This document shows positions 1 to 64,000 of a stretch of DNA of 64,000 nucleotides, piece by piece. The stretch is from Dyadobacter sp. 676. Lineage in GTDB: Bacteria > Bacteroidota > Bacteroidia > Cytophagales > Spirosomataceae. A model generated the notes under the pieces. It saw only the letters and a list, made by a program, of their open reading frames with translations. It did not search any database and was not told the DNA's origin. The position numbers and the translations under genes are program-made. The stretch spans positions 6,245,001 to 6,309,000 of the forward strand of contig NZ_CP159289.1 of assembly GCF_040448675.1 (NCBI RefSeq), written 5' to 3'. Position 1 is the stretch's first letter, and every line of letters begins with the position of its first letter.

Positions 1-539
1 TTCCATTGCAGGCCCATTTCCCCAGAGACACGCGGATTGAATCTGTTGTATTCCTGAGCGTTCCCATGAAAACGGGTGCTATCGTTTCTCTTTTCCGAGT
101 AACCCAGGAAATACTCCGTTTGCAGACCGAGGCCAGCAACTAACTTAACAAGCGACCGACCCGACAAATAACCACGCAGACTGAGCCCGAGAGAAACAAT
201 GTGATGTCGCTCTTTTTGTAAATAGTCTAAATGGTTGCAGTTACACAGCGTATTTGTCGGGACATTCTGATTGCTATAATAGGTTCTGACCAGGACAGAG
301 ATTCGATGCGCGACAAATTTCTCGCCGTAAGCACCTACCTCTATCGAATGTTTGGACGCGAAATGGCTTTTTGCATCCGGAATACCGCCAGCACCGTTTA
401 GTTTCCGGTTATAGTAGTCCTTTCCATAGCCAGCGAAAATTCCAATCTGCAGTTTGCTGAAATCTTGCGAAATCACCGGGTTACTCTGGAATAGTAGTAT
501 TAGTATGATGAGGAGCGAAGTTACTAATGGGTTTTTCAT
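1..539 (-). CDS. outer-membrane beta-barrel-like protein (3' end outside window)
   Basis: The minus strand is open from the ATG at 537-539 to the window edge (about 179 codons, no stop). It begins with a hydrophobic signal peptide (MKNPLVTSLLIILILLF) followed by QDFSKLQIGIFAGYGKDYY. The rest alternates aromatic/hydrophobic and polar residues with repeated glycines (GAYGEKFVAHRISVLVRTYY, LGLSLRGYLSGRSLVKLVAG), which is the texture of a small outer-membrane barrel of the PorT/OMP_b-brl type. It lies about 100 bp downstream of a T9SS cargo gene on the same strand. No specific function can be assigned; the carboxyl end is missing. Confidence 0.6.
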   Translation of the reverse strand, partial: MKNPLVTSLLIILILLFQSNPVISQDFSKLQIGIFAGYGKDYYNRKLNGAGGIPDAKSHFASKHSIEVGAYGEKFVAHRISVLVRTYYSNQNVPTNTLCNCNHLDYLQKERHHIVSLGLSLRGYLSGRSLVKLVAGLGLQTEYFLGYSEKRNDSTRFHGNAQEYNRFNPRVSGEMGLQW

Positions 540-645
540 GATTTTATCGGCTTGTTTTTAAATCATTGTAATAGTATGCGCATCCTTTCAGGTTTTAATT
601 TTGAATTTTTGTTTGGAACAGCGTGAATGTAATATGTCCCTCGAC

Positions 646-1064
646 TTAGATCTGATACGTCCATTTTACCTTGTTTCCGTCGATAAATTGTTTGTTATTG
701 AAAATGTCAACTACGTTGATCTTTCTAACAATTTTTCGAGAGTCTTCGCTGATAAGTTGTACTTCACCATAAAGATTTTCCAGATAATCTGTATTCTCAA
801 ATTCAAATGTTATAAAATCATTCGCCGGATTAGGATAGGCGACAAAGGCTGCGCAACTGACAGATTTAAATCATTCGAAGCGGGAATCCCTTCGATAAGA
901 GCTCGGTCATAATATTGAACCAGTACGACCTTTTTACTCAGGTAAACGGGATATTTTGTATTATTAGCGAAATGATACACGTCCTGGGCGAACGCATTAA
1001 AACTTGAATGAGGCAGGACGAATGCAATCATTACTGCCAGTAAAGAAAAAATGTGTGTTTTCAT
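646..1064 (-). CDS. small secreted protein with T9SS C-terminal sorting domain, frame broken by 1 nt
   Basis: The first frame (1064 down to 810) gives a signal peptide (MKTHIFSLLAVMIAFVLP...AFAQ) and about 55 mature residues. At about position 842 the continuation moves to another frame that reads YPNPANDFITFEFEN and runs to TAA at 646-648. YPNP followed by a beta-rich tail is the hallmark of the type A sorting domain that directs export by the type IX system. The total is 419 nt, one short of 140 codons, so one missing base (for example a G giving LSAYPNP) reunites it. The intact protein would be about 139 aa, with a passenger of only 55 residues and no recognised domain. Confidence 0.55.
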
Positions 1065-1231
1065 AGTAAATAAGTTTTAGCTGTATCACATGTAACCGCA
1101 GTGGTGGGCAAAGAACTCCATTGCCATATCGACTTAAATCGATCTGGAACTAAACCTAGATAAGTTTGAACTTTAAAACTATTTTCCTTGTCAGGCGATG
1201 ATCAGACGGCAATGGGCGGATTATCAAACGC

Positions 1232-2473
1232 CTAATCCTGTAACCGCTTCACAATCCACGGCAGCGTCAATCCCTGGCCGATCAGCGTAAAGAGTACCAC
1301 GGCTACGGAAATGAAGATGATGGCATTCCGCATCGGAAAGGGCGTGCCGTCGTGCAGGTGGGTAGGGAGACCGATGGCGATGGCCAGCGAAACGATGCCC
1401 CGCATGCCCGACCAACTGATGATCAGACTGTTTTTGAAATCCAGGAGCGCATTTTCGCTGATCCGGCCCCGGCCGGTTTCGAAGCCTTTTTGCAGATTGG
1501 CCTTTTGCCAGAAGACCCGCACCATGCGAAGGACCAGAGCGATAATGGTGATAATCAATGCATAGCCGACGTAGGGCAACAATTGATCGCTGCTGATGTT
1601 TTTGATTACGTAGGGGAACTGCAATCCTATTAATATGAAGATCAGCCCGTTGAGGAGGAAAATGATGATTTCCCAAATGGCTTTGGATTGTTGTTTGAGC
1701 GGTGCGGGGAATATTTTCTTACTGAAATCGGCAATGCCCAGGCCGAGGATCACGACCGCGATAACGCCGGAAACTTCCAGTTCTTCCGCGACCCGGTAGG
1801 CCACAAACGGCATCAGGAGCATCATGCCGATGGTTGCCTGCGGGTTGTTGTGAATGCGCATGATGATCGCGCCGAGAATCCGGCCTATGACCAGCCCCAC
1901 GACCGCACCACCCAGGAGCAGAACGGCAAATTCCGCGGATGCTTTCCAGAATATAAAAGCGGAACCCGTGACGGCAGCCACCGAAAAACGATAGGCAACC
2001 AGCGCCGACGCGTCGTTGACAAGGCTTTCACCTTCGAGTATGGTATTGGTTTTCGACGAAAGGCCCAACCCTTTGGTAATGCTCATCGCAGCCACGGCAT
2101 CGGTGGCGGAAAGGATCGAACCCAGGACGAATGCCAATGGCCAGGTCATGCCGGGGATGAGGAAGTAAGCCACAGCCGCAATGCCTGTGGCGGTGATAAA
2201 TACAAGGGAAATAGCCAGAGTGCCGATGGTGTTGATATTGGTCCTGAAATCCTGAAAATTGATATTGAATGCGGCATCGTACAGCAATGGCGGCAGAAAT
2301 ATCAGGAATACAACCTCCGGGTTCAGCTCGATCACGGGAAGGGTGGGGATGAACCCGATGGCGATCCCGGCGGTGATGAGTAATACCGGATAGGGTATGC
2401 TGACACGATCGGCAACGGTGGAAAGGCCGATCATGATAGTCATGATAATCATGACAATACTGTAATTTTCCAT
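1232..2473 (-). CDS. Na+/H+ antiporter, CPA1/NhaP type
   Basis: 413 residues starting at the ATG at 2471-2473. The protein is hydrophobic throughout, with about 11-12 membrane segments. The CPA1 core is visible: FLPPLLYDAAFN near residue 60, then SATDAVAAMSI (a Ser-Ala-Thr-Asp-Ala variant of the usual TDP motif), EGESLVNDASALVAY with the ND pair, GLIFILIGLQFP and a carboxyl-terminal SWSGMRGIVSLAIAIGLP. Family knowledge assigns electroneutral exchange of Na+ (or K+) for H+ at the inner membrane. It is shorter than homologues carrying a cytoplasmic tail. It stands alone, and its neighbours give no clue to a special role. Confidence 0.9.
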   Translation of the reverse strand: MENYSIVMIIMTIMIGLSTVADRVSIPYPVLLITAGIAIGFIPTLPVIELNPEVVFLIFLPPLLYDAAFNINFQDFRTNINTIGTLAISLVFITATGIAAVAYFLIPGMTWPLAFVLGSILSATDAVAAMSITKGLGLSSKTNTILEGESLVNDASALVAYRFSVAAVTGSAFIFWKASAEFAVLLLGGAVVGLVIGRILGAIIMRIHNNPQATIGMMLLMPFVAYRVAEELEVSGVIAVVILGLGIADFSKKIFPAPLKQQSKAIWEIIIFLLNGLIFILIGLQFPYVIKNISSDQLLPYVGYALIITIIALVLRMVRVFWQKANLQKGFETGRGRISENALLDFKNSLIISWSGMRGIVSLAIAIGLPTHLHDGTPFPMRNAIIFISVAVVLFTLIGQGLTLPWIVKRLQD

Positions 2474-2639
2474 GAGGTTTTTATGAAGGCTAATGTGCGA
2501 AGAGGTCGTGATGTTTCAAAGCTTAGCATGAATGTGGAAAGTCAAGGGCATTGCAGGAAAATTCCGGCATTGACGGTTTTGTTCTATTTTGACGGACGGG
2601 TGGAGCCTAGTTTTGCTTTAAACCAAAACAAACAAAACA

Positions 2640-3490
2640 ATGATAGCCATCACAGGAGCAAACGGAAACCTTGGAAAAGCCACCCTTTCATTTCTGGTAA
2701 AAAGGACGATCCCGTCCAATATCGTCGCAATCGTGCGCGACGCCGGCAAGCTCGGCGAGTATGCAGGTTCTGGAATACACATCAGGACGGCCGATTATGA
2801 AGATCAGGAGTCGCTGGAAAAGGCACTGACGGGCGTCGAACGGTTGTTGCAGGTTTCGTCCTCCGCCACAGGCGTACGCGCGATGGCGCAGGAGACGCGT
2901 GTGGTGCAAGCCGCAGTGCATTGCGGTGTGAAGGAAATTGCCTACACGAGCACACTTTTTCCATCCGGGTTTGCCCATTTTCACGCTGCACATGTTTGCC
3001 AGAATACGGAAGAACTAATCCGCCGAAGCGGCATGCAGTACGTATTTTTCCGGAACAGCATGTACCATGAAACGGTCCCGCTTTTCATCGGCGAGGCGAC
3101 GGGCAGATCTTTTATCCGTCGGGCAACGGGCGTGTGAGTTTTGTTTCCAGAAAGGATATTGCGGAAGCGCTTTCGAACGTGCTGACAGGCCCGGCCTTCA
3201 GTAATGCAGGTTTCGATATTACCGGCCCGGAAGCCCATAGCTTCGGGGATATTGCACTCCTATTGAAGGAAGTCGCGGGGTTCAATGAGGCTGCGCACAC
3301 CGACATCCCTGTTGAAGATTACCGGAAAGCACTGGCTGGTTTTGGGATGACGGAAGAGGAAACCGGCTTTTACGTGAGCATGGCCGAAAGCATACGGGCG
3401 GGTGAATTTGAAAAGACAGACCGCTCGCTGGAAATTTTTCTGGGACGTAAACCACTTGGTATTCAGGAATATCTGAAAGAACTGTTTTGA
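2640..3490 (+). CDS. NmrA/QOR2-type NAD(P)-dependent oxidoreductase, frame broken by 1 nt
   Basis: The first segment (2640-3137) opens with the Rossmann motif TGANGNLGKATLSFL and continues with VERLLQVSSSATG and KEIAYTSTLF. The second (to 3490) carries SFVSRKDIAEALSNVLTGP and FDITGPEAHSF, the usual second half of YtfG/QOR2-like atypical SDRs. Between them a single C is missing at about 3104: adding it gives ATGQIFYPSGNGRVSFVS and one 283-residue protein, the family's normal length. The family reduces quinones or related small molecules with NAD(P)H. The AraC-type gene follows by about 30 bp on the same strand and may regulate it. The broken frame is probably a sequencing error. Confidence 0.8.
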
Positions 3491-3523
3491 AAAAATGGTA
3501 ACTTGCCGTATTCACTGAAAGCC

Positions 3524-4333
3524 ATGAAATATCACCAGATCCAGCCACCGCCGCATTTACAGGAATATGTCAGGTATTACTGGGCACTCGAAAGTACCGG
3601 ATCGCTGGGTGAGGAAATTCATTTCGTGACCATCGCAGACGGCTCACCGGGCATTATCTTCCAGCAATCGGACAGGGCTTCGTTTCAGGAAGGCAAGCGG
3701 CTGTCGCCTGTATTCATGTACGGTCAGACGACCGGTCATACCCGCATTGTCTCGCCGTCCAGTTTCAACACTATTGGCGTTTACTTTTATCCTCACGCGT
3801 TAAAATCGGTATTCGGGATGGATTCCAGCGAGCTGACAGACAACTGCCTCGACCTGAACCTTTTTCTTAATGGAAGGAGGTTGGTCGAACGGCTCGAAGA
3901 TGCGGTAACCATTGAAACAAAGGTCGATGTAATTTCCGAATGCCTTTGGGAGCAGGTTTGCCGGCACGAGCATTCGCTGCAAGCCACTACGCGCTATGCT
4001 TTGCAGCGCATTATCCGGTCGCAAGGGGCGGTTACCCTAATGGACCTGCGGCAGGAATTGAAGGTTTCGGAACGGACCCTGGAAAGGCGCTTTCAGGAAG
4101 GGATCGGTGTGTCGCCCATGCTATTTGCCCGGATATGCCGCTTTCAGGCATCGCTTAACCAGCTTCGCAGCCGGTCGTACGGCAAACTTTCGGACATAGC
4201 ATTCGAGCGGGAATATGCCGACCAGTCACACTTCATCCGCAATTTCAAGGAATTCACCGGCCTCACGCCGTTCCAGTTCCGGAAGAGCATCTGCGAAACC
4301 GTCGAGAATTTCCCGGTGCTGGTTCAATCGTAG
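3524..4333 (+). CDS. AraC family transcriptional regulator
   Basis: The ATG at 3524 (MKYHQIQPPPHLQEYV) is preferred to the upstream TTG at 3503. About 269 residues. The N-terminal half resembles the DUF6597 ligand/dimerisation domain found in Bacteroidota AraC regulators (YYWALES, ...GVYFYPHALKSVFG). The C-terminal half has the two helix-turn-helix units: VTLMDLRQELKVSERTLERRF and LSDIAFEREYADQSHFIRNF followed by KEFTGLTPFQFR. It probably controls the adjoining oxidoreductase gene. Its last 10 bp overlap the convergent hydrolase gene. Confidence 0.85.
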   Translation: MKYHQIQPPPHLQEYVRYYWALESTGSLGEEIHFVTIADGSPGIIFQQSDRASFQEGKRLSPVFMYGQTTGHTRIVSPSSFNTIGVYFYPHALKSVFGMDSSELTDNCLDLNLFLNGRRLVERLEDAVTIETKVDVISECLWEQVCRHEHSLQATTRYALQRIIRSQGAVTLMDLRQELKVSERTLERRFQEGIGVSPMLFARICRFQASLNQLRSRSYGKLSDIAFEREYADQSHFIRNFKEFTGLTPFQFRKSICETVENFPVLVQS

Positions 4334-5307
4334 GCAATCACGTCGCCCATAACCTTCCATTCAAACCGTACCGAAACAGGATGGTGATCGGAGAGCGGCA
4401 ATCCCTCCGCGTTCTTAAACAGCTCCTTTTCCAATGCGTAGGCTTCGGGTTTGAGCCGGATGAAGGCGTTGCTCCTGAAAAGGACTTTGTCGATGGTCTC
4501 GCAGGAGTCGGTTAGGCTCAGGATATCGCTGGAAGGAATGGCGTTGCTGGGCACAGGGAGCCGGTTTTGGCAATGCATGTTTACCCAGGCATCACTCAGT
4601 CCGTTTTCCCTCAGTAACCAATCCACATTATCCCGGCCGAAGCTGTAACGGCCGTTGAGATCGCCCATTACGATCACGGCGTTGCCGGCCGAATGCAGCC
4701 GGATGTAGGTCGATAACTGCTCCATGTTGCGGCGCCGCGCCAGGGCGGCCCTGGGATGGTTGTAGGCATTGGCATGGACATTGTAGAAGTCGATGAAGCG
4801 GTCGGGGGCGATTTCTATGCGTGTATAGGTGAAACCTTTGGGCGTAAAACAGTCGGCTCCGGTGCAGTCCGTCCACGCGATGCGGCGCAGGTGCGTCACC
4901 GGGAATTTCGACAGGGTATTAAGGCCGTCGCCGGTCATGACGGCGCCTTTGGTGGGCGTGCGGAACGGGTGGGCGTTGCCGTTGTGGTACAAATGCCCGT
5001 TATAATTGAAATCCTCCTGCACATGTACGATGTCGTAGCGGTTGAGCAAACGGCCGATGGCGGCGATGCTCTCCCTTCGTGGCGTTATTGCGCTGGAAAT
5101 GAACTGCGGAAGGCCGGCAATGTTATAGGTAATCACCGAAAAATTGCCACCGGCGGGGGAGCCTGAAACCCGGGGTACGGCGCGGGTCGCGGAAAGCTCC
5201 GTCCGCTGGCGGACGGCGGGAGTGGCTTCGGACAGAAAGAAGAGAATCGATAACCAGGAAATGGATTTCAGGAATCTGTTTTTGTCGAGAGGTAAAGATG
5301 CCCACAT
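4324..5307 (-). CDS. endonuclease/exonuclease/phosphatase-fold hydrolase
   Basis: 327 residues with a hydrophobic N-terminal segment (ISWLSILFFLSEA), likely an export signal. The EEP-fold landmarks appear in order: FSVITYNIAGLP (Asn), IVHVQEDFNY (Glu metal ligand), FIDFYNVHANAY, VIVMGDLNGRYS (Asp/Asn) and the terminal LPLSDHHPVSVRFEW (catalytic His). The fold hydrolyses phosphodiesters or phosphomonoesters with Mg2+. The overall shape, secretion signal and ITPRRESIAAI region resemble sphingomyelinase/inositol-phosphatase-like members rather than DNA repair enzymes. The substrate is unknown. It is transcribed convergently with the AraC gene. Confidence 0.8.
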   Translation of the reverse strand: MWASLPLDKNRFLKSISWLSILFFLSEATPAVRQRTELSATRAVPRVSGSPAGGNFSVITYNIAGLPQFISSAITPRRESIAAIGRLLNRYDIVHVQEDFNYNGHLYHNGNAHPFRTPTKGAVMTGDGLNTLSKFPVTHLRRIAWTDCTGADCFTPKGFTYTRIEIAPDRFIDFYNVHANAYNHPRAALARRRNMEQLSTYIRLHSAGNAVIVMGDLNGRYSFGRDNVDWLLRENGLSDAWVNMHCQNRLPVPSNAIPSSDILSLTDSCETIDKVLFRSNAFIRLKPEAYALEKELFKNAEGLPLSDHHPVSVRFEWKVMGDVIAYD

Positions 5308-5477
5308 AGCATGCCTGTTGGTACGCCCAAAACTACCAGCGGCATGTGGTCAGGATGATTCCAAATTGTTAAGAATACATTATTTTTCAGCCGGACAACC
5401 CTTTTTTGCAGGCAAGCCGTGCATTGGGCGGCTTATCTTTACGGCAGGTTTATTTTTTAACAGCGATAATCTATTCC

Positions 5478-6380
5478 ATGACCCGTAATTTCCGACGCTT
5501 AGTATTCGCATTTTTCCTTTCGGCAGCCAGCCTGGCGAATGCGCTTTCCCAATCCATTCCCCCGAAATCTTTCCTCGTTTGCGGCGACAGCAAAGTGCTG
5601 CTCGTAGACTATTCGAAATCGAAAGACAGCATTCCGGAAATCATATGGTCGTGGGACGCGCGCCAGGCCACGGATCTGCCCGAACTATACCGGACGAAGC
5701 TGTTCAATACGATGGACGACTGCAAGGCCGTACGTGGAGGCAAACAACTCCTGGTGTCGTCGTCCGGCGGAGCGGTTGCATTGGTGGATATGCAGGACAA
5801 AAAGGTACTGTTCCATACTACCGTCCCCAATGCGCATTCGATCGAGCTATTGCCGGGAGATCTTCTCGCCGCGGCCGCTTCCGTGCAGCCCGCCGGTAAC
5901 AAGCTGATGCTCTTCTCCCTGAAACAGCCCGATAAACCCCTCTTCACGGACAGCCTTTATTCGGCGCACGGCGTGGTGTGGAACGTAAAGCGCCAAAGCC
6001 TGTTTGCATTGGGCTACGATGTGCTGCGGGAGTATAAGATCGTGGCGGGCAACAGCCTGCAAATGGTGGCCAAATGGACAATCCCGGGCATCGGCGGACA
6101 TGAGCTGCAACCGGTGAACACGGCCGGTGATTTGTTTGTGACGGAACATCACGGCTCGTGGCTGTTCAGCCTGGCTACCCAACAGTTCACGAAAATCCAG
6201 GGCTTTCCTGATGCGGAGAACATTAAAAGCCTCGGCCGCGACGCGTCGGGCCAATACATTTATACAATCCCGGAGGAAAGCTGGTGGACATTCCACGTCA
6301 AATTCCACGAGCCCGCACGCACGTTCGCGTTCCCGGACATGCATGTGTACAAGGCGCGCTGGTTCGACAACGGTTTGTAA
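5478..6380 (+). CDS. secreted DUF6528-like beta-propeller protein
   Basis: The ATG at 5478 gives MTRNFRRLVFAFFLSAASLANALSQ, a clean signal peptide, which the longer upstream reading would bury. About 300 residues. The start of the mature part, FLVCGDSKVLLVDY followed by EIIWSWDARQATDLP, and repeats such as LLVSSSGGAVALVDMQDKKVLF and ELLPGDLLAAAAS suggest a WD/YVTN-like propeller as in DUF6528 proteins. No catalytic residues are recognisable. It precedes the phosphatase gene by 126 bp on the same strand. Confidence 0.65.
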   Translation: MTRNFRRLVFAFFLSAASLANALSQSIPPKSFLVCGDSKVLLVDYSKSKDSIPEIIWSWDARQATDLPELYRTKLFNTMDDCKAVRGGKQLLVSSSGGAVALVDMQDKKVLFHTTVPNAHSIELLPGDLLAAAASVQPAGNKLMLFSLKQPDKPLFTDSLYSAHGVVWNVKRQSLFALGYDVLREYKIVAGNSLQMVAKWTIPGIGGHELQPVNTAGDLFVTEHHGSWLFSLATQQFTKIQGFPDAENIKSLGRDASGQYIYTIPEESWWTFHVKFHEPARTFAFPDMHVYKARWFDNGL

Positions 6381-6506
6381 GCGGTAGTCCGGTTTTAAAT
6401 TATTGTTATGAAAAAGGCATTCCACGGCGGGGAAAGGCTTTTAGGCAGATATTTGCGCAAAATCCCGGCTTCCAACTAATCTTGAAACGTGCCGGGGCGC
6501 TCGTTC

Positions 6507-8333
6507 ATGAAAGCTTTTTCAAGACTCTCAATTTCTCTTTTTGCGTTGCTGCCCTGGGCTGCTTGTGCTCAGACTCAAAGCGATAACCCGTTGTCGCGTG
6601 CGCATTCGCATAACGATTACATGCAGGCAGCGCCGTTTGCGCTGGCTTATCAACATCAGTTCGGCTCGGTGGAGGCCGATGTGCATTTTCGCAACGATAC
6701 GCTTTTCGTAGCGCACGATGCCAGGGATATTAGCTCCGACCGGACCTTCGATAAGCTGTATTTGCAACAAATTGTTAAGAAGGTAGCTCAAAATCAGGGA
6801 AGTATATTTAAAGATAAACGCCGGACGATGACGCTGCTGGTCGACCTTAAAACAGTTTCCCGGCCTACGCTCGACGCGTTGGTGAAAATATTGGCGCCTC
6901 ACGAAAGCCTGCTTGCGCCGAAAGGCACTGTGAAAGTGGTGGTAAGCGGCAATACGCCACCGGCCGATCAGTTTGAACAATATCCCGCCTATATTTTCTT
7001 CGATGGCAGGCCGGGCGTGAATTACACGGCAGGACAGGCTACCCGTCTCGGAATGATCAGTCAGGATTTTCACCGGTATTCGCAATGGAACGGAAAGGGT
7101 ATTCCGGTGGAGAACGACCGCAAGGCTCTTACGGATGTGATCGCTCAGGCGCACGCGCTCGGCAAGCCGTTCCGCTTCTGGGCGAGTCCCGATAATATAA
7201 ATGCATGGAAAGTGCTGATGAACCTCGGCGTGGATTATATCAATACCGACCATGTCGCCGAATTAGGCACATTTTTAAAGAGCCGGAAAAACGCCGAATA
7301 CAAGTCGACCCGGTTTTACAAGCCCTATCAACCCACTTATAAAAACAACGACGCGCTCGGGAAGGTAAAAAACATCATCCTGCTTATCGGCGACGGAATG
7401 GGTTTGGCGCAGATCTACTCAGGGCTTACTGCCAACCGGGGCGAACTGAACCTGGGCAAATTTCTGAATATCGGCTTTTCCAAAACGGCGTCGTCGGACA
7501 ATTACATTACCGACTCGGCCGCGGGCGCCACGGCCTTCGCCACAGGCAACAAGACGCGTAACCGGGCGATAGGCGTGGATTCGAACCTCGTAGCGGTGTC
7601 CTCCATTATCCGTCAGGTGAAAGCCACAGGCAGGAAGGCGGCGCTGATCTCCGCCGGCGACATCACCGACGCCACGCCCGCTGCATTTTACGCGCACCGG
7701 CCCGAGCGTAGCATGATGGACGAAATTGCGACGGACTATCTGAAAGAACCGGTGGATGTGCTCATTGGCGGCGGGTACAGCCATTTTGCAAAAACCAAAA
7801 CCGCCGACACGCTCAAAGCGCGCGGATTTCAGGTGTCGGATAACTGGAATGACCTCTCGCAAATGAAGGCGCCGTTCGTATTGCTGGACGACAGGCACAC
7901 GGTTTCCATGCTGAATGGCCGCGGCGATTTTCTCAAAGATTCGTTTCAAAAAGCGTTGCAGTCGCTGCAATCGAACCGGAAGGGATTTTTCATAATGGCC
8001 GAAGGCGCGCAGGTAGATTACGGCGGTCACGCCAACCAGTTGCCTTATGTGGTGACCGAAATGCTCGATTTCGACCAGCTCGTGGGCGAAGCGCTCCGTT
8101 TTGCGGATTCCAATGGTGAAACACTGGTAATCGTCACCGCCGACCACGAAACCGGAGGCCTGACGCTGCTCGACGGCAACCTGAAATCGGGATATGTCGA
8201 TGGCCAGTTCAGCACCGGCGACCACACGGGCATCATGGTACCTGTATTCGCCTATGGCCCGCATTCACTGGATTTCAGGGGTGTTTACGAGAATACCGAC
8301 ATTTACCAGAAAATGAAACGGGTGTTGGAGTAG
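6507..8333 (+). CDS. two-domain protein: PLC/GDPD-like domain plus alkaline phosphatase
   Basis: The ATG at 6507 (MKAFSRLSISLFALLPWAACAQ) gives a signal peptide and 608 residues. The N-terminal 270 residues look like the PLC-like phosphodiesterase/GDPD superfamily: RAHSHNDY, SVEADVHFRNDTLFVAHD, LLVDLK and VDYINTDHVAEL, with His and acidic residues in the expected places. From about residue 290 an alkaline phosphatase begins: NIILLIGDGMGLAQI, then TDSAAGATAFATG with the phosphorylated Ser, DATPAAFYAHR, EGAQVDYGGHAN, VTADHETGG and GDHTGIMVPVFA. A phosphodiesterase joined to a phosphomonoesterase would release phosphate from lipid head groups or diesters in the periplasm. The coupling is inferred. 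Confidence 0.85.
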   Translation: MKAFSRLSISLFALLPWAACAQTQSDNPLSRAHSHNDYMQAAPFALAYQHQFGSVEADVHFRNDTLFVAHDARDISSDRTFDKLYLQQIVKKVAQNQGSIFKDKRRTMTLLVDLKTVSRPTLDALVKILAPHESLLAPKGTVKVVVSGNTPPADQFEQYPAYIFFDGRPGVNYTAGQATRLGMISQDFHRYSQWNGKGIPVENDRKALTDVIAQAHALGKPFRFWASPDNINAWKVLMNLGVDYINTDHVAELGTFLKSRKNAEYKSTRFYKPYQPTYKNNDALGKVKNIILLIGDGMGLAQIYSGLTANRGELNLGKFLNIGFSKTASSDNYITDSAAGATAFATGNKTRNRAIGVDSNLVAVSSIIRQVKATGRKAALISAGDITDATPAAFYAHRPERSMMDEIATDYLKEPVDVLIGGGYSHFAKTKTADTLKARGFQVSDNWNDLSQMKAPFVLLDDRHTVSMLNGRGDFLKDSFQKALQSLQSNRKGFFIMAEGAQVDYGGHANQLPYVVTEMLDFDQLVGEALRFADSNGETLVIVTADHETGGLTLLDGNLKSGYVDGQFSTGDHTGIMVPVFAYGPHSLDFRGVYENTDIYQKMKRVLE

Positions 8334-8340
8334 GGGGAAA

Positions 8341-8400
8341 GGGAGGAAGGAGGAAAGGGACATTCCTTCCTTCCTCCACCGTCCCTTCCTCCTTCTTCCC
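8341..8400 (+). terminator. purine/pyrimidine hairpin after the phosphatase gene
   Basis: Just after the stop codon, a 21-base all-purine-type arm (8341-8361, GGGAGGAAGG...) is matched by a complementary pyrimidine arm at 8381-8400 with one bulge and one mismatch, and an 18-nt loop. Pyrimidine-rich sequence continues to 8436. It can fold as a strong hairpin and probably ends transcription, although the tail is not a T-run. The strict strand asymmetry could also allow triplex formation. Confidence 0.5.
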
Positions 8401-8518
8401 ATTCCCCTTCCTCGGTCCTCCCTTTCCTCCTCCTTCAAAAATATCAACATTTTATAACCGTATTTTCCTATTTGATCCGTTTTGATGTTACATTTGTGCG
8501 AATCTGCCGTGTATTCCA

Positions 8519-9112
8519 TTGAAGATAGATGCGTTACATAACGAAACGGAATTGCTGACTGAAATCGCGGCCGGCAGCGAAAAGGCATTTGCCACTCTGT
8601 TTCACTGGTACCGCGACAAGGTTTATTCCGCCGCATTCCGGCTCACACATTCCAGTTTCCTGGCCGAAGAGGTAGTTCAGGACATTTTTCTGAAATTGTG
8701 GGTAAAAAGAGAAAGTCTGACGGCAATCGCGGGCTTCGAGGATTACCTGTTCATCATGACGCGCAACCACGTCTTTTCGACCTTGAAACGAATGGCACGC
8801 CAGCAGCAGCTCGTGGATGATCTTCAACTGGAACTGCCCACTGCCGAGAACACTACCTATAACCGCATGATCGACCTGGAAATCGAGGAGATCGTCCACC
8901 AGGCGGTGGAACTGTTGCCGGCCCAGCAAAAGCAGATATACCTTATGAGTAAGGAACAGGAGTTGAAGCGGGACGAGATCGCTAAAATGCTCCGTATTTC
9001 TTCCGAAACAGTCAAGACGCACCTCGCACGCGCGTTGCGGCACATACGGGCGTACAGCAAGTTGAAGCTGGAAATTACCATTTCGTGGCTGCTGTTTTTC
9101 CTGGTAAAATAA
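8519..9112 (+). CDS. ECF-type RNA polymerase sigma factor
   Basis: 197 residues, start codon TTG at 8519; no ATG lies in frame before the conserved start of region 2, so TTG is the best choice. Region 2 is visible as AFATLFHWYRDKVYSAAFRL...AEEVVQDIFLKLWVKR, and region 4 as LPAQQKQIYLMSKEQELKRDEIAKMLRISSETVKTHL. It directs polymerase to the downstream SusC/SusD locus in the usual FecI-FecR arrangement. A TACATTTG element (8489-8496), which fits the Bacteroidota -7 consensus, lies about 23 bp upstream, but I see no well-spaced -33 partner. The last 20 residues are hydrophobic, as in many Bacteroidota members. Confidence 0.9.
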   Translation: MKIDALHNETELLTEIAAGSEKAFATLFHWYRDKVYSAAFRLTHSSFLAEEVVQDIFLKLWVKRESLTAIAGFEDYLFIMTRNHVFSTLKRMARQQQLVDDLQLELPTAENTTYNRMIDLEIEEIVHQAVELLPAQQKQIYLMSKEQELKRDEIAKMLRISSETVKTHLARALRHIRAYSKLKLEITISWLLFFLVK

Positions 9113-9208
9113 TTTTTAAACTTTTTTTATCCCGTTGTCACCCGAAAATGTCCTGCGGAAGTCTTTATGGCTGACGGTCGGTAAGAGCCGTCCGTAATCC
9201 TGACTTAT

Positions 9209-10471
9209 ATGGAAAACCAGCGGCTGGATGAATTGTTTTTCCGGTATTGTGAGAAAAAAATAACCGACGAGGAGCGGGAGGAGCTCATGGCGATGCTGCT
9301 TTCGGACGAGAACCGTGAGCAGATCAACGGTTTGATCGACCAGTTCATCCGTCGCGACGGCACGCTGCATACGTTGTCGGATGAAACAGCCGAGGATATT
9401 CTGAGTTCCATTTTTTCGGCCACGGGGCGGTGCGATGGGGAAAATGCGGCGGGAACGGCACCCCACGTCGAGTGGGTGGCCGTGGGTGAGCCTGGTGACG
9501 ACAACGGGCGGCCGTTGTGGATTTTAAAGCTGGCGGCGGCTTCGGTGGTGTTGTTTCTCACGTACGCCGGATATCGGTGGTTCAACGGCGGGACTGAGAA
9601 GAAACCCGTCGCAATGCTGCACAGCGTTTACGGCGACGACGCGCCTGCTGGTGGAAACAAGGCTAGTTTAACCCTTGCCGACGGGCAAACCTACGATTTA
9701 ACCACCATTACCGAAGGCAATCTCTCGGGACAGCCGGGCACGACGATCGACAAGTCGAAGGGTGAGATTATTTACGGGAAAAATGCGGCCTCTGACGGCG
9801 CGATAGCCTACAATGTGCTTCGGACGCCTCTGGGCGGGCAATATAAAATCGTATTGCCGGACGGCTCTCGGGCGTGGCTGAATGCCGGTTCAAGTTTGAA
9901 ATACCCTACCACATTTACCGCGAACCAGCGTAGTGTGGAAATGACGGGCGAAGTTTATTTTGAAATAGAACCCGACAAAACGAGGCCGTTCCTGGTGCGG
10001 GTGCTGGACAAGAATGTGAAAGGCAAGGACATGGAAATCACCGTGCTTGGTACACATTTCAATATCAGCTCCTACGGCGACGAGCCTACCATGCAGACCA
10101 CCCTGCTCGAAGGCTCGGTACGGGTGAAAAAGGATGCAGTTACCAAAGTGCTTACGCCCGGGCAGCAGGCACGTGTGACAACAGACGGGACCGCGCCCGA
10201 CATATCGGTCAAAACGGTCGATACGGAAAGTGTCGTGGCCTGGAAAGAAGGGCGCTTCGAATTCAACGGTAACATCCGGGAGATTATGCGGCAGATTTCC
10301 CGCTGGTATGACCTGGATGTGCGCTACGAGGGAAATGTGGAACGAAAATCGTTTGCCGGAACGATCTCCCGCAAGAATAATGTGTCGGAGGTGCTGAAAA
10401 TGCTCGAAATGACGGGCGGGATCCAGTTCCGGATCGAAGACAGGAAAATTACCGTGAAAAATACAGATTGA
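9209..10471 (+). CDS. FecR family anti-sigma factor
   Basis: 420 residues from the ATG at 9209. The cytoplasmic N-terminal part (about 1-105: DELFFRYCEKKITDEEREEL) is the sigma-binding region. A single membrane helix follows (LKLAAASVVLFLTYAGY). The periplasmic FecR domain shows TPLGGQYKIVLPDGSRAWLN, SSLKYPT, MTGEVYFEI, VLGTHFNI and TTLLEGSVRV, and the end (FNGNIREIMRQISRWYDLDV) is DUF4974. It holds the upstream sigma factor until a signal from the STN domain of the next gene's product arrives. It sits 97 bp after the sigma gene in the same orientation. Confidence 0.92.
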   Translation: MENQRLDELFFRYCEKKITDEEREELMAMLLSDENREQINGLIDQFIRRDGTLHTLSDETAEDILSSIFSATGRCDGENAAGTAPHVEWVAVGEPGDDNGRPLWILKLAAASVVLFLTYAGYRWFNGGTEKKPVAMLHSVYGDDAPAGGNKASLTLADGQTYDLTTITEGNLSGQPGTTIDKSKGEIIYGKNAASDGAIAYNVLRTPLGGQYKIVLPDGSRAWLNAGSSLKYPTTFTANQRSVEMTGEVYFEIEPDKTRPFLVRVLDKNVKGKDMEITVLGTHFNISSYGDEPTMQTTLLEGSVRVKKDAVTKVLTPGQQARVTTDGTAPDISVKTVDTESVVAWKEGRFEFNGNIREIMRQISRWYDLDVRYEGNVERKSFAGTISRKNNVSEVLKMLEMTGGIQFRIEDRKITVKNTD

Positions 10472-10647
10472 ATACCTTTAACTTAAACCTTATCCTGCCA
10501 TGAACCCGCCGAATTCCTCCTGAATAGCGTATGGAAAAGGATAACAGGGAAAATGACCGGATGCGTTGCGACCGCACCCGGCCCGACCTGGTTAATCCTG
10601 AGATCATTGGACAACGATACATTCACTTTAACCAAGCATACAAAACT

Positions 10648-11070
10648 ATGAAATTTGTATACAAGGGCAAAACTGTCCTGTGGGGAGCGTATATACGACT
10701 CCGTTCCCGATGGGAGGCGTATGCCGTAAAACACCGATCCGACTTTGGTAAAGTCCTCCTGACGATGAAATTGACCGTGTTGATATGCCTGATTGGTACA
10801 TTGCAGGTGCTGGCCGAAGATACATTTGCCCAGCAGGTATCGATCAAAAAGAAGGATGCAACTTTGCTGGAAGTGCTCAGGTCCGTACGGAAACAGACGG
10901 GCTACCTGTTCATTTGCGACCTGGGAATGCTCGATGAGGCCGGGAAGGTCGATATTAATGTGACCAATGCACCCTTGAAAGAGGTGCTTGACGCCTGTTT
11001 TGCGGGACAGCCATTGACCTATAACATCGTCGACAAGACGATAATAGTAAAAAAAGGCGCGAACCGGTGA
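10648..11070 (+). CDS. STN-domain N-terminal part of the SusC-type receptor
   Basis: The start at 10648 (MKFVYKGKTVLWGAY) is preferred; an ATG at 10765 (MKLTVLICLIGTLQVLAEDTFAQ) would also give a signal peptide. After the signal comes a secretin/TonB short N-terminal domain: VSIKKKDATLLEVLRSVRKQ, TGYLFICDLGML, VDINVTNAPLKEVLDACF, LTYNIVDKTIIVKK. This domain normally lies at the front of a signalling SusC and talks to FecR. Here the frame ends at TGA 11068-11070, just after an A7 run (11049-11055), while the barrel continues in the -1 frame. One more A, or a -1 slip, joins the two into a receptor of about 1190 residues. Confidence 0.8.
   Translation: MKFVYKGKTVLWGAYIRLRSRWEAYAVKHRSDFGKVLLTMKLTVLICLIGTLQVLAEDTFAQQVSIKKKDATLLEVLRSVRKQTGYLFICDLGMLDEAGKVDINVTNAPLKEVLDACFAGQPLTYNIVDKTIIVKKGANR
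11049..11055 (+). other. A7 heptamer at the STN/SusC junction (indel or slippery site)
   Basis: The zero-frame codons are GTA AAA AAA GGC, so the seven A's form a correctly phased A_AAA_AAA heptamer. After a -1 slip the reading becomes AGG CGC GAA CCG GTG AAG and enters the SusC frame directly. The same fusion is produced if the true sequence has eight A's. Both readings are compatible with what is visible. Confidence 0.5.
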
Positions 11071-14000
11071 AGAAACCGAGGGAGCAGGCCAGCCTGAAAG
11101 AGCCGTTTTCATTCACTTCCGACCCGGTTTTGAAAGAGCGGATGACCGAGTTGATGCAAAACAAAGTGAACCTGCAAACTATTTTCGATATCAGCGTGAG
11201 TGGCAGGGTGACCGACGAAAAAGGCGAGCCGCTGGCGGGTGTGAACGTGATCCAGAAGGGTACGCAGCGCGGTACTTCCACCAATGAGCAGGGGATATTC
11301 AATATCGATATCACCGACGCCGATGCTGTGCTGACATTCTCTTTTGTCGGTTTTATGTCCCAGGAAGTGATCGTAGGCCGCCGGAGCCAGATCGACGTGA
11401 CTCTGAAAGTCGATAACAAAGCCCTGGAAGAGGTTGTGGTCGTGGGTTATGGTACCCAGAAGCGCTCCGACCTGACGGGCTCAGTATCGTCCGTGAAATC
11501 GGAGGAAATCAAGAACCTGCCCGTGCGCAGCGTGAACGAGGCGTTGCAGGGGCGTGCGGCGGGCGTACAGGTGACCCGCTCGGATGGTTCGCCCGGGGGC
11601 GGTTCGGACATCGTCATCCGCGGCGTGGGTTCGATCGGCGGTATGGCACCGCTCTACATAGTGGACGGTATCCGTATGTCGGCCGGTAACAACTTCAACT
11701 TGCAGGACGTGGAATCTATTGAAATCCTGAAAGATGCGAGCGCGGCGGCCATTTACGGCGCGCAGGCGGCCGGGGGCGTGGTGCTCGTTACCACCAAACG
11801 TGGTGTGGCCGGTTCCGATAAAATGAATATCAATTTCAATGCCTATTATGGGGTACGCAAGCCGGTGAACCTGTATTCGATGCTGAATACGCCGGATTAT
11901 ATCAAAGCGAAAGCGGCATTCGGCGTTAATACCGGCGGCTGGGGCGATCCGGCGACGTTGCCGGATAACGACTGGGTCGACCAGATTTACCGGACCGGCA
12001 GCGACCAGAGCTATTCGCTTTCCCTGTCCGGCGCGACTGCCAAGACCAACTATTATCTTTCGGCCAACTACCAGCGGGAGGGCGGTACCATCATCGATAA
12101 CTGGTTCGAACGCTACGGCATCCGCTCGAATGCCGATTTCAAGATCAATAACCGCTTGAAAGTGGGGGAAACGCTCTATGGCTGGCGCACAGGCAACAAC
12201 CCCGTGCAAACCAGTACATTCCCCTTCCGCTCGGCCCCGCTGATTCCCGTTTACGACCCTGCCAATCCGGTAGGAGGCTGGGCGAAAACCGGCACATTTT
12301 TCACCGGCCCGAATCTGGTGGGCAATGAATATATCAACCATGCCAAAAACATCCAGTATGCGCTGGAAGGGAATGTTTACCTGGACTGGGAGATACTGAA
12401 AGGGCTCAATTTCCGCTCTACTTTCGGGGCTTCCATTTACAGCGGCGCCAACTACAAGTTTACCGAAGCCTATGATTTCGGAACGCTTAAAAATATCAAC
12501 GCATTCCTGAGCCGCGACCTCAACAACTCCCGGAACCTTACCGCGAACTTCGTTTTGACTTACAACAAAATGTTCGGACGTCACGAAATCAAGGCGATGG
12601 CGGGATACGAGGCTTATCAATCCGATCTGAGCAACCTACATGGCGAGGCGCAGGGTTTTCAGGTGATTACCTATAACCTGGGAATGACCACCAACCCGAG
12701 CACTTACAAGGCGAGCGGGGGAGAGTTTCCGCAAACGCGCCTGCTTTCCCAGTTCGGCAGGATTAACTATACATTTGCGGACAAATACCTGTTTACCGCC
12801 AACGTCCGCCGCGACGGTTCCGACCGCTTCGGTCCGGCCAACAAATGGGGCGTTTTCCCGTCTTTCTCGGTAGGCTGGAAAATGAGTGAGGAAGCGTTTG
12901 TACGCGATAATTTCTCACAGGTTTCCAACCTGAAATTACGCGCTAGCTATGGTAAACTGGGCAGCACGAGCAGCATTCCGCAATACACCTACCAGGCGTC
13001 GTTCGGCGGAAACGGCGGTACGAACATTCTCGGATTGCCCAACGGCGACCGTTCGAAAGGTTATGCCCTCACAGCCCAGTTGCCCAACCAGAACATCAAA
13101 TGGGAGCAGGTGAACCAGACGGACATCGGTTTGGACATCGGTTTATTTAAAAATGCCTTGAATATCACCGCCGACTGGTACAGCCGCCAGACACAGGACA
13201 TGATTTACCAGGTGCCCGTGCCGGTTTCGGCGGGTTTCTACGGGACAAGCGGCGTGTTCACCAATATCGGGCAGATGAGCAACAAGGGCATAGAGCTGGC
13301 GGTGGATTACCGGGGCAAGGCAAAGGATTTTACCTATTCCGTCAGCGCCAATGCGGCTTTTAACAAAAACCTGGTAAAGCAGTTGAGCGGAACGAACAAT
13401 AACCCGATTAACGACGGTCCGGCGGGAGATTACCTTGAAAGTACCGTTGCGCGCACCCAGGCGGGTAAGCCGCTGAGCCAGTTTTACGGTTATATCGTGG
13501 ACGGCCTCTTCCAGACCGATTCCGAAGTGGCCGCATTGAACCAGAGCGCCCGGGAGGCTGCCGCGGCGGCGGGTAAGCCCACCACCGGCGTGTTCTACCA
13601 GAATGCGGGTACCGGGGCTGGTGACCTCAAATTCCGCGATGTGAACGGCGACGGCCGCATTACGATCGACGACAAGACGTACATCGGCAACCCCTGGCCG
13701 AAGATCACATATGGATTTTCGCTCAACCTTGGCTGGAAAGGCATCGATTTACAGGCGATGTTCCAGGGCGTTCAAGGGGTGGATGTTTTTAATGGAAACA
13801 AATACTACACCCAGTTCTTCGTAGGAGATTACAATACCACGCGCGACATTTTCAACACGTCGTTCTTCAATGGAAACGGATTGACAGACCAGCCGCGGGT
13901 AGGCACAACCGATGCGTCGGGCAACTATGTCCGCGACCCGAACTCGAATTACACCCGCATCTCTTCCTTCGTGGTTGAAAACGGCTCGTTCCTGAAACTG

Positions 14001-14228
14001 CGTAACCTGCAAGTGGGCTACACATTGCCTTCGTCGCTTGTGAAGCAATGGAAAATGACAGGTTTGAGGATCTATTTCCAGGCGCAGAACCTGCTCACTT
14101 TTACCGGCTATTCGGGCCTGGACCCGGAAGTGCTTGGCCGGAACGGTACCACCGCGCGGGGGCTGGACACGATTTATTCCTATCCGCGCACAAGACTGGT
14201 CTCGATGGGTATCGATCTGAATTTCTAA
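11067..14228 (+). CDS. SusC/RagA family TonB-linked outer-membrane receptor
   Basis: 1053 residues as a separate frame from GTG 11067, but most likely the continuation of the STN segment. The carboxypeptidase-like domain is ISVSGRVTDEKGEPLAGVNV...GTSTNEQGIFNI. The plug begins at ALEEVVVVGYGTQKRSDLTG and includes VNEALQGRAAGVQV, IVIRGVGS, PLYIVDGI, IEILKDASAAAIYG and GGVVLVTTKRG. The rest is a long beta-barrel ending in an aromatic terminus (SMGIDLNF). It imports a glycan or oligomer through the outer membrane with TonB energy and with the SusD lipoprotein 24 bp downstream as lid. The ECF/FecR pair upstream supports signal-controlled expression. Confidence 0.93.
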   Translation: MKKPREQASLKEPFSFTSDPVLKERMTELMQNKVNLQTIFDISVSGRVTDEKGEPLAGVNVIQKGTQRGTSTNEQGIFNIDITDADAVLTFSFVGFMSQEVIVGRRSQIDVTLKVDNKALEEVVVVGYGTQKRSDLTGSVSSVKSEEIKNLPVRSVNEALQGRAAGVQVTRSDGSPGGGSDIVIRGVGSIGGMAPLYIVDGIRMSAGNNFNLQDVESIEILKDASAAAIYGAQAAGGVVLVTTKRGVAGSDKMNINFNAYYGVRKPVNLYSMLNTPDYIKAKAAFGVNTGGWGDPATLPDNDWVDQIYRTGSDQSYSLSLSGATAKTNYYLSANYQREGGTIIDNWFERYGIRSNADFKINNRLKVGETLYGWRTGNNPVQTSTFPFRSAPLIPVYDPANPVGGWAKTGTFFTGPNLVGNEYINHAKNIQYALEGNVYLDWEILKGLNFRSTFGASIYSGANYKFTEAYDFGTLKNINAFLSRDLNNSRNLTANFVLTYNKMFGRHEIKAMAGYEAYQSDLSNLHGEAQGFQVITYNLGMTTNPSTYKASGGEFPQTRLLSQFGRINYTFADKYLFTANVRRDGSDRFGPANKWGVFPSFSVGWKMSEEAFVRDNFSQVSNLKLRASYGKLGSTSSIPQYTYQASFGGNGGTNILGLPNGDRSKGYALTAQLPNQNIKWEQVNQTDIGLDIGLFKNALNITADWYSRQTQDMIYQVPVPVSAGFYGTSGVFTNIGQMSNKGIELAVDYRGKAKDFTYSVSANAAFNKNLVKQLSGTNNNPINDGPAGDYLESTVARTQAGKPLSQFYGYIVDGLFQTDSEVAALNQSAREAAAAAGKPTTGVFYQNAGTGAGDLKFRDVNGDGRITIDDKTYIGNPWPKITYGFSLNLGWKGIDLQAMFQGVQGVDVFNGNKYYTQFFVGDYNTTRDIFNTSFFNGNGLTDQPRVGTTDASGNYVRDPNSNYTRISSFVVENGSFLKLRNLQVGYTLPSSLVKQWKMTGLRIYFQAQNLLTFTGYSGLDPEVLGRNGTTARGLDTIYSYPRTRLVSMGIDLNF

Positions 14229-14252
14229 ACGACTTTAACAGCTATTAAGGCT

Positions 14253-15977
14253 ATGAAAATATTTCACAAACTTCTGCTGCTGGTGGTGATGTCGGGAATG
14301 TTTGCTTGCAGCGACGACTTCGTCGATGTCGAAAACCCCGGCGCGCTTCCGCCTTCGAAATATCCGGCTTCTGTGGCCGATCTGGAGCAATTGCTGACGG
14401 GCGTGTATGCCACACAACATGCCAACGGCCTGTACGGGCACACGATGCTTGGCAAAAACACCTGGCTTTGGGACCACACGCTCGACCTGAGCTGGCAGGG
14501 AACGCCTACGTGGATCCAAATGGGCCAGAACAATTCACAACCTAACGACAGCTTCCTGTACGACACCTGGCGGGAGCTCTGGCGCGGCGTGCAACGCAGC
14601 AACACACTGCTGGCCTCCATTGAAACCTACCGCCAGAAAGCGCCCAACGATGCCGCAGCGATAGACCGGATCAAAGGACAGGCGCTGTTCCTGCGCGCAT
14701 GGTACTATTTTCACCTGGTGTCGTTCTGGGGCGAAGGTTTCAATGCAGCTACCGAAGGGGCGAAAATGGGCGTTCCGATTATTACCGAAGTGGCCTCGGG
14801 CCTCGAACAAACACAGGTTCCGCGCAAGACGGTGAAGGAAGGATGGGACTTTATAATCGGAGACCTCAAAACCGCCGAGGGCTTGCTGAACGGCGTGACC
14901 TGGACCGGCGCCACCGACAAGTACAAAGTGTCCGGCTGGGCAGTGAAAGCCTTTTTGGGTAAAATCTACGCCTACCAGGCAGATTGGACAAACGCGAAGA
15001 CATACCTGGCCGACGTGGTGACAAACAGCGGCAAATCGCTCGTAACATTCGATGTCTACAAGGACATGTTCAATGGTAAAAATGAATTTACCACCGAATC
15101 GCTTTTTGAACTGAACCTGAATGTGGACATGACCGCCCGCGGCGGCGACGATCAGTCGATGGGTTCGAGCGTCGGGATGGTGATCGCCCCAACGTACGTA
15201 AGCGACAATGGAGGGCAGGCGGCTTCGGCCTGGTCCAATGTGTTTCCGCATGCAAAGAACATTGCCCGCTTCGGTTTCAATGAAGGCCATTATTTCAAAC
15301 CCGGTACAACCAGCGCCAATATCGCCAATGTCGATCCCGCCTACATTACCCGCTCGCTGGAAGCGCGTAAAAAGCAGACGGTCGACCCGCGCCTGTGGGT
15401 GGCTTGCTACCAGCCTTATGTAGATTCAATGGTCGTTAACGGCCGCAAACGCCCGATTTCGCATTATCTCGACATTACCGAGCTCGACATGGAAGCCTGG
15501 AGTTTCCGCAAATTCACAAACCCGAACGGCACGGAAGCGGAGATCAATATGTCGAGCGGGGCTAATTTCCCCTGGCTGAGACTGGCGGATATTTACCTGC
15601 TTTACGCCGAAACGCTTACACATTCGGGCGACAACGCGCGTGCACTGGAATACATCAATAAGGTCAAGAGGCGTGCTTACGGCCTGCCTGTCGACGCGCC
15701 GTCGGCGGTGGATTACAAGACCCTCTCGGATCAGACCAAGGCCGGCGACCCGGTACTGAAAAACGATCCGCTCAAATACGAGCGCTGGGCCGAACTCTTC
15801 GCAGAAGGGCATTGGTGGCTCGATGTCCGCCGATGGCAGATCGGCGACAAGGAAGCGGCCTACTATCAGCGCATTCGCGGCGGGGCCATTCAATGGGACC
15901 CTACCGACTATGCCCAGCCGATCCCGATCAACGAGATCACGGCAAACGTGAATATGCGACAGAACCCGGGATATTGA
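14253..15977 (+). CDS. SusD/RagB family surface lipoprotein
   Basis: 574 residues. The lipoprotein signal is MKIFHKLLLLVVMSGMFAC with Cys 19. The mature start SDDFVDVENPG is typical of SusD, followed by the helical TPR-like scaffold (QALFLRAWYYFHLVSFWGEG) and the conserved end with WLRLADIYLLYAETL, YINKVKRRAYG, ERWAELFAEGHWWLDVRRW and IPINEITANVNMRQNPGY. It caps the SusC channel on the cell surface and binds the substrate. It follows SusC by 24 bp and is clearly co-transcribed. Confidence 0.93.
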   Translation: MKIFHKLLLLVVMSGMFACSDDFVDVENPGALPPSKYPASVADLEQLLTGVYATQHANGLYGHTMLGKNTWLWDHTLDLSWQGTPTWIQMGQNNSQPNDSFLYDTWRELWRGVQRSNTLLASIETYRQKAPNDAAAIDRIKGQALFLRAWYYFHLVSFWGEGFNAATEGAKMGVPIITEVASGLEQTQVPRKTVKEGWDFIIGDLKTAEGLLNGVTWTGATDKYKVSGWAVKAFLGKIYAYQADWTNAKTYLADVVTNSGKSLVTFDVYKDMFNGKNEFTTESLFELNLNVDMTARGGDDQSMGSSVGMVIAPTYVSDNGGQAASAWSNVFPHAKNIARFGFNEGHYFKPGTTSANIANVDPAYITRSLEARKKQTVDPRLWVACYQPYVDSMVVNGRKRPISHYLDITELDMEAWSFRKFTNPNGTEAEINMSSGANFPWLRLADIYLLYAETLTHSGDNARALEYINKVKRRAYGLPVDAPSAVDYKTLSDQTKAGDPVLKNDPLKYERWAELFAEGHWWLDVRRWQIGDKEAAYYQRIRGGAIQWDPTDYAQPIPINEITANVNMRQNPGY

Positions 15978-15985
15978 CAGATGTG

Positions 15986-18235
15986 ATGACGATGGCGTTC
16001 ATGCATTCGAATCAACCGAAAAACGTCGGTTCGCCAGGACGATCCTTGCCCGCCCTGGCGATTCTGGCGGTATTAATGCCGCTGGTGGGGCTCGTCGGTT
16101 CGCACTACGACGACCGTAATGCCGATTGGGTCGCTTACGGAGGCAACAAGGCCGGGAACCGTTATTCACCTTTGACGCAGATTAATCTAAGCAACGTCGG
16201 CCGGCTGAAAGTCGCCTGGGAATATGACGCCGCCAGGCTTGCTCCGGGCCTGGAAGCCCCGCGGCGGCCGCTCGAAATCCAGTGCCAGCCCATTATCGTC
16301 GGCGGTATCCTTTACGGGACTACGCCGCACCTGAGCCTTTTCGCCCTCAAAGCCGATACCGGCGAGGAGCTTTGGCGTTTCGATCCGTTCACCGGCGCCA
16401 CGCCGCGTTTTCATGTAAACCGCGGAGTAATGTTCTGGCAGGACGGGCACGACAAAAGGGTGCTTTACACCGCAGGAAACCACCTTTTTGCCGTCAATGC
16501 GGCCACAGGACAGTTGATAACCGGCTTCGGCGACGGTGGGAAGGTCGATCTGAGCGAAGGCGTGACCGGCCGGCCGGGACGTGAAAACGACCGGTTGTCG
16601 GTGGATGCGACCTCGCCGGGTGTTATTTATAAGGATTTGCTGGTGATCGGGTCGCGCGTGTCGGAGTACGGCGACGCCGCGCCCGGGCACATACGGGCGT
16701 TCGACGTGCGTACGGGAAAGCTCAGATGGACCTTCCACACCGTGCCCGAGCCCGGTGAGCCAGGCTACGATACCTGGCCGCCCGATGCCTGGAAGCGCAT
16801 AGGAGGAGCTAATAACTGGGCAGGAATGGTGCTGGACGAACAGCGGGGGACCGTATATTTCGGTACCGGCTCACCGTCCGTCGATTTCTACGGTGCCGAC
16901 CGCCAGGGCATGAATTTGTATGCCAATTGCGTGATTTCACTCAATGCCGAAACGGGGAAAATGAACTGGTACTATCAAACCGTTCACCACGACCTTTGGG
17001 ACAGGGATATTTCCTGCCAGCCTAATCTTCTCACGGTTACGCACAAAGGCCCGGACGGCAAGCCGCGGAAGATCGACGCCGTAGCGCAGGCTACCAAGGA
17101 CGGGCTGCTTTTCCTGCTCGACCGCGATACCGGCAAACCGCTGTTCCCGGTCGAGGAACGCCCGGCACTGACCGACTACCATTTGCCTGGCGAGCATCCC
17201 TGGCCCACGCAGCCGTTTCCGACGAAGCCGACGCCATTTGCCCGTCAGAATTTTACATTGCAGGAAATCACCGACCGCACGCCGGAAGCTCATGCATTCG
17301 TAAAGGAGAAATTTAACCAAACCCGGTCCGGTAACAAGTATATGCCGCCGAGCAGAGAAGGCAGTCTTTACCTGGGCATCGGCGGGGGAGCGGAGTGGGG
17401 TGGAAACGCGGCCAGCCCGGACGGCATTTTGTACCAGAATTCCAATGAAATGGTGTGGGACCTTAAAATGATGGATTACAACGCCCCGGTGGCCGGTCCC
17501 AAAACCACCGCCTCGCCCGGACAGGCCATCTACATGCGAAATTGTGCCGCCTGCCATCGCGCGGATCGTCGGGGAAGCGGGCAGGAATATCCGGGCCTTA
17601 TAGAAGTGGGCAATCGGATGTCGAAGGACGAAATCGACAACATTATCAAAAGCGGTCGGGGGCGGATGCCTTCCTTCCAGCACATTACGGACAAGGAGCG
17701 CGAAGAACTGGTCGGTTTCCTTTTAAATGCGGAGAAAAAAGCGGCGATTTCGGAAAACCACAGCGCAAGCGAAGCGCCAGCGGAGACGAGGTCGGCATTC
17801 CCGTACATTCCCCCTTACATTAACAATGGCTGGACGCGCTTTTTCGACCCGGACGGTTACCCGGCCATTAAGCCACCCTGGGGAACATTGAATGCGATCG
17901 ATCTCAACACAGGCGAATACCTCTGGCGCGTTCCGCTGGGAGAATTCCCCGAGCTGACCGGAAAAGGCATGCCTGTAACAGGTACCGAAAATTATGGCGG
18001 ACCGATCGTTACGGCGGGTGGGCTGGTGTTTATAGCTGCTACCAAAGACGAGAAAATCCGCGCATTCGACCGGAAAACAGGGAAAATCGTTTGGGAATAC
18101 CAATTGCCGGCCGGCGGTTTTGCAACACCGGCTACTTATATGGTTAACGGAAAACAATATATAGTGATCGCGGCCGGCGGCGCGAAGAACGGCCACAAGC
18201 CGGGTGGTAAATACATTGCATTCGCATTGCCATAG
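15986..18235 (+). CDS. PQQ-dependent dehydrogenase with inserted cytochrome c domain
   Basis: The ATG at 15986 or one of the next in-frame ATGs (15992, 16001), 8-23 bp after the SusD stop; about 749 residues. It has a hydrophobic export/anchor segment (LPALAILAVLMPLVGLVGS), then an eight-bladed quinoprotein propeller: WVAYGGNKAGNRYSPLTQIN, ALKADTGEELWRF, AGNHLFAVNAATGQ, IRAFDVRTGKLRWTF, NNWAGMVLD, MNWYYQTVHHDLWDRDI. A heme site CAACH lies near residue 520, inserted before the last blades (INNGWTRFFDPDG, WRVPLGEFPEL). This layout matches PQQ-linked glucose/alcohol/quinate-type dehydrogenases that oxidise sugars in the periplasm. The cytochrome insertion would pass electrons on. The substrate is probably the sugar imported by the upstream SusCD. 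Confidence 0.88.
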   Translation: MTMAFMHSNQPKNVGSPGRSLPALAILAVLMPLVGLVGSHYDDRNADWVAYGGNKAGNRYSPLTQINLSNVGRLKVAWEYDAARLAPGLEAPRRPLEIQCQPIIVGGILYGTTPHLSLFALKADTGEELWRFDPFTGATPRFHVNRGVMFWQDGHDKRVLYTAGNHLFAVNAATGQLITGFGDGGKVDLSEGVTGRPGRENDRLSVDATSPGVIYKDLLVIGSRVSEYGDAAPGHIRAFDVRTGKLRWTFHTVPEPGEPGYDTWPPDAWKRIGGANNWAGMVLDEQRGTVYFGTGSPSVDFYGADRQGMNLYANCVISLNAETGKMNWYYQTVHHDLWDRDISCQPNLLTVTHKGPDGKPRKIDAVAQATKDGLLFLLDRDTGKPLFPVEERPALTDYHLPGEHPWPTQPFPTKPTPFARQNFTLQEITDRTPEAHAFVKEKFNQTRSGNKYMPPSREGSLYLGIGGGAEWGGNAASPDGILYQNSNEMVWDLKMMDYNAPVAGPKTTASPGQAIYMRNCAACHRADRRGSGQEYPGLIEVGNRMSKDEIDNIIKSGRGRMPSFQHITDKEREELVGFLLNAEKKAAISENHSASEAPAETRSAFPYIPPYINNGWTRFFDPDGYPAIKPPWGTLNAIDLNTGEYLWRVPLGEFPELTGKGMPVTGTENYGGPIVTAGGLVFIAATKDEKIRAFDRKTGKIVWEYQLPAGGFATPATYMVNGKQYIVIAAGGAKNGHKPGGKYIAFALP

Positions 18236-18356
18236 CCACGACGGCATTTGGCCATAATAAAAACAAATGATTTATTCCCGACATTCAAAACATGACCTAT
18301 TGACTATTCCTGACCCTTTCATATTTTTTAATAAACCATTCCTAATCCAAAAATCT

Positions 18357-19724
18357 ATGAATAACCATATCTCCGGGCCCGATCAGAACCGTCGTAACGC
18401 TTTGAAAATGCTGGGGGCCGGTTCGGCGGCTGGCTTGCTGGGCCTCCTGGGCGGCACCGACCGGGCATTGGCACGCGAGCATTACACACAGCCTGCCTAC
18501 GCGAAAGGCATGGCGCCGGTGAAAATCAAGAGTGTAAAGGCCATAGCCACCGCGCCACAGGGCTCGAACCTCATCGTAGTGAAAGTCGAAACAACGGAGC
18601 CCGGGCTTTACGGCCTCGGTTGCGCCACCTTTACGCAACGCGCGTTCGCGGTGGTGACGGCGATCGATACTTATCTCAATGAGTTCTGTGTCGGAAAGGA
18701 TGTCGATAACATCGAGGATATGTGGCATGCGACCTACGTGAGCTCCTACTGGCGCAACGGCCCCGTGCTGAACAATGCTTTGAGCGGCCTCGACGAAGCG
18801 TTATGGGACATTAAGGGCAAGCGTGCCGGAATGCCGGTGTACCAGTTGCTAGGAGGCAAGGCCCGTTTCGCGATACCATGCTATACCCATGCCAACGGCA
18901 ATACGCCGGAAGCTGTCGCCGACGATGTCCAGCGTATCATGGACCGCGGTTTCAAATACATCCGCATTCAGCAGGGCGGCTACGGAGCGGTGGGTGCTAC
19001 CGAGCAGAAGCCCGACTTCAAAGCGGCCGGTTTCGGCGGACCCACCGATAATTATATGAATGAGCGGGCCTACCTGAAATCGGTGCCGAAGCTTTTCGAG
19101 GCGGTGCGCAAGCGTTGCGGCGAGGATATCGAGCTATTGCACGATATTCACGAACGGGTACAGCCGATGGACGCTATCAACATGATCAAGGCGTTGGAGG
19201 ACTGCCGGCCGTTCTTTATCGAGGACCCGTTCTCGCCGGAAAACATGGGCTGGTTCCGCCAGTTGCGACAAAGTACCACCGTGCCGATCGCCATGGGCGA
19301 GCTTTTCAACAACGTGAACGAGTTCCGCGATCCGATGGCGAACCAGTGGTTCGATTACATCCGCTGTCATGTTTCGCAGATCGGCGGCATTACGCCGGCC
19401 ATGAAGGTGGCGCGGCTGGGTGAATGGTTCAACGTCAAAACGGCATGGCACGGCCCGGGCGACGTTTCGCCGGTGGGGCATGCGGCGCATGCGCACATCG
19501 ATTTGGCTGTCTGGAATTTCGGCATTCAGGAGGCGGTGAGCTTCAACGAAAAAACGCAGGCTGTATTCAAAGGATGCCCGACGATGAAAGATGGCTATAT
19601 GTCGGTGAACGAGGTACCGGGGCTGGGCGTGGATATCGACGAAAAAGAAGCGGCAAAATACCCGATCAGCAGTAAATCCAACTGGCAGGTCCGTAAATTC
19701 GACGGTACGAGCATCCGGCCGTAG
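18357..19724 (+). CDS. Tat-exported enolase-superfamily sugar-acid dehydratase (ManD/RspA-like)
   Basis: Start ATG 18357, because MNNHISGPDQNRRNALKMLGAGSAAGLLGLLGG is a Tat signal with an RR motif that the longer reading would displace; 455 residues. The enolase N-terminal cap is followed by a mandelate-racemase barrel with PCYTHANGNTPE, ELLHDIHERVQPMDAI (Asp and His), PFFIEDPFSPEN (Glu), VPIAMGELFNN (Glu), CHVSQIGGITPAMKVA and TAWHGPGDVSPVGHAAHAHID. The Asp/Glu/Glu metal ligands and the His pattern fit the D-mannonate/D-gluconate dehydratase group. Family knowledge: dehydration of an aldonic acid to 2-keto-3-deoxy acid. An exported copy directly after a periplasmic dehydrogenase suggests a sequential oxidation-dehydration pathway. 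Confidence 0.88.
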   Translation: MNNHISGPDQNRRNALKMLGAGSAAGLLGLLGGTDRALAREHYTQPAYAKGMAPVKIKSVKAIATAPQGSNLIVVKVETTEPGLYGLGCATFTQRAFAVVTAIDTYLNEFCVGKDVDNIEDMWHATYVSSYWRNGPVLNNALSGLDEALWDIKGKRAGMPVYQLLGGKARFAIPCYTHANGNTPEAVADDVQRIMDRGFKYIRIQQGGYGAVGATEQKPDFKAAGFGGPTDNYMNERAYLKSVPKLFEAVRKRCGEDIELLHDIHERVQPMDAINMIKALEDCRPFFIEDPFSPENMGWFRQLRQSTTVPIAMGELFNNVNEFRDPMANQWFDYIRCHVSQIGGITPAMKVARLGEWFNVKTAWHGPGDVSPVGHAAHAHIDLAVWNFGIQEAVSFNEKTQAVFKGCPTMKDGYMSVNEVPGLGVDIDEKEAAKYPISSKSNWQVRKFDGTSIRP

Positions 19725-19759
19725 CGGTTGAGCGAACGTTGCCACACATATACAGCGAA

Positions 19760-21658
19760 ATGAAGCGCCAGTCACTGTTTAAAATTATTGCCGTAGTTAT
19801 ACCCTTTCTGGTGCTGCTCGTGCTGGAAGGGGTATTGCGGTTATCCGGTTATGGCTACGATTTGGCGGTTTTTACACCGGACCCGGGCCGGAAGGGCTAT
19901 CTGGTGCTAAACCCGCACGCTTCGAAGCGTTATTTTGCCAACCAAAAAAATGCCACATTGGGCAATGTCGAGCCGTTTCCTGCCAAAAAGACATCGGGTA
20001 CGTTCCGAATTTTTGTGCTGGGAGAGTCCACGACCATCGGTTACCCCTACATGAACAACGGCTCCTTCCATCGCTGGTTGCAATACCGCCTCTCGCAAAC
20101 CCATCCCGAACGCGATTTCGAAGTAATTAACCTCTCGCTTACCGCTGTAAATTCTTATACCGTGCTCGATTTTGGCAAAGCCGTGCTCGACTACGAGCCG
20201 GATGCCGTGCTGGTTTACGCCGGTCATAATGAATATTACGGCGCGATGGGTGTGGCGGCAACGAATGGAATCCGGCACAACAGGGCATTGGCGCGCATGC
20301 TCATGCGCTTGCGCGGGCTACGGCTTACGCAATTGCTGGCCGCCGCAACGGACAAGGTGGCCGAAGTGGTTTCGGGAGAGCAGGTAAACCTCCGCGAAAA
20401 CCTGATGAAACGCATGGCGGCCAACCGGCAAGTGCCATACGGTTCGGACGGATACCATGCGGGAATAGACCAGTTCAAGGCCAATATGAATGAGCTGGCG
20501 GAAGCGATAAGCCGGAAAGGCGTCCCGTTGCTGATCGGCAGTCTTGTGAGTAATGAAAAGGACCTGAAACCGTTTATCGGCGATGCCGGCGGTAGGGGAC
20601 GGTCGGCAGACTCGCATTACCAATCGGGGACCGACCTTTATGGAAAGGCCGACTATCGTAATGCCAAAAATGAATTTATGCTGGCCAAAGAGCTCGACGC
20701 GTTGCGTTTCCGGGCGCCGGAAGCATTCAATCAAATCATCAACGAAATCGCGCGTACGCATAAGGGGGTGACGCTCGTGGATGTGCGCGGACTGTTCGAA
20801 GCGCATTCTACCGGGAGCATCCTGGGCCGGGAGACATTGCTGGAACATGTCCACCCGAATTTACAGGGCTATGCATTGTTTTCAGAGGCGTTTTATCAAT
20901 CCATGCGAAAAACCGGATTGTTGCCTGCTTCGCCGCGCGAGATGACGCTGGCAGCATTAAGGGCACAAATGCCGGTAACCATAATGGATTCACTGAAAGG
21001 TGAATATGAAATAATGATCCTGAAAGAAGGATGGCCTTTCAATGTCCCTATGCCGGCGGAAGAGAAACGGGAAAAAACAGTGGAGGAGCAACTGGCCGGC
21101 GCACTGGTGGTGAAACAAATCTCCTGGCGCGACGCGATGGAACGGCTGCGAAGGCATTACGCCGCCAAACGCGACACGGCCGGAATGCTCCGGGTTGCCG
21201 AGGCATTGGCGCTGGACGATCCCTTGAATCCGTCGCGCTTTGAAATTGCAGGTAAACTGGCAGCGGCGCTGGACCTTAACGACCGGGCAGTACACTATCT
21301 GGCAAAGGCGTTCCGCATGGAAAACAGCTTTGAGCGCGCCAGAATGCTTTTTGTGATGCTCCTCAAAATGGACAAACCGGCGGAGGCTCTGCCTTATGTG
21401 ACTTACGCGGCTGCGAACAATGCTTCCGGTTTCAGTTTAAGCGAGCTGCACGGTTTTGTGCAACAATTGGTGGAGGCAAAAAAACGCTTTTCGGCAGATA
21501 GCGGCAATGTAGCGCTGAGCAACGAGTTGGCCAAAGGATACCTGAAATTTGCCAATACGACGGCTGCCGGGAGATACATCCGGAAAACGTTAAAGGCCGA
21601 TCCCCGTAACGCGGAAGCGCTGGCCTTGCTGAAACAGGTGCGGGATATCGGTAAATAA
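19760..21658 (+). CDS. membrane-anchored SGNH/GDSL-like hydrolase with C-terminal TPR-like part
   Basis: The ATG at 19760 (MKRQSLFKIIAVVIPFLVLLVLEGVLRL) is preferred over TTG 19739; 632 residues. One N-terminal membrane helix anchors it. The SGNH blocks are FVLGESTTIGYPY (Ser), VINLSLTAVNSYT (block II), LVYAGHNEYYG (block III, GHNE) and LLEHVHPNLQGY (His). From about residue 420 helical repeats appear (LAAALDLNDRAVHYLAKAF, AKGYLKFANTTAAGRYIRK) that look like TPRs. It probably deacylates a glycan or surface ester. It is the last gene of the SusCD locus. Confidence 0.8.
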   Translation: MKRQSLFKIIAVVIPFLVLLVLEGVLRLSGYGYDLAVFTPDPGRKGYLVLNPHASKRYFANQKNATLGNVEPFPAKKTSGTFRIFVLGESTTIGYPYMNNGSFHRWLQYRLSQTHPERDFEVINLSLTAVNSYTVLDFGKAVLDYEPDAVLVYAGHNEYYGAMGVAATNGIRHNRALARMLMRLRGLRLTQLLAAATDKVAEVVSGEQVNLRENLMKRMAANRQVPYGSDGYHAGIDQFKANMNELAEAISRKGVPLLIGSLVSNEKDLKPFIGDAGGRGRSADSHYQSGTDLYGKADYRNAKNEFMLAKELDALRFRAPEAFNQIINEIARTHKGVTLVDVRGLFEAHSTGSILGRETLLEHVHPNLQGYALFSEAFYQSMRKTGLLPASPREMTLAALRAQMPVTIMDSLKGEYEIMILKEGWPFNVPMPAEEKREKTVEEQLAGALVVKQISWRDAMERLRRHYAAKRDTAGMLRVAEALALDDPLNPSRFEIAGKLAAALDLNDRAVHYLAKAFRMENSFERARMLFVMLLKMDKPAEALPYVTYAAANNASGFSLSELHGFVQQLVEAKKRFSADSGNVALSNELAKGYLKFANTTAAGRYIRKTLKADPRNAEALALLKQVRDIGK

Positions 21659-21697
21659 ATACCGGTTGGGCCGACTATCCCTCGCCGAAATGCCATT

Positions 21698-21755
21698 CGC
21701 AGGCCTCGGGTCGGTACTGCAATGTTATCGGCAGTAGACCGACCCAAGGCCTGCG
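21698..21755. repeat. long hairpin between convergent genes
   Basis: The left arm begins CGCAGGCCTCGGGTCGG at 21698 and the right arm ends at 21755. About 23 base pairs form with one mismatch and a 2-nt bulge, around a 10-nt loop. It lacks a T-tail in either direction. It could stop both converging transcripts or be a REP-like copy. Confidence 0.55.
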
Positions 21756-21780
21756 GTTATCCGGCGCTGCCGTAACGCCA

Positions 21781-22318
21781 CTACTTGTGAAGGGTGCTGA
21801 AAAACGACACTTCGCCATCGGTTTTGACCATCAGTACATCGGCTTCCTTGCCTTTGGAAACAGTCACGAAATAGTGATCGGCATCCTCGAACTGGGTGCC
21901 ATAAAGCAGCATATTGGTGTCGTTGTTCTCGTTATCCTTGTATTCAACCACCGCGCCGATCGCATAATCTTTGAAGTGTTTTCGGATGTCTTTTTGGGCA
22001 TTAACCGGAATGTCCGCGAATTTTCTGTCGGTTGTGGTGCCTACGAGCATAAAATGGTTGTCATAATAGGCGGTCTGTTTCTGGCCGTCTTTGGTAAATG
22101 TGACCTCGTCGAACTGTGGCCCCCCTTGTCCATCGAGCGTCGCTCACCTGACCAAAATCGGCGTAGAAGCTATCTTTGGAGCGTGAGCTCACTTCGTTGC
22201 GGGCTTCCGCGTGTTTTTCGGCCCGGTGTTCTTTTCTGATGTCTTTGGCAACGGTTTGTGCTTGTGCCCCTGTGGCCGCCAATGCGGCGATCATAGCGGA
22301 TGTGATGAAAGTTTTCAT
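21781..22318 (-). CDS. small secreted protein, frame broken by 1 nt
   Basis: Start at 22316-22318 (MKTFITSAMIAALAATGAQAQ, a signal peptide). The first frame ends soon after WTRGA, but removing one base from the C6 run at 22120-22125 (G6 on the coding strand) gives WTRGPQFDEVTFTKDGQKQ and continues with DNHFMLVGTTTDRKFADI to the stop at 21781. The restored protein has about 178 residues. The repeated FYADFGQVSDARW, HFKDYAIGAVVEYKDNE and MLLYGTQFEDADHYFVTV patterns resemble the secreted PepSY-like/BLIP-like small proteins of Bacteroidota; the function is unknown. Confidence 0.65.
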
Positions 22319-22497
22319 TGTGATGCTATGTTTAATGGTAATTGATCGTTTGAATGATTCAAAACTATCAGGTGCGGCCAATCGGGGAAACAGGAAATCG
22401 GCAGAAGGGCAAAAGGTGTCGGTGAAACGGCGGGAAGTGTCTTTGTAATTTCTTACATTGCTTTCCGCATTGGCTAAACCTAATCGGACTGTTATTT

Positions 22498-23193
22498 ATG
22501 AATTGCCTGGTCATCGACGACAACGTCATCGCCCGTACCACCCTCAAACAACTCGTGAAGCAGGACAAAGATCTTATCCTCGCGGGCGAATGCGATAATG
22601 CGATGGATGCCTACCGCAGGATCATGGACGAGCCGGTGGACCTGCTGCTGCTCGACATTGAAATGGAAGGTATGACGGGCATCGAGCTGGTCAGGAGCCT
22701 GGGAAGCAAAAATCCCGTCATCATATTCACGACTTCCAAAAAAGAGTACGCCGCCGAAGCGTTCGAGCTCAATGTGGCCGACTACATTACCAAACCGGTG
22801 ACGCCCGCGCGGTTTTTGCAAGCCATGGAAAAAGCGAAGGAGATTTTCCGGAGTAAAAGGCAGGAGATTAAAGTGGAGAACGACAGTTTCCTTTTTATAA
22901 GGGACTCGAATATCGTCCGTCGCCTGAAAATCGATGACATCTTGTATGCCGAAGCGATGGGCGACTACGTAAAGCTGCATACCGTCGAAAAATTCTACTC
23001 GGTGCATTCGTCCCTGAAAGAAGTCGAAGTGAAGCTGCCCGAATCGAAATTCCTGCGCGTACACCGGTCATTTATTATCCAGGTCGGAAAAATCGATACC
23101 ATCGAAGGCGGCACGCTGATTATCAACCGGAAAATGGTACCGGTAGCCGATACCTACCGCGCCGCGCTGAACAGGCGGCTGAATGTGTTATAG
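22498..23193 (+). CDS. LytTR family response regulator
   Basis: 231 residues. The receiver domain has the acidic pair in CLVIDDN, the phosphoacceptor in LLLLDIEMEGMTG (Asp near residue 55), the Thr in IIFTTSKKEYA and the Lys in YITKPVTPARF. The LytTR DNA-binding domain follows: FLFIRDSNIVRRLKIDDILY, YVKLHTVEKFYSVHSSLKE and FLRVHRSFIIQVGKID. Regulators of this type usually act on membrane or peptidoglycan-related genes. The hybrid kinase 95 bp downstream on the same strand is the likely partner, although hybrid kinases need not signal through it. Confidence 0.92.
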   Translation: MNCLVIDDNVIARTTLKQLVKQDKDLILAGECDNAMDAYRRIMDEPVDLLLLDIEMEGMTGIELVRSLGSKNPVIIFTTSKKEYAAEAFELNVADYITKPVTPARFLQAMEKAKEIFRSKRQEIKVENDSFLFIRDSNIVRRLKIDDILYAEAMGDYVKLHTVEKFYSVHSSLKEVEVKLPESKFLRVHRSFIIQVGKIDTIEGGTLIINRKMVPVADTYRAALNRRLNVL

Positions 23194-23288
23194 GGGCCAT
23201 GCAACGTTTGCGACCGGCTGCGGCGACCGGGCTTGACCAAATCCTTCCGATGCGGTAAATTGTTTTTTATTCAAAGCACCAGTTATCC

Positions 23289-25494
23289 ATGAGGGTCCGC
23301 ACGCTCGTCATATACATTACCATCGGATTTATCGCCGCTGTACTGGCGCTGATCGGCGTGCAATACATTACCAGAAACAATATCGAGGACCTGATCCGGG
23401 GAAACGAAAACCTGCTGAACGAATACCGGCTCAGTAACGGGTTGGTGGGATTACAAAAGGATATTCTCACGCTCGACAATAACCTTGAGGCCGCTGTCAG
23501 TACCGGGGATTCGGGCAGGCTGAAAGAGTTCGAAAAAGATGCAGCGAGGATCAGGCGGAATGTGCAGGTTTTACAAAAAATGGCCGCGCCCCTTGTCTCA
23601 CCCGAAACGCAGTTACATTATCTGCCGGGACTCGGCGAACTGGTCGACCGTAAAATCGATTACAGCGAAGCATTGATCGACAGCTTGTACCGGACCGGGA
23701 GGCCCGTTCCCGGCCATCTGCTGACGGGCAGCCGGGCATTGAAACTGACCGAACAGATTACGAGCCTCACACACCGCATCGACACCAGCGGACGAATGGC
23801 CCTGGCCGATAAGGTCAAAATGGTCGACCGAAGCGGCCAGCGCGTGCTGCGCTGGAATCTGTATGTAATGGTAGGCGTGCTGGCATTGCTCACGGCTGTT
23901 TTCGCAATCATCATCGGACGCATGAAAAAGCAGGCGGAACTGATCGGTCAGCTGAATACCAGCGAGAAAAAGCTGAAAGCGGCGGTGCTTGTAAAAGAGA
24001 ATTTTCTGGCTAATATGAGCCATGAGATCCGTACGCCGCTAAACGCCATTTTAGGCTACACCCATCTCCTTCAAAAGAAGAAGCTGGACGATGATACCCG
24101 GCTGCATATCAACACGGTACAGCAATCGGGCGAAACGCTGCTGGCGATCGTGAACGATATTCTGGACCTGTCCAAAATCGAGTCGGGTATGATGCGGATC
24201 GAGCGCGTTCCGTTCGCTCCCGAGGCCCTGGTCCATTCCGTGGCGACAATGTTTCATCACCGGTCGGCGGAAAAGCAAGTCCCGCTTGCAGTGTCGTTCG
24301 ATCCGGCTATACCCGGAACCATTACGGGCGACCCAACGAGGCTGACACAAATTCTCGTAAACCTGATCGGTAACGCCTTCAAATTCACAGAGAAAGGCGA
24401 GGTGCGGCTGCACGTTACAAACGCCGCGACCGATGCCGATCAGGTAATTATTTCGTTTGAAGTGACGGATACGGGGATTGGCATCGAACCCGCCCGGCTG
24501 GAAACCATTTTCGAGCGTTTCAGACAAGCGGAGGACTCGACCACCCGGCAGTATGGCGGGACGGGCCTGGGGCTTTCCATTGTCCGTGACCTGGTTCATT
24601 TGCAGAACGGGCATCTCGAAATCAACAGCGAACCCGGAAAGGGTACGGCAGTAAAGGCGACGATCCCTTACCGGATCGGTCGTTCCGGTGAGCTTCCGGT
24701 GGAGACATCTGCGGCCGAAGCTACGCATCCCCGGCAACCGGGTTTACGGGTGCTCATTGCGGAAGATCACGTCATCAACCAAGGGCTAATGGTACGCCTG
24801 ATGGAAGAGCGGGGCATTGAAAGCCGCATTGCAGGTAATGGGCGGGAATGTATTGAAATACTTAAAAATGAACCCTTTGATCTCGTCTTTATGGATATTC
24901 AGATGCCGGGAATGGATGGTTATACGGCCACGCGCATCATCCGCGACCAACTGAAACTGGATATCCCGGTAATCGCCATGACGGCCCATGCCATGGAAGG
25001 GGAAAAGGAGAAATGCCTGAGCTTCGGAATGAACGATCACCTGGCCAAGCCGGTAAGGGAAAACGAGCTGGACAGGATATTCGGGATTTTCGGGAAGAAA
25101 ACGGTCGCGGGGGATCAACCGGCTGCCAGCCATGTCTCCAACGGCTTTAAGGTGATCGATCTCGAATATATGCGGGAGATCAGCAATGGCGATGCGACAT
25201 ATGAAAAGCTGGTTACCGAGCAATTCCTTCACCTGATGCCCCGTGAACTAGAAGCCCTGTCGACTGCGGCTGCCCGGCACGATCCCGGCGAAATCCGGCG
25301 CATTGCCCATGGGATCAAGACGACGATTTCGATCATGGGCCTCAATGCATTGCTTGACAACCACCTCGACGCCCTCGAAAGCGAAACTGCGGGTGCCGGC
25401 AACGTCGCCGGACATGTGGAAAGGGTGCTCGCCGTTTGTAAGGAAGCATTGGGGGAAGCGGGGGGTGTTTTACAGGCGGTTTCAGGAGGATTGA
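23289..25494 (+). CDS. hybrid histidine kinase (CHASE3-like, HisKA, HATPase, REC, HPt)
   Basis: The N-terminal membrane helix ([18 protein letters not shown]), a CHASE3-like helical sensor and a second helix ([19 protein letters not shown]) are followed by HisKA with [15 protein letters not shown], HATPase with [18 protein letters not shown] and [11 protein letters not shown], a receiver with [25 protein letters not shown] and HLAKPV, and an HPt-like domain with [15 protein letters not shown] (His). The open frame runs on into the next gene only because of the G6 run at 25460-25465. With five G's the protein ends [12 protein letters not shown] and stops at 25494, giving about 734 residues. 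Its context suggests phosphotransfer with the LytTR regulator. Confidence 0.85.
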
Positions 25495-25619
25495 TATGGG
25501 GTGCAAAACCTGGATGGATACGACATTCAGGAAAGGTGTCTGTCAAATTAGTTATCAGTTGTTTTTTATTATTTTGCGCCAATTTTGTATTCCGACCATT
25601 TATTGCTTACCCGCCTTTT

Positions 25620-26815
25620 ATGTCCCGCAACCGCCTTTGGTGTTCGTTTATTTTCCTGTTGTTTACAGTTACTTCCTATGGTCAGATTACGCCTGAAAAG
25701 GGCTATTTTATCAATAATGACGGTGTCAGGACCGAATGCTTCGTCCGCGACGCAGACCGGCTCAACAACCCCGACTCGTTTAAATATAAAATTTCGCCGA
25801 CCGACGAGCTCAGGGAAGCAAATATCGACGAAGTACAGGAATTTGGTACGGAAAACGGCGCTGTCTACATCCGGGCGAAAGTAAACGTCGATCAATCCGA
25901 GGTCAATCTGGACCTTTTGTCCTCGCAGCGCGCGCCGGAGTGGTCGGAAAAACTGGTGTTTTTGAAAACATTGGTAAAAGGTGCGGCGACCCTATACGTA
26001 TACCGCTGGTCGGGGATTACGCGGTTTTATTACCAGAAAGGGACAGGGCCGGTTATGCCGCTCGTGTACAAACGTTATCGCGACGACGCAGGGAATGTCA
26101 GATCGAATTTCGGCTTCCGGCAGGAACTGCTGAATGCGTTGCAATGCGAATCGGTCCCCGCCGGCTGGGTGGGCCGGCTGAATTATCTGGAAACAGATAT
26201 GCTGCGGTTCTTTAACCGGTACAATGCCTGTGCCGGCCCTGGTCAGCAAACGGTCGTGCCGGCCAGGGGGCGCGAAACCTTCAACCTGAGGATAACCCCG
26301 GGAGCGGAACTTATCATGCTGAAATCGAACAGATATACGCGATTTGAGGACGGCAGCAAGCGTCGCACGAACGCATCAGGCCGGATCGGGCTGGAAGCGG
26401 AATATATTTTGCCATTCAATAAAAACAAATGGGGATGATCGCCGAGCCTTCATTTCAATATTACGATTTACCAATTAATCTTCTCGGGTTAAAAGCGAAT
26501 GCGGATTACTATTCGATCGAATTGCCAATGGGCTTCCGCCACTATTTTTTCCTTTCGCATCGGACGCGACTGTTTGTGGACGGTATGGCGATATGGCACC
26601 TCAAAAGCTGGCAGACGAAGGCGGGAAAACGCGAACGTGAAATGGAAATGCGCTCCAGACCGGGTTTTGCGTTCGGGGCCGGTCTTTCGAGGGGCAGATG
26701 GAGCGGCGAAATGCGGTACGCTTTCAAGCGCGATGCGTTCGGCTCATACGTGAATATCGACGTGAGCCACACCAAGCTTTCGCTAATTGTGGGATACAGA
26801 ATTTTCGGCAAATAA
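25620..26815 (+). CDS. secreted outer-membrane-barrel-like protein, frame broken by 1 nt
   Basis: Start ATG 25620 (MSRNRLWCSFIFLLFTVTSYGQ, signal peptide). The N-terminal domain reads ITPEKGYFINNDGVRTECFV...EANIDEVQEFGTENGAVYI, and the later part has beta-strand pairs (NLRITPGAELIMLKSNRYTRF, RIGLEAEYILPFNKNKW). One missing G in GGGG 26431-26434 then lets MIAEPSFQYYDLPIN and GFAFGAGLSRGRWSGEMRY...SLIVGYRIFGK follow, a classic barrel end. Total 1196 nt, one short of 399 codons. Its function is unknown. Confidence 0.7.
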
Positions 26816-26957
26816 CCGGTAGCGGCGAGCGTATGGTCCTGAAAACCATTGGGTATGCACCGGTATAGTGGCTACAAAGTCGGGACATTTTTTGCCACGG
26901 GGATGGTAGAATCGCCGGAATCTGTGTTTTTAACACATAATCATTTCCCGCTCCTGC

Positions 26958-28229
26958 ATGAAGCCGCAACTCGCCCAGGTACGCTGGTACCGGATCGTCC
27001 CTGTTGTTTTTGTCACATACAGCCTCGCTTACCTCGACAGAGCCAATTTTGGGTTTGCTGTCGCAGGCGGAATGGCCGACGACCTCGGCATCGATGCGAA
27101 TACGTCGACCCTGCTGAGCTCGCTGTTCTTTTTAGGCTACTTCTTTTTTCAGATCCCCGGCGCGCATTATGCTGCCACACGCACGGCCAAGAAACTGATC
27201 TTTATCTCGTTGATCCTGTGGGGCGGCCTGGCAGCGGCAACGGGGATGGTTAACGACACGACGGTACTGATCATCATCCGCTTCATGCTCGGGGTGGTCG
27301 AAAGTGCGGTAATGCCGGCCATGCTGATCCTGCTGAGCCAATGGTTTACGAAAGAAGAGCGTTCCCGGGCCAACACGTTCCTGATCCTCGGAAATCCGGT
27401 AACGGTGCTGTGGATGTCGGTGTTGTCGGGGTACCTGATCGACGCGCTCGGCTGGCGGTGGATGTTCATTATTCAAGGCGCACCCGGGATCGTTTGGGCG
27501 TTCGTCTGGTGGAAGCTGATCGACGAGCGGCCGATGGAAGCCCGATGGCTGACGAACGAGGAGAAAATGGCCGTGGAGGAGAAACTGAAGGCAGAACAGG
27601 CAGGGATCAAGCCTGTGAAAAATTACGCCGAGGCATTCAAATCGACCAGGGTAATCCTGCTTTGCTTACAATATCTGCTCTGGAGTGTGGGTGTTTACGG
27701 CTTTGTAATGTGGCTACCGTCGATCATCAAGGCGGCACCGGATATGAATATGGTTACCACTGGCTGGCTGTCGGCTGTACCCTATGTCTTTGCGGTCGTC
27801 GGTATGCTCGCGGCATCCTACTTTTCGGATAAAACCGGCAACCGGAAGATATTCGTCTGGCCCTTTCTGCTTGTTGCGGCCGTGTGCCTGCTGGCGGCGG
27901 TATGGATCGGGGCCGAGCGGTTCTGGCTTGCCTATGCGTTACTTGTGATCGCGGGCGGAGCATTGTATACACCCTACGGGCCGTTTTTTGCCGCCATTGC
28001 AGAAATATTGCCGAAGAATGTGATAGGCGGCGCCATCGGGCTGATCAACAGCCTGGGAGCATTGGGTTCATTCGCAGGATCTTATCTGGTGGGTTATCTG
28101 AACAGCGAGACCGGTAATTTCAATGCTTCCTATGTCCTGATGGCCGTGGCGCTTGTTTTGGCTACGATTATTACAATCGTCGTGATCCCGTCGCCGAAAG
28201 CGGCACAGCCCGTTGCCGAAGCGGTCTGA
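26958..28229 (+). CDS. MFS transporter, anion:cation symporter (hexuronate/organic-acid) type
   Basis: 423 residues with 12 predicted helices. The beginning has the ACS family signature YSLAYLDRANFGFAVAGGMADDLGI, and the middle has RFMLGVVESAVMPAMLILLSQWF, ERSRANTFLILGNPVTVLW and FVWWKLIDERP...WLTNEEKMAV. C-terminal helices include YTPYGPFFAAIAEILPKNVIGGAIGLINSLGALGSF. Family members carry sugar acids such as glucarate or hexuronates with H+ or Na+. This fits the sugar-acid-forming enzymes at 16-19.7 kb, although it lies 5 kb away behind other genes. Confidence 0.9.
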   Translation: MKPQLAQVRWYRIVPVVFVTYSLAYLDRANFGFAVAGGMADDLGIDANTSTLLSSLFFLGYFFFQIPGAHYAATRTAKKLIFISLILWGGLAAATGMVNDTTVLIIIRFMLGVVESAVMPAMLILLSQWFTKEERSRANTFLILGNPVTVLWMSVLSGYLIDALGWRWMFIIQGAPGIVWAFVWWKLIDERPMEARWLTNEEKMAVEEKLKAEQAGIKPVKNYAEAFKSTRVILLCLQYLLWSVGVYGFVMWLPSIIKAAPDMNMVTTGWLSAVPYVFAVVGMLAASYFSDKTGNRKIFVWPFLLVAAVCLLAAVWIGAERFWLAYALLVIAGGALYTPYGPFFAAIAEILPKNVIGGAIGLINSLGALGSFAGSYLVGYLNSETGNFNASYVLMAVALVLATIITIVVIPSPKAAQPVAEAV

Positions 28230-28322
28230 CTTTCGATTTTTGGTTAACCGGCGGTTAAGTTCAGCGGTTTTGGGCCTTTGTATGCTGTTAAAGTACTCTG
28301 CCAAACACTTAACCCTAAGTAA

Positions 28323-29525
28323 ATGAGAAGTTTCAGACTGCCGGCGCATCCGGTTTGTGTTTTTTTATTGTTTTTAACCCTCGTCTACGGACCCACCTTT
28401 GCCCGGAACAAAAGCCCGAATGCATTCACGCTGAAAGACGGCGACAGGGTTGTTTTCCTGGGAAATTCCATTTTCGAAAACGATTTTCAGTACGGCTACC
28501 TGGAACTGGCGCTTACCACCCGTTTTGCCGACAAAGGCATTACTTTCCGCAACCTCGGCTGGACAGGCGACAACGTCTGGGGCGAGGCGCGCAGCACCTA
28601 TACCAACCCGCCGACGCCCTACGAGCATTTGATGGAGGACATCACCAAAGCCGCCCCGACCGTCGTTTTCCTCGGCTACGGTGGCGTGGAGGCGCAGGAA
28701 GGCCAGGCAGGCGTGCCACGTTTCAAGGAAGGTTTGAACAAGCTCATCGACAAGATCGACGCATTAGGCGCGAAAACCGTCCTCCTGTCGACTATCCCCG
28801 TTTTTTCCACCGATACTTCGCAGCATGTAGGCAGCCGCAATGCGGACCTTCAATTGTATTCCAAAGCGATTTCGGAAGTAGCCGCCCAGCGCAGCAAGCA
28901 GTTTATCGATATTTACCAACCCATTGAAACACTGGTTAAAAAGGAAAATATCCTTGAAAATACCGTGCATCTGAACGAGGCCGGTTACTACCACCTTGCA
29001 TTGATTTTGGAACAAAAACTGGGACTGATCGATGAAAAGGTGGAGACGAATATCGACGCGGCAAAGGTCTCGAAGCCGGCTTCCGGTTCGGCTATCCTGA
29101 GCTTCAAAAGATTGCCGCAGTTCCTCCCGCTACCATGGCCGGCGGATGCGCCCGGCTCCACCGCGCAACTGGAAACGGTTCGCATCAGAGGGTTGAAAAA
29201 AGGATTTTATACGCTCTTCGCCGGACATGAACAGGTGGCGACCGCTTCCGCAAAAGATTGGGAAAGAGGCGTGGACATAATACAGGGCCCGCCGTTCGAG
29301 CAATCGGCGCGTGTCCGGGAAATGATTATCCGTAAAAACGAACTGCATTTCTTCCAGTACCGGCCGATGAACCAGACCTATATCACCGGTTTCCGTAAAT
29401 ACGAGCAAGGTCGGCATGTAAAGGGCCTGGAAGAGCAGAATATCCTCATCAAATGGCTCGAAGGCCAGATAATCCTCAACAGCGAGCCGAAGGAGGTAGT
29501 GTATGAGTTGCGGAAGTTGGAGTAG
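28323..29525 (+). CDS. secreted SGNH/GDSL hydrolase
   Basis: 400 residues with a signal peptide (PVCVFLLFLTLVYGPTFA). Block I is VVFLGNSIFEND (Ser), block II NLGWTGDNVWGEAR, block III VVFLGYGGVEAQEG and the His block NTVHLNEAGYYHLA. The C-terminal 150 residues are an extra beta-rich part. It has the arrangement found beside PVC-type heme proteins in Bacteroidota and Planctomycetota, and the 1150-residue protein follows directly on the same strand. The likely role is ester (acetyl) removal from an extracellular polymer. Confidence 0.85.
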   Translation: MRSFRLPAHPVCVFLLFLTLVYGPTFARNKSPNAFTLKDGDRVVFLGNSIFENDFQYGYLELALTTRFADKGITFRNLGWTGDNVWGEARSTYTNPPTPYEHLMEDITKAAPTVVFLGYGGVEAQEGQAGVPRFKEGLNKLIDKIDALGAKTVLLSTIPVFSTDTSQHVGSRNADLQLYSKAISEVAAQRSKQFIDIYQPIETLVKKENILENTVHLNEAGYYHLALILEQKLGLIDEKVETNIDAAKVSKPASGSAILSFKRLPQFLPLPWPADAPGSTAQLETVRIRGLKKGFYTLFAGHEQVATASAKDWERGVDIIQGPPFEQSARVREMIIRKNELHFFQYRPMNQTYITGFRKYEQGRHVKGLEEQNILIKWLEGQIILNSEPKEVVYELRKLE

Positions 29526-29584
29526 TACTTCGGCTGTCGGCCATCGGCCATCGAAGGCATTTTGCGTAATGTAATGTTTTCTTA

Positions 29585-29691
29585 CGGTGCGCTGCACCTA
29601 GTTAGCGATAGGTGCAGAGCACCGCAAGAATTGTAGCAATGTGATTGTCGATTCGCGTACAACCCAGGTGCAGCGCACCGCAAGAATTGTA
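29585..29691. repeat. hairpin and partial direct copy in the SGNH/PVC-type gap
   Basis: Arms at 29585-29600 (CGGTGCGCTGCACCTA) and 29609-29624 pair with one mismatch. A 26-nt segment (29610-29635) recurs at 29666-29691 with a single difference. The second copy's AGGTGCAGCGCACCG is the exact complement of the first arm. The element is compact and may be a repetitive extragenic palindrome or a structured 5' region. Confidence 0.55.
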
Positions 29692-29732
29692 ACAAAGCCG
29701 GAAGCTGAAAGCTGACGGACGAAAGTCAAAAT

Positions 29733-32700
29733 ATGAAAAAGCTATTTTACGGAGCATTGCTCCTCCCCATGATGTTGCTGACCTCCTCGACCGAGTCGGA
29801 GCAGCACCCCTTTAACCTCGACCCGGATGTAGAGAAGGAACTGAAATCTTTCAAAGTCGCGGACGGTTTCGAAGTAACGCTTTTTGCCGCCGATCCGATG
29901 GTCGCCAAGCCGATTCAGATGAACTGGGACCCTGAGGGCCGCCTGTGGGTAGTAAGCAGTACGGTATACCCGCATTTGAAGACGGGCGAATCCGCCAACG
30001 ACAAGATATTCGTCCTGGAAGATACGGACGGCGACGGCAAAGCCGATAAATCGACCATTTTCGCCGAAGGATTAATCCAGCCAACCGGAATCCTGCCCGG
30101 CGACGGCGGCTGCTATGTGGCCAACTCGACGGAGATCCTGCATTTCACGGATACCGACGGCGACGGCAAAGCCGATAAAAAACGCCGCATTCTTAACGGG
30201 TTCGGTACCGGCGATACGCACCATTTGATCCACACGTTCCGCTGGGGGCCGGAGGGACGGATGTATTTCAACCAGTCGATCTACATTTACAGCCACGTCG
30301 AAACCCCGTTTGGCGTCAAACGCCTCGAAGGCGGTGGCGTGTGGCAGCTCAACACGCGCAACCTGGACATGGATGTATACGCACGCGGGCTCGTGAACCC
30401 GTGGGGTCTGCAGTTCGACCGCTGGGGCCAGCCGTTCCTTACTGACGGGGCAGGTGGAGAGGGTATTAACTACGCGTTTCCGGGCGCGACATTCGTGACG
30501 GCGCCCGGTGCGGCACGCATTCTGCGCGGATTAAACCCCGGCCAGCCGAAACACAGCGGTTTGGATATTGTTTCCGGCGGGCATTTGCCGGACGCCTGGC
30601 AGGGCCGCATGATTACGAATGATTTCCGTGCCAACCGCATCAATAGTTTCAAACTGGAAGAACAGGGTAGCGGTTATGTGTCGAAACAAACCGACGACCT
30701 GATGTGGTCCGATAATGTCGCTTTCCGTCCGGTTGACATTAATGTAGGGCCGGATGGTGCCATTTACGTCGCCGACTGGTATAATCCCATTATCCAGCAC
30801 GGCGAAGTGGACTTCCACGACCCCCGCCGCGATCAGCAGCACGGCCGTATCTGGCGCATCGTGGCTAAGAACCGGCCACTGGTGAAAAAGCCGCAACTGG
30901 CGAAAGCGACCGTAACTGAACTGCTCGAATCATTGAAACTGCCCGAAGACTGGACACGCCTGCAAGCGAAGCAGGTATTAAAGGCACGAGGAGCGAAGGA
31001 AGTGCTGCCTGCGTTGGAAAAATGGGTAGCAGGTTTGGACAAAAATGATGCGAAATACGAACACAATTTGCTGGAAGCATTATGGGTATATCAAACGTTG
31101 GAAACCGTAAATGAACCGGTAATACTCAATCTACTGAATGCGAAAAGCCACAACGCGCGCGCGGCCGCACTGCGTGCATTGGCGCTCTGGTATCCGAAAG
31201 TTTCGAATACGCCTGCATTATTGTCGAAAGCGGTAGGGGACCCGCACCCGCAGGTACGCCTCGAAGCCGTGATCGCATTGCGCAAAACAAAAACACCCGA
31301 AGCGGCGAAAAACGCGTTGACGGTACTGGACGCGCAAATGGATGAATTCCTCGATTTTGCATTGTGGCAAACCGTGCGGGAACTCGAACCGGTGTGGGTA
31401 GCTAAACTGAAAACCGATCCGAATCTGCTCGGCGATGCCAAAAAGACCGCCTACGCATTGAAATCGGCCACCAGCGCCGACGCGGCGGCATTACTTACCG
31501 CATTGTACCAAAAAGGCCGGGTCCCCGACGAGTACCAGAAGGATGTGCTGGCCTCGATTGCGCGCCTGGGCCAGCCTGCCGACCTGGATATGCTCCTCGA
31601 CCTGGCCGTTCAGCCCAATAACAAGAATGCCGCGGCGCAACTGGCTGCGCTGGAAGAGGCCGGAAGCCAGCGTAAGGTGATCCCGAACAAAGGCACCGAG
31701 CGGATCGCTTCGCTGGTTGGCAATGAGGACGAAGCGGTGAGGCTGAGCGCGATCCGCCTGATCGGCCTCTGGAAAATAACTTCCCTGAACGACCGTTTGA
31801 CAAGCTTGATTCAAAACGGTAACCCGGCCACTAAAAAAGCGGCCCTGGGTGCGTTGGGCGCCATCGACAAACCGAAGGCGCTACAACTTGTGACCGACCT
31901 GACCGCCCCGAAAAACGCGCCGGAAGTCCGCATCATCGCGGCCGCGCAACTGGCCGGGCTGGACGAAAAAGAAGGCGCACGAGTGAGCGCCGAACTCATG
32001 CGCTCGCTGCCGGCGGATACCGATGTGTCGGATCTTTTTCTGGCATTTATCCCGTCCAACTCGGGAGCGGCCGCATTGGCGGAGGCCATAGCGGCGAAAA
32101 AAATCCCGGAAGCCGCCGCCAAACGCGGCCGGTTGCTCGTACAGCAGCGCGCCGGATGGACCCGCCAGAGCATCGACGAGATCGCGGCTTTGAAAAAGGC
32201 GCTCGAAGCATCGGGAGGTTCGTTGCCGGCTCCGAAAATGCCGCAAGATCTGGACGACAAAACCATTGAAGGACTCGCCAAACTCGCCCGGGAGAAAGGG
32301 GACCCGGCAAAAGGAGAGCTTATTTTCCGCAAGGCCGAATCTAGCTGCACCACTTGTCATGCCATTGGCGGCGCAGGCGGACTGATCGGTCCTGATTTGA
32401 GCAGCCTTGGTACCAGCTCGCCCGCCGAAACGATCATTCGCTCGATCTTGTATCCAAGTGCTTCTATCAAAGAAGGTTATGATCTCAAACGTGTAGTGAA
32501 AAAAGACGGCTCCGAGCTTATGGGCTACCTCGCTTCCGACGGTGCCAACGAAATCGTGATCCGCGACGTAACCGGCAAGGAAGTATCCATTGCCAAGAGC
32601 CAGGTGCAGGTTATGGAAAAAGTCCCTGGGTCGTTGATGCCTCCGGGCCTTACCGCCAGTCTCGACCGCGATCAGTTCGTGAACCTCGTCGCGTTCTTGA

Positions 32701-33185
32701 CCAGGCTCGGTGAGCCGGGCGATTTTCGCGTGCCAGCCACGCGCTATGTGCGGAGATGGGAGACGATCGAGTTGAGTAAAGACCTGGCTAGTAAATTTTC
32801 AATGGATGGCGGGGCTATTGTCACCGGTAAGAGCGCGAAGGTCACTACTGCACCGATATATAGCAAGGTCTCCGGCGAACTGCCGGTCGATGATCTGGCC
32901 GAAATGCAGAACAGCGCAGGCAAGCCGTTCAGCATTGTCCGTTTCGAAATCGAAGCGCTGACCAAGGGGCCGGTAACCTTCGCATTGAATAGTCCGGGCG
33001 GCGTTGCAGCCTATAACGGCACGAAGGCTTTGAAGGTTTCGGACGGTACCATCACCGCTGATCTTGCGCAAGGTATTCAACCCATAACACTGGTACTTGA
33101 CCGGAATGTGGTTAAAGGCGGATTGAAGGTGGAATTGAAGGATGTGGCCGGCGGCGCGCAGACGCGGTTGAAGGTAGGGCGGTAA
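29733..33185 (+). CDS. PVC-type heme-binding CxxCH protein (propeller dehydrogenase, HEAT, cytochrome c)
   Basis: 1150 residues with a signal peptide (MKKLFYGALLLPMMLLTSS). Residues 30-390 form a glucose/sorbosone-dehydrogenase-like propeller (GFEVTLFAADPMVAKPIQM, DPEGRLWVV, GLVNPWGLQFDRWGQPFLTD, DGAIYVADWYNPIIQHG). Two identical DTDGDGKADK segments in it look like calcium-binding EF-like loops. Residues 400-850 are Ala/Leu-rich HEAT-type helices. A cytochrome c site follows (CTTCH near residue 871, then GPDLSSLG and SLMPPGL), and the C-terminal 150 residues are a beta domain. It probably oxidises a sugar or polyol in the periplasm and passes electrons to its heme. The exact substrate is unknown. 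Confidence 0.85.
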   Translation: MKKLFYGALLLPMMLLTSSTESEQHPFNLDPDVEKELKSFKVADGFEVTLFAADPMVAKPIQMNWDPEGRLWVVSSTVYPHLKTGESANDKIFVLEDTDGDGKADKSTIFAEGLIQPTGILPGDGGCYVANSTEILHFTDTDGDGKADKKRRILNGFGTGDTHHLIHTFRWGPEGRMYFNQSIYIYSHVETPFGVKRLEGGGVWQLNTRNLDMDVYARGLVNPWGLQFDRWGQPFLTDGAGGEGINYAFPGATFVTAPGAARILRGLNPGQPKHSGLDIVSGGHLPDAWQGRMITNDFRANRINSFKLEEQGSGYVSKQTDDLMWSDNVAFRPVDINVGPDGAIYVADWYNPIIQHGEVDFHDPRRDQQHGRIWRIVAKNRPLVKKPQLAKATVTELLESLKLPEDWTRLQAKQVLKARGAKEVLPALEKWVAGLDKNDAKYEHNLLEALWVYQTLETVNEPVILNLLNAKSHNARAAALRALALWYPKVSNTPALLSKAVGDPHPQVRLEAVIALRKTKTPEAAKNALTVLDAQMDEFLDFALWQTVRELEPVWVAKLKTDPNLLGDAKKTAYALKSATSADAAALLTALYQKGRVPDEYQKDVLASIARLGQPADLDMLLDLAVQPNNKNAAAQLAALEEAGSQRKVIPNKGTERIASLVGNEDEAVRLSAIRLIGLWKITSLNDRLTSLIQNGNPATKKAALGALGAIDKPKALQLVTDLTAPKNAPEVRIIAAAQLAGLDEKEGARVSAELMRSLPADTDVSDLFLAFIPSNSGAAALAEAIAAKKIPEAAAKRGRLLVQQRAGWTRQSIDEIAALKKALEASGGSLPAPKMPQDLDDKTIEGLAKLAREKGDPAKGELIFRKAESSCTTCHAIGGAGGLIGPDLSSLGTSSPAETIIRSILYPSASIKEGYDLKRVVKKDGSELMGYLASDGANEIVIRDVTGKEVSIAKSQVQVMEKVPGSLMPPGLTASLDRDQFVNLVAFLTRLGEPGDFRVPATRYVRRWETIELSKDLASKFSMDGGAIVTGKSAKVTTAPIYSKVSGELPVDDLAEMQNSAGKPFSIVRFEIEALTKGPVTFALNSPGGVAAYNGTKALKVSDGTITADLAQGIQPITLVLDRNVVKGGLKVELKDVAGGAQTRLKVGR

Positions 33186-33207
33186 TTCTGTTGGAGGTTA
33201 GGAAGAC

Positions 33208-33240
33208 TAGCCGGCGCTCCGAGCGAGTGCCGGCTATTTT
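33208..33240 (+). terminator. terminator of the PVC-type gene, shared with the convergent PIN gene
   Basis: TAGCCGGC at 33208 pairs with GCCGGCTA ending at 33236, the stem extends inward by four more pairs around a short loop, and TTTT follows. The other side overlaps the stop codon of the convergent PIN gene, so it probably stops only the plus-strand transcript efficiently. Confidence 0.6.
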
Positions 33241-33749
33241 AATGTGCACCATAATGCCATACGCTTCTTCATTTCTGCGATCAGTTCGATGTTGTTCTGG
33301 TAAAACAGATTTCTCGCAATTAGTTGCTCAATTTTCAAGGCTGCATCTTCTGCGCAGAGGAACCTGTTGTCAAAGAGCTGGTCCAGAATCCATAGAATAC
33401 CATGGTAAGGTATTCCAAGCCGTTTAGCATATTTACGAACCGCTTTGTCGCTGCTTAGAACGGTCGCGTTCAGCTTACCGGCCAGAAACAGGACCGTTTT
33501 GTCATTTTCCGATAGCGCCCCCGGAAAAGCCGAACGCCGGATTTCCATGCGTTCGGCCTCTGCAATGGAGTGGATTTTCAATTTGCCCGATTGCTCAAAT
33601 GCGAACAGAAACGTGGCCTGGTCTCCCAGGACCTCATTAACAACATCGATGCTCGTGTGCATTTCATAGGGTAGCCGGAAAAACAGTTCGGTCAATCCCA
33701 GATCGTGAAGCTCAATGAAAATACAGGCGTCCGTAACCGCAATTTTCAT
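33234..33749 (-). CDS. PIN-domain protein, probable toxin of a TA-like pair
   Basis: 171 residues. The PIN active-site acids are in place: Asp7 in VTDACIFIE, Glu39 in VVNEV, Asp83 in LSENDKTVLFLA and Asp101 in LSSDKAVRKYA. The family are Mg2+-dependent ribonucleases. The start overlaps the stop of the upstream XRE-ImmA gene by 4 bp (ATGA), so the two are translationally coupled. Paired XRE-ImmA/PIN genes are known as toxin-antitoxin-like or mobile-element control units. The long C-terminal tail after residue 130 is not part of the core fold. Confidence 0.8.
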   Translation of the reverse strand: MKIAVTDACIFIELHDLGLTELFFRLPYEMHTSIDVVNEVLGDQATFLFAFEQSGKLKIHSIAEAERMEIRRSAFPGALSENDKTVLFLAGKLNATVLSSDKAVRKYAKRLGIPYHGILWILDQLFDNRFLCAEDAALKIEQLIARNLFYQNNIELIAEMKKRMALWCTLK

Positions 33750-34804
33750 GCTATGGCCGTGTACTGCTCGTGGAACTCGGCCAGCTTCATATTTTTAAGC
33801 GCCGCTGCCTTGGACATCGATACCTGCCCTTCTGCAAGAGCCCTGAAAAGCAGCCTGTCGAATCGGTAGGAGCGTTCTATCCCCTCGTAGGCAACCGGCT
33901 CCCTGCTCTTCCAGCCCATTTCTTCGATCATCTTAAAAAATTGCCGCCCGTAGTGCTCGCTCACAATTTTGCATTCGATGGCACGCATCACGATGGCCTG
34001 CATCGATATTCCGTATTGCCGTTTGAGGTTCCCTAATTCGTGGAGGGAGAGCTTGCTCCGGTGTGGGCCGAGTTTTTCTTTCAAAACGCTTTCCGGCATC
34101 AGCAAAGCGCCCGCGAACTGATGGCATAGCACTTCCTTTTGTTTGTCCTTTACATCCCCGAACTGCAAAAGCAAATGCCCCAGCTCGTGCAGCAAGGTAA
34201 ACCGGATGCGGTCCGGCTTGCCTTGCAGGTTTTTGTTATAAGCGACAACGGGCAAGCCCTCATTCGCCCAGGTTTGCATGCCGTTGAAGTGGGTGTCGAC
34301 ATCGATTTCAACCACCTTGATATGCATATCTTCCAGAAACCCGGCTATATTGACGACCGCGTTGGCTCCCAATCCCCATTTTTCGCGCAGCAGATCAGCC
34401 GCTGCGCTTACGTCGGATAATGTAGCTACCGGCCCGAGCCCTTTCAACGGATTTATAAACTCGCCCGATATTCCCAATATTTCTTCCAGTTCCAGATACC
34501 GCGATAGGTATTCCCGTGTTTGCTCCACGATCCGGTTTTCGTCCCTCGCCGAAAGGTGTTGCAATTTGCGATATTCCAGCGCCCCGAGCTCCACGCGGGT
34601 ATTCCTGAAGAAATAATCGGGGCGTACGGCCATGATTTCACTCAGCAGGCCCAACATTTCGCTGTTGGGAGTCACTTCCCCTTTTTCATAGCGGTGTAAT
34701 GCCTGCCGGGTTATCTTGTTCCCAAGCCGTGAGGCCACGTCCTGTAACGATAAGCCGCTACGGAGCCTGGCCGATTTGAAGCGGGTTGCGAAAAGCAGAT
34801 CCAT
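33746..34804 (-). CDS. XRE regulator fused to an ImmA/IrrE metallopeptidase
   Basis: 352 residues. Residues 8-60 are a helix-turn-helix of the XRE type (FKSARLRSGLSLQDVASRLG, ITRQALHRYEKGEVTPNSEML). A peptidase domain follows with the zinc site HELGH at 206-210 and a likely third ligand Glu224 before FAGALLMPESV. Such proteins bind their own promoter and can be cut or cut a repressor on stress. The operator-like palindrome immediately upstream (34819-34862) supports autoregulation. It acts as the control half of the operon with the PIN gene. Confidence 0.88.
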   Translation of the reverse strand: MDLLFATRFKSARLRSGLSLQDVASRLGNKITRQALHRYEKGEVTPNSEMLGLLSEIMAVRPDYFFRNTRVELGALEYRKLQHLSARDENRIVEQTREYLSRYLELEEILGISGEFINPLKGLGPVATLSDVSAAADLLREKWGLGANAVVNIAGFLEDMHIKVVEIDVDTHFNGMQTWANEGLPVVAYNKNLQGKPDRIRFTLLHELGHLLLQFGDVKDKQKEVLCHQFAGALLMPESVLKEKLGPHRSKLSLHELGNLKRQYGISMQAIVMRAIECKIVSEHYGRQFFKMIEEMGWKSREPVAYEGIERSYRFDRLLFRALAEGQVSMSKAAALKNMKLAEFHEQYTAIA

Positions 34805-34818
34805 AATGCCTTCTATTT

Positions 34819-34862
34819 GATGGTTGACAAATTTATGTTTTTATTTCTGTTTGTCAACCATC
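34819..34862 (-). promoter_or_regulatory. 13-bp inverted repeat embracing the promoter of the XRE-ImmA/PIN operon
   Basis: GATGGTTGACAAA (34819-34831) is matched perfectly by TTTGTCAACCATC (34850-34862), separated by 18 bp. On the minus strand a TTG (34855-34857) and TAAATTTG (34828-34835) have a 19-bp gap, which is the Bacteroidota -33/-7 arrangement. Each element lies inside one arm of the repeat. It is therefore a strong candidate for an autorepressor operator. Confidence 0.7.
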
Positions 34863-35069
34863 TCCTCGTCACCTTTTATCCTAAGGTAGCTTATCGAAAC
34901 GATCGGTTTATGTTATGTCAATACCGTACTCATTTTAATGTTAGCGCTGATTTTTACATTAATGCGGTCTTTTCCCTGTTGCGTTGACTCTAATCCGATG
35001 GCACAGATCAGTAAATTTCCCGCCCGGCTTGTTTTAAATACTATTTCCATCATTTCACAAATTACAATC

Positions 35070-35813
35070 ATGCTCAAAAAATTACTGGCCCTGTCTCTTC
35101 TTGTAGGAAGCGCGGTTACAGCACATGCGCAGCAGTTCAAGGCATTGCTTTTTACCAAAACCGCTGGTTTTCACCATGTTTCTATTCACGAAGGTGTAAC
35201 CGGGATCAGAAACCTGGCTGCGAGGCATAATTTCTCGGTCGATTGGCAGGAGAATGCCGATGTTTTCAATGACAAAAGTCTGGCCAACTACGCCGTCGTA
35301 ATCTTCCTGAACACGACCGGGGATATCCTCAACGACGCGCAGCAGGCGGCGCTTGAAAAGTACATCAAAAGCGGAAAAGGCTGGGTAGGTATTCACGCAG
35401 CGGCAGACACGGAATACGACTGGCCGTGGTATGGCAAGCTGGTAGGGGCCTATTTCAAAACCCACCCGGCGCAGCAAACGGCTTTTCTGGATGTAAAAGA
35501 CAGCAATTTCCCAGGCCTCGAACGTTTCCCGAAACGGATGCTCTGGACCGACGAGTGGTACGAATACAAAAAGCCCCTCAATGCCGACGACCTGAAAGTA
35601 CTCATCACGCTCGACGAAAAGACATACGATCCTAAAACCAGCCAGGGCAGCGGCATGGGCGACCACCCGATTGCCTGGTACCACAATTACGATGGCGGCC
35701 GCGCATTCTACACCGGCTTGGGGCATATCGGTCTCGTTTATTCCGATCAATCGTTTTTGGATCACCTGTATGGCGGCATTTACTGGGCTGCGACCGGAAA
35801 GGGAGTGAAGTGA
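35070..35813 (+). CDS. ThuA domain protein
   Basis: The ATG at 35070 (MLKKLLALSLLVGSAVTAHAQ) gives a signal peptide; the upstream reading is unsupported. 247 residues: FKALLFTKTAGFHHVSIHEG, DVFNDKSLANYAVVIFLNTTGDIL, GWVGIHAAADTEYDWPWYG, HPIAWYHNYDGGRAFYTGLGH. This is the ThuA/trehalose-utilisation fold (a glutamine-amidotransferase-like domain) found with glycan and PVC-type genes. Enzyme activity is uncertain for the family. It is about 265 bp from and divergent to the XRE-ImmA operon. Confidence 0.88.
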   Translation: MLKKLLALSLLVGSAVTAHAQQFKALLFTKTAGFHHVSIHEGVTGIRNLAARHNFSVDWQENADVFNDKSLANYAVVIFLNTTGDILNDAQQAALEKYIKSGKGWVGIHAAADTEYDWPWYGKLVGAYFKTHPAQQTAFLDVKDSNFPGLERFPKRMLWTDEWYEYKKPLNADDLKVLITLDEKTYDPKTSQGSGMGDHPIAWYHNYDGGRAFYTGLGHIGLVYSDQSFLDHLYGGIYWAATGKGVK

Positions 35814-35868
35814 CATTGGCGCGGTTTGACCGCCGGCCACCGCGCCTCAGCGTGGCTTTAACAACAAT

Positions 35869-35932
35869 TCAGCTCCGGAAGAGCTTCCTGATACACGATG
35901 ATCCGGGAAGCCCTATCGGAGCTGGAATCATT
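35869..35932. repeat. imperfect inverted repeat between ThuA and beta-lactamase genes
   Basis: ATTCAGCTCCG near 35869 pairs with CGGAGCTGGAAT near 35921-35932 with a one-base bulge, and inner segments can pair further (GGAAG/CTTCC). It lies between two convergent genes. It may be a bidirectional terminator, although no T-run follows directly. Confidence 0.35.
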
Positions 35933-35973
35933 TTGTGGCCATTCCCTTATGACACCAGGGGTCGTGCCGCGTT

Positions 35974-36708
35974 TTATTTTTGAGAGAATAGTTTGATGGT
36001 GTAATCGAGCAATGCGGTGTCGCCGATTTTACCGTGGCCGGGGATTACCACTTTCGCGTCCGGATATTTCTCTTTGATCTTGGTGACAGTCGCTGGCCAG
36101 GCCTCCACATTCGCGTCGGCCAGGTTGCCTTTTGTTGCATCGACCTCTTTGATCAGGCAGCCGCCGAACATTATCTTCTCCGAGGGGAAATAGCCGATGA
36201 TATTGTCGCGCGTATGTCCTTCACCGTAAAATGCCGCCACGACGGCTTTTTTGCCCACTTTCAGGTCCAGTTTGCCGTCGAAACCTTTCTGGGGCACGGG
36301 GAATTTGCGCTCTTTATCGAGAGCGATCGTCTTGTTAGTGGCGTAGGACGGTATTCCGTGCTCGTGAAACGCTTTTAAACCGCCGACACAATCCTCATGA
36401 AAGTGCGTTGCGATGACGGCCTTGACCTTGCATTTCAGGCTATCCTCCACCCAGCGGATCACCTTTTCTGAAGTCGCGTCATCCACCGGCGTATCGAAAA
36501 TCACCGCCTCGCCCGCATCGAATACGATTAGGCCGTTGCAGGGAACTTTGCCGAAGCTCTCCGTTTGAAGGTAGGTCAGGTGGGTATACGCATGGTCACT
36601 GATTTTCTGAATGACGATGTCGTCGGTTTTAATGCTTTTATCGGGCGTTTGCGCGTGTGTGAGGGCGCACAGGAGCGAGAACAGGTAGGCGAGAATGTGT
36701 TTTTTCAT
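35974..36708 (-). CDS. subclass B1 metallo-beta-lactamase
   Basis: 244 residues, signal peptide MKKHILAYLFSLLCALTHAQ. The full B1 zinc set is present: His102, His104 and Asp106 in THFHED, His165 in GEGHTRDN, Cys184 in FGGCLIK and His225 in IPGHG, with the Lys after the Cys motif and Asn in KGNLADAN. Family knowledge: periplasmic hydrolysis of penicillins, cephalosporins and usually carbapenems with two Zn2+. The length is normal and no residue is missing. Neighbouring genes are not mobile-element genes, so a chromosomal, species-type enzyme is likely. Confidence 0.9.
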   Translation of the reverse strand: MKKHILAYLFSLLCALTHAQTPDKSIKTDDIVIQKISDHAYTHLTYLQTESFGKVPCNGLIVFDAGEAVIFDTPVDDATSEKVIRWVEDSLKCKVKAVIATHFHEDCVGGLKAFHEHGIPSYATNKTIALDKERKFPVPQKGFDGKLDLKVGKKAVVAAFYGEGHTRDNIIGYFPSEKIMFGGCLIKEVDATKGNLADANVEAWPATVTKIKEKYPDAKVVIPGHGKIGDTALLDYTIKLFSQK

Positions 36709-36892
36709 GGGTTGGTTGGCGAATAGAAGTGATCGATAAATGCTGGTGACAAGATAACGCCAGCTAACGGTTAATCAATGGGGCCGATACACTTTACCGT
36801 ATAATAGATCTTTTTGTGAAGAAGCTGCGACAAGGAAGAATCTCGATATATTTCTAAATGATATTATGTAAAATATTGAAAAATAACGGTTT

Positions 36893-37522
36893 ATGAAGTA
36901 TGAGGAGATATTGGCGAACCTTCCCGGGATGTTTGCCGAGCCGGCGCTGCGGCAGGAGATGGCTCAAAATGGCAGATTAATGCGGGTACGCAAAGGAGAT
37001 GTGATTGTCCGCGAGGGGCAATATCTGGATTTTCTACCGATTGTTCTCAGCGGGGAAATCAGGGTTTTTCAGCAAAAAGAAGATCGCGAAATCCTGCTAT
37101 ACTATGTTCGTGCCGGGCAGACCTGCATGATGTCACTTTCTGCCGCATATTTCAGCAACACCAGTGGTTCGTATGGGGTGGCAACCGGGCCGTCGGAAAT
37201 TTTTGTTTTTCCATCGCGTCTGGTAAAAGAATGGCAGCTTAAATATCCCTCATGGAACGCATTTCTGATCCAGACGTTCCGGAGCCGGTATGATGAGCTG
37301 CTCGGCTCATTTGAGAGCGTGGCGTTCGACCCGGTCGAGAAGAGGATCATGACGTATTTGGTTAACCGGTCGCGGCAGGAGGGCTCCGGCAAGATTGCCA
37401 TCTCCCACCAGCAACTTGCCCATGAACTGGGAACAACGCGCGTCGTTGTTTCGAGGATATTGAAGAGTTTTGAGCAACAAGGCAAAGTCATACTGCTCAG
37501 GGGATGTATTCAGCTGAAATAA
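36893..37522 (+). CDS. Crp/Fnr family transcriptional regulator
   Basis: 209 residues. The cyclic-nucleotide-binding fold is seen as RVRKGDVIVREGQYLDFLPIVLSGEIRVFQ and ILLYYVRAGQTCMMSLS, although the phosphate-binding cassette is not typical. The helix-turn-helix is ISHQQLAHELGTTRVVVSRILKSFEQQG near the end. It is divergent from the beta-lactamase gene across 184 bp, so it may regulate that gene, the small DUF1059 gene downstream, or both. The ligand is unknown. Confidence 0.9.
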   Translation: MKYEEILANLPGMFAEPALRQEMAQNGRLMRVRKGDVIVREGQYLDFLPIVLSGEIRVFQQKEDREILLYYVRAGQTCMMSLSAAYFSNTSGSYGVATGPSEIFVFPSRLVKEWQLKYPSWNAFLIQTFRSRYDELLGSFESVAFDPVEKRIMTYLVNRSRQEGSGKIAISHQQLAHELGTTRVVVSRILKSFEQQGKVILLRGCIQLK

Positions 37523-37604
37523 ATTCGGGGTTATGTATCTTTTGATACCGTCGGGAAGTTGTGTCGCAGACTATTTTTGTCCGTACACTTAATCCGTTCC
37601 GAAT

Positions 37605-37778
37605 ATGAAAACACTACATTGCCGCGACGCGGGATTCGATTGCGAAGGTGTGATCAAAGCCGCCACCGACGAAGAAGTTCTTGCGCAAGCAGCTGTACAT
37701 GCGCGTGACGTACACGACGTACAAGTAACACCCGAACTGGCCGCTCAACTGCGGACGCTCATCAAAGAGGAAAATTAA
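37605..37778 (+). CDS. small DUF1059 protein
   Basis: 57 residues, MKTLHCRDAGFDCEGVIKAA, followed by DEEVLAQAAVHARDVHDVQ and ending LIKEEN. The Cys-Asp-Gly-like start and the HAxDVH motif are those of DUF1059, a short protein often near stress or regulatory genes and of unknown function. It follows the Crp gene by 82 bp on the same strand and is closed by a rho-independent terminator. Confidence 0.8.
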   Translation: MKTLHCRDAGFDCEGVIKAATDEEVLAQAAVHARDVHDVQVTPELAAQLRTLIKEEN

Positions 37779-37814
37779 CCAGGCACGGTGGCTGTTATTT
37801 AAAATTCGACTATC

Positions 37815-37851
37815 AAAACAGGCCTACGTATTATCAAAGGCCTGTTTTTTT
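37815..37851 (+). terminator. rho-independent terminator after the DUF1059 gene
   Basis: AAACAGGCCT is paired with AGGCCTGTTTT across a 12-nt loop and followed by seven T's. It lies just before the DUF1304 gene start at 37877. Confidence 0.85.
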
Positions 37852-37876
37852 GTACATTGTCTTTCAAAAAAGACAT

Positions 37877-38239
37877 ATGCAAACACTCTCCACCATCCTT
37901 GTCGCCCTCGTCGCGCTGGAACACCTTTACATTCTCTACATCGAAATGTTCGCTTGGGAAACCAAAGGCAAGGAAACCTTCAAGGGCTCGCTCGCACCCG
38001 AGCTTTTCAAACCGACCAAAACGCTGGCTGCCAACCAGGGCCTTTACAACGGCTTCCTGGCCGCGGGGCTTATCTGGTCACTGCTGATCGAGGACCATCA
38101 TTGGAGGTTGTATGTCGGGGTGTTCTTTCTGACCTGTGTGATCGTGGCGGGGATTTATGGGGCTGTTACGGCTAGTAAGAAGATCTTTTTCGTGCAGGCG
38201 TTGCCGGCTATTGTGGCTTTGGTGGCGTTGCATTTGTAA
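37877..38239 (+). CDS. DUF1304 membrane protein
   Basis: Start ATG 37877 (MQTLSTILVALVALEHLYILYIEMFAW); 120 residues with four predicted membrane helices. The HLYILYIEMFAW segment and NQGLYNGFLAAGLIWSL are conserved in the DUF1304 family. Function unknown. The gene sits alone behind a terminator. Confidence 0.85.
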   Translation: MQTLSTILVALVALEHLYILYIEMFAWETKGKETFKGSLAPELFKPTKTLAANQGLYNGFLAAGLIWSLLIEDHHWRLYVGVFFLTCVIVAGIYGAVTASKKIFFVQALPAIVALVALHL

Positions 38240-38507
38240 ATTAGGAATGCCGAGAGCTGACTAGGAGCGACACAGTGTCGTTCTGGGACGGATGATGTAG
38301 AATAAGTACCCAAACATTTCAGGAAAATTGTAGACGTCGGTGCGATAATTCGACTCGCCTTTGCCATTGGCTAATTTGCCGCTAACCGGTAGTTTTTTCC
38401 CGACAGGCAGACTTTCTCAAATGGTACAGATTTGATTTTAACGTGGCCAAACAACAGGGTGCATATCCTGGGAATTGGTTCTGTTATTTAATCAAACTAC
38501 TGTATCG

Positions 38508-39692
38508 ATGACACCATCTGACTGTGCTGCGGCGAAAATTAATTTGCAAATCGATGAAAATGAATTTATTGCCAGCCTCGATCCGCTGAATGCAGATGAT
38601 CTTCTTCCTATTATTCCTCAATTCAATAAAAATCATAATGTTAATGGATTGATTGAATTGGCTAACCAAATCATGCCTTCCGAAGCCGATGTGCGGAGTT
38701 GGGATTACTACGAGGCAAATGCCGCCGTGCGCGACGTCGGCTTCCTGCTGGGTTCGCTTAAAAGACACCGTGTCGAACCGTGTTCTGTTATTCCAAATCT
38801 GGAAATGATCATGAAAATGCTTTCAGAAAAGACATTTCTGCCGCCGCGCGATACCTTGTTGCATTACACGGTTTGGAACCCGTGCGGAACGAGAAGGCGG
38901 ACCTACACAGGCACGCTTGACGAGCAATGTTTGATAGAGAGTGTCGCAATGGCGATGAGCCCGTTGGTGAAAGCCATTTATTTATTAGTCGAGTTGCACC
39001 GCATTCCCATTCAATCGGCTGCCTTCAAGGCTGTTTGCGACCGGATCAATATTCATTTTCAAAAAGTGATTGAAGGAATTGTGTTCGCGCGCCGCCATGT
39101 ATCGCTGTCTTATTTTTCAAAAGAACTCCGTTTCTATTTCGATCCGGTTATGATTGGTGACCGCGAATATCTGGGACCGGGTGCCGTCGAGATGCCGATG
39201 TTTGTATTTGATCATTTGCTTTGGAGCAGCAATTGCATGGATGAAGAATACGATACATTCAAGAAAACCTACGTGCCATATATTCATTGGGAGATGCGGG
39301 AGATTTATCATCGACTTGAAAATAAGCCCAATTTGATCGATAAAGGTATCGATACCATTATAACCCGGGGAATTGCTTCCGATCCTGTTGTCTGCGAGTC
39401 AATGAAGGGACTTTATTCCATTATGCAGCAACTGAAAAGTTTCAGAATGCCGCATAAAACGGTTGCGGAGGAAGCTTACAGCCATGTTATTGCAGGGAAA
39501 AACAAGCCGGTTTGTCCTTTGAAATCAGATTTTCATGAATTGAGAGATAATGGAAGCGGTGGATATTCTCCGGGTATTCTTTCCCATATTTTGAAATTAT
39601 CTAACCAGAAAATGGAGAGGCTGAACGAATATGTCAGACCAAACCTAAAACCCGGTCTTTGCCACGCCCTATCTGGAAGTGCGTCCAGATGA
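38508..39692 (+). CDS. prnB: PrnB (monodechloroaminopyrrolnitrin synthase) homologue, IDO/TDO superfamily
   Basis: The ATG at 38508 is preferred over TTG 38475; 394 residues. Sequence blocks match pyrrolnitrin PrnB as I remember it: DPLNADDLLPIIPQFNKN, AAVRDVGFLLGSLKRHRVEP, LPPRDTLLHYTVWNP, RRTYTGTLDE, YLGPGAVEMPMFVFDHLLW, and the heme-proximal His region SFRMPHKTVAEEAY (His316) followed by GSGGYSP. PrnB rearranges 7-chlorotryptophan in pyrrolnitrin synthesis and is related to indoleamine dioxygenase. No prnA, prnC or prnD is nearby, so the substrate here is open. The 3' end overlaps the convergent XRE gene by 59 bp. Confidence 0.85.
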   Translation: MTPSDCAAAKINLQIDENEFIASLDPLNADDLLPIIPQFNKNHNVNGLIELANQIMPSEADVRSWDYYEANAAVRDVGFLLGSLKRHRVEPCSVIPNLEMIMKMLSEKTFLPPRDTLLHYTVWNPCGTRRRTYTGTLDEQCLIESVAMAMSPLVKAIYLLVELHRIPIQSAAFKAVCDRINIHFQKVIEGIVFARRHVSLSYFSKELRFYFDPVMIGDREYLGPGAVEMPMFVFDHLLWSSNCMDEEYDTFKKTYVPYIHWEMREIYHRLENKPNLIDKGIDTIITRGIASDPVVCESMKGLYSIMQQLKSFRMPHKTVAEEAYSHVIAGKNKPVCPLKSDFHELRDNGSGGYSPGILSHILKLSNQKMERLNEYVRPNLKPGLCHALSGSASR

Positions 39693-40221
39693 TTACAATG
39701 GTATTAATTACCACCAACGTACTCGTGGAGTACAAGGCAAACTGCGGCATGCCAAGGTGGCCGAAAAATGCCGAGAACATGGCGGTAAATGCGATTCCGT
39801 AAGTAAGTACTGTCCATGCAATCTGGAATTGAAGAACCCGCTTCCCGAATTCCGCGACGCCGGCGACGGTGTTTCGTTTGTAGATCCAAAAAGCAAGCGG
39901 CAGGAGCACGTTACCAAGCGGCATTACCCAAAGCGACAACGCCGAAAGATTCAGCAGTTTCAAAACCCCCGGATCCTCAACAACTGGTGCCGGCGGGATG
40001 GCGACGGGAACGGCAAATGCATCAGCAGAGAACATTTCGACATCGACGCCAAGTGCCTGCGCCAGGAGGCGCAGCGTCTCGCCGCGCGGAATGGTGTCGC
40101 CGGCTTCGATGCGCTGCAAAGTGCGCAGGTTAATGCCCGCCATTTCGGCCAGCGCTTCCTGTGAAAGGCCTTTATTTTTCCGCAATGTGCGTATTTGTCC
40201 GGATGTGGTTTGTTTGTTCAT
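39634..40221 (-). CDS. XRE regulator with C-terminal membrane domain
   Basis: Start ATG at 40219-40221 (MNKQTTSGQIRTLRKNKGLSQEALAEMAGI); about 195 residues. The first 60 residues are a Cro/CI helix-turn-helix (EALAEMAGINLRTLQRIEAGDTIPRGETL). The rest has three to four membrane helices (LLNLSALSLWVMPLGNVLLPLAFWIYKRN, FQIAWTVLTYGIAFTAMFSAFF) like the DUF4870-type tail. A membrane-tethered regulator responding to an envelope state is plausible. It overlaps the PrnB 3' end tail to tail. Confidence 0.85.
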   Translation of the reverse strand: MNKQTTSGQIRTLRKNKGLSQEALAEMAGINLRTLQRIEAGDTIPRGETLRLLAQALGVDVEMFSADAFAVPVAIPPAPVVEDPGVLKLLNLSALSLWVMPLGNVLLPLAFWIYKRNTVAGVAEFGKRVLQFQIAWTVLTYGIAFTAMFSAFFGHLGMPQFALYSTSTLVVINTIVIIWTHFQIGRGKDRVLGLV

Positions 40222-40322
40222 TTCGAAGTTGTTTCTGGTAAAATTAGGGTTGCGGCCACGCATTTGATAGCGGCGTTTTTACGGCATTTATATATTCTCA
40301 GGTAGAATAGTAAAGCACGTAG

Positions 40323-40633
40323 TGCTAGTGCCATCCAGTTCTTCTTCTTTTTGTCTTGACCGCGGCGGCCTGACCAAAAAGAAGCAAAAAAATCAAGGCG
40401 AAAAAAAGCTTCCGCCCACAGGCTCCACGCACCTGTTTGCTTATGTAAAACAATCAATAAAAGGTCTGATAGTTGATTTGTTTCCCTATCCGCCAATTTA
40501 TAGTGGCGTGCGTGGGGTTGACAAAAAGGCGGGGTGCGGGAGGGTTTCGCGGGTGGAAGCATTTTTTTGTCTTGATTTTTTTTGTTACTTTTTGTATCAA
40601 GACAAAAAGTAAGAGGACTGGATAGCACTAGCA
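40323..40633. mobile_element. MITE-like element with long imperfect inverted arms
   Basis: The outer ends TGCTAGTGCCATCCAGTTC (40323) and, read on the other strand, TGCTAGTGCTATCCAGTCC (from 40633) are near-identical. The similarity continues inward for about 100 bp (TTTTTGTCTTGA, AAAAAATCAAG, AGCTTCC/TGCTTCC, CCGC). The middle 90 bp are unique and hold no ORF. Total about 311 bp in the 517-bp gap before the peptidase gene. It looks like a non-autonomous element; no transposase or target duplication was identified. Confidence 0.55.
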
Positions 40634-40738
40634 ATATGTCACAATACAAGTGCAAAAGTGAACAAGTTGTCAACTAGTAGCTTTTTCATTCATTATATTA
40701 GCTAAACGCCAAATCTAAATCCATTTCACTTCATTCCT

Positions 40739-42988
40739 ATGCGACACCTTTTCAAAAGAACATTTATTCCAATACTACTTTCCGGCCTGGCAGCGATGCC
40801 TTCGCTGGCGCAGCAACAACCGCCACTCCTTGGCTTCGGCGCGGAGGCGGCAAAGAAAGAGCTGGACCTCGAAGCCGCATTCGATAAACAATTACAAGCC
40901 AATAACCTGCGCGACTGGATGAAGCGCATGACCGCCTTTCCGCACCAGTTGGGTTCGCCCTATGGCCTTAACAATGCGCTTTTCCTGCGCGACAAGCTCG
41001 CTTCGTGGGGTTTCGACGCGCGGCTCGATACGGTGCATGTGCTTTTTCCGACGCCCAAAGTGCGGGTACTGGAACTGACCGAGCCCACCAAGTTCAAGGC
41101 ATCATTAACCGAAAAACCATTGAAGGAGGACGCCACATCCGCGCAAACAAAAGATGTGCTGCCGCCTTACCACGCATTTTCGGCCAACGGGGATGTGACG
41201 GCCGAGCTGGTTTTTGTGAATTACGGCGTGCCGGACGATTATGAGGAACTGGCGAGGCTGGGTGTGGATGTGAAAGGGAAAATTGTGATCGCGAAATATG
41301 GCGGTTCGTGGCGGGGTATCAAGCCGAAAGTCGCGTACGAGCATGGCGCGATCGGTTGCATTATCTACTCCGATCCGAAGGAAGACGGCTATTTCCAGGG
41401 CGACGTATATCCGAAAGGGGCATTTAAAAACGAGTCGGGCGTGCAGCGCGGGTCGGTGGTGGACTTACCGCTGGCACCGGGCGATCCGCTGACGAATGGC
41501 TTCGTGGCCGATGCGACGCACAAGCGGCTGTCGGTGGAGGAGGCCCCGGCGATGATGAAGATCCCGGTGCTGCCGATTTCGTACGGCGATGCATTGCCGC
41601 TGCTCAAAGCATTGGGCGGGCAGGTAGCGCCTGCGACGTGGCGGGGCGCATTGCCGATCACTTACCACGTCGGCCCCGGCCCGGCGAAGGTACATTTAAA
41701 GCTCGAATTCAATTTCGATATCGTGCCTTGCTACAATGTGATCGCGACGCTGAAAGGCAGCGAGTTCCCCGACCAATGGGTGATCCGCGGCAATCACCAC
41801 GACGCCTGGGTGTTCGGTGCGGCCGACCCAGTGAGCGGCGCCGTGGCCGAACTGGAAGAAGCGCGGGCATTGGGCGAGCTCGTGAAAACCGGCTGGAAAC
41901 CGAAGCGCACCATCGTCTACTGCTGGTGGGACGGGGAGGAGCCCGGCCTGCTCGGCTCGACCGAATGGGTGGAGAAATACCAGTCCATTTTGCAGGAAAA
42001 GGCCGTTGTGTACCTCAATTCCGACGGAAACGGTCGGGGGTACCTGAGTGCGGGCGGGTCGCATACGCTCGAAAAGTTCATCAACCAGGTTGGCCGCGAC
42101 GTGACCGACCCCGAAAAAGGCACAAGCGTGATCGACCGCCTGCGCTCGCGCACGATCCTGAATGGCTCGCCGACCGCCAAACAAGAAGCGCGCACCCGCG
42201 CCGACCTGCGCATTGGCGCCCTCGGTTCCGGTTCTGACTATACGCCGTTCATCCAGCACCTGGGCATCGCTTCCCTCAACGTCGGCTACGGCGGCGAAGA
42301 TGCCGGCGGCGACTACCACTCCATTTTCGATTCCTACGACCATTACACCCGCTTCAAAGACGGCGACTTTGCCTACGGCGTAGCCCTCGCCAAAACCCTA
42401 GGCCGCTCCGTCCTCCGTTTCGCCAACGCCGAGGTACTGCCCTTCGATTTCACCAACTTCGCCAACACCGTGCAGCTCTACACCTCGGAAGTAAAAAAGG
42501 AACTCGAAGCTGCCCGTGCCAAAGCTGAGGAGCACAACAAATCCCTCACCGAAGGCCGCTACGAAGCCGCCTCCGACCCGAAAGATTCGTTTGTAAAGCC
42601 GGCTCCATTGTCGGTAGCTCCCTATCTGAATTTTGCACCGCTGGATAATGCATTGGTAGCATTGGAAAACAGCGCCAAAGCATTTGCTGTGGCTTCCTCG
42701 AAATTCTCGGCGCTTCCTGCGGACAAGTTGAAGGAGTTGAATGAGATATTATACAAAACCGAAAGGAAGCTGATCCATGCCGATGGTTTGCCTCGTCGGC
42801 CGTGGTACCGGCATCAGATCTATGCGCCGGGCTTTTATACTGGGTATGGGGTGAAGACGTTGCCGATGATCCGGGAGGCGATTGAGCAAAAGAATTGGAA
42901 GGAGGCTGAGGAAGGGATTTTGCGGGTTAGTGGGGTTTTGGAGGGGTTTGTGGGGGAGGTTGAGCGGGCGTGTGGGGTGGGGAGGTGA
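40739..42988 (+). CDS. M28B (glutamate carboxypeptidase II/transferrin-receptor-like) metallopeptidase
   Basis: 749 residues with a signal peptide (IPILLSGLAAMPSLAQ). A PA domain is inserted early (LVFVNYGVPDDYEELARLGVDVKGKIVIAKYGGSWRGIKPKVAYEHGAIGCI). The di-zinc catalytic core has GNHHDAWVFGAADPVSG (His, Asp), WWDGEEPGLLGSTEW (Glu pair), LNSDGNG (Asp) and AGGDYHSIFDSYDHY (His), followed by a dimerisation-like helical end. It should trim peptides or glutamyl conjugates in the periplasm. The last 75 bases are G-rich. Confidence 0.9.
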   Translation: MRHLFKRTFIPILLSGLAAMPSLAQQQPPLLGFGAEAAKKELDLEAAFDKQLQANNLRDWMKRMTAFPHQLGSPYGLNNALFLRDKLASWGFDARLDTVHVLFPTPKVRVLELTEPTKFKASLTEKPLKEDATSAQTKDVLPPYHAFSANGDVTAELVFVNYGVPDDYEELARLGVDVKGKIVIAKYGGSWRGIKPKVAYEHGAIGCIIYSDPKEDGYFQGDVYPKGAFKNESGVQRGSVVDLPLAPGDPLTNGFVADATHKRLSVEEAPAMMKIPVLPISYGDALPLLKALGGQVAPATWRGALPITYHVGPGPAKVHLKLEFNFDIVPCYNVIATLKGSEFPDQWVIRGNHHDAWVFGAADPVSGAVAELEEARALGELVKTGWKPKRTIVYCWWDGEEPGLLGSTEWVEKYQSILQEKAVVYLNSDGNGRGYLSAGGSHTLEKFINQVGRDVTDPEKGTSVIDRLRSRTILNGSPTAKQEARTRADLRIGALGSGSDYTPFIQHLGIASLNVGYGGEDAGGDYHSIFDSYDHYTRFKDGDFAYGVALAKTLGRSVLRFANAEVLPFDFTNFANTVQLYTSEVKKELEAARAKAEEHNKSLTEGRYEAASDPKDSFVKPAPLSVAPYLNFAPLDNALVALENSAKAFAVASSKFSALPADKLKELNEILYKTERKLIHADGLPRRPWYRHQIYAPGFYTGYGVKTLPMIREAIEQKNWKEAEEGILRVSGVLEGFVGEVERACGVGR

Positions 42989-43169
42989 ACATATGTCTTG
43001 TTGTCATATTCCGGCCGATAGTCTTTGGACTTGCAAATTGGGCATTATTTATACAATTTCTTTGATCATAAAATTGACGTCAATAATTCATTAAAAATTC
43101 TTATTATTCATTTTTTAATCAGATTTTTACTATTCTTGTGAATCGCCCTTCCAAAATCAAGCTTAGTAA
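42989..43169. other. AT-rich junction before the kinase island
   Basis: No gene is seen. The composition drops sharply to AT-rich after the peptidase stop, marking the likely boundary of the horizontally acquired block. No clear att repeat or tRNA is visible. Confidence 0.4.
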
Positions 43170-43520
43170 ATGACAACATATCAACTAGATTCAGACTTTG
43201 TTCAACAATATGGCATATCTGGCTATCATCAAAATTCCAAATCTGGTGGTCAGAAGGTTGTTTTTTTCCCTATAAGAAATGGTGAGAAAAGTGTTTTGAA
43301 GATTTTCAATGCCGGAGCCGATGCTAGATTTGATCGAGAGCTTGAAATTTATAATAAGTTCAGTCCATTAGGTGCCGTCCCCAAGATTTTGGAAGTAGCG
43401 ACCTTCAAGGGGGCGACATTCGTCTTTGAGGAGTTTATTGAAGGAAGTACTTTAGCGGATGTATTTGATTCGTTTAAAGGAGAGCCAAAACTCGTTAAGG
43501 ATCTGACTGCTGGTTTATGA
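43170..43520 (+). pseudogene. N-terminal fragment of a Ser/Thr protein kinase, interrupted by an IS element
   Basis: 116 codons up to the insertion, then a TGA supplied by the IS end (43518-43520). The kinase N-lobe has Lys44 in SVLKIF and the helix-C-type Glu57 in RELEIY, and ends with VPKILEVATFKGATFVFEEFIEGSTLADVF and the hinge. With the element and one TTTA copy removed it joins in frame to 44757 (KDLTAGL + FDALTPIWEE), giving an intact 263-residue kinase. The gene is AT-rich like its neighbours. Confidence 0.9.
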
Positions 43521-43566
43521 AATACTCCCGGTTTGCTGGACAGCCGACGGATGAAATTAAGTTTAA

Positions 43567-44412
43567 TTAGGATGCTTTTGCATTGATCTGGAAAAACAAT
43601 TCATCGGGAATGTACCCGGTTCCTGTGTGTTTGCGTCGACGGTTGTAAAATTCCACATATGCTTTTACTCCCCGATACAAATCCATCCCGCCATTTGGAG
43701 GATTTAAGTATATGTACTCTTGTTTGAGCGACCTCCAAAATCTTTCGATGAAAACATTGTCTAGGGCCCGTCCTTTTCCGTCCATAGAAATTTGTATCCC
43801 TTTCTCTAAGAGCGGCTTAATAAAACCCTGACTTGTGAATTGGCTACCCTGGTCGGTATTGAATATTTCGGGCTTTCCCTGTGTACGGATCGTATCCAAA
43901 AGCGTTTCCCGGCACCATTCCATACTCATTGTATTGGAGATACTCCATCCCACAATTCGACGGCTGTAAACGTCAATAATGGCGAACATGTACATAAATC
44001 CTCTGAACATTGGAATATAAGATATATCGGCTTGCCAGACCTGATTGGGGCGCTCAATCTTCAACCCCTTCAGCAAATATGGATATTTGTAATCTGTTGG
44101 TTTGGATTTGCTTAGATTGCGCTTGGGATAAATTGTGCGCAAATTCATAAGTCTATAAAGTCTTCTCACCCGCTTCACACCAACAGGATATCCCAGTCCG
44201 ATCAGGTAATCACGCATGCGTTCTACGCCATAAAACGGGCACTCTAGAAACTGGCGATCAATGGCCTTCATCAATCGCTGGTTTAACAGAGACTGACCTC
44301 TCGGCTTAAAGTAATAGCTACTACGCTGTAAACCAATCAATTTGCACTGTGCCGAGACGCTTAGCTCAGGGTACTCAGGGGAAACAAGTCCGCGTTTCTC
44401 CATAACACTCAT
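43567..44412 (-). CDS. IS3 transposase OrfB (DDE integrase domain)
   Basis: 281 residues. HTH_21-like start (QCKLIGLQRSSYYFKPRG), then the integrase core: WQADISYIPMF (Asp), FNTDQGSQFTS (Asp) and DNVFIERFWRSLKQEYI (Glu) with the conserved FYNRRRKHTGTGYIPDE end. It is normally made as an OrfAB fusion by a -1 slip at AAAAAAG (44424-44430, minus strand) near the end of orfA: after AAA AAG, the -1 frame reads GGT CTT GGG GAA ATG and enters OrfB. Confidence 0.93.
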   Translation of the reverse strand: MSVMEKRGLVSPEYPELSVSAQCKLIGLQRSSYYFKPRGQSLLNQRLMKAIDRQFLECPFYGVERMRDYLIGLGYPVGVKRVRRLYRLMNLRTIYPKRNLSKSKPTDYKYPYLLKGLKIERPNQVWQADISYIPMFRGFMYMFAIIDVYSRRIVGWSISNTMSMEWCRETLLDTIRTQGKPEIFNTDQGSQFTSQGFIKPLLEKGIQISMDGKGRALDNVFIERFWRSLKQEYIYLNPPNGGMDLYRGVKAYVEFYNRRRKHTGTGYIPDELFFQINAKAS

Positions 44413-44696
44413 TTCCCCAAGACCTTTTTTAAAAAATCGACTTGGACTTGAAGTTCACCGATTTTAGAATACAATTCCTTCTCTTTTGTGTTTTCGGATT
44501 CATTACCAGTGGTGGGTGCCTCTTTACTGAAAACTAATTCAGCCTTTTCCAGAAACTCTCGCTTCCAGGCAGCTATCTGTGTTGGATGAATCTCGTACTT
44601 GGAGGCCAATTCCTGCACGGTCTGAACCTCTTTAATCGCTTCAATAGCCACTTTGGCTTTGAAGCTCGCACTGAATTTTCTACGTTCCTTTTTCAT
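44409..44696 (-). CDS. IS3 transposase OrfA (helix-turn-helix)
   Basis: 95 residues. RRKFSASFKAKVAIEAIKEVQTVQELASKYEIHPTQIAAWK is the HTH_Tnp_1 domain that binds the terminal repeats, followed by a leucine-zipper-like tail (IGELQVQVDFLKKVLG). Its last four bases overlap orfB, and the slippery AAAAAAG lies at the end. Confidence 0.92.
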   Translation of the reverse strand: MKKERRKFSASFKAKVAIEAIKEVQTVQELASKYEIHPTQIAAWKREFLEKAELVFSKEAPTTGNESENTKEKELYSKIGELQVQVDFLKKVLGK

Positions 44697-44756
44697 AGTC
44701 AGCTACTAAGTTAGAAATTTAAGCAGCTGTCCAGATTTCTGGGAGTATTATATTTA

Positions 44757-45200
44757 TTTGATGCACTTACACCAATATGGGAGGAAAAATTTGTTCATCG
44801 AGATATCAAGCCCGAAAATATTATAATACGTCCGGATGGACGGCCAGCTGTGATTGATTTTGGGATAGCGAGGGAAATTGGTGGCACTACTTTAACTAGC
44901 ACTGGTTTACAGCCAATGAGTTGGCGCTTTGCTAGCCCAGAACAATTTAGAGCAGAAAGGGATTTGATTTCGTATAAAACAGACTTTTTTAGTATTGGAA
45001 TTTTAGCTTATTACTTGTTTCATGGCGCTCATCCATTTGGGGGTACACGATCTGAAATAGAGAGACGATTCAAAAGCGGCAATGACAAGCTAAGTTGTGA
45101 TCCTAAGTTTACTCTTAGCAATTTTTGTGGTGACGCGCTACGATTTAATGTATCAGATCGGCCGAGATTTATTCAAGACTTGTACGCTAAAATTGCTTGA
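44757..45200 (+). pseudogene. C-terminal fragment of the interrupted Ser/Thr protein kinase
   Basis: 148 codons from the insertion junction to TGA 45198-45200. It contains the catalytic loop VHRDIKPENI (Asp132 of the joined protein), the metal-binding DFG (Asp150), the activation segment TSTGLQPMSWRFASPEQF and the FFSIGILAYYLFHGAHPFGG helix. These are all the motifs expected of a Hanks-type kinase. An internal start at 44850 would lack the catalytic loop, so it is not treated as a gene. The next gene begins 1 bp after the stop, so they were one operon. Confidence 0.9.
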
Positions 45201-45201
45201 T

Positions 45202-46383
45202 ATGCAAACGTTACATCTATTGGGCCATTGCTCAAACTGGAATGTTGATGCTTACTTTGAGAACAGCATAGGTGATGGCTTTATATTTACTGCTTACAGC
45301 CACAAAGAAGACTTTTTTAGAAAGAAGGTCATCTATGGACAATCCGCACCTAAAATCCTTTCCCATTCGCTTTTAGACCTTCAATACTATGGTAAGCGAG
45401 AATCATCGAAAATTGGAAGAGGAAATTTATCCAGCTATTCATTTCACCCCGCTTCTATCGACGATGGAAGCGAGGATCAAACGAATTTGTACTTAGTTCA
45501 GAGAATTATAGATGGAATACGCTTTCAACGGAATCTAGGACTGAAAAGAATTATTATCCCGATACATTATGAAGATAGTACAATATCTGGTTTTTTAGGA
45601 TACATAAAAGAAATTAATCGATGGCTCAAAGAAAATAAGGAAAATGGAATAGAGTATTACATGAGCTTACCAATAAGCTATGTCATGTTGATGAACAATG
45701 ATAATGTGGAGAGATTGCTTGCGGGGTTAGTCCATTTTGATATGACCTTTGAAGGATACTATGTTGCTTTTGAGACAAGGTTAGAGGGTTTATCTAAACT
45801 TAATACGAATTATCGATATCTTTCAAACGCAATTAGGATATTATCTGTTCTTAAAAAACAAAAGTTTAAAACAATATTATCATATGCAAACTGGGACGCG
45901 ATACTATTCCTAGCGACCACTGATATCGATTACATCACCATTGCAACCTACGAGAATCTTCGAAATTTTAACATTAGAAGATTTTTGAAAAGTGACTCGG
46001 GCGGGCCTTCGAAAGGTTGGTATTTTTCAGAGGTAATTCTGGCGATGATCAAGGCCGATAATTTGAATTATATAAGAGACCGCGTGGGGATAGAGGCAAT
46101 TTCTAACAGGAAAAATATATTTTCCGATATTATTTTGGACGAGAAGTATCTTTGGGTTAACCAAAAGCCGGATATTCATAAGAACTATTTGCTCGCGATA
46201 GATAGGCTCCTCAAATCAATTGCATCATTCGAAGATTTGATGGAGCGGAAAAAATTTGTTGAATCGTTAATTATAAAAGCTCAGGAGCATTATCAATCTT
46301 TACGAAGAAATAAAATAGTTATTGGGGAAATTGGAGCGGAAGGGCATTACCACGACTGGCTTAGAGTTATTGATGGGTTTTAG
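45202..46383 (+). CDS. 394-residue protein of unknown family, paired with the kinase
   Basis: The ATG at 45202 lies 1 bp after the kinase stop (TGATATG), which implies translational coupling. I do not recognise the family. It has no signal or membrane helix. Strand-helix alternation is visible (KRIIIPIHYED, IEYYMSLPISYVMLM, FEGYYVAFETR, FKTILSYANW, IDYITIATYENLRNF), which would suit a TIM-barrel or other alpha/beta fold. Possible conserved polar spots are SHSLLDLQYYGKRESS, IPIHYED and GAEGHYHDW. The C-terminal 100 residues are helical. It converges on the nuclease-like gene and overlaps its 3' end by 17 bp. It may be the effector or modifier of the module. Confidence 0.6.
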   Translation: MQTLHLLGHCSNWNVDAYFENSIGDGFIFTAYSHKEDFFRKKVIYGQSAPKILSHSLLDLQYYGKRESSKIGRGNLSSYSFHPASIDDGSEDQTNLYLVQRIIDGIRFQRNLGLKRIIIPIHYEDSTISGFLGYIKEINRWLKENKENGIEYYMSLPISYVMLMNNDNVERLLAGLVHFDMTFEGYYVAFETRLEGLSKLNTNYRYLSNAIRILSVLKKQKFKTILSYANWDAILFLATTDIDYITIATYENLRNFNIRRFLKSDSGGPSKGWYFSEVILAMIKADNLNYIRDRVGIEAISNRKNIFSDIILDEKYLWVNQKPDIHKNYLLAIDRLLKSIASFEDLMERKKFVESLIIKAQEHYQSLRRNKIVIGEIGAEGHYHDWLRVIDGF

Positions 46384-47020
46384 ATCCTTTTACGTACTCA
46401 TTAAATTGGATAGTCATTTTTTTGCTTATTGGTTGTTCCTTAGAGGGTTTATAATGTATCGATATTTCCCCCAAAAGATTTATCTCAGCCAAGCCAATAT
46501 TTAATTTTTCAAACTCATGTAGATTACTCAGTGCAGGCTTGATATTAGATGAGTCCATGACTACATAGGACTGAAAGGAAAACCACTTATATCTGAAAGC
46601 TTGATAAAGTGCCCTTTTCCAGTTTTTTAATTTTGCTTCAACTGCAATATTATCCAAAACTACTGCATTGTAGACTACGCCAAGACTATAACTGCCTTCA
46701 ACGTTTTTGATATACGAAAGATTTTCTAATTTCCTTAGCACATTTTTTAACTTAGCAGACGCTATTCGAGATCCCTGAAGAAGGTCATCAAAAGTTTGGT
46801 CGGGATACTTAGCTATGATTTCGTATATATGAATGTCAGTGTCATTCATGATAGTTTCCGCGATGTCATAGTGCTTAACCTTTGCCACTACGAGATCAGC
46901 TATTCCATAACCCATAGCCACTTCTTCCACAAGAATAGTTTGTGATCGGGAATTCCAATCACAAAGTTTGCTTACAGATGATTTCAGGGTATTTACTAGT
47001 TCCTTCTCGGTTTTAAACAT
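46367..47020 (-). CDS. predicted PD-(D/E)xK nuclease with internal winged helix
   Basis: 217 residues. Asp42 in GYGIADLVV and the pair Glu128/Lys130 in IAVEAKLKNW, followed by KRALYQAFRYKWFSFQSYVVM, fit the restriction-nuclease-like fold (Asp...Glu-x-Lys and the downstream helix with Gln). Between the two halves (about residues 65-115) lies a winged helix-turn-helix-like segment (IHIYEIIAKYPDQTFDDLL, SAKLKNVLRKLENLSYI). The start overlaps the PP2C stop by 8 bp, so the two form an operon. The assignment rests on motif reading, not on a match, so it is inference. It would cut DNA or RNA under phosphorylation control. Confidence 0.55.
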   Translation of the reverse strand: MFKTEKELVNTLKSSVSKLCDWNSRSQTILVEEVAMGYGIADLVVAKVKHYDIAETIMNDTDIHIYEIIAKYPDQTFDDLLQGSRIASAKLKNVLRKLENLSYIKNVEGSYSLGVVYNAVVLDNIAVEAKLKNWKRALYQAFRYKWFSFQSYVVMDSSNIKPALSNLHEFEKLNIGLAEINLLGEISIHYKPSKEQPISKKMTIQFNEYVKGSKTHQ

Positions 47021-47693
47021 CTTGTGAAATCATTATAAATGTAGAGTCATCAACATTTTTGTTTGAAATCAATGAGACAAGTCCGCTATATATGCTTTGG
47101 AGATTTTTTTTATTGAGAGTTTCAAAAAACTTTTTTTTGTCAGTTTCAAGTAAATTGTAAAACCCGTCAGTACAAAGAAGAATGGAATCAACACCCAAAT
47201 CGATGTTGCCTTGGGTAAAGTCTTTCAAAGAAAGATCGTTCATGCCTAAGCATTTGGTAAGTACATTTTTGGCAAGAAGACTTTTGTCGTCGGTAGTAAT
47301 TTGTTCGAGATATTGATCGGAAACAAGATATATTCTTGAATCTCCCAGCGACGAAAAGAACAAATCGTTGTGGTCTTTGTGCAAAAGTGCAGTACAGTAT
47401 GTGGTGTAAATCTCTGGAATGTTCTGCTCAATTAAGTAATTGTTGCACTCAAACATTAAAGCATTCAATGATACCTTAGTTTCTCTAATAAACTTACTGA
47501 AATGTTGCGAAATGAAGGTTTTGGCTATTTCGGTTCCGACTTTGCTATTTTGGGCACTTCCAACGCCATCGAAAACAGCGAACAGTGCAAATGCTTCGGT
47601 TTCAAGTATCAAGTAGTTGTCTTGATTCTCCGTCTTGTTAATGCCTGGGCTTGAATATTTTATGTAACGTTTGAAATTATTTGTCACTGTCAT
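47013..47693 (-). CDS. PP2C-type protein phosphatase
   Basis: The ATG at 47691-47693 gives 226 residues (MTVTNNFKRYIKYSSPGIN); the longer reading from 47876 lacks similarity. The metal and active-site residues are Asp25 in ENQDN, Asp42 in VFDGVG, Asp118 in GDSR, Asp176 in CTDGFYN and the Asp215/216 pair in VDDSTF. A small soluble PP2C removes phosphate from Ser/Thr. It is the natural antagonist of the kinase on the opposite strand and shares its AT-rich composition. The last 8 bp overlap the nuclease-like gene. Confidence 0.92.
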   Translation of the reverse strand: MTVTNNFKRYIKYSSPGINKTENQDNYLILETEAFALFAVFDGVGSAQNSKVGTEIAKTFISQHFSKFIRETKVSLNALMFECNNYLIEQNIPEIYTTYCTALLHKDHNDLFFSSLGDSRIYLVSDQYLEQITTDDKSLLAKNVLTKCLGMNDLSLKDFTQGNIDLGVDSILLCTDGFYNLLETDKKKFFETLNKKNLQSIYSGLVSLISNKNVDDSTFIMISQDV

Positions 47694-48113
47694 AGTACTT
47701 TTTTGCACTTGTGAAAATCGGTGCAATGTTGCAATATAGCGTATTGTGTTATTTTTGGGTAAAAATTTGATCAGTTTCTTCCACCTTTCGCGTTGTTTAA
47801 GGTGTGGCTGGGCTATTCGGTGATTGTCGAGCCGTGTGAGGTGTTTTCCGTTAGGGGGCTTTATGGGCGAAAACACTTAAATTGATTATAAATCATTGTT
47901 GAAAAAAAGAGAACGTCGGTCCATTGATGTCAATCGCCTGTATTGAGCGCAATTACAAACTCGCCAGTATCTTTCCTTGGAATGCCGATTCGGCAGCGTG
48001 TGCTAAGTATAACAAACCCTTGTGTTAGGTTCGGGAGTGGAGTAGTTGAGAATTATCAAGCTGGTGGTTACTCGTCACTTAAGAAGGTCAAAATGGGCAC
48101 TTGAAACGACATC
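47694..48113. promoter_or_regulatory. gene-free gap upstream of the PP2C operon
   Basis: About 420 bp without a supported gene. An 8-bp exact inverted repeat, GTGTTTTC (47841-47848) and GAAAACAC (47869-47876), lies about 150 bp before the PP2C start and encloses a run GGGGGC/TTTATGGGC. It could be an operator or terminator. The remainder is unremarkable. Confidence 0.35.
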
Positions 48114-48338
48114 CTACGCTAAGGTACTGCCTCCGCTAGTACTCACCAGCAGCTCCCGAATATCCACCTTCAACCAAACCGAAATCTCATAAAGCGTCTC
48201 CAAAGTAGGCTGTATCTCATTCCGGCACCAGCGCGAGACGGTAGTTTCGGTCTTGCCCAAATGCTGGGCCAGCTCTTTGCCGGACTTGTCCTTTTCGACC
48301 AGCACTAACTTGATTCGGTTTAAGCGCAATTTTGACAC
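48114..48338 (-). CDS. small XRE-family regulator beside SymE
   Basis: 74 residues: NRIKLVLVEKDKSGKELAQHLGKTETTVSRWCRNEIQPTLETLYEISV, a complete helix-turn-helix with WLKVDIRELL. It is divergent from the SymE-like gene across 151 bp of AT-rich DNA. Such HTH genes often partner SymE toxins in Bacteroidota, acting as regulator or antitoxin. Confidence 0.85.
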   Translation of the reverse strand: MSKLRLNRIKLVLVEKDKSGKELAQHLGKTETTVSRWCRNEIQPTLETLYEISVWLKVDIRELLVSTSGGSTLA

Positions 48339-48489
48339 GAGATGCTCATTTATAGCGATTTCGTGTAAATTAAATACAAAATTTCCACATCAATAAAAGT
48401 TCTCTTAAAGTTGATAAATAGTAATTTTGTGTTGATTTACTTTGTAAATATTACTATATATTATATTATTGTGTGTAAAATTTGAGACT

Positions 48490-48885
48490 ATGCCACACAG
48501 AAAAAAATCCCCCAACCCCTCCGAACGCCGCCTAACCGTCTATCGCAAATACCTCCCGCGCGCATGGTACAAATACGCCCTCATGCCCGAAATCCGCCTC
48601 TGCGGCAAGTGGCTGCTGGAAGCCGGCTTCGAGTGTGGCGATGAAGTGACAGTGAAATGCTTGGGCAATAAATTAGAGATTACGCTAAATCCGGTCGAAG
48701 AGCGCGAGCCTGCGCCAGTGAGAAAACGGAGAGCTGCGCAAAAGGAGGTTGGTGTGCAGGAAATGTTCAGCCCAACTAAGATTTCAATAGGAAGCAGTCT
48801 TGGTACGCATGCGAGCCTTAAATTTCTGAGAATCAAAGTTGTCGATCCAGCCACATTGTTCCCCAGCGATCAATGCTTGCTTTAA
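48490..48885 (+). CDS. SymE-like toxin-family protein
   Basis: The ATG at 48490 (MPHRKKSPNPSERRLTVYRKYLP) gives 131 residues. The SymE domain is PEIRLCGKWLLEAGFECGDEVTVKCLGNKLEITL, an AbrB-like beta fold. In E. coli, SymE is an SOS-induced toxin whose action is held down by an antisense RNA. No such RNA was recognised here. The tail after residue 80 is unrelated and may be extra sequence. The HTH gene upstream is its probable partner. Confidence 0.75.
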   Translation: MPHRKKSPNPSERRLTVYRKYLPRAWYKYALMPEIRLCGKWLLEAGFECGDEVTVKCLGNKLEITLNPVEEREPAPVRKRRAAQKEVGVQEMFSPTKISIGSSLGTHASLKFLRIKVVDPATLFPSDQCLL

Positions 48886-49049
48886 CAGTTTCAGTTTTTC
48901 GTCTCCTGGATTAAGTGTGTCGGAACGTGGACCGAGGGATGTAGATGTGTTTTTTGCGTGACTCGTGTTGTTGCTGTGTTTTATACTATAATACCAAAAT
49001 CCACCTCAAAAATCTCCCTTATATCGAAGGGGGGAGATTGTACAGTATG

Positions 49050-49127
49050 GACTGTCTTCGACCGCAGCGGCGGCCGCTGCGCTCAGCATGACATTTGCTC
49101 AATGTCACGCTGAGCGTAGTCGAAGCG
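49050..49127. repeat. REP-like inverted repeat
   Basis: GCTGCGCTCAGCATGACATT and AATGTCACGCTGAGCGTAGT pair with two mismatches around a 5-base loop, flanked by TTCGACC and GTCGAAGC. The TCGACTACGCTCAGC motif is a type of extragenic repeat seen in many bacterial genomes. It sits downstream of the SymE-like gene and the convergent MBL-fold gene. Confidence 0.5.
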
Positions 49128-49138
49128 CTTGCACGATG

Positions 49139-49895
49139 CTATTTCACCGTATACCAATCCCTAACCCTTACCTCAATCTTCCCATCCTTCTCATTCACCA
49201 GCTTCTTAAACGCCTCCGTATCGCTAAACCCATTCTGCCCGCGGTAGTGATAAGGATAAACCACCTTCGGTTTGAATGCCAGCACGGTCGCGGCGGCCTC
49301 GTTAATATCCATCGTATAAGGCAAATTCATGCACACAAATGCTACATCGATGTTTTTTAATGCCTTAATCTCCGGAATACCGGAGGTATCCCCGCTGAGG
49401 AAAACGGATTTGCCGCCCATTTTGAGCACATAGCCATTGCCGCGCCCTTTGGTGTGGCGGGAGTCGGCGGTTTCGGGGAGGTTGTACATCGGGATGGCGG
49501 TGATGCTGATACCGAGCTTTTCGGTGGTGGCGCCGTTGGCGAGGACGGTGGTTTTGGCTTTCAATGCGTCGGACATTTTATCGGCGACGGCCTGCGGGGC
49601 CACGATGACGGTGTTCGTCAGGTCGAGGGCGCCGAGGGAGGCCGGGTCGAAGTGGTCGCCGTGGATGTCGGTGATCACGATGAGGTCGGGTTTGGCGATG
49701 CCGACGAAGGTTTTGGGGGCCTGGTAGGGGTCGGCGTAGATGGTTTTGCCGTTCCAGGTGAGGGCCAGCGTGGCGTGGTTGAGCGGCTGGATTTTGAGCG
49801 GACCTTTGGAGGTCGGGATTTCATCGGGTTTGGGAAGTTGGGCGAAGCAGAGCCGAGGCCGCGAACAGGAGCAAAAAGGTGAAAGTCGTTTTCAT
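49139..49895 (-). CDS. MBL-fold hydrolase (UlaG/Beta-lactamase-2 type), frame broken by 1 nt
   Basis: Start at 49893-49895 (MKTTFTFLLLFAASA, signal peptide). The frame meets a stop unless one base is removed near 49850. Then FAQLPKPDEIPTSKGPLKI continues to ITDIHGDHFDP and to the stop at 49139, giving about 251 residues. The metal site has TDIHGDHF, with the first His of the usual HxHxDH replaced by Asp, then SGDTSGIPEI and YPYHYRGQ. This fits UlaG-like metal-dependent hydrolases, whose substrates vary. It is exported and stands alone. Confidence 0.75.
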
Positions 49896-49981
49896 GATTT
49901 GTTGGTTTTATACAAATCAAATTTAGGCTTTGCCGGCTCTTTTGCAACTTTCGGCGTATTAAATGTTCATTCGAAATGCCC

Positions 49982-50654
49982 TCAATTCAATTTAAAACCC
50001 ACTTCCAGGGACAATACATCATATCTCTCGTTTTTGGCCTTCGCCAGATCGCCGCGTATCCGGTTGAATGGCCCGATATCATAACGGAGGTTAATCACCG
50101 TCCGGGGAAACCGGTAGGAGAGTTCGACCGGGACGACCGGGAGTATTCTTTTGTAATAGTGATTCGCGATAAACGATTTGCCAGTGGGCTCGCCGTAGCC
50201 GTAAATATCCGGGGTCCGGGCGAATGAGGCGAGGAGAACCTGCATGCCAACTCCCGCGCCCAATGAAAGGCGATCGGCCAGGTGATAGTGAACCAGGCCG
50301 TTGATTCCCGCCAGGTAATCGGACCCGCCCGCCTGGAAAACGGCCACGTCTTCTCCTTTGACACCTTTTAGTTCTACCGGCTCATCCCAATAGCTTATTT
50401 TGGACAGATATCCGTGTGCTTTCAGGTGGAAATCGGAGGAAATTGGCCGAAGCAGAAAAGCGCCGGTACCCACACCTCCAAGCAGCACTTTCGGAGTGGT
50501 TTTCCTATTGTATCCGAGAACGGGATAAATGGATTTCCGGGAATCGCCCCCCCGGGATGTAAACGTTGATGTTTGCATTCAAAAACCATTCATTCGAAGC
50601 CTGCCGCGCATTTCCATGGAGGGCAAGGAGTAATGCCGACGCGCACATTATCAT
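49982..50654 (-). CDS. small outer-membrane-barrel-like protein, frame broken by 1 nt
   Basis: Start ATG 50652-50654 (MIMCASALLLALHGNARQASNEWFLNANINVYIPGG). The C7 run at 50547-50553 has one base too many. With six, the reading continues DSRKSIYPVLGYNRKTTPKVLLGG and the barrel-like VHYHLADRLSLGAGVGMQVLL, VPVELSYRFPRTVINLRYDIG, ...YDVLSLEVGFKLN. Total about 224 residues with glycine-rich alternating strands and an aromatic-rich end. It is probably an outer-membrane or surface barrel; the function is unknown. Confidence 0.65.
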
Positions 50655-50661
50655 TCGCCTG

Positions 50662-50990
50662 TCATAGCACCATGAATTTCTGAGTGTAAACGGCACCGTC
50701 CATGCGAAGAACCGCGTGAAATGCCCCTGTTCCAAAATCGTTGGGATCGATGCGGAAACCATTGGTGGCGTCTCCGTTAGGCACCTCTTGTTCGAAAATG
50801 GTTTTGCCTTCAGGGTCAAAGATTTGTAGCGTAAATGGAGATCGCGCATCATTTTTTACATAAATCCAGATGCGCTCCCTGCCGGGGTTCGGATAGATGG
50901 TTAAAATAAGAGCCTGTTCGGGTTTGAGCTCGGGAAGGTTATTGCAGCTCAAAAAAGCGTTAAAAAAAATAGTGTGAATATATGTTTCAT
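50662..50990 (-). CDS. T9SS-domain lipoprotein, frame broken by 1 nt
   Basis: Start ATG 50988-50990 (MKHIFTLFFLTLF). The T6 run in the signal peptide has one base too few, so the frame meets TGA. With T7 it reads TLFLSCNNLPELKPEQ and so gains a lipobox Cys. The rest is a type A sorting domain (ILTIYPNPGRERIWIYVKND, FDPEGKTIFEQEV, GAFHAVLRMDGAVYTQKFMVL) with almost no passenger. A lipobox and a T9SS tail in one 109-residue protein is unusual. It lies directly upstream of the barrel gene. Confidence 0.6.
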
Positions 50991-51103
50991 AATTGTATAA
51001 CGAAAAGGTTTGACAAAGACAATGCGATGAGGGCCGAAGGGCAGTCGACGGTTACAAAGTAGCTGTTCTTTGCCATGTTAAAAACATCTGATTAGCTTGC
51101 GGC

Positions 51104-51922
51104 ATGTATGCTATTGCTGGCTGTATGGTTCAATGTTTTAACGTGGCGCGCAGGACCGGGTTGATATTATTTTGTTTTATCACAATGCTGCTGAATGCCG
51201 GCGGAGGAAACGGGGCATTGGCGCAGGCGTTCGTCGTATCTCCATTCAATTTCAATATTCAACGGGGCTCCTACATGCCGGCGAGCACGAATGCGCAGGC
51301 GCTTGCACGAACGAAGCGGGAAATCACGCCGCAAATATTTGCGCAAAAGCCCGACGCGAGCCTGTCGCTCCTTTTTCCGGGAGCGGGAGGAATTTTACTT
51401 TTTAATTCGAAGAATGTCAAAGACTTAACGAATGTGGCAGGCAAACTCACCAGCCCGTCGCTGGTGGTGGTCGATACCATTTATCACAATCAGGTTTATC
51501 GCCAGAAAGCCGGTGCCGCCGATAAGTATACGTTCGATATGTGCTATGCGCTGCGGATCGACGGCAAGCGCTATTACACCGATTTCCGGCCGCACAGTTT
51601 CATTTCGTTCCGGCAGTCGTTGGCGCATCACAGGCAGCTTTTTATGGTGATCGCGCAAATGACGGGGCACGACATGTACGCCGATAAAGGTTATCCCGGG
51701 CACTTCCGTATTGCCGTGTTCGATATGCAAAACGACGGTATTAAACTGCATTTCGCAAGCGAAGAACTGCCGTTCCATTACGGCCGCGAGTTTTTTGACG
51801 ACAACGGCGCCATCAAAACGGCGTACAACACGCAGGAGCAGAGTTTTGGCATCGAGATCAAGGGGTTGAATGAGACTTACAAGGGTGTTTGGGACGGAAA
51901 GGTATTGAAGCATTTGAATTAG
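51104..51922 (+). CDS. secreted protein of unknown function
   Basis: 272 residues. The start may be 51104 or the ATG at 51125 (MVQCFNVARRTGLILFCFITMLLNAGG), both giving a signal peptide that ends near GALAQA. The mature sequence has FVVSPFNFNIQRGSYMPASTN, LLFPGAGGILLF, DMCYALRIDGKRYYTDFRPHSF and FDMQNDGIKLHFASEELPFHYGREFFDD. I recognise no family. The KRYYTDF and IAQMTGHD regions are possible conserved sites. It stands alone on the plus strand. Confidence 0.6.
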   Translation: MYAIAGCMVQCFNVARRTGLILFCFITMLLNAGGGNGALAQAFVVSPFNFNIQRGSYMPASTNAQALARTKREITPQIFAQKPDASLSLLFPGAGGILLFNSKNVKDLTNVAGKLTSPSLVVVDTIYHNQVYRQKAGAADKYTFDMCYALRIDGKRYYTDFRPHSFISFRQSLAHHRQLFMVIAQMTGHDMYADKGYPGHFRIAVFDMQNDGIKLHFASEELPFHYGREFFDDNGAIKTAYNTQEQSFGIEIKGLNETYKGVWDGKVLKHLN

Positions 51923-52056
51923 TTATGGCAACGATTCACTTGATTACCCGGATTCACGCGCCTGTCAAAGCCTGTTTCGGTTGGAATAATAAGGTATTTT
52001 GAGCGTTTCTGGCATAATTTTGGAGGATTATCGGTTTAAACCATCCAACACTAAAA

Positions 52057-52509
52057 ATGAAAGCTGTTATCTCGATGTTACTTGCTGCTTCCATTCTGAC
52101 AGCATGTAATACGCAGTCCGACAAGCAGGAAGCACAGTTGAAAGCACAACAAAAAACCATCGATTCGCTGAAAGCAGCGATGGAAAAGCAGGCCATAATC
52201 GACTCCATGAACAACGTTATGGCGCAACGGCAAGAAGCCGAAAAGTGGGAAGAAATGGACAGAAATGAGGCAATAAACCACAGTAAGGCCGTTGCTAGCG
52301 CCCCTGTGCCAGCGGCTCCGGCCAAAAAGAAATGGAGCCATACGGCCAAAGGAGCGGTGGTAGGGGCCGGTACTGGCGCGATCACCGGCGCAATCATTAA
52401 CAAGAAGAGAGGCGAAGGGGCGCTGATCGGTAGCCTCATCGGTGCCGGCGTGGGCGCGGGTACAGGGGCCATCGTCGACCACAGCGTCAAGAAACGTAAG
52501 CAACAATAA
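52057..52509 (+). CDS. glycine-zipper lipoprotein
   Basis: 150 residues. The lipobox is LAASILTAC (Cys 17). A short coiled-coil region follows (QKTIDSLKAAMEKQAIIDSMNN), a Pro/Ala linker, then a YMGG-type glycine zipper (AKGAVVGAGTGAITGAII, GEGALIGSLIGAGVGAGTGAIV) and a basic tail. Such proteins sit in the outer membrane or periplasm and are often envelope-stress inducible. A TAATTTTG sequence (52015-52022) upstream fits the phylum's -7 element, but no spaced -33 is clear. Confidence 0.8.
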   Translation: MKAVISMLLAASILTACNTQSDKQEAQLKAQQKTIDSLKAAMEKQAIIDSMNNVMAQRQEAEKWEEMDRNEAINHSKAVASAPVPAAPAKKKWSHTAKGAVVGAGTGAITGAIINKKRGEGALIGSLIGAGVGAGTGAIVDHSVKKRKQQ

Positions 52510-52531
52510 CCATATACACCATAAGATTGCA

Positions 52532-52562
52532 ATTGCCGGTCGTTGTGCCGGCAATTTTTTTT
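52532..52562 (+). terminator. rho-independent terminator after the glycine-zipper gene
   Basis: ATTGCCGG and CCGGCAAT form an 8-bp stem around an 8-nt loop (TCGTTGTG), followed by eight T's. It ends the lipoprotein transcript just before the convergent BNR gene. Confidence 0.85.
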
Positions 52563-52568
52563 GCGTCC

Positions 52569-54062
52569 TCATTTCATTGGTTCCGGCCTCAGCATGGCCG
52601 CTTTGCCATTTCTCGGCAATTTGTATACGTCGCCATTGACATTGGAAAAATAAATGAACGACTCCGACGGTTTCCGGCCATGTCCGTCCGCCCAGATCGC
52701 GTAAAACCCGTCTTGCGCATGCACAGGCTTGCGTACGTACGAGTGGTTCCTAGGGCTGTTCCGGGTAAGTTGCCTTTCCAGGGCCCATTGCCTGCCGCCG
52801 TCATCGCTCCGCCACATCGCCACTTCTCCCCCCGGATTGTAGGCCTGCGGGCCATCGACGCCAGGCCCGACCACCCGCCAGCTGTCTTTGGAAACATGGT
52901 AAATCGAACCCATATCGTAGTTGTTGTCGGAAGTGGTCACAATGTGGTGTTCCCAGCCTTGCTTGCCCGGCCGGTACAATGTCCATTCGCGCGGGCCATT
53001 GGCCGGGCCGGCTTCGTAGCCTTTGCTGGCAATGACCAGGATGGCAGGTTTGTTTTGCTGGTCGAAGGTAATGTCAAGCAGGTAGCAGTTCCTCTTTTCG
53101 CTTGCGTAGTCGTGCACGATAGCGGGATTCTGTGGACTCGTTAGTGGCAATTGCGCCGTTTCGCCTTCTATATTTTGCCAGGTTTTCCCAAAATCCGATG
53201 TTTCGAGGTAATGCAGGTTCGTCCGGTAATTCAGGCCCTTGCCTTTGGGATGATAGTCAAATGCCACACCGATTTTCCCGTTTCGCTCCGTGCTGATCTG
53301 GTAATGTCCTTCCTCGATGTGCGCCAGCACTTTCCATTCGTTCCAATGCACGCCGTCCGCGGTCGTATTGTACCCGATCACGCGCTGGCCGGCTTTGTTG
53401 TATTTGGTAAAAAGCGCAATAAAGCCTTTTCCCTTTACCGCGTAGACCTGAAAGTAGGAAAAATTGACGAATGGCTGCGGCTTGCCGTCGACAAGTTCCG
53501 TCGCATTAACAAGCCCGAAGTCGCTGATATCGTAAGGTCTCCTGCTTTTGTGAATGTAAGAGGGGCGGGTAGTGCCGTGGGAAGTCGAGAAAACCCAGAT
53601 GTAGCCGCGGTCGTCGATGGAAATCACCGGGTTATCGTGTGCGTCGGTGGTTTTTTTGTCAAGAATCGTCAGCGGATTGGCTACCTTGCCGGTTCGGTGA
53701 TCGAAGTAGGAGACATTGTGCATTAAACTCGAATTAGCGTTATCGGTACCTCCGAAACAGAAGAAGGTCTTGTCCACCCGTCTTGCATAAATAGCAAATG
53801 GCCGGTGATTGGCCGGGTAAACCGCCAGCCCGCCGCTGTATTTGTAAACGTACTCGTCGTTCGAGGGCTGATTCATGTACCAGATTCCGCGGAAGCCGTT
53901 GGCTTTTTTCATGATGATTTCCGCTTCGGCGAAACGGTCGTCCTGGGCTAACGCGACGGTGGTCAGAAGTGTCAGGGAAGTAAGGACGGTCAGGTATTGT
54001 ATTATCGATATGAGGGTCAGGTATGATCCGGAAGACGGGCGGGATTTTTTTGCGACAGTCAT
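52569..54062 (-). CDS. BNR-repeat propeller protein (possible polysaccharide lyase/sialidase-like)
   Basis: Start ATG 54060-54062 (MTVAKKSRPSSGSYLTLISI, followed by a hydrophobic segment and ALAQ); 497 residues. Repeated propeller strands include KYSGGLAVYPANHRPFAIYAR, HDNPVISIDDRGYIWVFSTSHG, FVNFSYFQVYAVKGKGFIALF and WRSDDGGRQWALERQL, with BNR-type SDDGGRQW and TSDFGKTW motifs. This suits the BNR_4 family, which includes secreted enzymes on sulfated or uronic polysaccharides. The active site cannot be placed here. Confidence 0.75.
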   Translation of the reverse strand: MTVAKKSRPSSGSYLTLISIIQYLTVLTSLTLLTTVALAQDDRFAEAEIIMKKANGFRGIWYMNQPSNDEYVYKYSGGLAVYPANHRPFAIYARRVDKTFFCFGGTDNANSSLMHNVSYFDHRTGKVANPLTILDKKTTDAHDNPVISIDDRGYIWVFSTSHGTTRPSYIHKSRRPYDISDFGLVNATELVDGKPQPFVNFSYFQVYAVKGKGFIALFTKYNKAGQRVIGYNTTADGVHWNEWKVLAHIEEGHYQISTERNGKIGVAFDYHPKGKGLNYRTNLHYLETSDFGKTWQNIEGETAQLPLTSPQNPAIVHDYASEKRNCYLLDITFDQQNKPAILVIASKGYEAGPANGPREWTLYRPGKQGWEHHIVTTSDNNYDMGSIYHVSKDSWRVVGPGVDGPQAYNPGGEVAMWRSDDGGRQWALERQLTRNSPRNHSYVRKPVHAQDGFYAIWADGHGRKPSESFIYFSNVNGDVYKLPRNGKAAMLRPEPMK

Positions 54063-54254
54063 AATGCAGGCGGTGTAACTGGTGATCACATTGTCTAGTA
54101 AACCCGACAGGGTCGGATAGTTACTGATAATAAGCCAAAACTTGTCGCAAATGCCCCTTCCCAAAGACGCTTTGACACCCGTTTCGAATGCGCAGGTGCT
54201 CTACCTTTGTATCGTCGGAATCAAAAGCAATTCAACCATTAATTATTCAAAAAT

Positions 54255-54908
54255 ATGAGAAGGATCGTCACCAACACATTCATGACATTAGATGGCATTA
54301 TCCAGGCGCCAGGTGGCCCGGAGGAAGATCGTACCGGCGGCTTCGAGTTGGGCGGATGGTCGTTCAATTACTGGGACGATGTGATGGGTCAGGTGATGGG
54401 AGAGGGAATGAGCCAGCCCTACGACCTGCTGCTAGGCCGCAAAACTTACGAGATTTTCGCCGCACACTGGCCATTTCTGGAAAACGACCCGACGGCCGAC
54501 CAGTTCAACGCATGCCGTAAATACGTGGCTACGCAAACCCTGAAAGATGCTACCTGGCAGAACACCACATTACTCAACGGCGACACCGTGGAGCAGGTTA
54601 AAGCCCTCAAATCCGGCGAAGGGGCCGATTTGCAGGTGCACGGAAGTTGCGATTTCATACAGACGCTACTCCGGCACAACCTGATCGACGAAATGAATAT
54701 CTGGATCTTTCCGCTCGTAATCGGTCATGGTAAAAAGCTGTTCGCGGACGGAACGGTGCCTTCGAATCTGAAATTGACTAAACACACGGTATCGGGTACC
54801 GGCGTAATTATCACGACCTATGTGCCCGACGGCGAGGTTAAACCAGGCTCTTTTGCATTGGACGAACCCAACGAGCTGGAAAAAAAGCGACGCGAAGGGA
54901 TTTCGTAG
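54255..54908 (+). CDS. RibD/DHFR-fold reductase
   Basis: 217 residues starting MRRIVTNTFMTLDGIIQAPGG. The RibD C-terminal/dihydrofolate-reductase-like fold is seen in DLLLGRKTYEIFAAHWPF, LQVHGSCDFIQTLLRHNLIDEMNIWIFPLVIGHGKKLFADG and LKLTKHTVSGTGVIITTY. Members use NADPH; most have no proven substrate. A second, shorter member lies at 57648. Upstream DNA holds no clear operator. Confidence 0.88.
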   Translation: MRRIVTNTFMTLDGIIQAPGGPEEDRTGGFELGGWSFNYWDDVMGQVMGEGMSQPYDLLLGRKTYEIFAAHWPFLENDPTADQFNACRKYVATQTLKDATWQNTTLLNGDTVEQVKALKSGEGADLQVHGSCDFIQTLLRHNLIDEMNIWIFPLVIGHGKKLFADGTVPSNLKLTKHTVSGTGVIITTYVPDGEVKPGSFALDEPNELEKKRREGIS

Positions 54909-54988
54909 CGAATGGCTGCTCTTTACCTTGTAATTCTGATGCCGGATATTAGATTTACGAGGTAGAACCATTCAAAAATGACTGTCAG

Positions 54989-55753
54989 ATGGCCTGGAAC
55001 CCCGACACCTATAACCGGTTCAAATCCGAACGCTCGGCGCCGTTTTACGATCTGCTGTCGCTGCTGAAAGTGCGGCCCGGCCTGGAAGTGATCGACCTGG
55101 GGTGCGGTACCGGCGAGCTGACCGCGAATCTGGCCGACCGGCTGCCCGACTCCCGGGTGCTGGGTGTGGATTCGTCGGAGGAAATGCTCGGGAATTCGCG
55201 CCAGGTCGGCGGAAGTACTTTAAGCTTTGAATGCATTGCTATTGAAAATCAGTTAGGTAGGTCGCAGCGATGGGATGTCGTGTTTTCCAATGCGGCCCTG
55301 CAATGGGTACCGGACCATGAGGCGTTGTTTCCGCAAATCATTTCCAAAATAAAACCCGGCGGGCAGCTGCTGGTGCAAATGCCGGCCCAGTATCACAACC
55401 TGACCAACCGGCTGCTCGACGAGCTCGCCCGGGAAACACCTTATGCGGAGGCGTATCACGGCTGGAACCGCGTTTCGCCGGTGCTCGAAATCGACCGTTA
55501 CGCCGAAATCCTCTTCGAAAACGGCGGCAAAGCCATTCAGGTTTTTGAGAAGATATACCCACTCGTGCCCGACGACGTCGACGCGCTGCTCACCTGGGTC
55601 TCCGGCACCGCGCTGATACCCTACCTGGAACGCCTGTCCGAACCCCTGAAAAGGCGCTTCCGGGAAGATTACCGCGCACTACTGGCCCGGCACTTCCCGA
55701 AGGCGCCTGTTTTTTACCCATTTAAGAGGATATTGATTGCGGCGGAGTTTTGA
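54989..55753 (+). CDS. tam: trans-aconitate 2-methyltransferase-like SAM methyltransferase
   Basis: 254 residues. MAWNPDTYNRFKSERSAPFYDLL matches the conserved start of Tam proteins. The SAM site is VIDLGCGTGELTANLADRLP and VLGVDSSEEML, followed by WDVVFSNAALQWVPDH and the IKPGGQLLVQMPAQYHN region. Tam methylates trans-aconitate to prevent inhibition of aconitase. It lies 80 bp behind the DHFR-like gene on the same strand. Confidence 0.85.
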   Translation: MAWNPDTYNRFKSERSAPFYDLLSLLKVRPGLEVIDLGCGTGELTANLADRLPDSRVLGVDSSEEMLGNSRQVGGSTLSFECIAIENQLGRSQRWDVVFSNAALQWVPDHEALFPQIISKIKPGGQLLVQMPAQYHNLTNRLLDELARETPYAEAYHGWNRVSPVLEIDRYAEILFENGGKAIQVFEKIYPLVPDDVDALLTWVSGTALIPYLERLSEPLKRRFREDYRALLARHFPKAPVFYPFKRILIAAEF

Positions 55754-55767
55754 ATTGGCTCCTCATA

Positions 55768-56658
55768 TTACGCCTGATACGCCGCGGCAAAACGCTTCGC
55801 GAAATCTTCCAGCTTGAAAGTCCCTTTAATTTCCTCACGGTTTTTCCAGTAATCTTCCTGCATCTTGCCGTTCCGCAGCGCCTGGCCCATGTCGCGGTAG
55901 AGGCCCGCGAAGCTTTCGTTTAAACCGGCCTGCCGCATTCCGTTGTAGGAATCTTCGTCGGAGAAAGTAACCCACGGCGTACCTTCCTTACCGACCGCCG
56001 CGCCCAGCACCGCCGCGATTTCGGACGGGTGGCGTTCGTCGCTGGAAATGTAGGTGATGGTTTGCGCTTCGGTAAACGGGGAAAGGAGTTGTTCGGTAGC
56101 TATTTTGGCGATGTCGTCGGTATCCACAAGCACCAGTTTTTCTTCGGTATTGCCAAAATTGCTGCCTGCAATGCTGGCATTTTTGATCAGGCTGATTTGC
56201 GAATAGAGGTTATTGAAGAAGTAGGAGGGACGAAGGATTTTCACATGAAGGCCGGAAATCGCCGCCAGCTTTTCTTCCAGGTAGCCCAGGGCGTCGATAG
56301 GCCCCGCGCCCTTGCGCAGGTGTGCGCCTACGCTGCTCAGGAGTACGATGCGCGTAATGCCCGAAGTTTGAACGGCCCGCAGATATTTGTCCGCCACTTC
56401 AATCTGAAACGCGGCATAGTTGTCCAGGGAGAAATCGCTCGGGATCATCAGGTAAGCGATGTCACCGCCGTCAAATGCGCTTTCCAGGAACGCCGCGTCC
56501 CGGACGGAACCAATAGCGGCCTTTGCGCCCAGGCGTTCAATTTGTTCTTTTTTGGCCGGATTGCTGCTGATTACAGTTACTTCATGGCCGGCTTTAAGGA
56601 GATTCTGCGTAATGGGCAGGCTAATGTTGCCTAGTGACCCTGTGATGATATATTTCAT
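55768..56658 (-). CDS. NmrA-family NAD(P)-binding protein
   Basis: The ATG at 56656-56658 (MKYIITGSLGNISLPITQNLL) fits the Rossmann start; 296 residues. It has the glycine motif TGSLGNIS, VISSNPAKKEQIERLGAK, DIAYLMIP, RIVLLSSVGAHL and KILRPSYFFNNLY. This atypical SDR family includes NmrA-like redox sensors and quinone reductases. It is divergent from the HxlR gene, whose product commonly controls such reductases. Confidence 0.85.
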   Translation of the reverse strand: MKYIITGSLGNISLPITQNLLKAGHEVTVISSNPAKKEQIERLGAKAAIGSVRDAAFLESAFDGGDIAYLMIPSDFSLDNYAAFQIEVADKYLRAVQTSGITRIVLLSSVGAHLRKGAGPIDALGYLEEKLAAISGLHVKILRPSYFFNNLYSQISLIKNASIAGSNFGNTEEKLVLVDTDDIAKIATEQLLSPFTEAQTITYISSDERHPSEIAAVLGAAVGKEGTPWVTFSDEDSYNGMRQAGLNESFAGLYRDMGQALRNGKMQEDYWKNREEIKGTFKLEDFAKRFAAAYQA

Positions 56659-56697
56659 GTTTTTCGAATTGTTTTTTGATGGGGCAAAGCTATATTT

Positions 56698-56723
56698 GTA
56701 CTTACTTTTTGACAAGTACTTAC
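56698..56723. promoter_or_regulatory. candidate HxlR operator: direct repeat GTACTTAC
   Basis: GTACTTAC occurs at 56698-56705 and again at 56716-56723, in the 77-bp gap between the divergent NmrA and HxlR genes. The spacing of 18 bp start to start places both copies in the promoter area of each gene. HxlR-type regulators often bind such repeats. Confidence 0.45.
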
Positions 56724-56735
56724 CCGAGAGTATGT

Positions 56736-57122
56736 ATGACTAAAATCAAGGAAAACTCGACCTACAATGCAAATCGGGAGATTGTAATGCAGGAATGCCC
56801 TGTTACCTATGTAATGCATAAGATCGGCGGCCATTGGAAACCGATCATTTTGTACCATTTGCTGGCAGGTCCCAAGCGGTACAGCGAAATCAGGAAGTCG
56901 ATGCCGCACATCACCGAAAAGATGCTGATCCAGCATTTGAAACAGTTAGAAAATGACCGATTGCTCATCCGCGAGGCGAAACCGGTCGTACCGCCTTATG
57001 TTACCTACACCCTTACGGAGGGTGGACGGGAGCTCGAATCGGTGATCAACGCGATGGCCGAATGGGCTTACCGCGATATGAAGCGGAACAACTCGCCCGA
57101 GCCTGTGGAAATGGCCATGTAA
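56736..57122 (+). CDS. HxlR family transcriptional regulator
   Basis: Start ATG 56736 (MTKIKENSTYNANREIVMQECPVTYVMHKIGG); 128 residues. The HxlR winged helix is HKIGGHWKPIILYHLLAGPKRYSEIRKSMPHITEKMLIQHLKQLENDRLL, and the wing and end are TYTLTEGGRELESVINAMAEWA. The Cys at position 20 in QECPVTYVM is the residue sensing electrophiles or oxidants in this family. It probably represses the divergent NmrA-type reductase. Confidence 0.92.
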   Translation: MTKIKENSTYNANREIVMQECPVTYVMHKIGGHWKPIILYHLLAGPKRYSEIRKSMPHITEKMLIQHLKQLENDRLLIREAKPVVPPYVTYTLTEGGRELESVINAMAEWAYRDMKRNNSPEPVEMAM

Positions 57123-57214
57123 CTGCCATCCGGCAAAGTTTTTGTAGCTTTTATTTACATGCTGACATACTGTTGTCACCGGAGTTATTACTTTGCGTCG
57201 AAAACAACTCTGTC

Positions 57215-57628
57215 ATGAAAGTCCATACCACCAATTACGAAAACGCGTTCATCGAAGTCGCCGAAGACTGCCCCGCAGCGGGCGGCGAAGTTCCTCCGAT
57301 GAAGAGTGATTCCAAAACCGTGGCGGCTATCCAGTATGAAATGATCAGTAAGAACCCGTACAAATTCACGTCCGACGATGTGATTTTTCAGGTTTTCGCG
57401 GAGCGTAAAGATTTGACGGAAAGCGAGCTGGAAGAAGCCAGGAAGCAGTTTTTTTCAAGAGGCCAAGCTTGTATGCGTGCCTCGCCTTTGACCAAACGGT
57501 ACGGTTGGGGCGTTCATCACGACGAAAACGGAAAAATCGCGTTGTATGCCTGCGACAGTCCCGAATACAAAAAATTTATCGAGGAGAGCAGCGTGAAAAA
57601 AGTAAAGGCGATGAGGTCGAGCCGGTAG
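57215..57628 (+). CDS. DUF6157-like protein
   Basis: The ATG at 57215 (MKVHTTNYENAFIEVAEDCP) gives 137 residues. The conserved parts are AIQYEMISKNPYKFTSDDVIFQVFAERKDL and SPLTKRYGWGVHHDENGKIALYACDSPEY. It looks like the DUF6157 family, whose function is unknown. It lies between the HxlR gene and a DHFR-fold gene, 19 bp before the latter, and is probably co-transcribed with it. Confidence 0.7.
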   Translation: MKVHTTNYENAFIEVAEDCPAAGGEVPPMKSDSKTVAAIQYEMISKNPYKFTSDDVIFQVFAERKDLTESELEEARKQFFSRGQACMRASPLTKRYGWGVHHDENGKIALYACDSPEYKKFIEESSVKKVKAMRSSR

Positions 57629-57647
57629 TATAACAAAAACAACCTTT

Positions 57648-58199
57648 ATGCGAAAAATCATTCTGGATCTGGCCGTCAGTCTCGACGGTTTTATTGAAGG
57701 TCCCAACGGCGAAATCGACTGGATCACAATGGACGACAGCGTAGGAAGCGGCCTGGTGGATTTTCTGTCGGGTATCGACGCCATTTTTTACGGGCGCGTC
57801 AGCTACGACCTCTGGGGCCAATACCAGCCGCCCGCCGAGGCTTCCGACCCGGAAAAGCAGCTTTGGGAAGCGGTGCACAGCAAGGAGAAATATGTTTTTT
57901 CGCATACCGCGGTCGGCGACGGCAAAGCGACGTTCATCCATGCCGGCCTGGCGGAACGCGTTCATGAGATCCGGCAAAGGCCCGGCAAGGATATATGGCT
58001 CTATGGCGGCGGCTTGCTGATCACGACCTTTATCAATCTGGACTTAATCGACGCCTATCGCCTTGCAATTTACCCCGTAATCCTTGGTGAAGGAAAACCG
58101 GTATTCGACAATATCAAAAGGAGGGTCAACCTGGAACTCAGGGCCGTCAAGGGGAGCGATACCGGCATCACGTACCTTGAATATGCGAGAAAGGGGTGA
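57648..58199 (+). CDS. RibD/DHFR-fold reductase (short form)
   Basis: 183 residues starting MRKIILDLAVSLDGFIEGPNGEIDW. DAIFYGRVSYDLWG, KYVFSHTAVGDGKATFIHAG, DIWLYGGGLLITTFINLDLIDAYRLAIYPVILGEGKPVFD and TGITYLEYAR belong to the DHFR/RibD C-terminal fold. NADPH-dependent reduction is expected; the substrate is unknown. It is the last gene before the convergent terminator. Confidence 0.88.
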   Translation: MRKIILDLAVSLDGFIEGPNGEIDWITMDDSVGSGLVDFLSGIDAIFYGRVSYDLWGQYQPPAEASDPEKQLWEAVHSKEKYVFSHTAVGDGKATFIHAGLAERVHEIRQRPGKDIWLYGGGLLITTFINLDLIDAYRLAIYPVILGEGKPVFDNIKRRVNLELRAVKGSDTGITYLEYARKG

Positions 58200-58250
58200 T
58201 GTTTTCGCGAAGGTTTTGCCATAAATAATTCCAATCGGCTACAAAACCAA

Positions 58251-58280
58251 AAGCCGGCGTTCAGTTTTGAATGCCGGCTT
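58251..58280. terminator. bidirectional terminator-like hairpin
   Basis: AAGCCGGCGTTCA and TGAATGCCGGCTT form a 13-bp stem (one G-T) with loop GTTT between the convergent DHFR-like and MlrC-like genes. The A-rich and T-rich flanks allow it to act in both directions. Confidence 0.7.
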
Positions 58281-58298
58281 TGCATTGATTTGTCGCTG

Positions 58299-59870
58299 CT
58301 ACAAACTGTCCGACGACGGTACCAGTTTGGCTTTTAAATCAGGGTCTTTCATATCCTTGTCCAACGGGAACATCGGGCGTTGGATGCGTTTGTAAGGTAA
58401 CCGCTCCAAATCCTGGTCCACACCGCCCGGAGTGAGCGACAGAATCCAGTCGGCGCGCATATTGTATAGTTCCGGTTCGAGGTAGCCGATTTTCACGACG
58501 ACAATATCCGATTTGCGCGGGTTCAGGCCCAGCCGGGTGAAATCGGCCTCTTTGTGGTAGGGTTTCCGCTTTTTGGTCACGATCACATGGACACTGCCTA
58601 CTTTCACCACTACTTCGGTTTCAGCGTTGACGTCGCCGTGGTGAATCGCTTCCACCGTTCCTGTGAGGCGTACCGGCGGCGCAAACCGCGCATCTACCTT
58701 CGCGCCCGCATACGCGTCGATCTTTCCGCCGACGCCGGCTTTTACGGCCGCCTCCACGAGTTCAGGACCTGGAATGGATGCATAAATGAGCGACGGGCCA
58801 TTTTCCGCTCTGAGTTCAGGACGTTTCAGGATTTCGGTGATCGTCCAGGTTACGTCGCCAGCGCCACCAGCCGTAGGGTTATCGCCCGAGTCGCTGATGA
58901 AGAACGGGTGTTTGTTACTGGCAAGGGCCTTGTTCAATGCGCCTTTCAGGTCGTCGGTAGGTGCCACGAATGCAAATTCCTTTCGGACATCCCAGAAGCT
59001 TTTAGCCAGCATTTCGGCGGTTTCGGTCACTTTGGCTTTATCGTCGCCCGTCACCATCACCACCGCGTGGTTACGTGGCTCGTCGGCCCACGCATAGCCC
59101 ACCCACATGGCCGCATCGATGACGCCAGGTTGTACCGAAGCCGGGGCGACTTTCGCATACAGCGATTTGCCAGGTTCGATGCGGGTGCTAGTTTTTTCTC
59201 CCGGGAGTAGGATCGGTACCGGAATCCAGGCTTTGTAGGCCGGTTTGCCTTTGCCGCTTTCGAGGCGTGAGAGCAGGTTGGCGACGGCCCGGCGTTTGGA
59301 TTCCATCGCATCTTCGTGAGGGGCCATCCGGTAGCAGGTAATGAGGTCGGTATGCTGTGCGAGGCGCCACGACACATTGCCGTGCAGGTCCATACAAGTA
59401 GAAATGAGCACTTTTTTGCCGATCACCTCGCGTATGCGCGTGATGAGGTCGCCTTCGGGATCATCCAGTCCTTCGACGCTCATTGCGCCGTGAATGTCGA
59501 AGTACAAGCCGTCGTACGGGGCGTTCTTTTTGAGCAAATCGAGGGTCTGTTTTACCAGCGACTCATACGCCTCCCGCGTCACCATACCGCCTGGCAGCGA
59601 TTTTCCCACCAGGGCAGGAAACCATTCCGCACGTTTGCGCAAGCTGGAATCGGCGGCCATAAACGGGTAGGAGGTAAAAATCTGCTCGCCATATTTGGCT
59701 TTGAACGCCGGTTCTTCGGTACGGGCGGGCGAAAACGTACTCGACTCGATTCCGAGTCCGGCAATGGCAATGCGGGGAAGTGCTTTGGATTTTTTTGCGT
59801 TGTCGGCAAAACACAAAATTTGTGTCCCTGCCAGAAGGAAAGAAACGATCAGGGAAAGTGTAATTTTCAT
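58299..59870 (-). CDS. M81/MlrC-type metallopeptidase-like protein
   Basis: Start ATG 59868-59870 (MKITLSLIVSFLLAGTQILCFA, signal peptide); 523 residues. The MlrC/DUF1485 domain is seen as RIAIAGLGIESSTFSPARTE, YDGLYFDIHGAMSVEG, VLISTCMDLHGNVSWRLAQHTD and MAPHEDAMESKRR (metal-binding His and Asp), and the C-terminal domain as DSGDNPTAGGAGDVTW. MlrC was described in microcystin degradation, but most members act on other substrates. The export signal is unusual for the soluble group. Confidence 0.85.
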   Translation of the reverse strand: MKITLSLIVSFLLAGTQILCFADNAKKSKALPRIAIAGLGIESSTFSPARTEEPAFKAKYGEQIFTSYPFMAADSSLRKRAEWFPALVGKSLPGGMVTREAYESLVKQTLDLLKKNAPYDGLYFDIHGAMSVEGLDDPEGDLITRIREVIGKKVLISTCMDLHGNVSWRLAQHTDLITCYRMAPHEDAMESKRRAVANLLSRLESGKGKPAYKAWIPVPILLPGEKTSTRIEPGKSLYAKVAPASVQPGVIDAAMWVGYAWADEPRNHAVVMVTGDDKAKVTETAEMLAKSFWDVRKEFAFVAPTDDLKGALNKALASNKHPFFISDSGDNPTAGGAGDVTWTITEILKRPELRAENGPSLIYASIPGPELVEAAVKAGVGGKIDAYAGAKVDARFAPPVRLTGTVEAIHHGDVNAETEVVVKVGSVHVIVTKKRKPYHKEADFTRLGLNPRKSDIVVVKIGYLEPELYNMRADWILSLTPGGVDQDLERLPYKRIQRPMFPLDKDMKDPDLKAKLVPSSDSL

Positions 59871-59962
59871 ATATTTTGTTTTAACAAATGGGCTTTCGGC
59901 CTTCATTTTGTATAAACATAATGAAAATTGACGAAACCGGAAGAAAGAAGGGCTCTGACGCG

Positions 59963-61009
59963 TCATCTGGCCTGCTTCCGAGGCGATCGTTTTGCCTGGC
60001 CTATTTCTTGTTCGATTGTTTTGATCGACGGGAGCGACGCTTTAAGGTTTTGGGGGATCGAGTCGATTAACTGGTATTGCGAGATGCCTATTGGTTTCGA
60101 AAGATCACGCAAGGCATATTCAGCGATCACCCCATTCTTATCCTGGCAAATTAATAACCCGATGCTTGGCTGGTCATTTTCTGACTTCAACTGATCGTCT
60201 GCCACAGAAAGGTAAAAATTGAGCTTCCCCGCGTATTCGGGCATAAACTTTCCTTTTTTAAGTTCCACCACGACATAACAATGCAATTTGACATGATAAA
60301 AGAGCAGATCTATGTAAAAATCCTGGTCCCCGACTTCGATATGAACCTGCTTTCCAAGAAACGCAAAACCTGCGCCCAGTTCCAGCAGAAATTTCATCAC
60401 ATGATCGGTCAAGGCATCTTCGAGTTCTTTTTCCTGACACAAATCAGTTAGGTTAAGAAAGTCAAAAATGTATGGGTCCTTGGTGATCTGTTGGACAAGG
60501 TCGGATTGTGGAGAAGGCAATGCGGAACTGAAATTGGAAATTGCTTTTCCTTTCCGTTTGAAATAGCCGGAGTCAATTTGAGCAACCATCACATCGCGTG
60601 ACCAACCGTTTTTGTGCGCTTCATTAATGTAAAAGAGCCGTTCCTCGTGACTTTTAACCTTATCGAGCAAAGTAATGTGATGGTACCAGGGAATTTGTGC
60701 AAGCGCCGCTTGCACAAATTCAGGGTCGGGGTAAATGGCGGCGAATTGCCGCATATATTTAAGGTTTCTGGCCGACAGACCTTGCATGTCCGGAAATTCC
60801 TTTCGGAGGTCTTGCGACAGCTTGTCGATTACCTTAGCCCCCCATTCGGAGCGGTTCTGCTGGTGGAGTATCCAGCAGCCGATTTGCCAATAAATTTGAA
60901 GCAACGCCGAATTAGCAGACAGGTTTACCTTAAATCTTGCCAGCCGGATCTCGGATTTAATCCGATCCAGAAAATCGCCGTAGTCAACGGGCAAGTTTTC
61001 GAGTATCAT
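59963..61009 (-). CDS. YhcG-like PD-(D/E)xK nuclease (DUF1016)
   Basis: The ATG at 61007-61009 (MILENLPVDYGDFLDRIKSEIRLARFKVNLSANSALLQIYWQIG) gives 348 residues. The N-terminal DUF1016 helical domain shows GLSARNLKYMRQFAAIYPD. The nuclease domain has Asp234 in FYIDLLFYH and Glu249/Lys251 in VVVELKKG, the metal-binding pattern of the fold. YhcG/RhcG-type proteins are widespread accessory nucleases thought to act on foreign DNA. A perfect 31-bp palindrome lies inside the gene (codons for EFVQAALAQI, residues 97-106) and recurs just upstream. Confidence 0.88.
   Translation of the reverse strand: MILENLPVDYGDFLDRIKSEIRLARFKVNLSANSALLQIYWQIGCWILHQQNRSEWGAKVIDKLSQDLRKEFPDMQGLSARNLKYMRQFAAIYPDPEFVQAALAQIPWYHHITLLDKVKSHEERLFYINEAHKNGWSRDVMVAQIDSGYFKRKGKAISNFSSALPSPQSDLVQQITKDPYIFDFLNLTDLCQEKELEDALTDHVMKFLLELGAGFAFLGKQVHIEVGDQDFYIDLLFYHVKLHCYVVVELKKGKFMPEYAGKLNFYLSVADDQLKSENDQPSIGLLICQDKNGVIAEYALRDLSKPIGISQYQLIDSIPQNLKASLPSIKTIEQEIGQAKRSPRKQAR
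60691..60721. repeat. perfect 31-bp palindrome inside the YhcG-like gene
   Basis: The arms GAATTTGTGCAAGCG and CGCTTGCACAAATTC are perfect complements around a central C (60706). It is in frame and encodes EFVQAALAQI. Confidence 0.85.
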
Positions 61010-61150
61010 AGAAATAATGCGAGGGTGAAGCCACAAGTTAGTGCTAAACCGGTCTTATTGGACTGGGCTCCCCGCACGCATTTATCAAACTACCCGGCTG
61101 AATTAGCAGAAGGTACTAATCACTTAAATCTTTAAAAACCACAAAAAAGG

Positions 61151-61181
61151 TAATTTGTGCAAGCGTCGCTTGCACAAATTA
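61151..61181. repeat. second 31-bp palindrome upstream of the YhcG-like gene
   Basis: The arms TAATTTGTGCAAGCG and CGCTTGCACAAATTA surround a central T. It matches the copy at 60691-60721 except for the outermost base of each arm and the centre. It lies about 140 bp before the YhcG-like start and 16 bp from the 3' end of the GH71/99-like gene. Confidence 0.85.
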
Positions 61182-61196
61182 AAGCCTGATAATCAA

Positions 61197-62504
61197 TTAT
61201 TTACGAGTTGGTTTTACGCTGCTATATCCGCTTGCGCCATGAAACCAATTCGCTCCTTGTCCCACCAGCCACAAGTAATAGTCGGTGGCGAGCTCGGGTT
61301 CGATGCCTATGAATTTTCCGTCGGCATTCAGCGGCGTTTGGCCTTCTTTCAGTGTTTTAAAAATGGCGGTGCCTTCATCCACTTCGTCGAACATGGCAAC
61401 GTACAATGCTTCGGCTCCGGACATTTTGGCGCCAGCAATCTGTTGCCACAGAAACTCGCCCTTATTGCGCGGGATCTGATTGTACAGCGATTTGTCGTTT
61501 TTGAGGTTCCCCCAACTGAATCCGGGAAAAACGAGCGGTACGTAATCGATTTTATTCGTTTTGCACCAGGTAATGTCGGCAGGCAGGTTCATTCCGGCGA
61601 CGCTCGTGTAGCTCGATGCATTGTAACGGCCCACGGCCCAGGGCATGATAATGTCGGCCTGCCTGATAACCGCGTGTAGTAACGGGGAATTTTCGGTGTC
61701 GCGGCCGAGCTCGCGCCAGTAGTAGGGCACACCAAGAAGAATGGAGGCCTTTTTGGTCGGACCTTTCACCTTATCCATCAGCTTCTGAATGTCGGCAATC
61801 GTGTATTTCCGGCCGTCGTTGAAGCCCACTCCCCAGATTGCCAGCAACGGGCGGCCATTGTGCCGCAGGTAAGTAGGGTTTTCCCGGCCATCGAAAAGCT
61901 TGAACTGTCGTTGCAGCTCTTCCCAATCCCGGACGATAAAATCCATGTCATCCGAATTGGAACCGCTTAGATCGTACATGATGCTGATCGCCCGGCCGTA
62001 CTTTTTGGAAGCTTTCAGCGCGTTGGCCAGCACCTTATTGAAGTGTCGCTTACCGCTTTCACCTTTCACTTCCGATACAAACCTTTGCATATATACGCCG
62101 TCGATACCATGTTCTTTCATCCACTTGAAATGCAAGTCCACACTTTCCTCGTCGTAGGGACTGTAAACCCTGGCCGGTTCACCATCGGCATGTTTGAATG
62201 CGGTGTTATAAGTCGTGGTATATTCCGTCACATCCGGCCAGAAATCGATGGAAGCGAAGCCCGGCTCGAACTTGCCGGCTTTCTGATAATGGTGCCAGCC
62301 CCGGCCCGCGCCATCACCTTCGGCCGTGAACCAGCCCTGGTAACCGGCCATGACGAGGCCTTTGTAACTTTTGAACAGCGAACGCGATTCGTCGTATGTA
62401 ACCTCTTCAACAGGTTTCGGCTCTTGGCGCCCGGAATCCTCATCGCCGCCCTTGCAACCGAACGAGAGGATTGAAACGAAGAGTAGGAGATGGAGTAGTT
62501 TCAT
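61197..62504 (-). CDS. GH71/99-like glycoside hydrolase lipoprotein
   Basis: 435 residues. The lipobox is LLFVSILSFGC (Cys 17). The barrel shows LVMAGYQGWFTAEGDGAGRGWHHY, ASIDFWPDVTEY, DLHFKWMKEHGIDGVYMQRF, RAISIMYDLSG, RPLLAIWGVGF and a late ALYVAMFDEVDEGTAIF with acidic residues. The GH99-like group includes endo-alpha-mannosidases/mannanases, with an unusual acid layout. It adjoins DUF3823 and SusD genes, so it is part of a polysaccharide locus continuing past the window edge. The signal is for the outer membrane. Confidence 0.88.
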   Translation of the reverse strand: MKLLHLLLFVSILSFGCKGGDEDSGRQEPKPVEEVTYDESRSLFKSYKGLVMAGYQGWFTAEGDGAGRGWHHYQKAGKFEPGFASIDFWPDVTEYTTTYNTAFKHADGEPARVYSPYDEESVDLHFKWMKEHGIDGVYMQRFVSEVKGESGKRHFNKVLANALKASKKYGRAISIMYDLSGSNSDDMDFIVRDWEELQRQFKLFDGRENPTYLRHNGRPLLAIWGVGFNDGRKYTIADIQKLMDKVKGPTKKASILLGVPYYWRELGRDTENSPLLHAVIRQADIIMPWAVGRYNASSYTSVAGMNLPADITWCKTNKIDYVPLVFPGFSWGNLKNDKSLYNQIPRNKGEFLWQQIAGAKMSGAEALYVAMFDEVDEGTAIFKTLKEGQTPLNADGKFIGIEPELATDYYLWLVGQGANWFHGASGYSSVKPTRK

Positions 62505-62622
62505 AAATGGCTGTATGCTTTAAGCTGTATGCAGTAGGTTTAGATAATGTTTTTAATATTTACAGCCGTAAGTCTGTGACAAAAAGCCTATGGCTTAAAG
62601 CTTACGGCCTACGGCAATTCAC
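62505..62622. repeat. palindromic AAGC-rich spacer copies
   Basis: Contains CTTTAAGCTGTATGC and CTATGGCTTAAAGCTTACGGC, the same motif family as the tandem copies at 63.3-63.57 kb. No gene is seen. Confidence 0.45.
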
Positions 62623-63313
62623 TCACAATTCCACCCTAACCGCCTTCGCGTAGTTAAACTTCGATTCCGGCGCGTCGATAAGGGCTCCGGCGCGGAAGAA
62701 ATACTGATTTCCGGCTTTCAGCACATTGCTGTTCGAAGGCAGGTCGATTTCGAGCTGGTATACCTTGTTCGGGTCGATTGCGCCATTGATTTCCTGTTCG
62801 GCCATTGCTACGCGCATAGGCTCGCCTACGGACGGTTCCGGATGGGCGTACAATCCGATTTTTCTTACATTGTTCATCACAGTCTGCTGCAATTTGAATT
62901 TGGCAATCACTTTCGTTCCCACCTTTTCGATGCTGGCGTCCTTCACACGAATGTAAGGCTGCACCTTGAAATCCAGTTTCGTTTCACCTTTAATGGTCAC
63001 CTCCTGGGGGGGCCATCGGTACGAAATTCCCGCGTACGGGCGCGATCGTATACGTATTCGCGAAGATCAGGTTGTTGCGGTAGGTGCCGTCGTTTTTAAC
63101 GATCATCGTCTGCTTGGTCTGCGAAGCGTAACCATGTTCGATGTACTCGATGGTACTGCCCCGGATAATGTCCTGCTCAACAGGCTCGTTGGTCTCGATA
63201 TCGAGAAATGTGCCGTATAATTGCGAATCGGGCGCCGGGTAGTTGTCGACGCTGCACGCCGTCACGCCGAAAAACAGCAGCAGGGCGGAGGTGTAGGGGA
63301 GTATGCGGTTCAT
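62623..63313 (-). CDS. DUF3823 domain lipoprotein, frame broken by 1 nt
   Basis: Start ATG 63311-63313 (MNRILPYTSALLLFFGVTAC, lipobox). The G7 run at 63006-63012 (C7 on the coding strand) has one base too many. With six, the reading passes from FVPMAP to QEVTIKGETKLDFKVQPYIRV. The restored protein has about 229 residues: SQLYGTFLDIETNEPVEQDI, GTYRNNLIFANTYTIAPVRG, ...VGTKVIAKFKLQQTVMNNVRKIGLYAHPEPSV. This is the DUF3823 pattern found beside SusD genes, probably surface glycan-binding. It is on the same strand as the GH71/99-like gene. Confidence 0.75.
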
Positions 63314-63324
63314 TGTTGAATTGT

Positions 63325-63568
63325 TTTGCTTTAAGCTATAAGCTGTAAGCTTTAAGCTCTTTAGATCTCCGAAAATGAGCATATGGCTTACGAGCTTACA
63401 GCTTATAGCCGTTTAATGTTATCGTTTTGTTTTAAGCTCTTCGCGTCTCAGGAAATGAGCATATAACCTATGGCTTACAGCTTATGGCCATTTAATATTA
63501 TCGTTTTGCTTTAAGCTTTTCGTGTCTCTGGAAAAGGCATATAGCCTATGGCTTACAGCTTATAGCCG
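63325..63568. repeat. three diverged tandem copies, about 80-100 bp each
   Basis: The blocks each contain GTTTTGCTTTAAGCT-like starts, a GCATAT(A/G)...CTATGGCTTACAGCTTATAGCC segment and an end GTTTAAT(G/A)TTATC. The third copy ends at 63568 near the SusD stop. Copies diverge by several bases. They fill the spacer between SusD and DUF3823. Confidence 0.6.
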
Positions 63569-63569
63569 T

Positions 63570-64000
63570 TTAATACTGCGGATTCTGCACCAGTCCGTTC
63601 GCTCCGATGCCGGGGATATAGCGGTAGTACTGGCGGTAATCGAAGGTGGCCGGGTTGCTGCGGGGCACATTGACGCGTACGAAAATATATTTCGCGGGCG
63701 TAACGCGCAGGTCCAGAATCGGGAGCAACGCGTGGCGCATGGTGTTGTTGAATACCGTGTGGTATTCGCGACGGCGGATCAGGTCCCAGAAACGTTTGTT
63801 CTCAAAAGCCAGCTCGACCCTTCTTTCGCGGATCACGTTGTTGACCGTAAGGGGGATTTCGGTTTTGTGGCCGGCCCGTCGGCGAATGTCGTTCAATGCT
63901 TTTGCCCCTTTTACCTTGTCGCCGGTTCCGCTCTCCGCAATGGCCTCGGCATAGTTGAGCAGGACCTCGGCGTAGCGGAAATCGGCGAAATCGGTCGTGC
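63570..64000 (-). CDS. SusD/RagB family protein, C-terminal part only
   Basis: The frame is open to the window edge and ends at 63570. The visible end has the conserved NDIRRRAGHKTEIP, RERRVELAFENKRFWDLIRR and the final IPGIGANGLVQNPQY. The upstream frame (FRYAEVLLNYAEA) is the usual helix before it. It belongs to the second polysaccharide locus with the DUF3823 and GH71/99-like genes. The 5' end lies outside. Confidence 0.88.
   Translation of the reverse strand, partial: TTDFADFRYAEVLLNYAEAIAESGTGDKVKGAKALNDIRRRAGHKTEIPLTVNNVIRERRVELAFENKRFWDLIRRREYHTVFNNTMRHALLPILDLRVTPAKYIFVRVNVPRSNPATFDYRQYYRYIPGIGANGLVQNPQY

Follow-up and report, generated by a model that had tools for sequence, protein, structure and literature searches.

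The locus lies in a 64,000-nt stretch of the Dyadobacter sp. 676 genome (assembly GCF_040448675.1, contig NZ_CP159289.1, positions 6,245,001–6,309,000), hereafter the window, of which positions 43170..47693 form the block studied here. The block holds four genes in two convergent pairs: a Hanks-type kinase gene followed by a gene for a 393-aa protein (45202..46383) on the forward strand, and a PP2C phosphatase gene (47013..47693) with a gene for a 217-aa PD-(D/E)xK nuclease (46367..47020) on the reverse strand. Packing is tight: the kinase stop codon (45198–45200) is separated by 1 bp from the ATG at 45202, the 393-aa and nuclease genes share 17 bp at their convergent ends (46367–46383), and the nuclease and PP2C genes share a further 8 bp (47013–47020). 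This order, orientation and spacing agree with a preliminary description of the locus, as does the AT-rich character it reported: minus an insertion sequence, the block has a GC content of 36.6%, against a mean of 52.6% (sd 2.2, minimum 46.3%) across 223 overlapping windows of equal size in the rest of the window. Three details required correction. The 393-aa protein, counted from its ATG, had been given as 394 aa; the PP2C gene has two possible starts (see below); and the kinase, rather than being a single open frame, is divided by an IS3-type element, without which the four-gene set spans ~3.3 kb.

The first kinase piece (43170..43517, forward strand) was recognised by alignment with intact relatives and carries the N-lobe, glycine-rich loop and VLK lysine, giving on its own a weak APH match in Pfam; the second (44753..45200, forward strand) carries the HRDIKPEN and DFG motifs and matches Pkinase (E = 1.3e-18), in line with the identity first assigned to it. 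The insertion sequence (43518..44752, reverse strand) separates the N-lobe from the HRD/DFG half; it is flanked by a 4-bp direct repeat and encodes orfA (44409..44696, reverse strand; HTH_Tnp_1, E = 7e-10) and orfB (43567..44412, reverse strand; rve, E = 1.8e-24). Nine full-length copies occur in the genome, this one included, with identical ends across the eight copies read. Because the kinase is interrupted, the module is probably off in Dyadobacter sp. 676; the nuclease and PP2C frames remain open.

The preliminary description had staked its proposal on two points, that the 217-aa protein would adopt a nuclease fold and that the four genes would be found together elsewhere. On the first, the AlphaFold2 model of the protein (pLDDT 93.7) displays the alpha-beta-beta-beta-alpha-beta core of PD-(D/E)xK enzymes, and structure comparison of the model indicates a PaqCI-like core. 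The predicted catalytic residues are D42, E128 and K130, of which E128 and K130 are invariant in 27/27 alignment rows of the family. With this modelled core and its Asp...Glu-x-Lys signature, the protein belongs to the PD-(D/E)xK superfamily and is predicted to cleave DNA. The winged helix that had also been proposed is evident in the model and alignments as an insertion at residues ~56–115, but is only weakly recognised by Pfam (TrmB, E = 6e-4, below the Pfam cut-off). Likewise, Pfam searches with 27 family members returned chiefly weak winged-helix matches, with HSDR_N_2 in 3/27 (best E = 0.04), and the family profile matched winged helices in the PDB. No PADLOC model matched the 217-aa protein.

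Assignment of the neighbouring gene as a PP2C phosphatase was borne out by a PP2C_2 match (E = 3e-17). Read from the ATG at 47693 the protein has 226 aa; a GTG at 47876 would give a longer frame, and the PP2Cs of three relatives (219–235 aa) are near the shorter form. PP2C motifs are conserved in the four aligned sequences.

The 393-aa protein is predicted to adopt a tRNA-guanine-transglycosylase (TGT)-like barrel fold, according to its AlphaFold2 model (pLDDT 85.6) and Foldseek, in which the barrels of PEP carboxylase, triose-phosphate isomerase and endonuclease IV also scored E < 0.001, with lower TM-scores. This likeness, seen in the model, is structural only. The protein had no Pfam matches at E ≤ 1, to the TGT family PF01702 or any other, and no PADLOC match. 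Similarly, 29 members of a remote 397-aa family (see below) shared no common Pfam family and none matched PF01702. Sequence-profile searches of the PDB yielded one chance-level row for the 393-aa family and five such rows for the remote family. A sequence link to TGTs was rejected, since local and global hhalign comparison of the 393-aa and remote-family alignments with 30 TGTs of the phylum gave probabilities of 0.16% and 0.13%, and the register of the best local alignment differs from the topological mapping. TGTs carry a CxCx2C...H zinc motif and a catalytic Asp pair (residues 102 and 280 of the Z. mobilis enzyme). The zinc motif is missing from both family alignments, whereas an Asp after strand 3 is invariant in both (32/32 rows of the 393-aa family and 29/29 of the remote family). 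The position of the TGT nucleophile, assigned by topology only, would be occupied by Thr/Ser rather than Asp.

As for the second point, all four genes occur together, with order and convergent overlap intact, in a genome of the same family (G482, locus L005) and in one from another family of the phylum (G139, L003). A Taibaiella contig (L001) carries the last three genes and ends before the kinase position, while two genomes (G255 and G1098) harbour a remote three-gene form with neither PP2C nor the winged helix in the nuclease, and with the 397-aa family as a full-length relative of the 393-aa family (hhalign probability 99.3%, 376 columns). Across these six loci, the window included, the convergent genes always overlap (by 17, 21, 11, 24, 6 and 23 bp), the TGT-fold and nuclease genes are always retained, and so are the Asp, Glu and Lys of the nuclease, even where the winged helix is missing. 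The kinase was found at all five loci that reach its position (split in the window); PP2C is absent from two of the six. As the remote form lacks both the winged helix and PP2C, neither belongs to the core. Conservation of the same arrangement in other genomes also rules out a chance juxtaposition of genes.

Pairing of contigs by equal size gave a similar picture: 14 of 51 nuclease-family contigs (own genome counted) matched one of 120 listed 393-aa-family contigs, compared with zero or one match for each of 20 shifted control lists and 0/51 for the list of the remote family. Homologues of the two protein families (287 of the 393-aa family and 598 of the other) extend well beyond Dyadobacter sp. 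676. Whole-genome searches covered 244 to 395 genomes each, of which 1 to 3 per search had the module. Matches in G867 (E = 6e-4), G877 (E = 9e-4) and G1175 (E = 6e-4) were at chance level and were dropped. Two degenerate patterns, an insensitive search, found no relative in viral contigs, and tblastn gave no match in plasmids; the module may nevertheless be carried by either.

Comparison within the genus placed the block in a variable slot (42988..48474, unstranded) that runs from an M28 peptidase gene to a conserved right flank. Its edges were conserved around differing cargo in the five closest of seven fetched same-genus stretches: DarTG; an OLD/AriA-type ATPase; HipA_2 with DUF3037 (PDC-M66); PDC-M26A; and DndB/DpdB-type genes. 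The other two (L054 and L055, M28 identity 80–81%) had no matching right edge and were left out. The remote form in G1098 is flanked by type III Mod and Res genes, named by eye. The window slot and the G1098 locus therefore qualify as defence islands or hotspots, whereas the copies in G482, G139 and G255 have housekeeping neighbours and no adjoining defence genes.

These findings point, tentatively and with slightly less than even confidence on our part, to a compact, mobile anti-phage module in which a kinase and TGT-fold arm controls a nuclease effector under a PP2C brake. The single-domain kinase and the TGT-fold protein would be co-produced as the sensing and activating arm, and the winged-helix nuclease and PP2C co-produced from the opposite strand. 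In uninfected cells, PP2C would keep phosphate off its target, which may be the TGT-fold protein, the winged helix of the nuclease or both of these, and the nuclease would stay inactive. Infection could be sensed through the pocket of the TGT-fold protein, for which a nucleobase or modified nucleic acid is a natural candidate ligand, or through loss of PP2C activity, and phosphorylation would then release the nuclease onto DNA. The phosphorylation-gated nuclease system first proposed for this locus gains partial support: sequence or models show that the gene set is conserved, that one protein has a nuclease fold and another a TGT-like one, that the location is of defence type, and that catalytic motifs are retained in PP2C, the nuclease and (in relatives) the kinase. 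The phosphorylation pairs, the sensed signal, DNA cutting and phage protection are our inference. Presence of the kinase at all five loci that reach its position, absence of PP2C from two of six, and viability with a broken kinase but open nuclease and PP2C frames fit an activating kinase and a PP2C brake. The insertion sequence, upstream of the 393-aa gene, could shut this gene down too, so viability without the kinase reveals little about what the kinase does. Against the model weigh the structure-only likeness to TGTs, the absence of PP2C and winged helix from the remote form, the housekeeping neighbours of three copies, the rarity of the module in whole-genome searches and the lack of a gene for deazapurine synthesis among those seen in it.

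A more specific version, which we regard as unlikely, is that the TGT-fold protein has a kept pocket and altered chemistry, recognises a base in phage DNA or tRNA, such as a 7-deazaguanine or some other modified base, and signals to the kinase, which licenses the winged-helix nuclease. As far as we know, such a nucleobase-sensing system would be the first in immunity to place a protein with a TGT fold under the control of reversible Ser/Thr phosphorylation.

Of the rival explanations the likeliest, though itself improbable, is a toxin–antitoxin arrangement, with the kinase as toxin (as in KKP), PP2C as antitoxin, and the nuclease and TGT-fold protein as auxiliaries, in which a phage protein inhibits PP2C and the ensuing phosphorylation of host proteins causes abortive infection. 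KKP, a kinase/PP2C defence module, follows such logic (PMC11341870), and the catalytic motifs of both enzymes are conserved here; yet both remote loci lack PP2C, so a toxic kinase would go unrestrained there, and it is the TGT-fold and nuclease genes that are retained at all six loci.

We give somewhat less credence still to a restriction-type system, in which the TGT-fold protein would alter or mark a base of host DNA, the winged-helix nuclease would cut according to the mark, and the kinase and PP2C would tune the process. DpdA, which changes or marks a base in DNA, is the model for this reading, and the TGT-like fold with its invariant Asp, the PaqCI-like nuclease core and the occurrence of one relative (G1098) within a type III restriction–modification operon are compatible with it. 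Known fusions of an endonuclease with a winged helix, which read N6-methyladenine, offer a further precedent (PMC11037411). Against it stand the Thr/Ser placed by topology at the nucleophile position, the missing zinc motif, the lack of a winged helix in the remote-form nuclease, and the lack of a visible precursor-supplying gene nearby. Least probable is a module that serves regulation or stress responses and has no part in defence; its winged-helix protein would be a DNA-binding regulator controlled by phosphorylation, and its nuclease fold a vestige. Some databases label relatives as MarR-type regulators and three copies sit among housekeeping genes, but the nuclease triad persists at all six loci, even without the winged helix, occurrence is patchy, and sister genomes carry defence-type cargo in the slot.

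The candidate anti-phage module is coherent and open to experiment: other genomes carry it intact, and each proposed step can be assayed directly. Two of its proteins went unrecognised in the libraries of defence systems and domains that were searched. Among the matches listed by a literature search that did not reach most subscription papers or bioRxiv, none described the four-gene set. PADLOC matches were limited to generic kinase or PP2C domains, with PP2C matching PDC-M21C (E = 1.8e-7) and the second kinase piece matching mad6 of MADS (2.4e-22) as well as PD-T4-6 models. VapK-VapS-VapC and CapK-CapS resemble the candidate in that a kinase target governs a nuclease or immune operon; they differ in having a GHKL-type kinase, a STAS-domain target and another nuclease fold, with no PP2C (PMC13373217). 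The N6-methyladenine-dependent type IV endonucleases share the combination of a nuclease with a winged helix, a possible DNA reader, but have no kinase, PP2C or TGT-fold partner as far as described (PMC11037411). PaqCI is a type IIS endonuclease with an N-terminal PD-(D/E)xK domain (PMC10201449); in contrast, the candidate nuclease has its winged helix inside the nuclease domain and no separate target-recognition domain.

KKP (PfkA-PfkB-PfpC), a prophage-borne kinase–kinase–PP2C defence system with the phosphatase as brake, is similar in joining a Ser/Thr kinase to PP2C within a small mobile module. It has two kinases, PfkA being fused to a cold-shock domain, and its named parts include neither a nuclease nor a TGT-fold gene (PMC11341870); the candidate has one kinase at each of the five loci that reach its position, can lack PP2C (two of six loci), and has those two further genes as its core. 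Type IV CBASS, through Cap10 and Cap9, offers a parallel for recruitment of a TGT-family fold to a defence operon (PMC11996544). The comparison of Cap10 (9ntn_A) with the 393-aa model is by fold only (Foldseek E = 2.4e-3, TMq 0.41), and inspection by eye of the frames in and beside the module showed no CD-NTase, QueC-like or Cap9/Cap10 gene. Compared with TGT (PF01702) and DpdA proteins, the 393-aa protein lacks Pfam and PADLOC matches and the CxCx2C motif. DpdA ties a TGT-like fold to immunity via base modification of DNA. Here, on the evidence of the model, a fold linked to immunity elsewhere by DpdA and Cap10 is combined with a nuclease and with a switch formed by kinase and PP2C.

The kinase gene, the gene of the 393-aa tRNA-guanine transglycosylase (TGT)-fold protein, and those of the PD-(D/E)xK nuclease and PP2C phosphatase form a real, conserved and mobile module, for which the positional evidence of a defence role is good; no counterpart was found in the libraries searched. 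Re-reading placed all four genes as in the preliminary description, with a 1-bp gap and overlaps of 17 bp (convergent) and 8 bp, and the AT-rich block was borne out (36.6% GC with the insertion element removed, versus a mean of 52.6% and a minimum of 46.3% across 223 overlapping windows of the block's size drawn from the rest of the window). The kinase gene was correctly located but is not intact: the window's copy of the module is broken by an IS3-type element (43518-44752, with minus-strand transposase frames orfA and orfB) between two kinase pieces (43170-43517 and 44753-45200), and the 393-aa, nuclease and PP2C frames are open. With the glycine-rich loop in the first piece and the HRD and DFG motifs in the second, the kinase is almost certainly inactive in this genome. 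The insertion is probably recent, since nine full-length copies, the kinase copy counted, occur at ~100% identity in the genome (one contig, 7.28 Mb), the ends agree in the eight copies read, and a 4-bp direct repeat flanks the kinase copy. Elsewhere on this contig, near-identical copies are paired ~11-13 kb apart (3533215/3544259 and 5534649/5547438), possibly as composite elements.

At E ≤ 1e-3, the 393-aa protein had 287 homologues and the 217-aa nuclease 51. At least 14 of these 51 nuclease entries, own genome counted, lay on contigs equal in size to a contig among the 120 entries listed for the 393-aa family, all 14 within the closest 60 entries among the matches listed. When sizes were shifted by 1 to 10 bases in either direction, 17 shifts gave no match and three gave one; the contig list of a remote family (below) gave none. 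The complete four-gene module was also read in G482 (same family; L005/L008) and G139 (another family of the phylum; L003/L006). Taibaiella contig L001 holds the last three genes, the kinase's place falling past the contig end (127 bases there lie outside the reading). Order and orientation are unchanged in all three, and the convergent overlap is kept (21, 11 and 24 bp). Whole-genome searches of overlapping samples matched 3/395 genomes of the phylum (own genome and one remote relative included), 2/291 of the order (own included; none of the 14 same-genus genomes listed there), 3/395 of the class (own plus two chance-level) and 1/244 of G139's class (G139 itself); with one to three genomes matched per search, these show the module to be rare and patchy. 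Nuclease relatives of 149-174 aa lacking the winged helix (P0170-P0175) were located on other contigs.

The weak phylum match, in G255, was a 397-aa protein, itself with 598 homologues, whose records name Ignavibacteriae, Nitrospirota, Deltaproteobacteria, Sedimentisphaerales and Fibrobacterota, among others. A profile comparison made the 397-aa and 393-aa families full-length relatives (probability 99.3%, 376 columns), and a search for the remote family matched 3/294 genomes (G255 itself, G1098 and one chance-level). In both G255 and G1098 the kinase gene lies immediately upstream of the 397-aa gene, which converges with a PD-(D/E)xK gene (overlaps of 6 and 23 bp); no PP2C gene was seen at either locus, and the nucleases lack the winged helix. 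Judged from these sequences, the module core is therefore the kinase, the 393/397-aa protein and the nuclease, and PP2C is optional. PP2C and the winged-helix insert are both present in 4/4 loci and both absent in 2/2, a single evolutionary contrast that only suggests that they belong to one control layer.

The slot after the M28 peptidase gene (42988-48474 in the window) is a chromosomal hotspot of the genus, with defence-type cargo differing among the five closest sister genomes. These genomes, carrying the closest M28 peptidases (93-96% identity), keep both edges, the end of M28 at 42988 and a right flank conserved from ~48134-48487, around 3.1 to 5.5 kb of differing DNA at 36.5-41.7% GC. 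Ten of the slot proteins were scanned against Pfam/PADLOC. L049 encodes DarG (PADLOC E 1e-115) and DarT (Pfam E 3e-51) alongside an OLD/AriA-type ATPase. In L050, a gene matching PDC-M26A (PADLOC E 5e-33) is paired with a 549-aa gene that had no match. L051 has a 586-aa gene, likewise unmatched, and a pair that by eye closely copies the DarTG of L049. A PD-T7-1/PD-T7-5-like gene occurs in L052 together with HipA_2 and DUF3037 (PDC-M66A and B, E 2e-99 and 1e-112), and the DndB/DpdB-type gene of L053 is accompanied by three genes named by eye, for adenine methylase, PIN and ImmA-type proteins. Such a pairing of HipA-like kinase and DUF3037 protein constitutes DS-6, whose anti-phage activity has been validated by experiment (PMC13092281). 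By eye, the L050 pair (2270-5450), ATPase and 549-aa protein, is McrBC-like, with no Pfam match and PDC-M26A, for the first gene, as the only PADLOC match; the L051 586-aa protein (11159-12919, minus strand), beside DarTG, has by eye a PD-(D/E)xK-like stretch and no match in Pfam or PADLOC. The G1098 three-gene form sits between type III restriction Mod and Res genes (named by eye); the Mod gene (L089, 7780-11232) has an apparent in-frame intein containing a DUF559/Vsr-like endonuclease, also by eye. Counting against a defence setting, the G482, G139 and G255 copies have housekeeping neighbours, with no other defence genes in view at the loci read.

As to mechanism, we infer the simplest model from three features: the kinase is constant (5/5 loci reaching its place, split in the window) and its gene is tightly linked with that of the TGT-fold protein (1-bp gap or 4-bp overlap), PP2C is optional, and the window strain tolerates a broken kinase while the nuclease and PP2C frames stay open. 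The kinase and TGT-fold protein would act as sensor and activator, PP2C as a brake and the nuclease as effector; antisense control of one arm by the other could also arise from the conserved tail-to-tail overlap. In KKP, a phosphatase serves as a brake that a phage protein trips, a precedent for the PP2C role (PMC11341870); in VapKSC, a precedent for the kinase's role, a kinase releases a nuclease, although that kinase is GHKL-type (PMC13373217); and Cap10 is a precedent for a TGT fold in immunity (PMC11996544).
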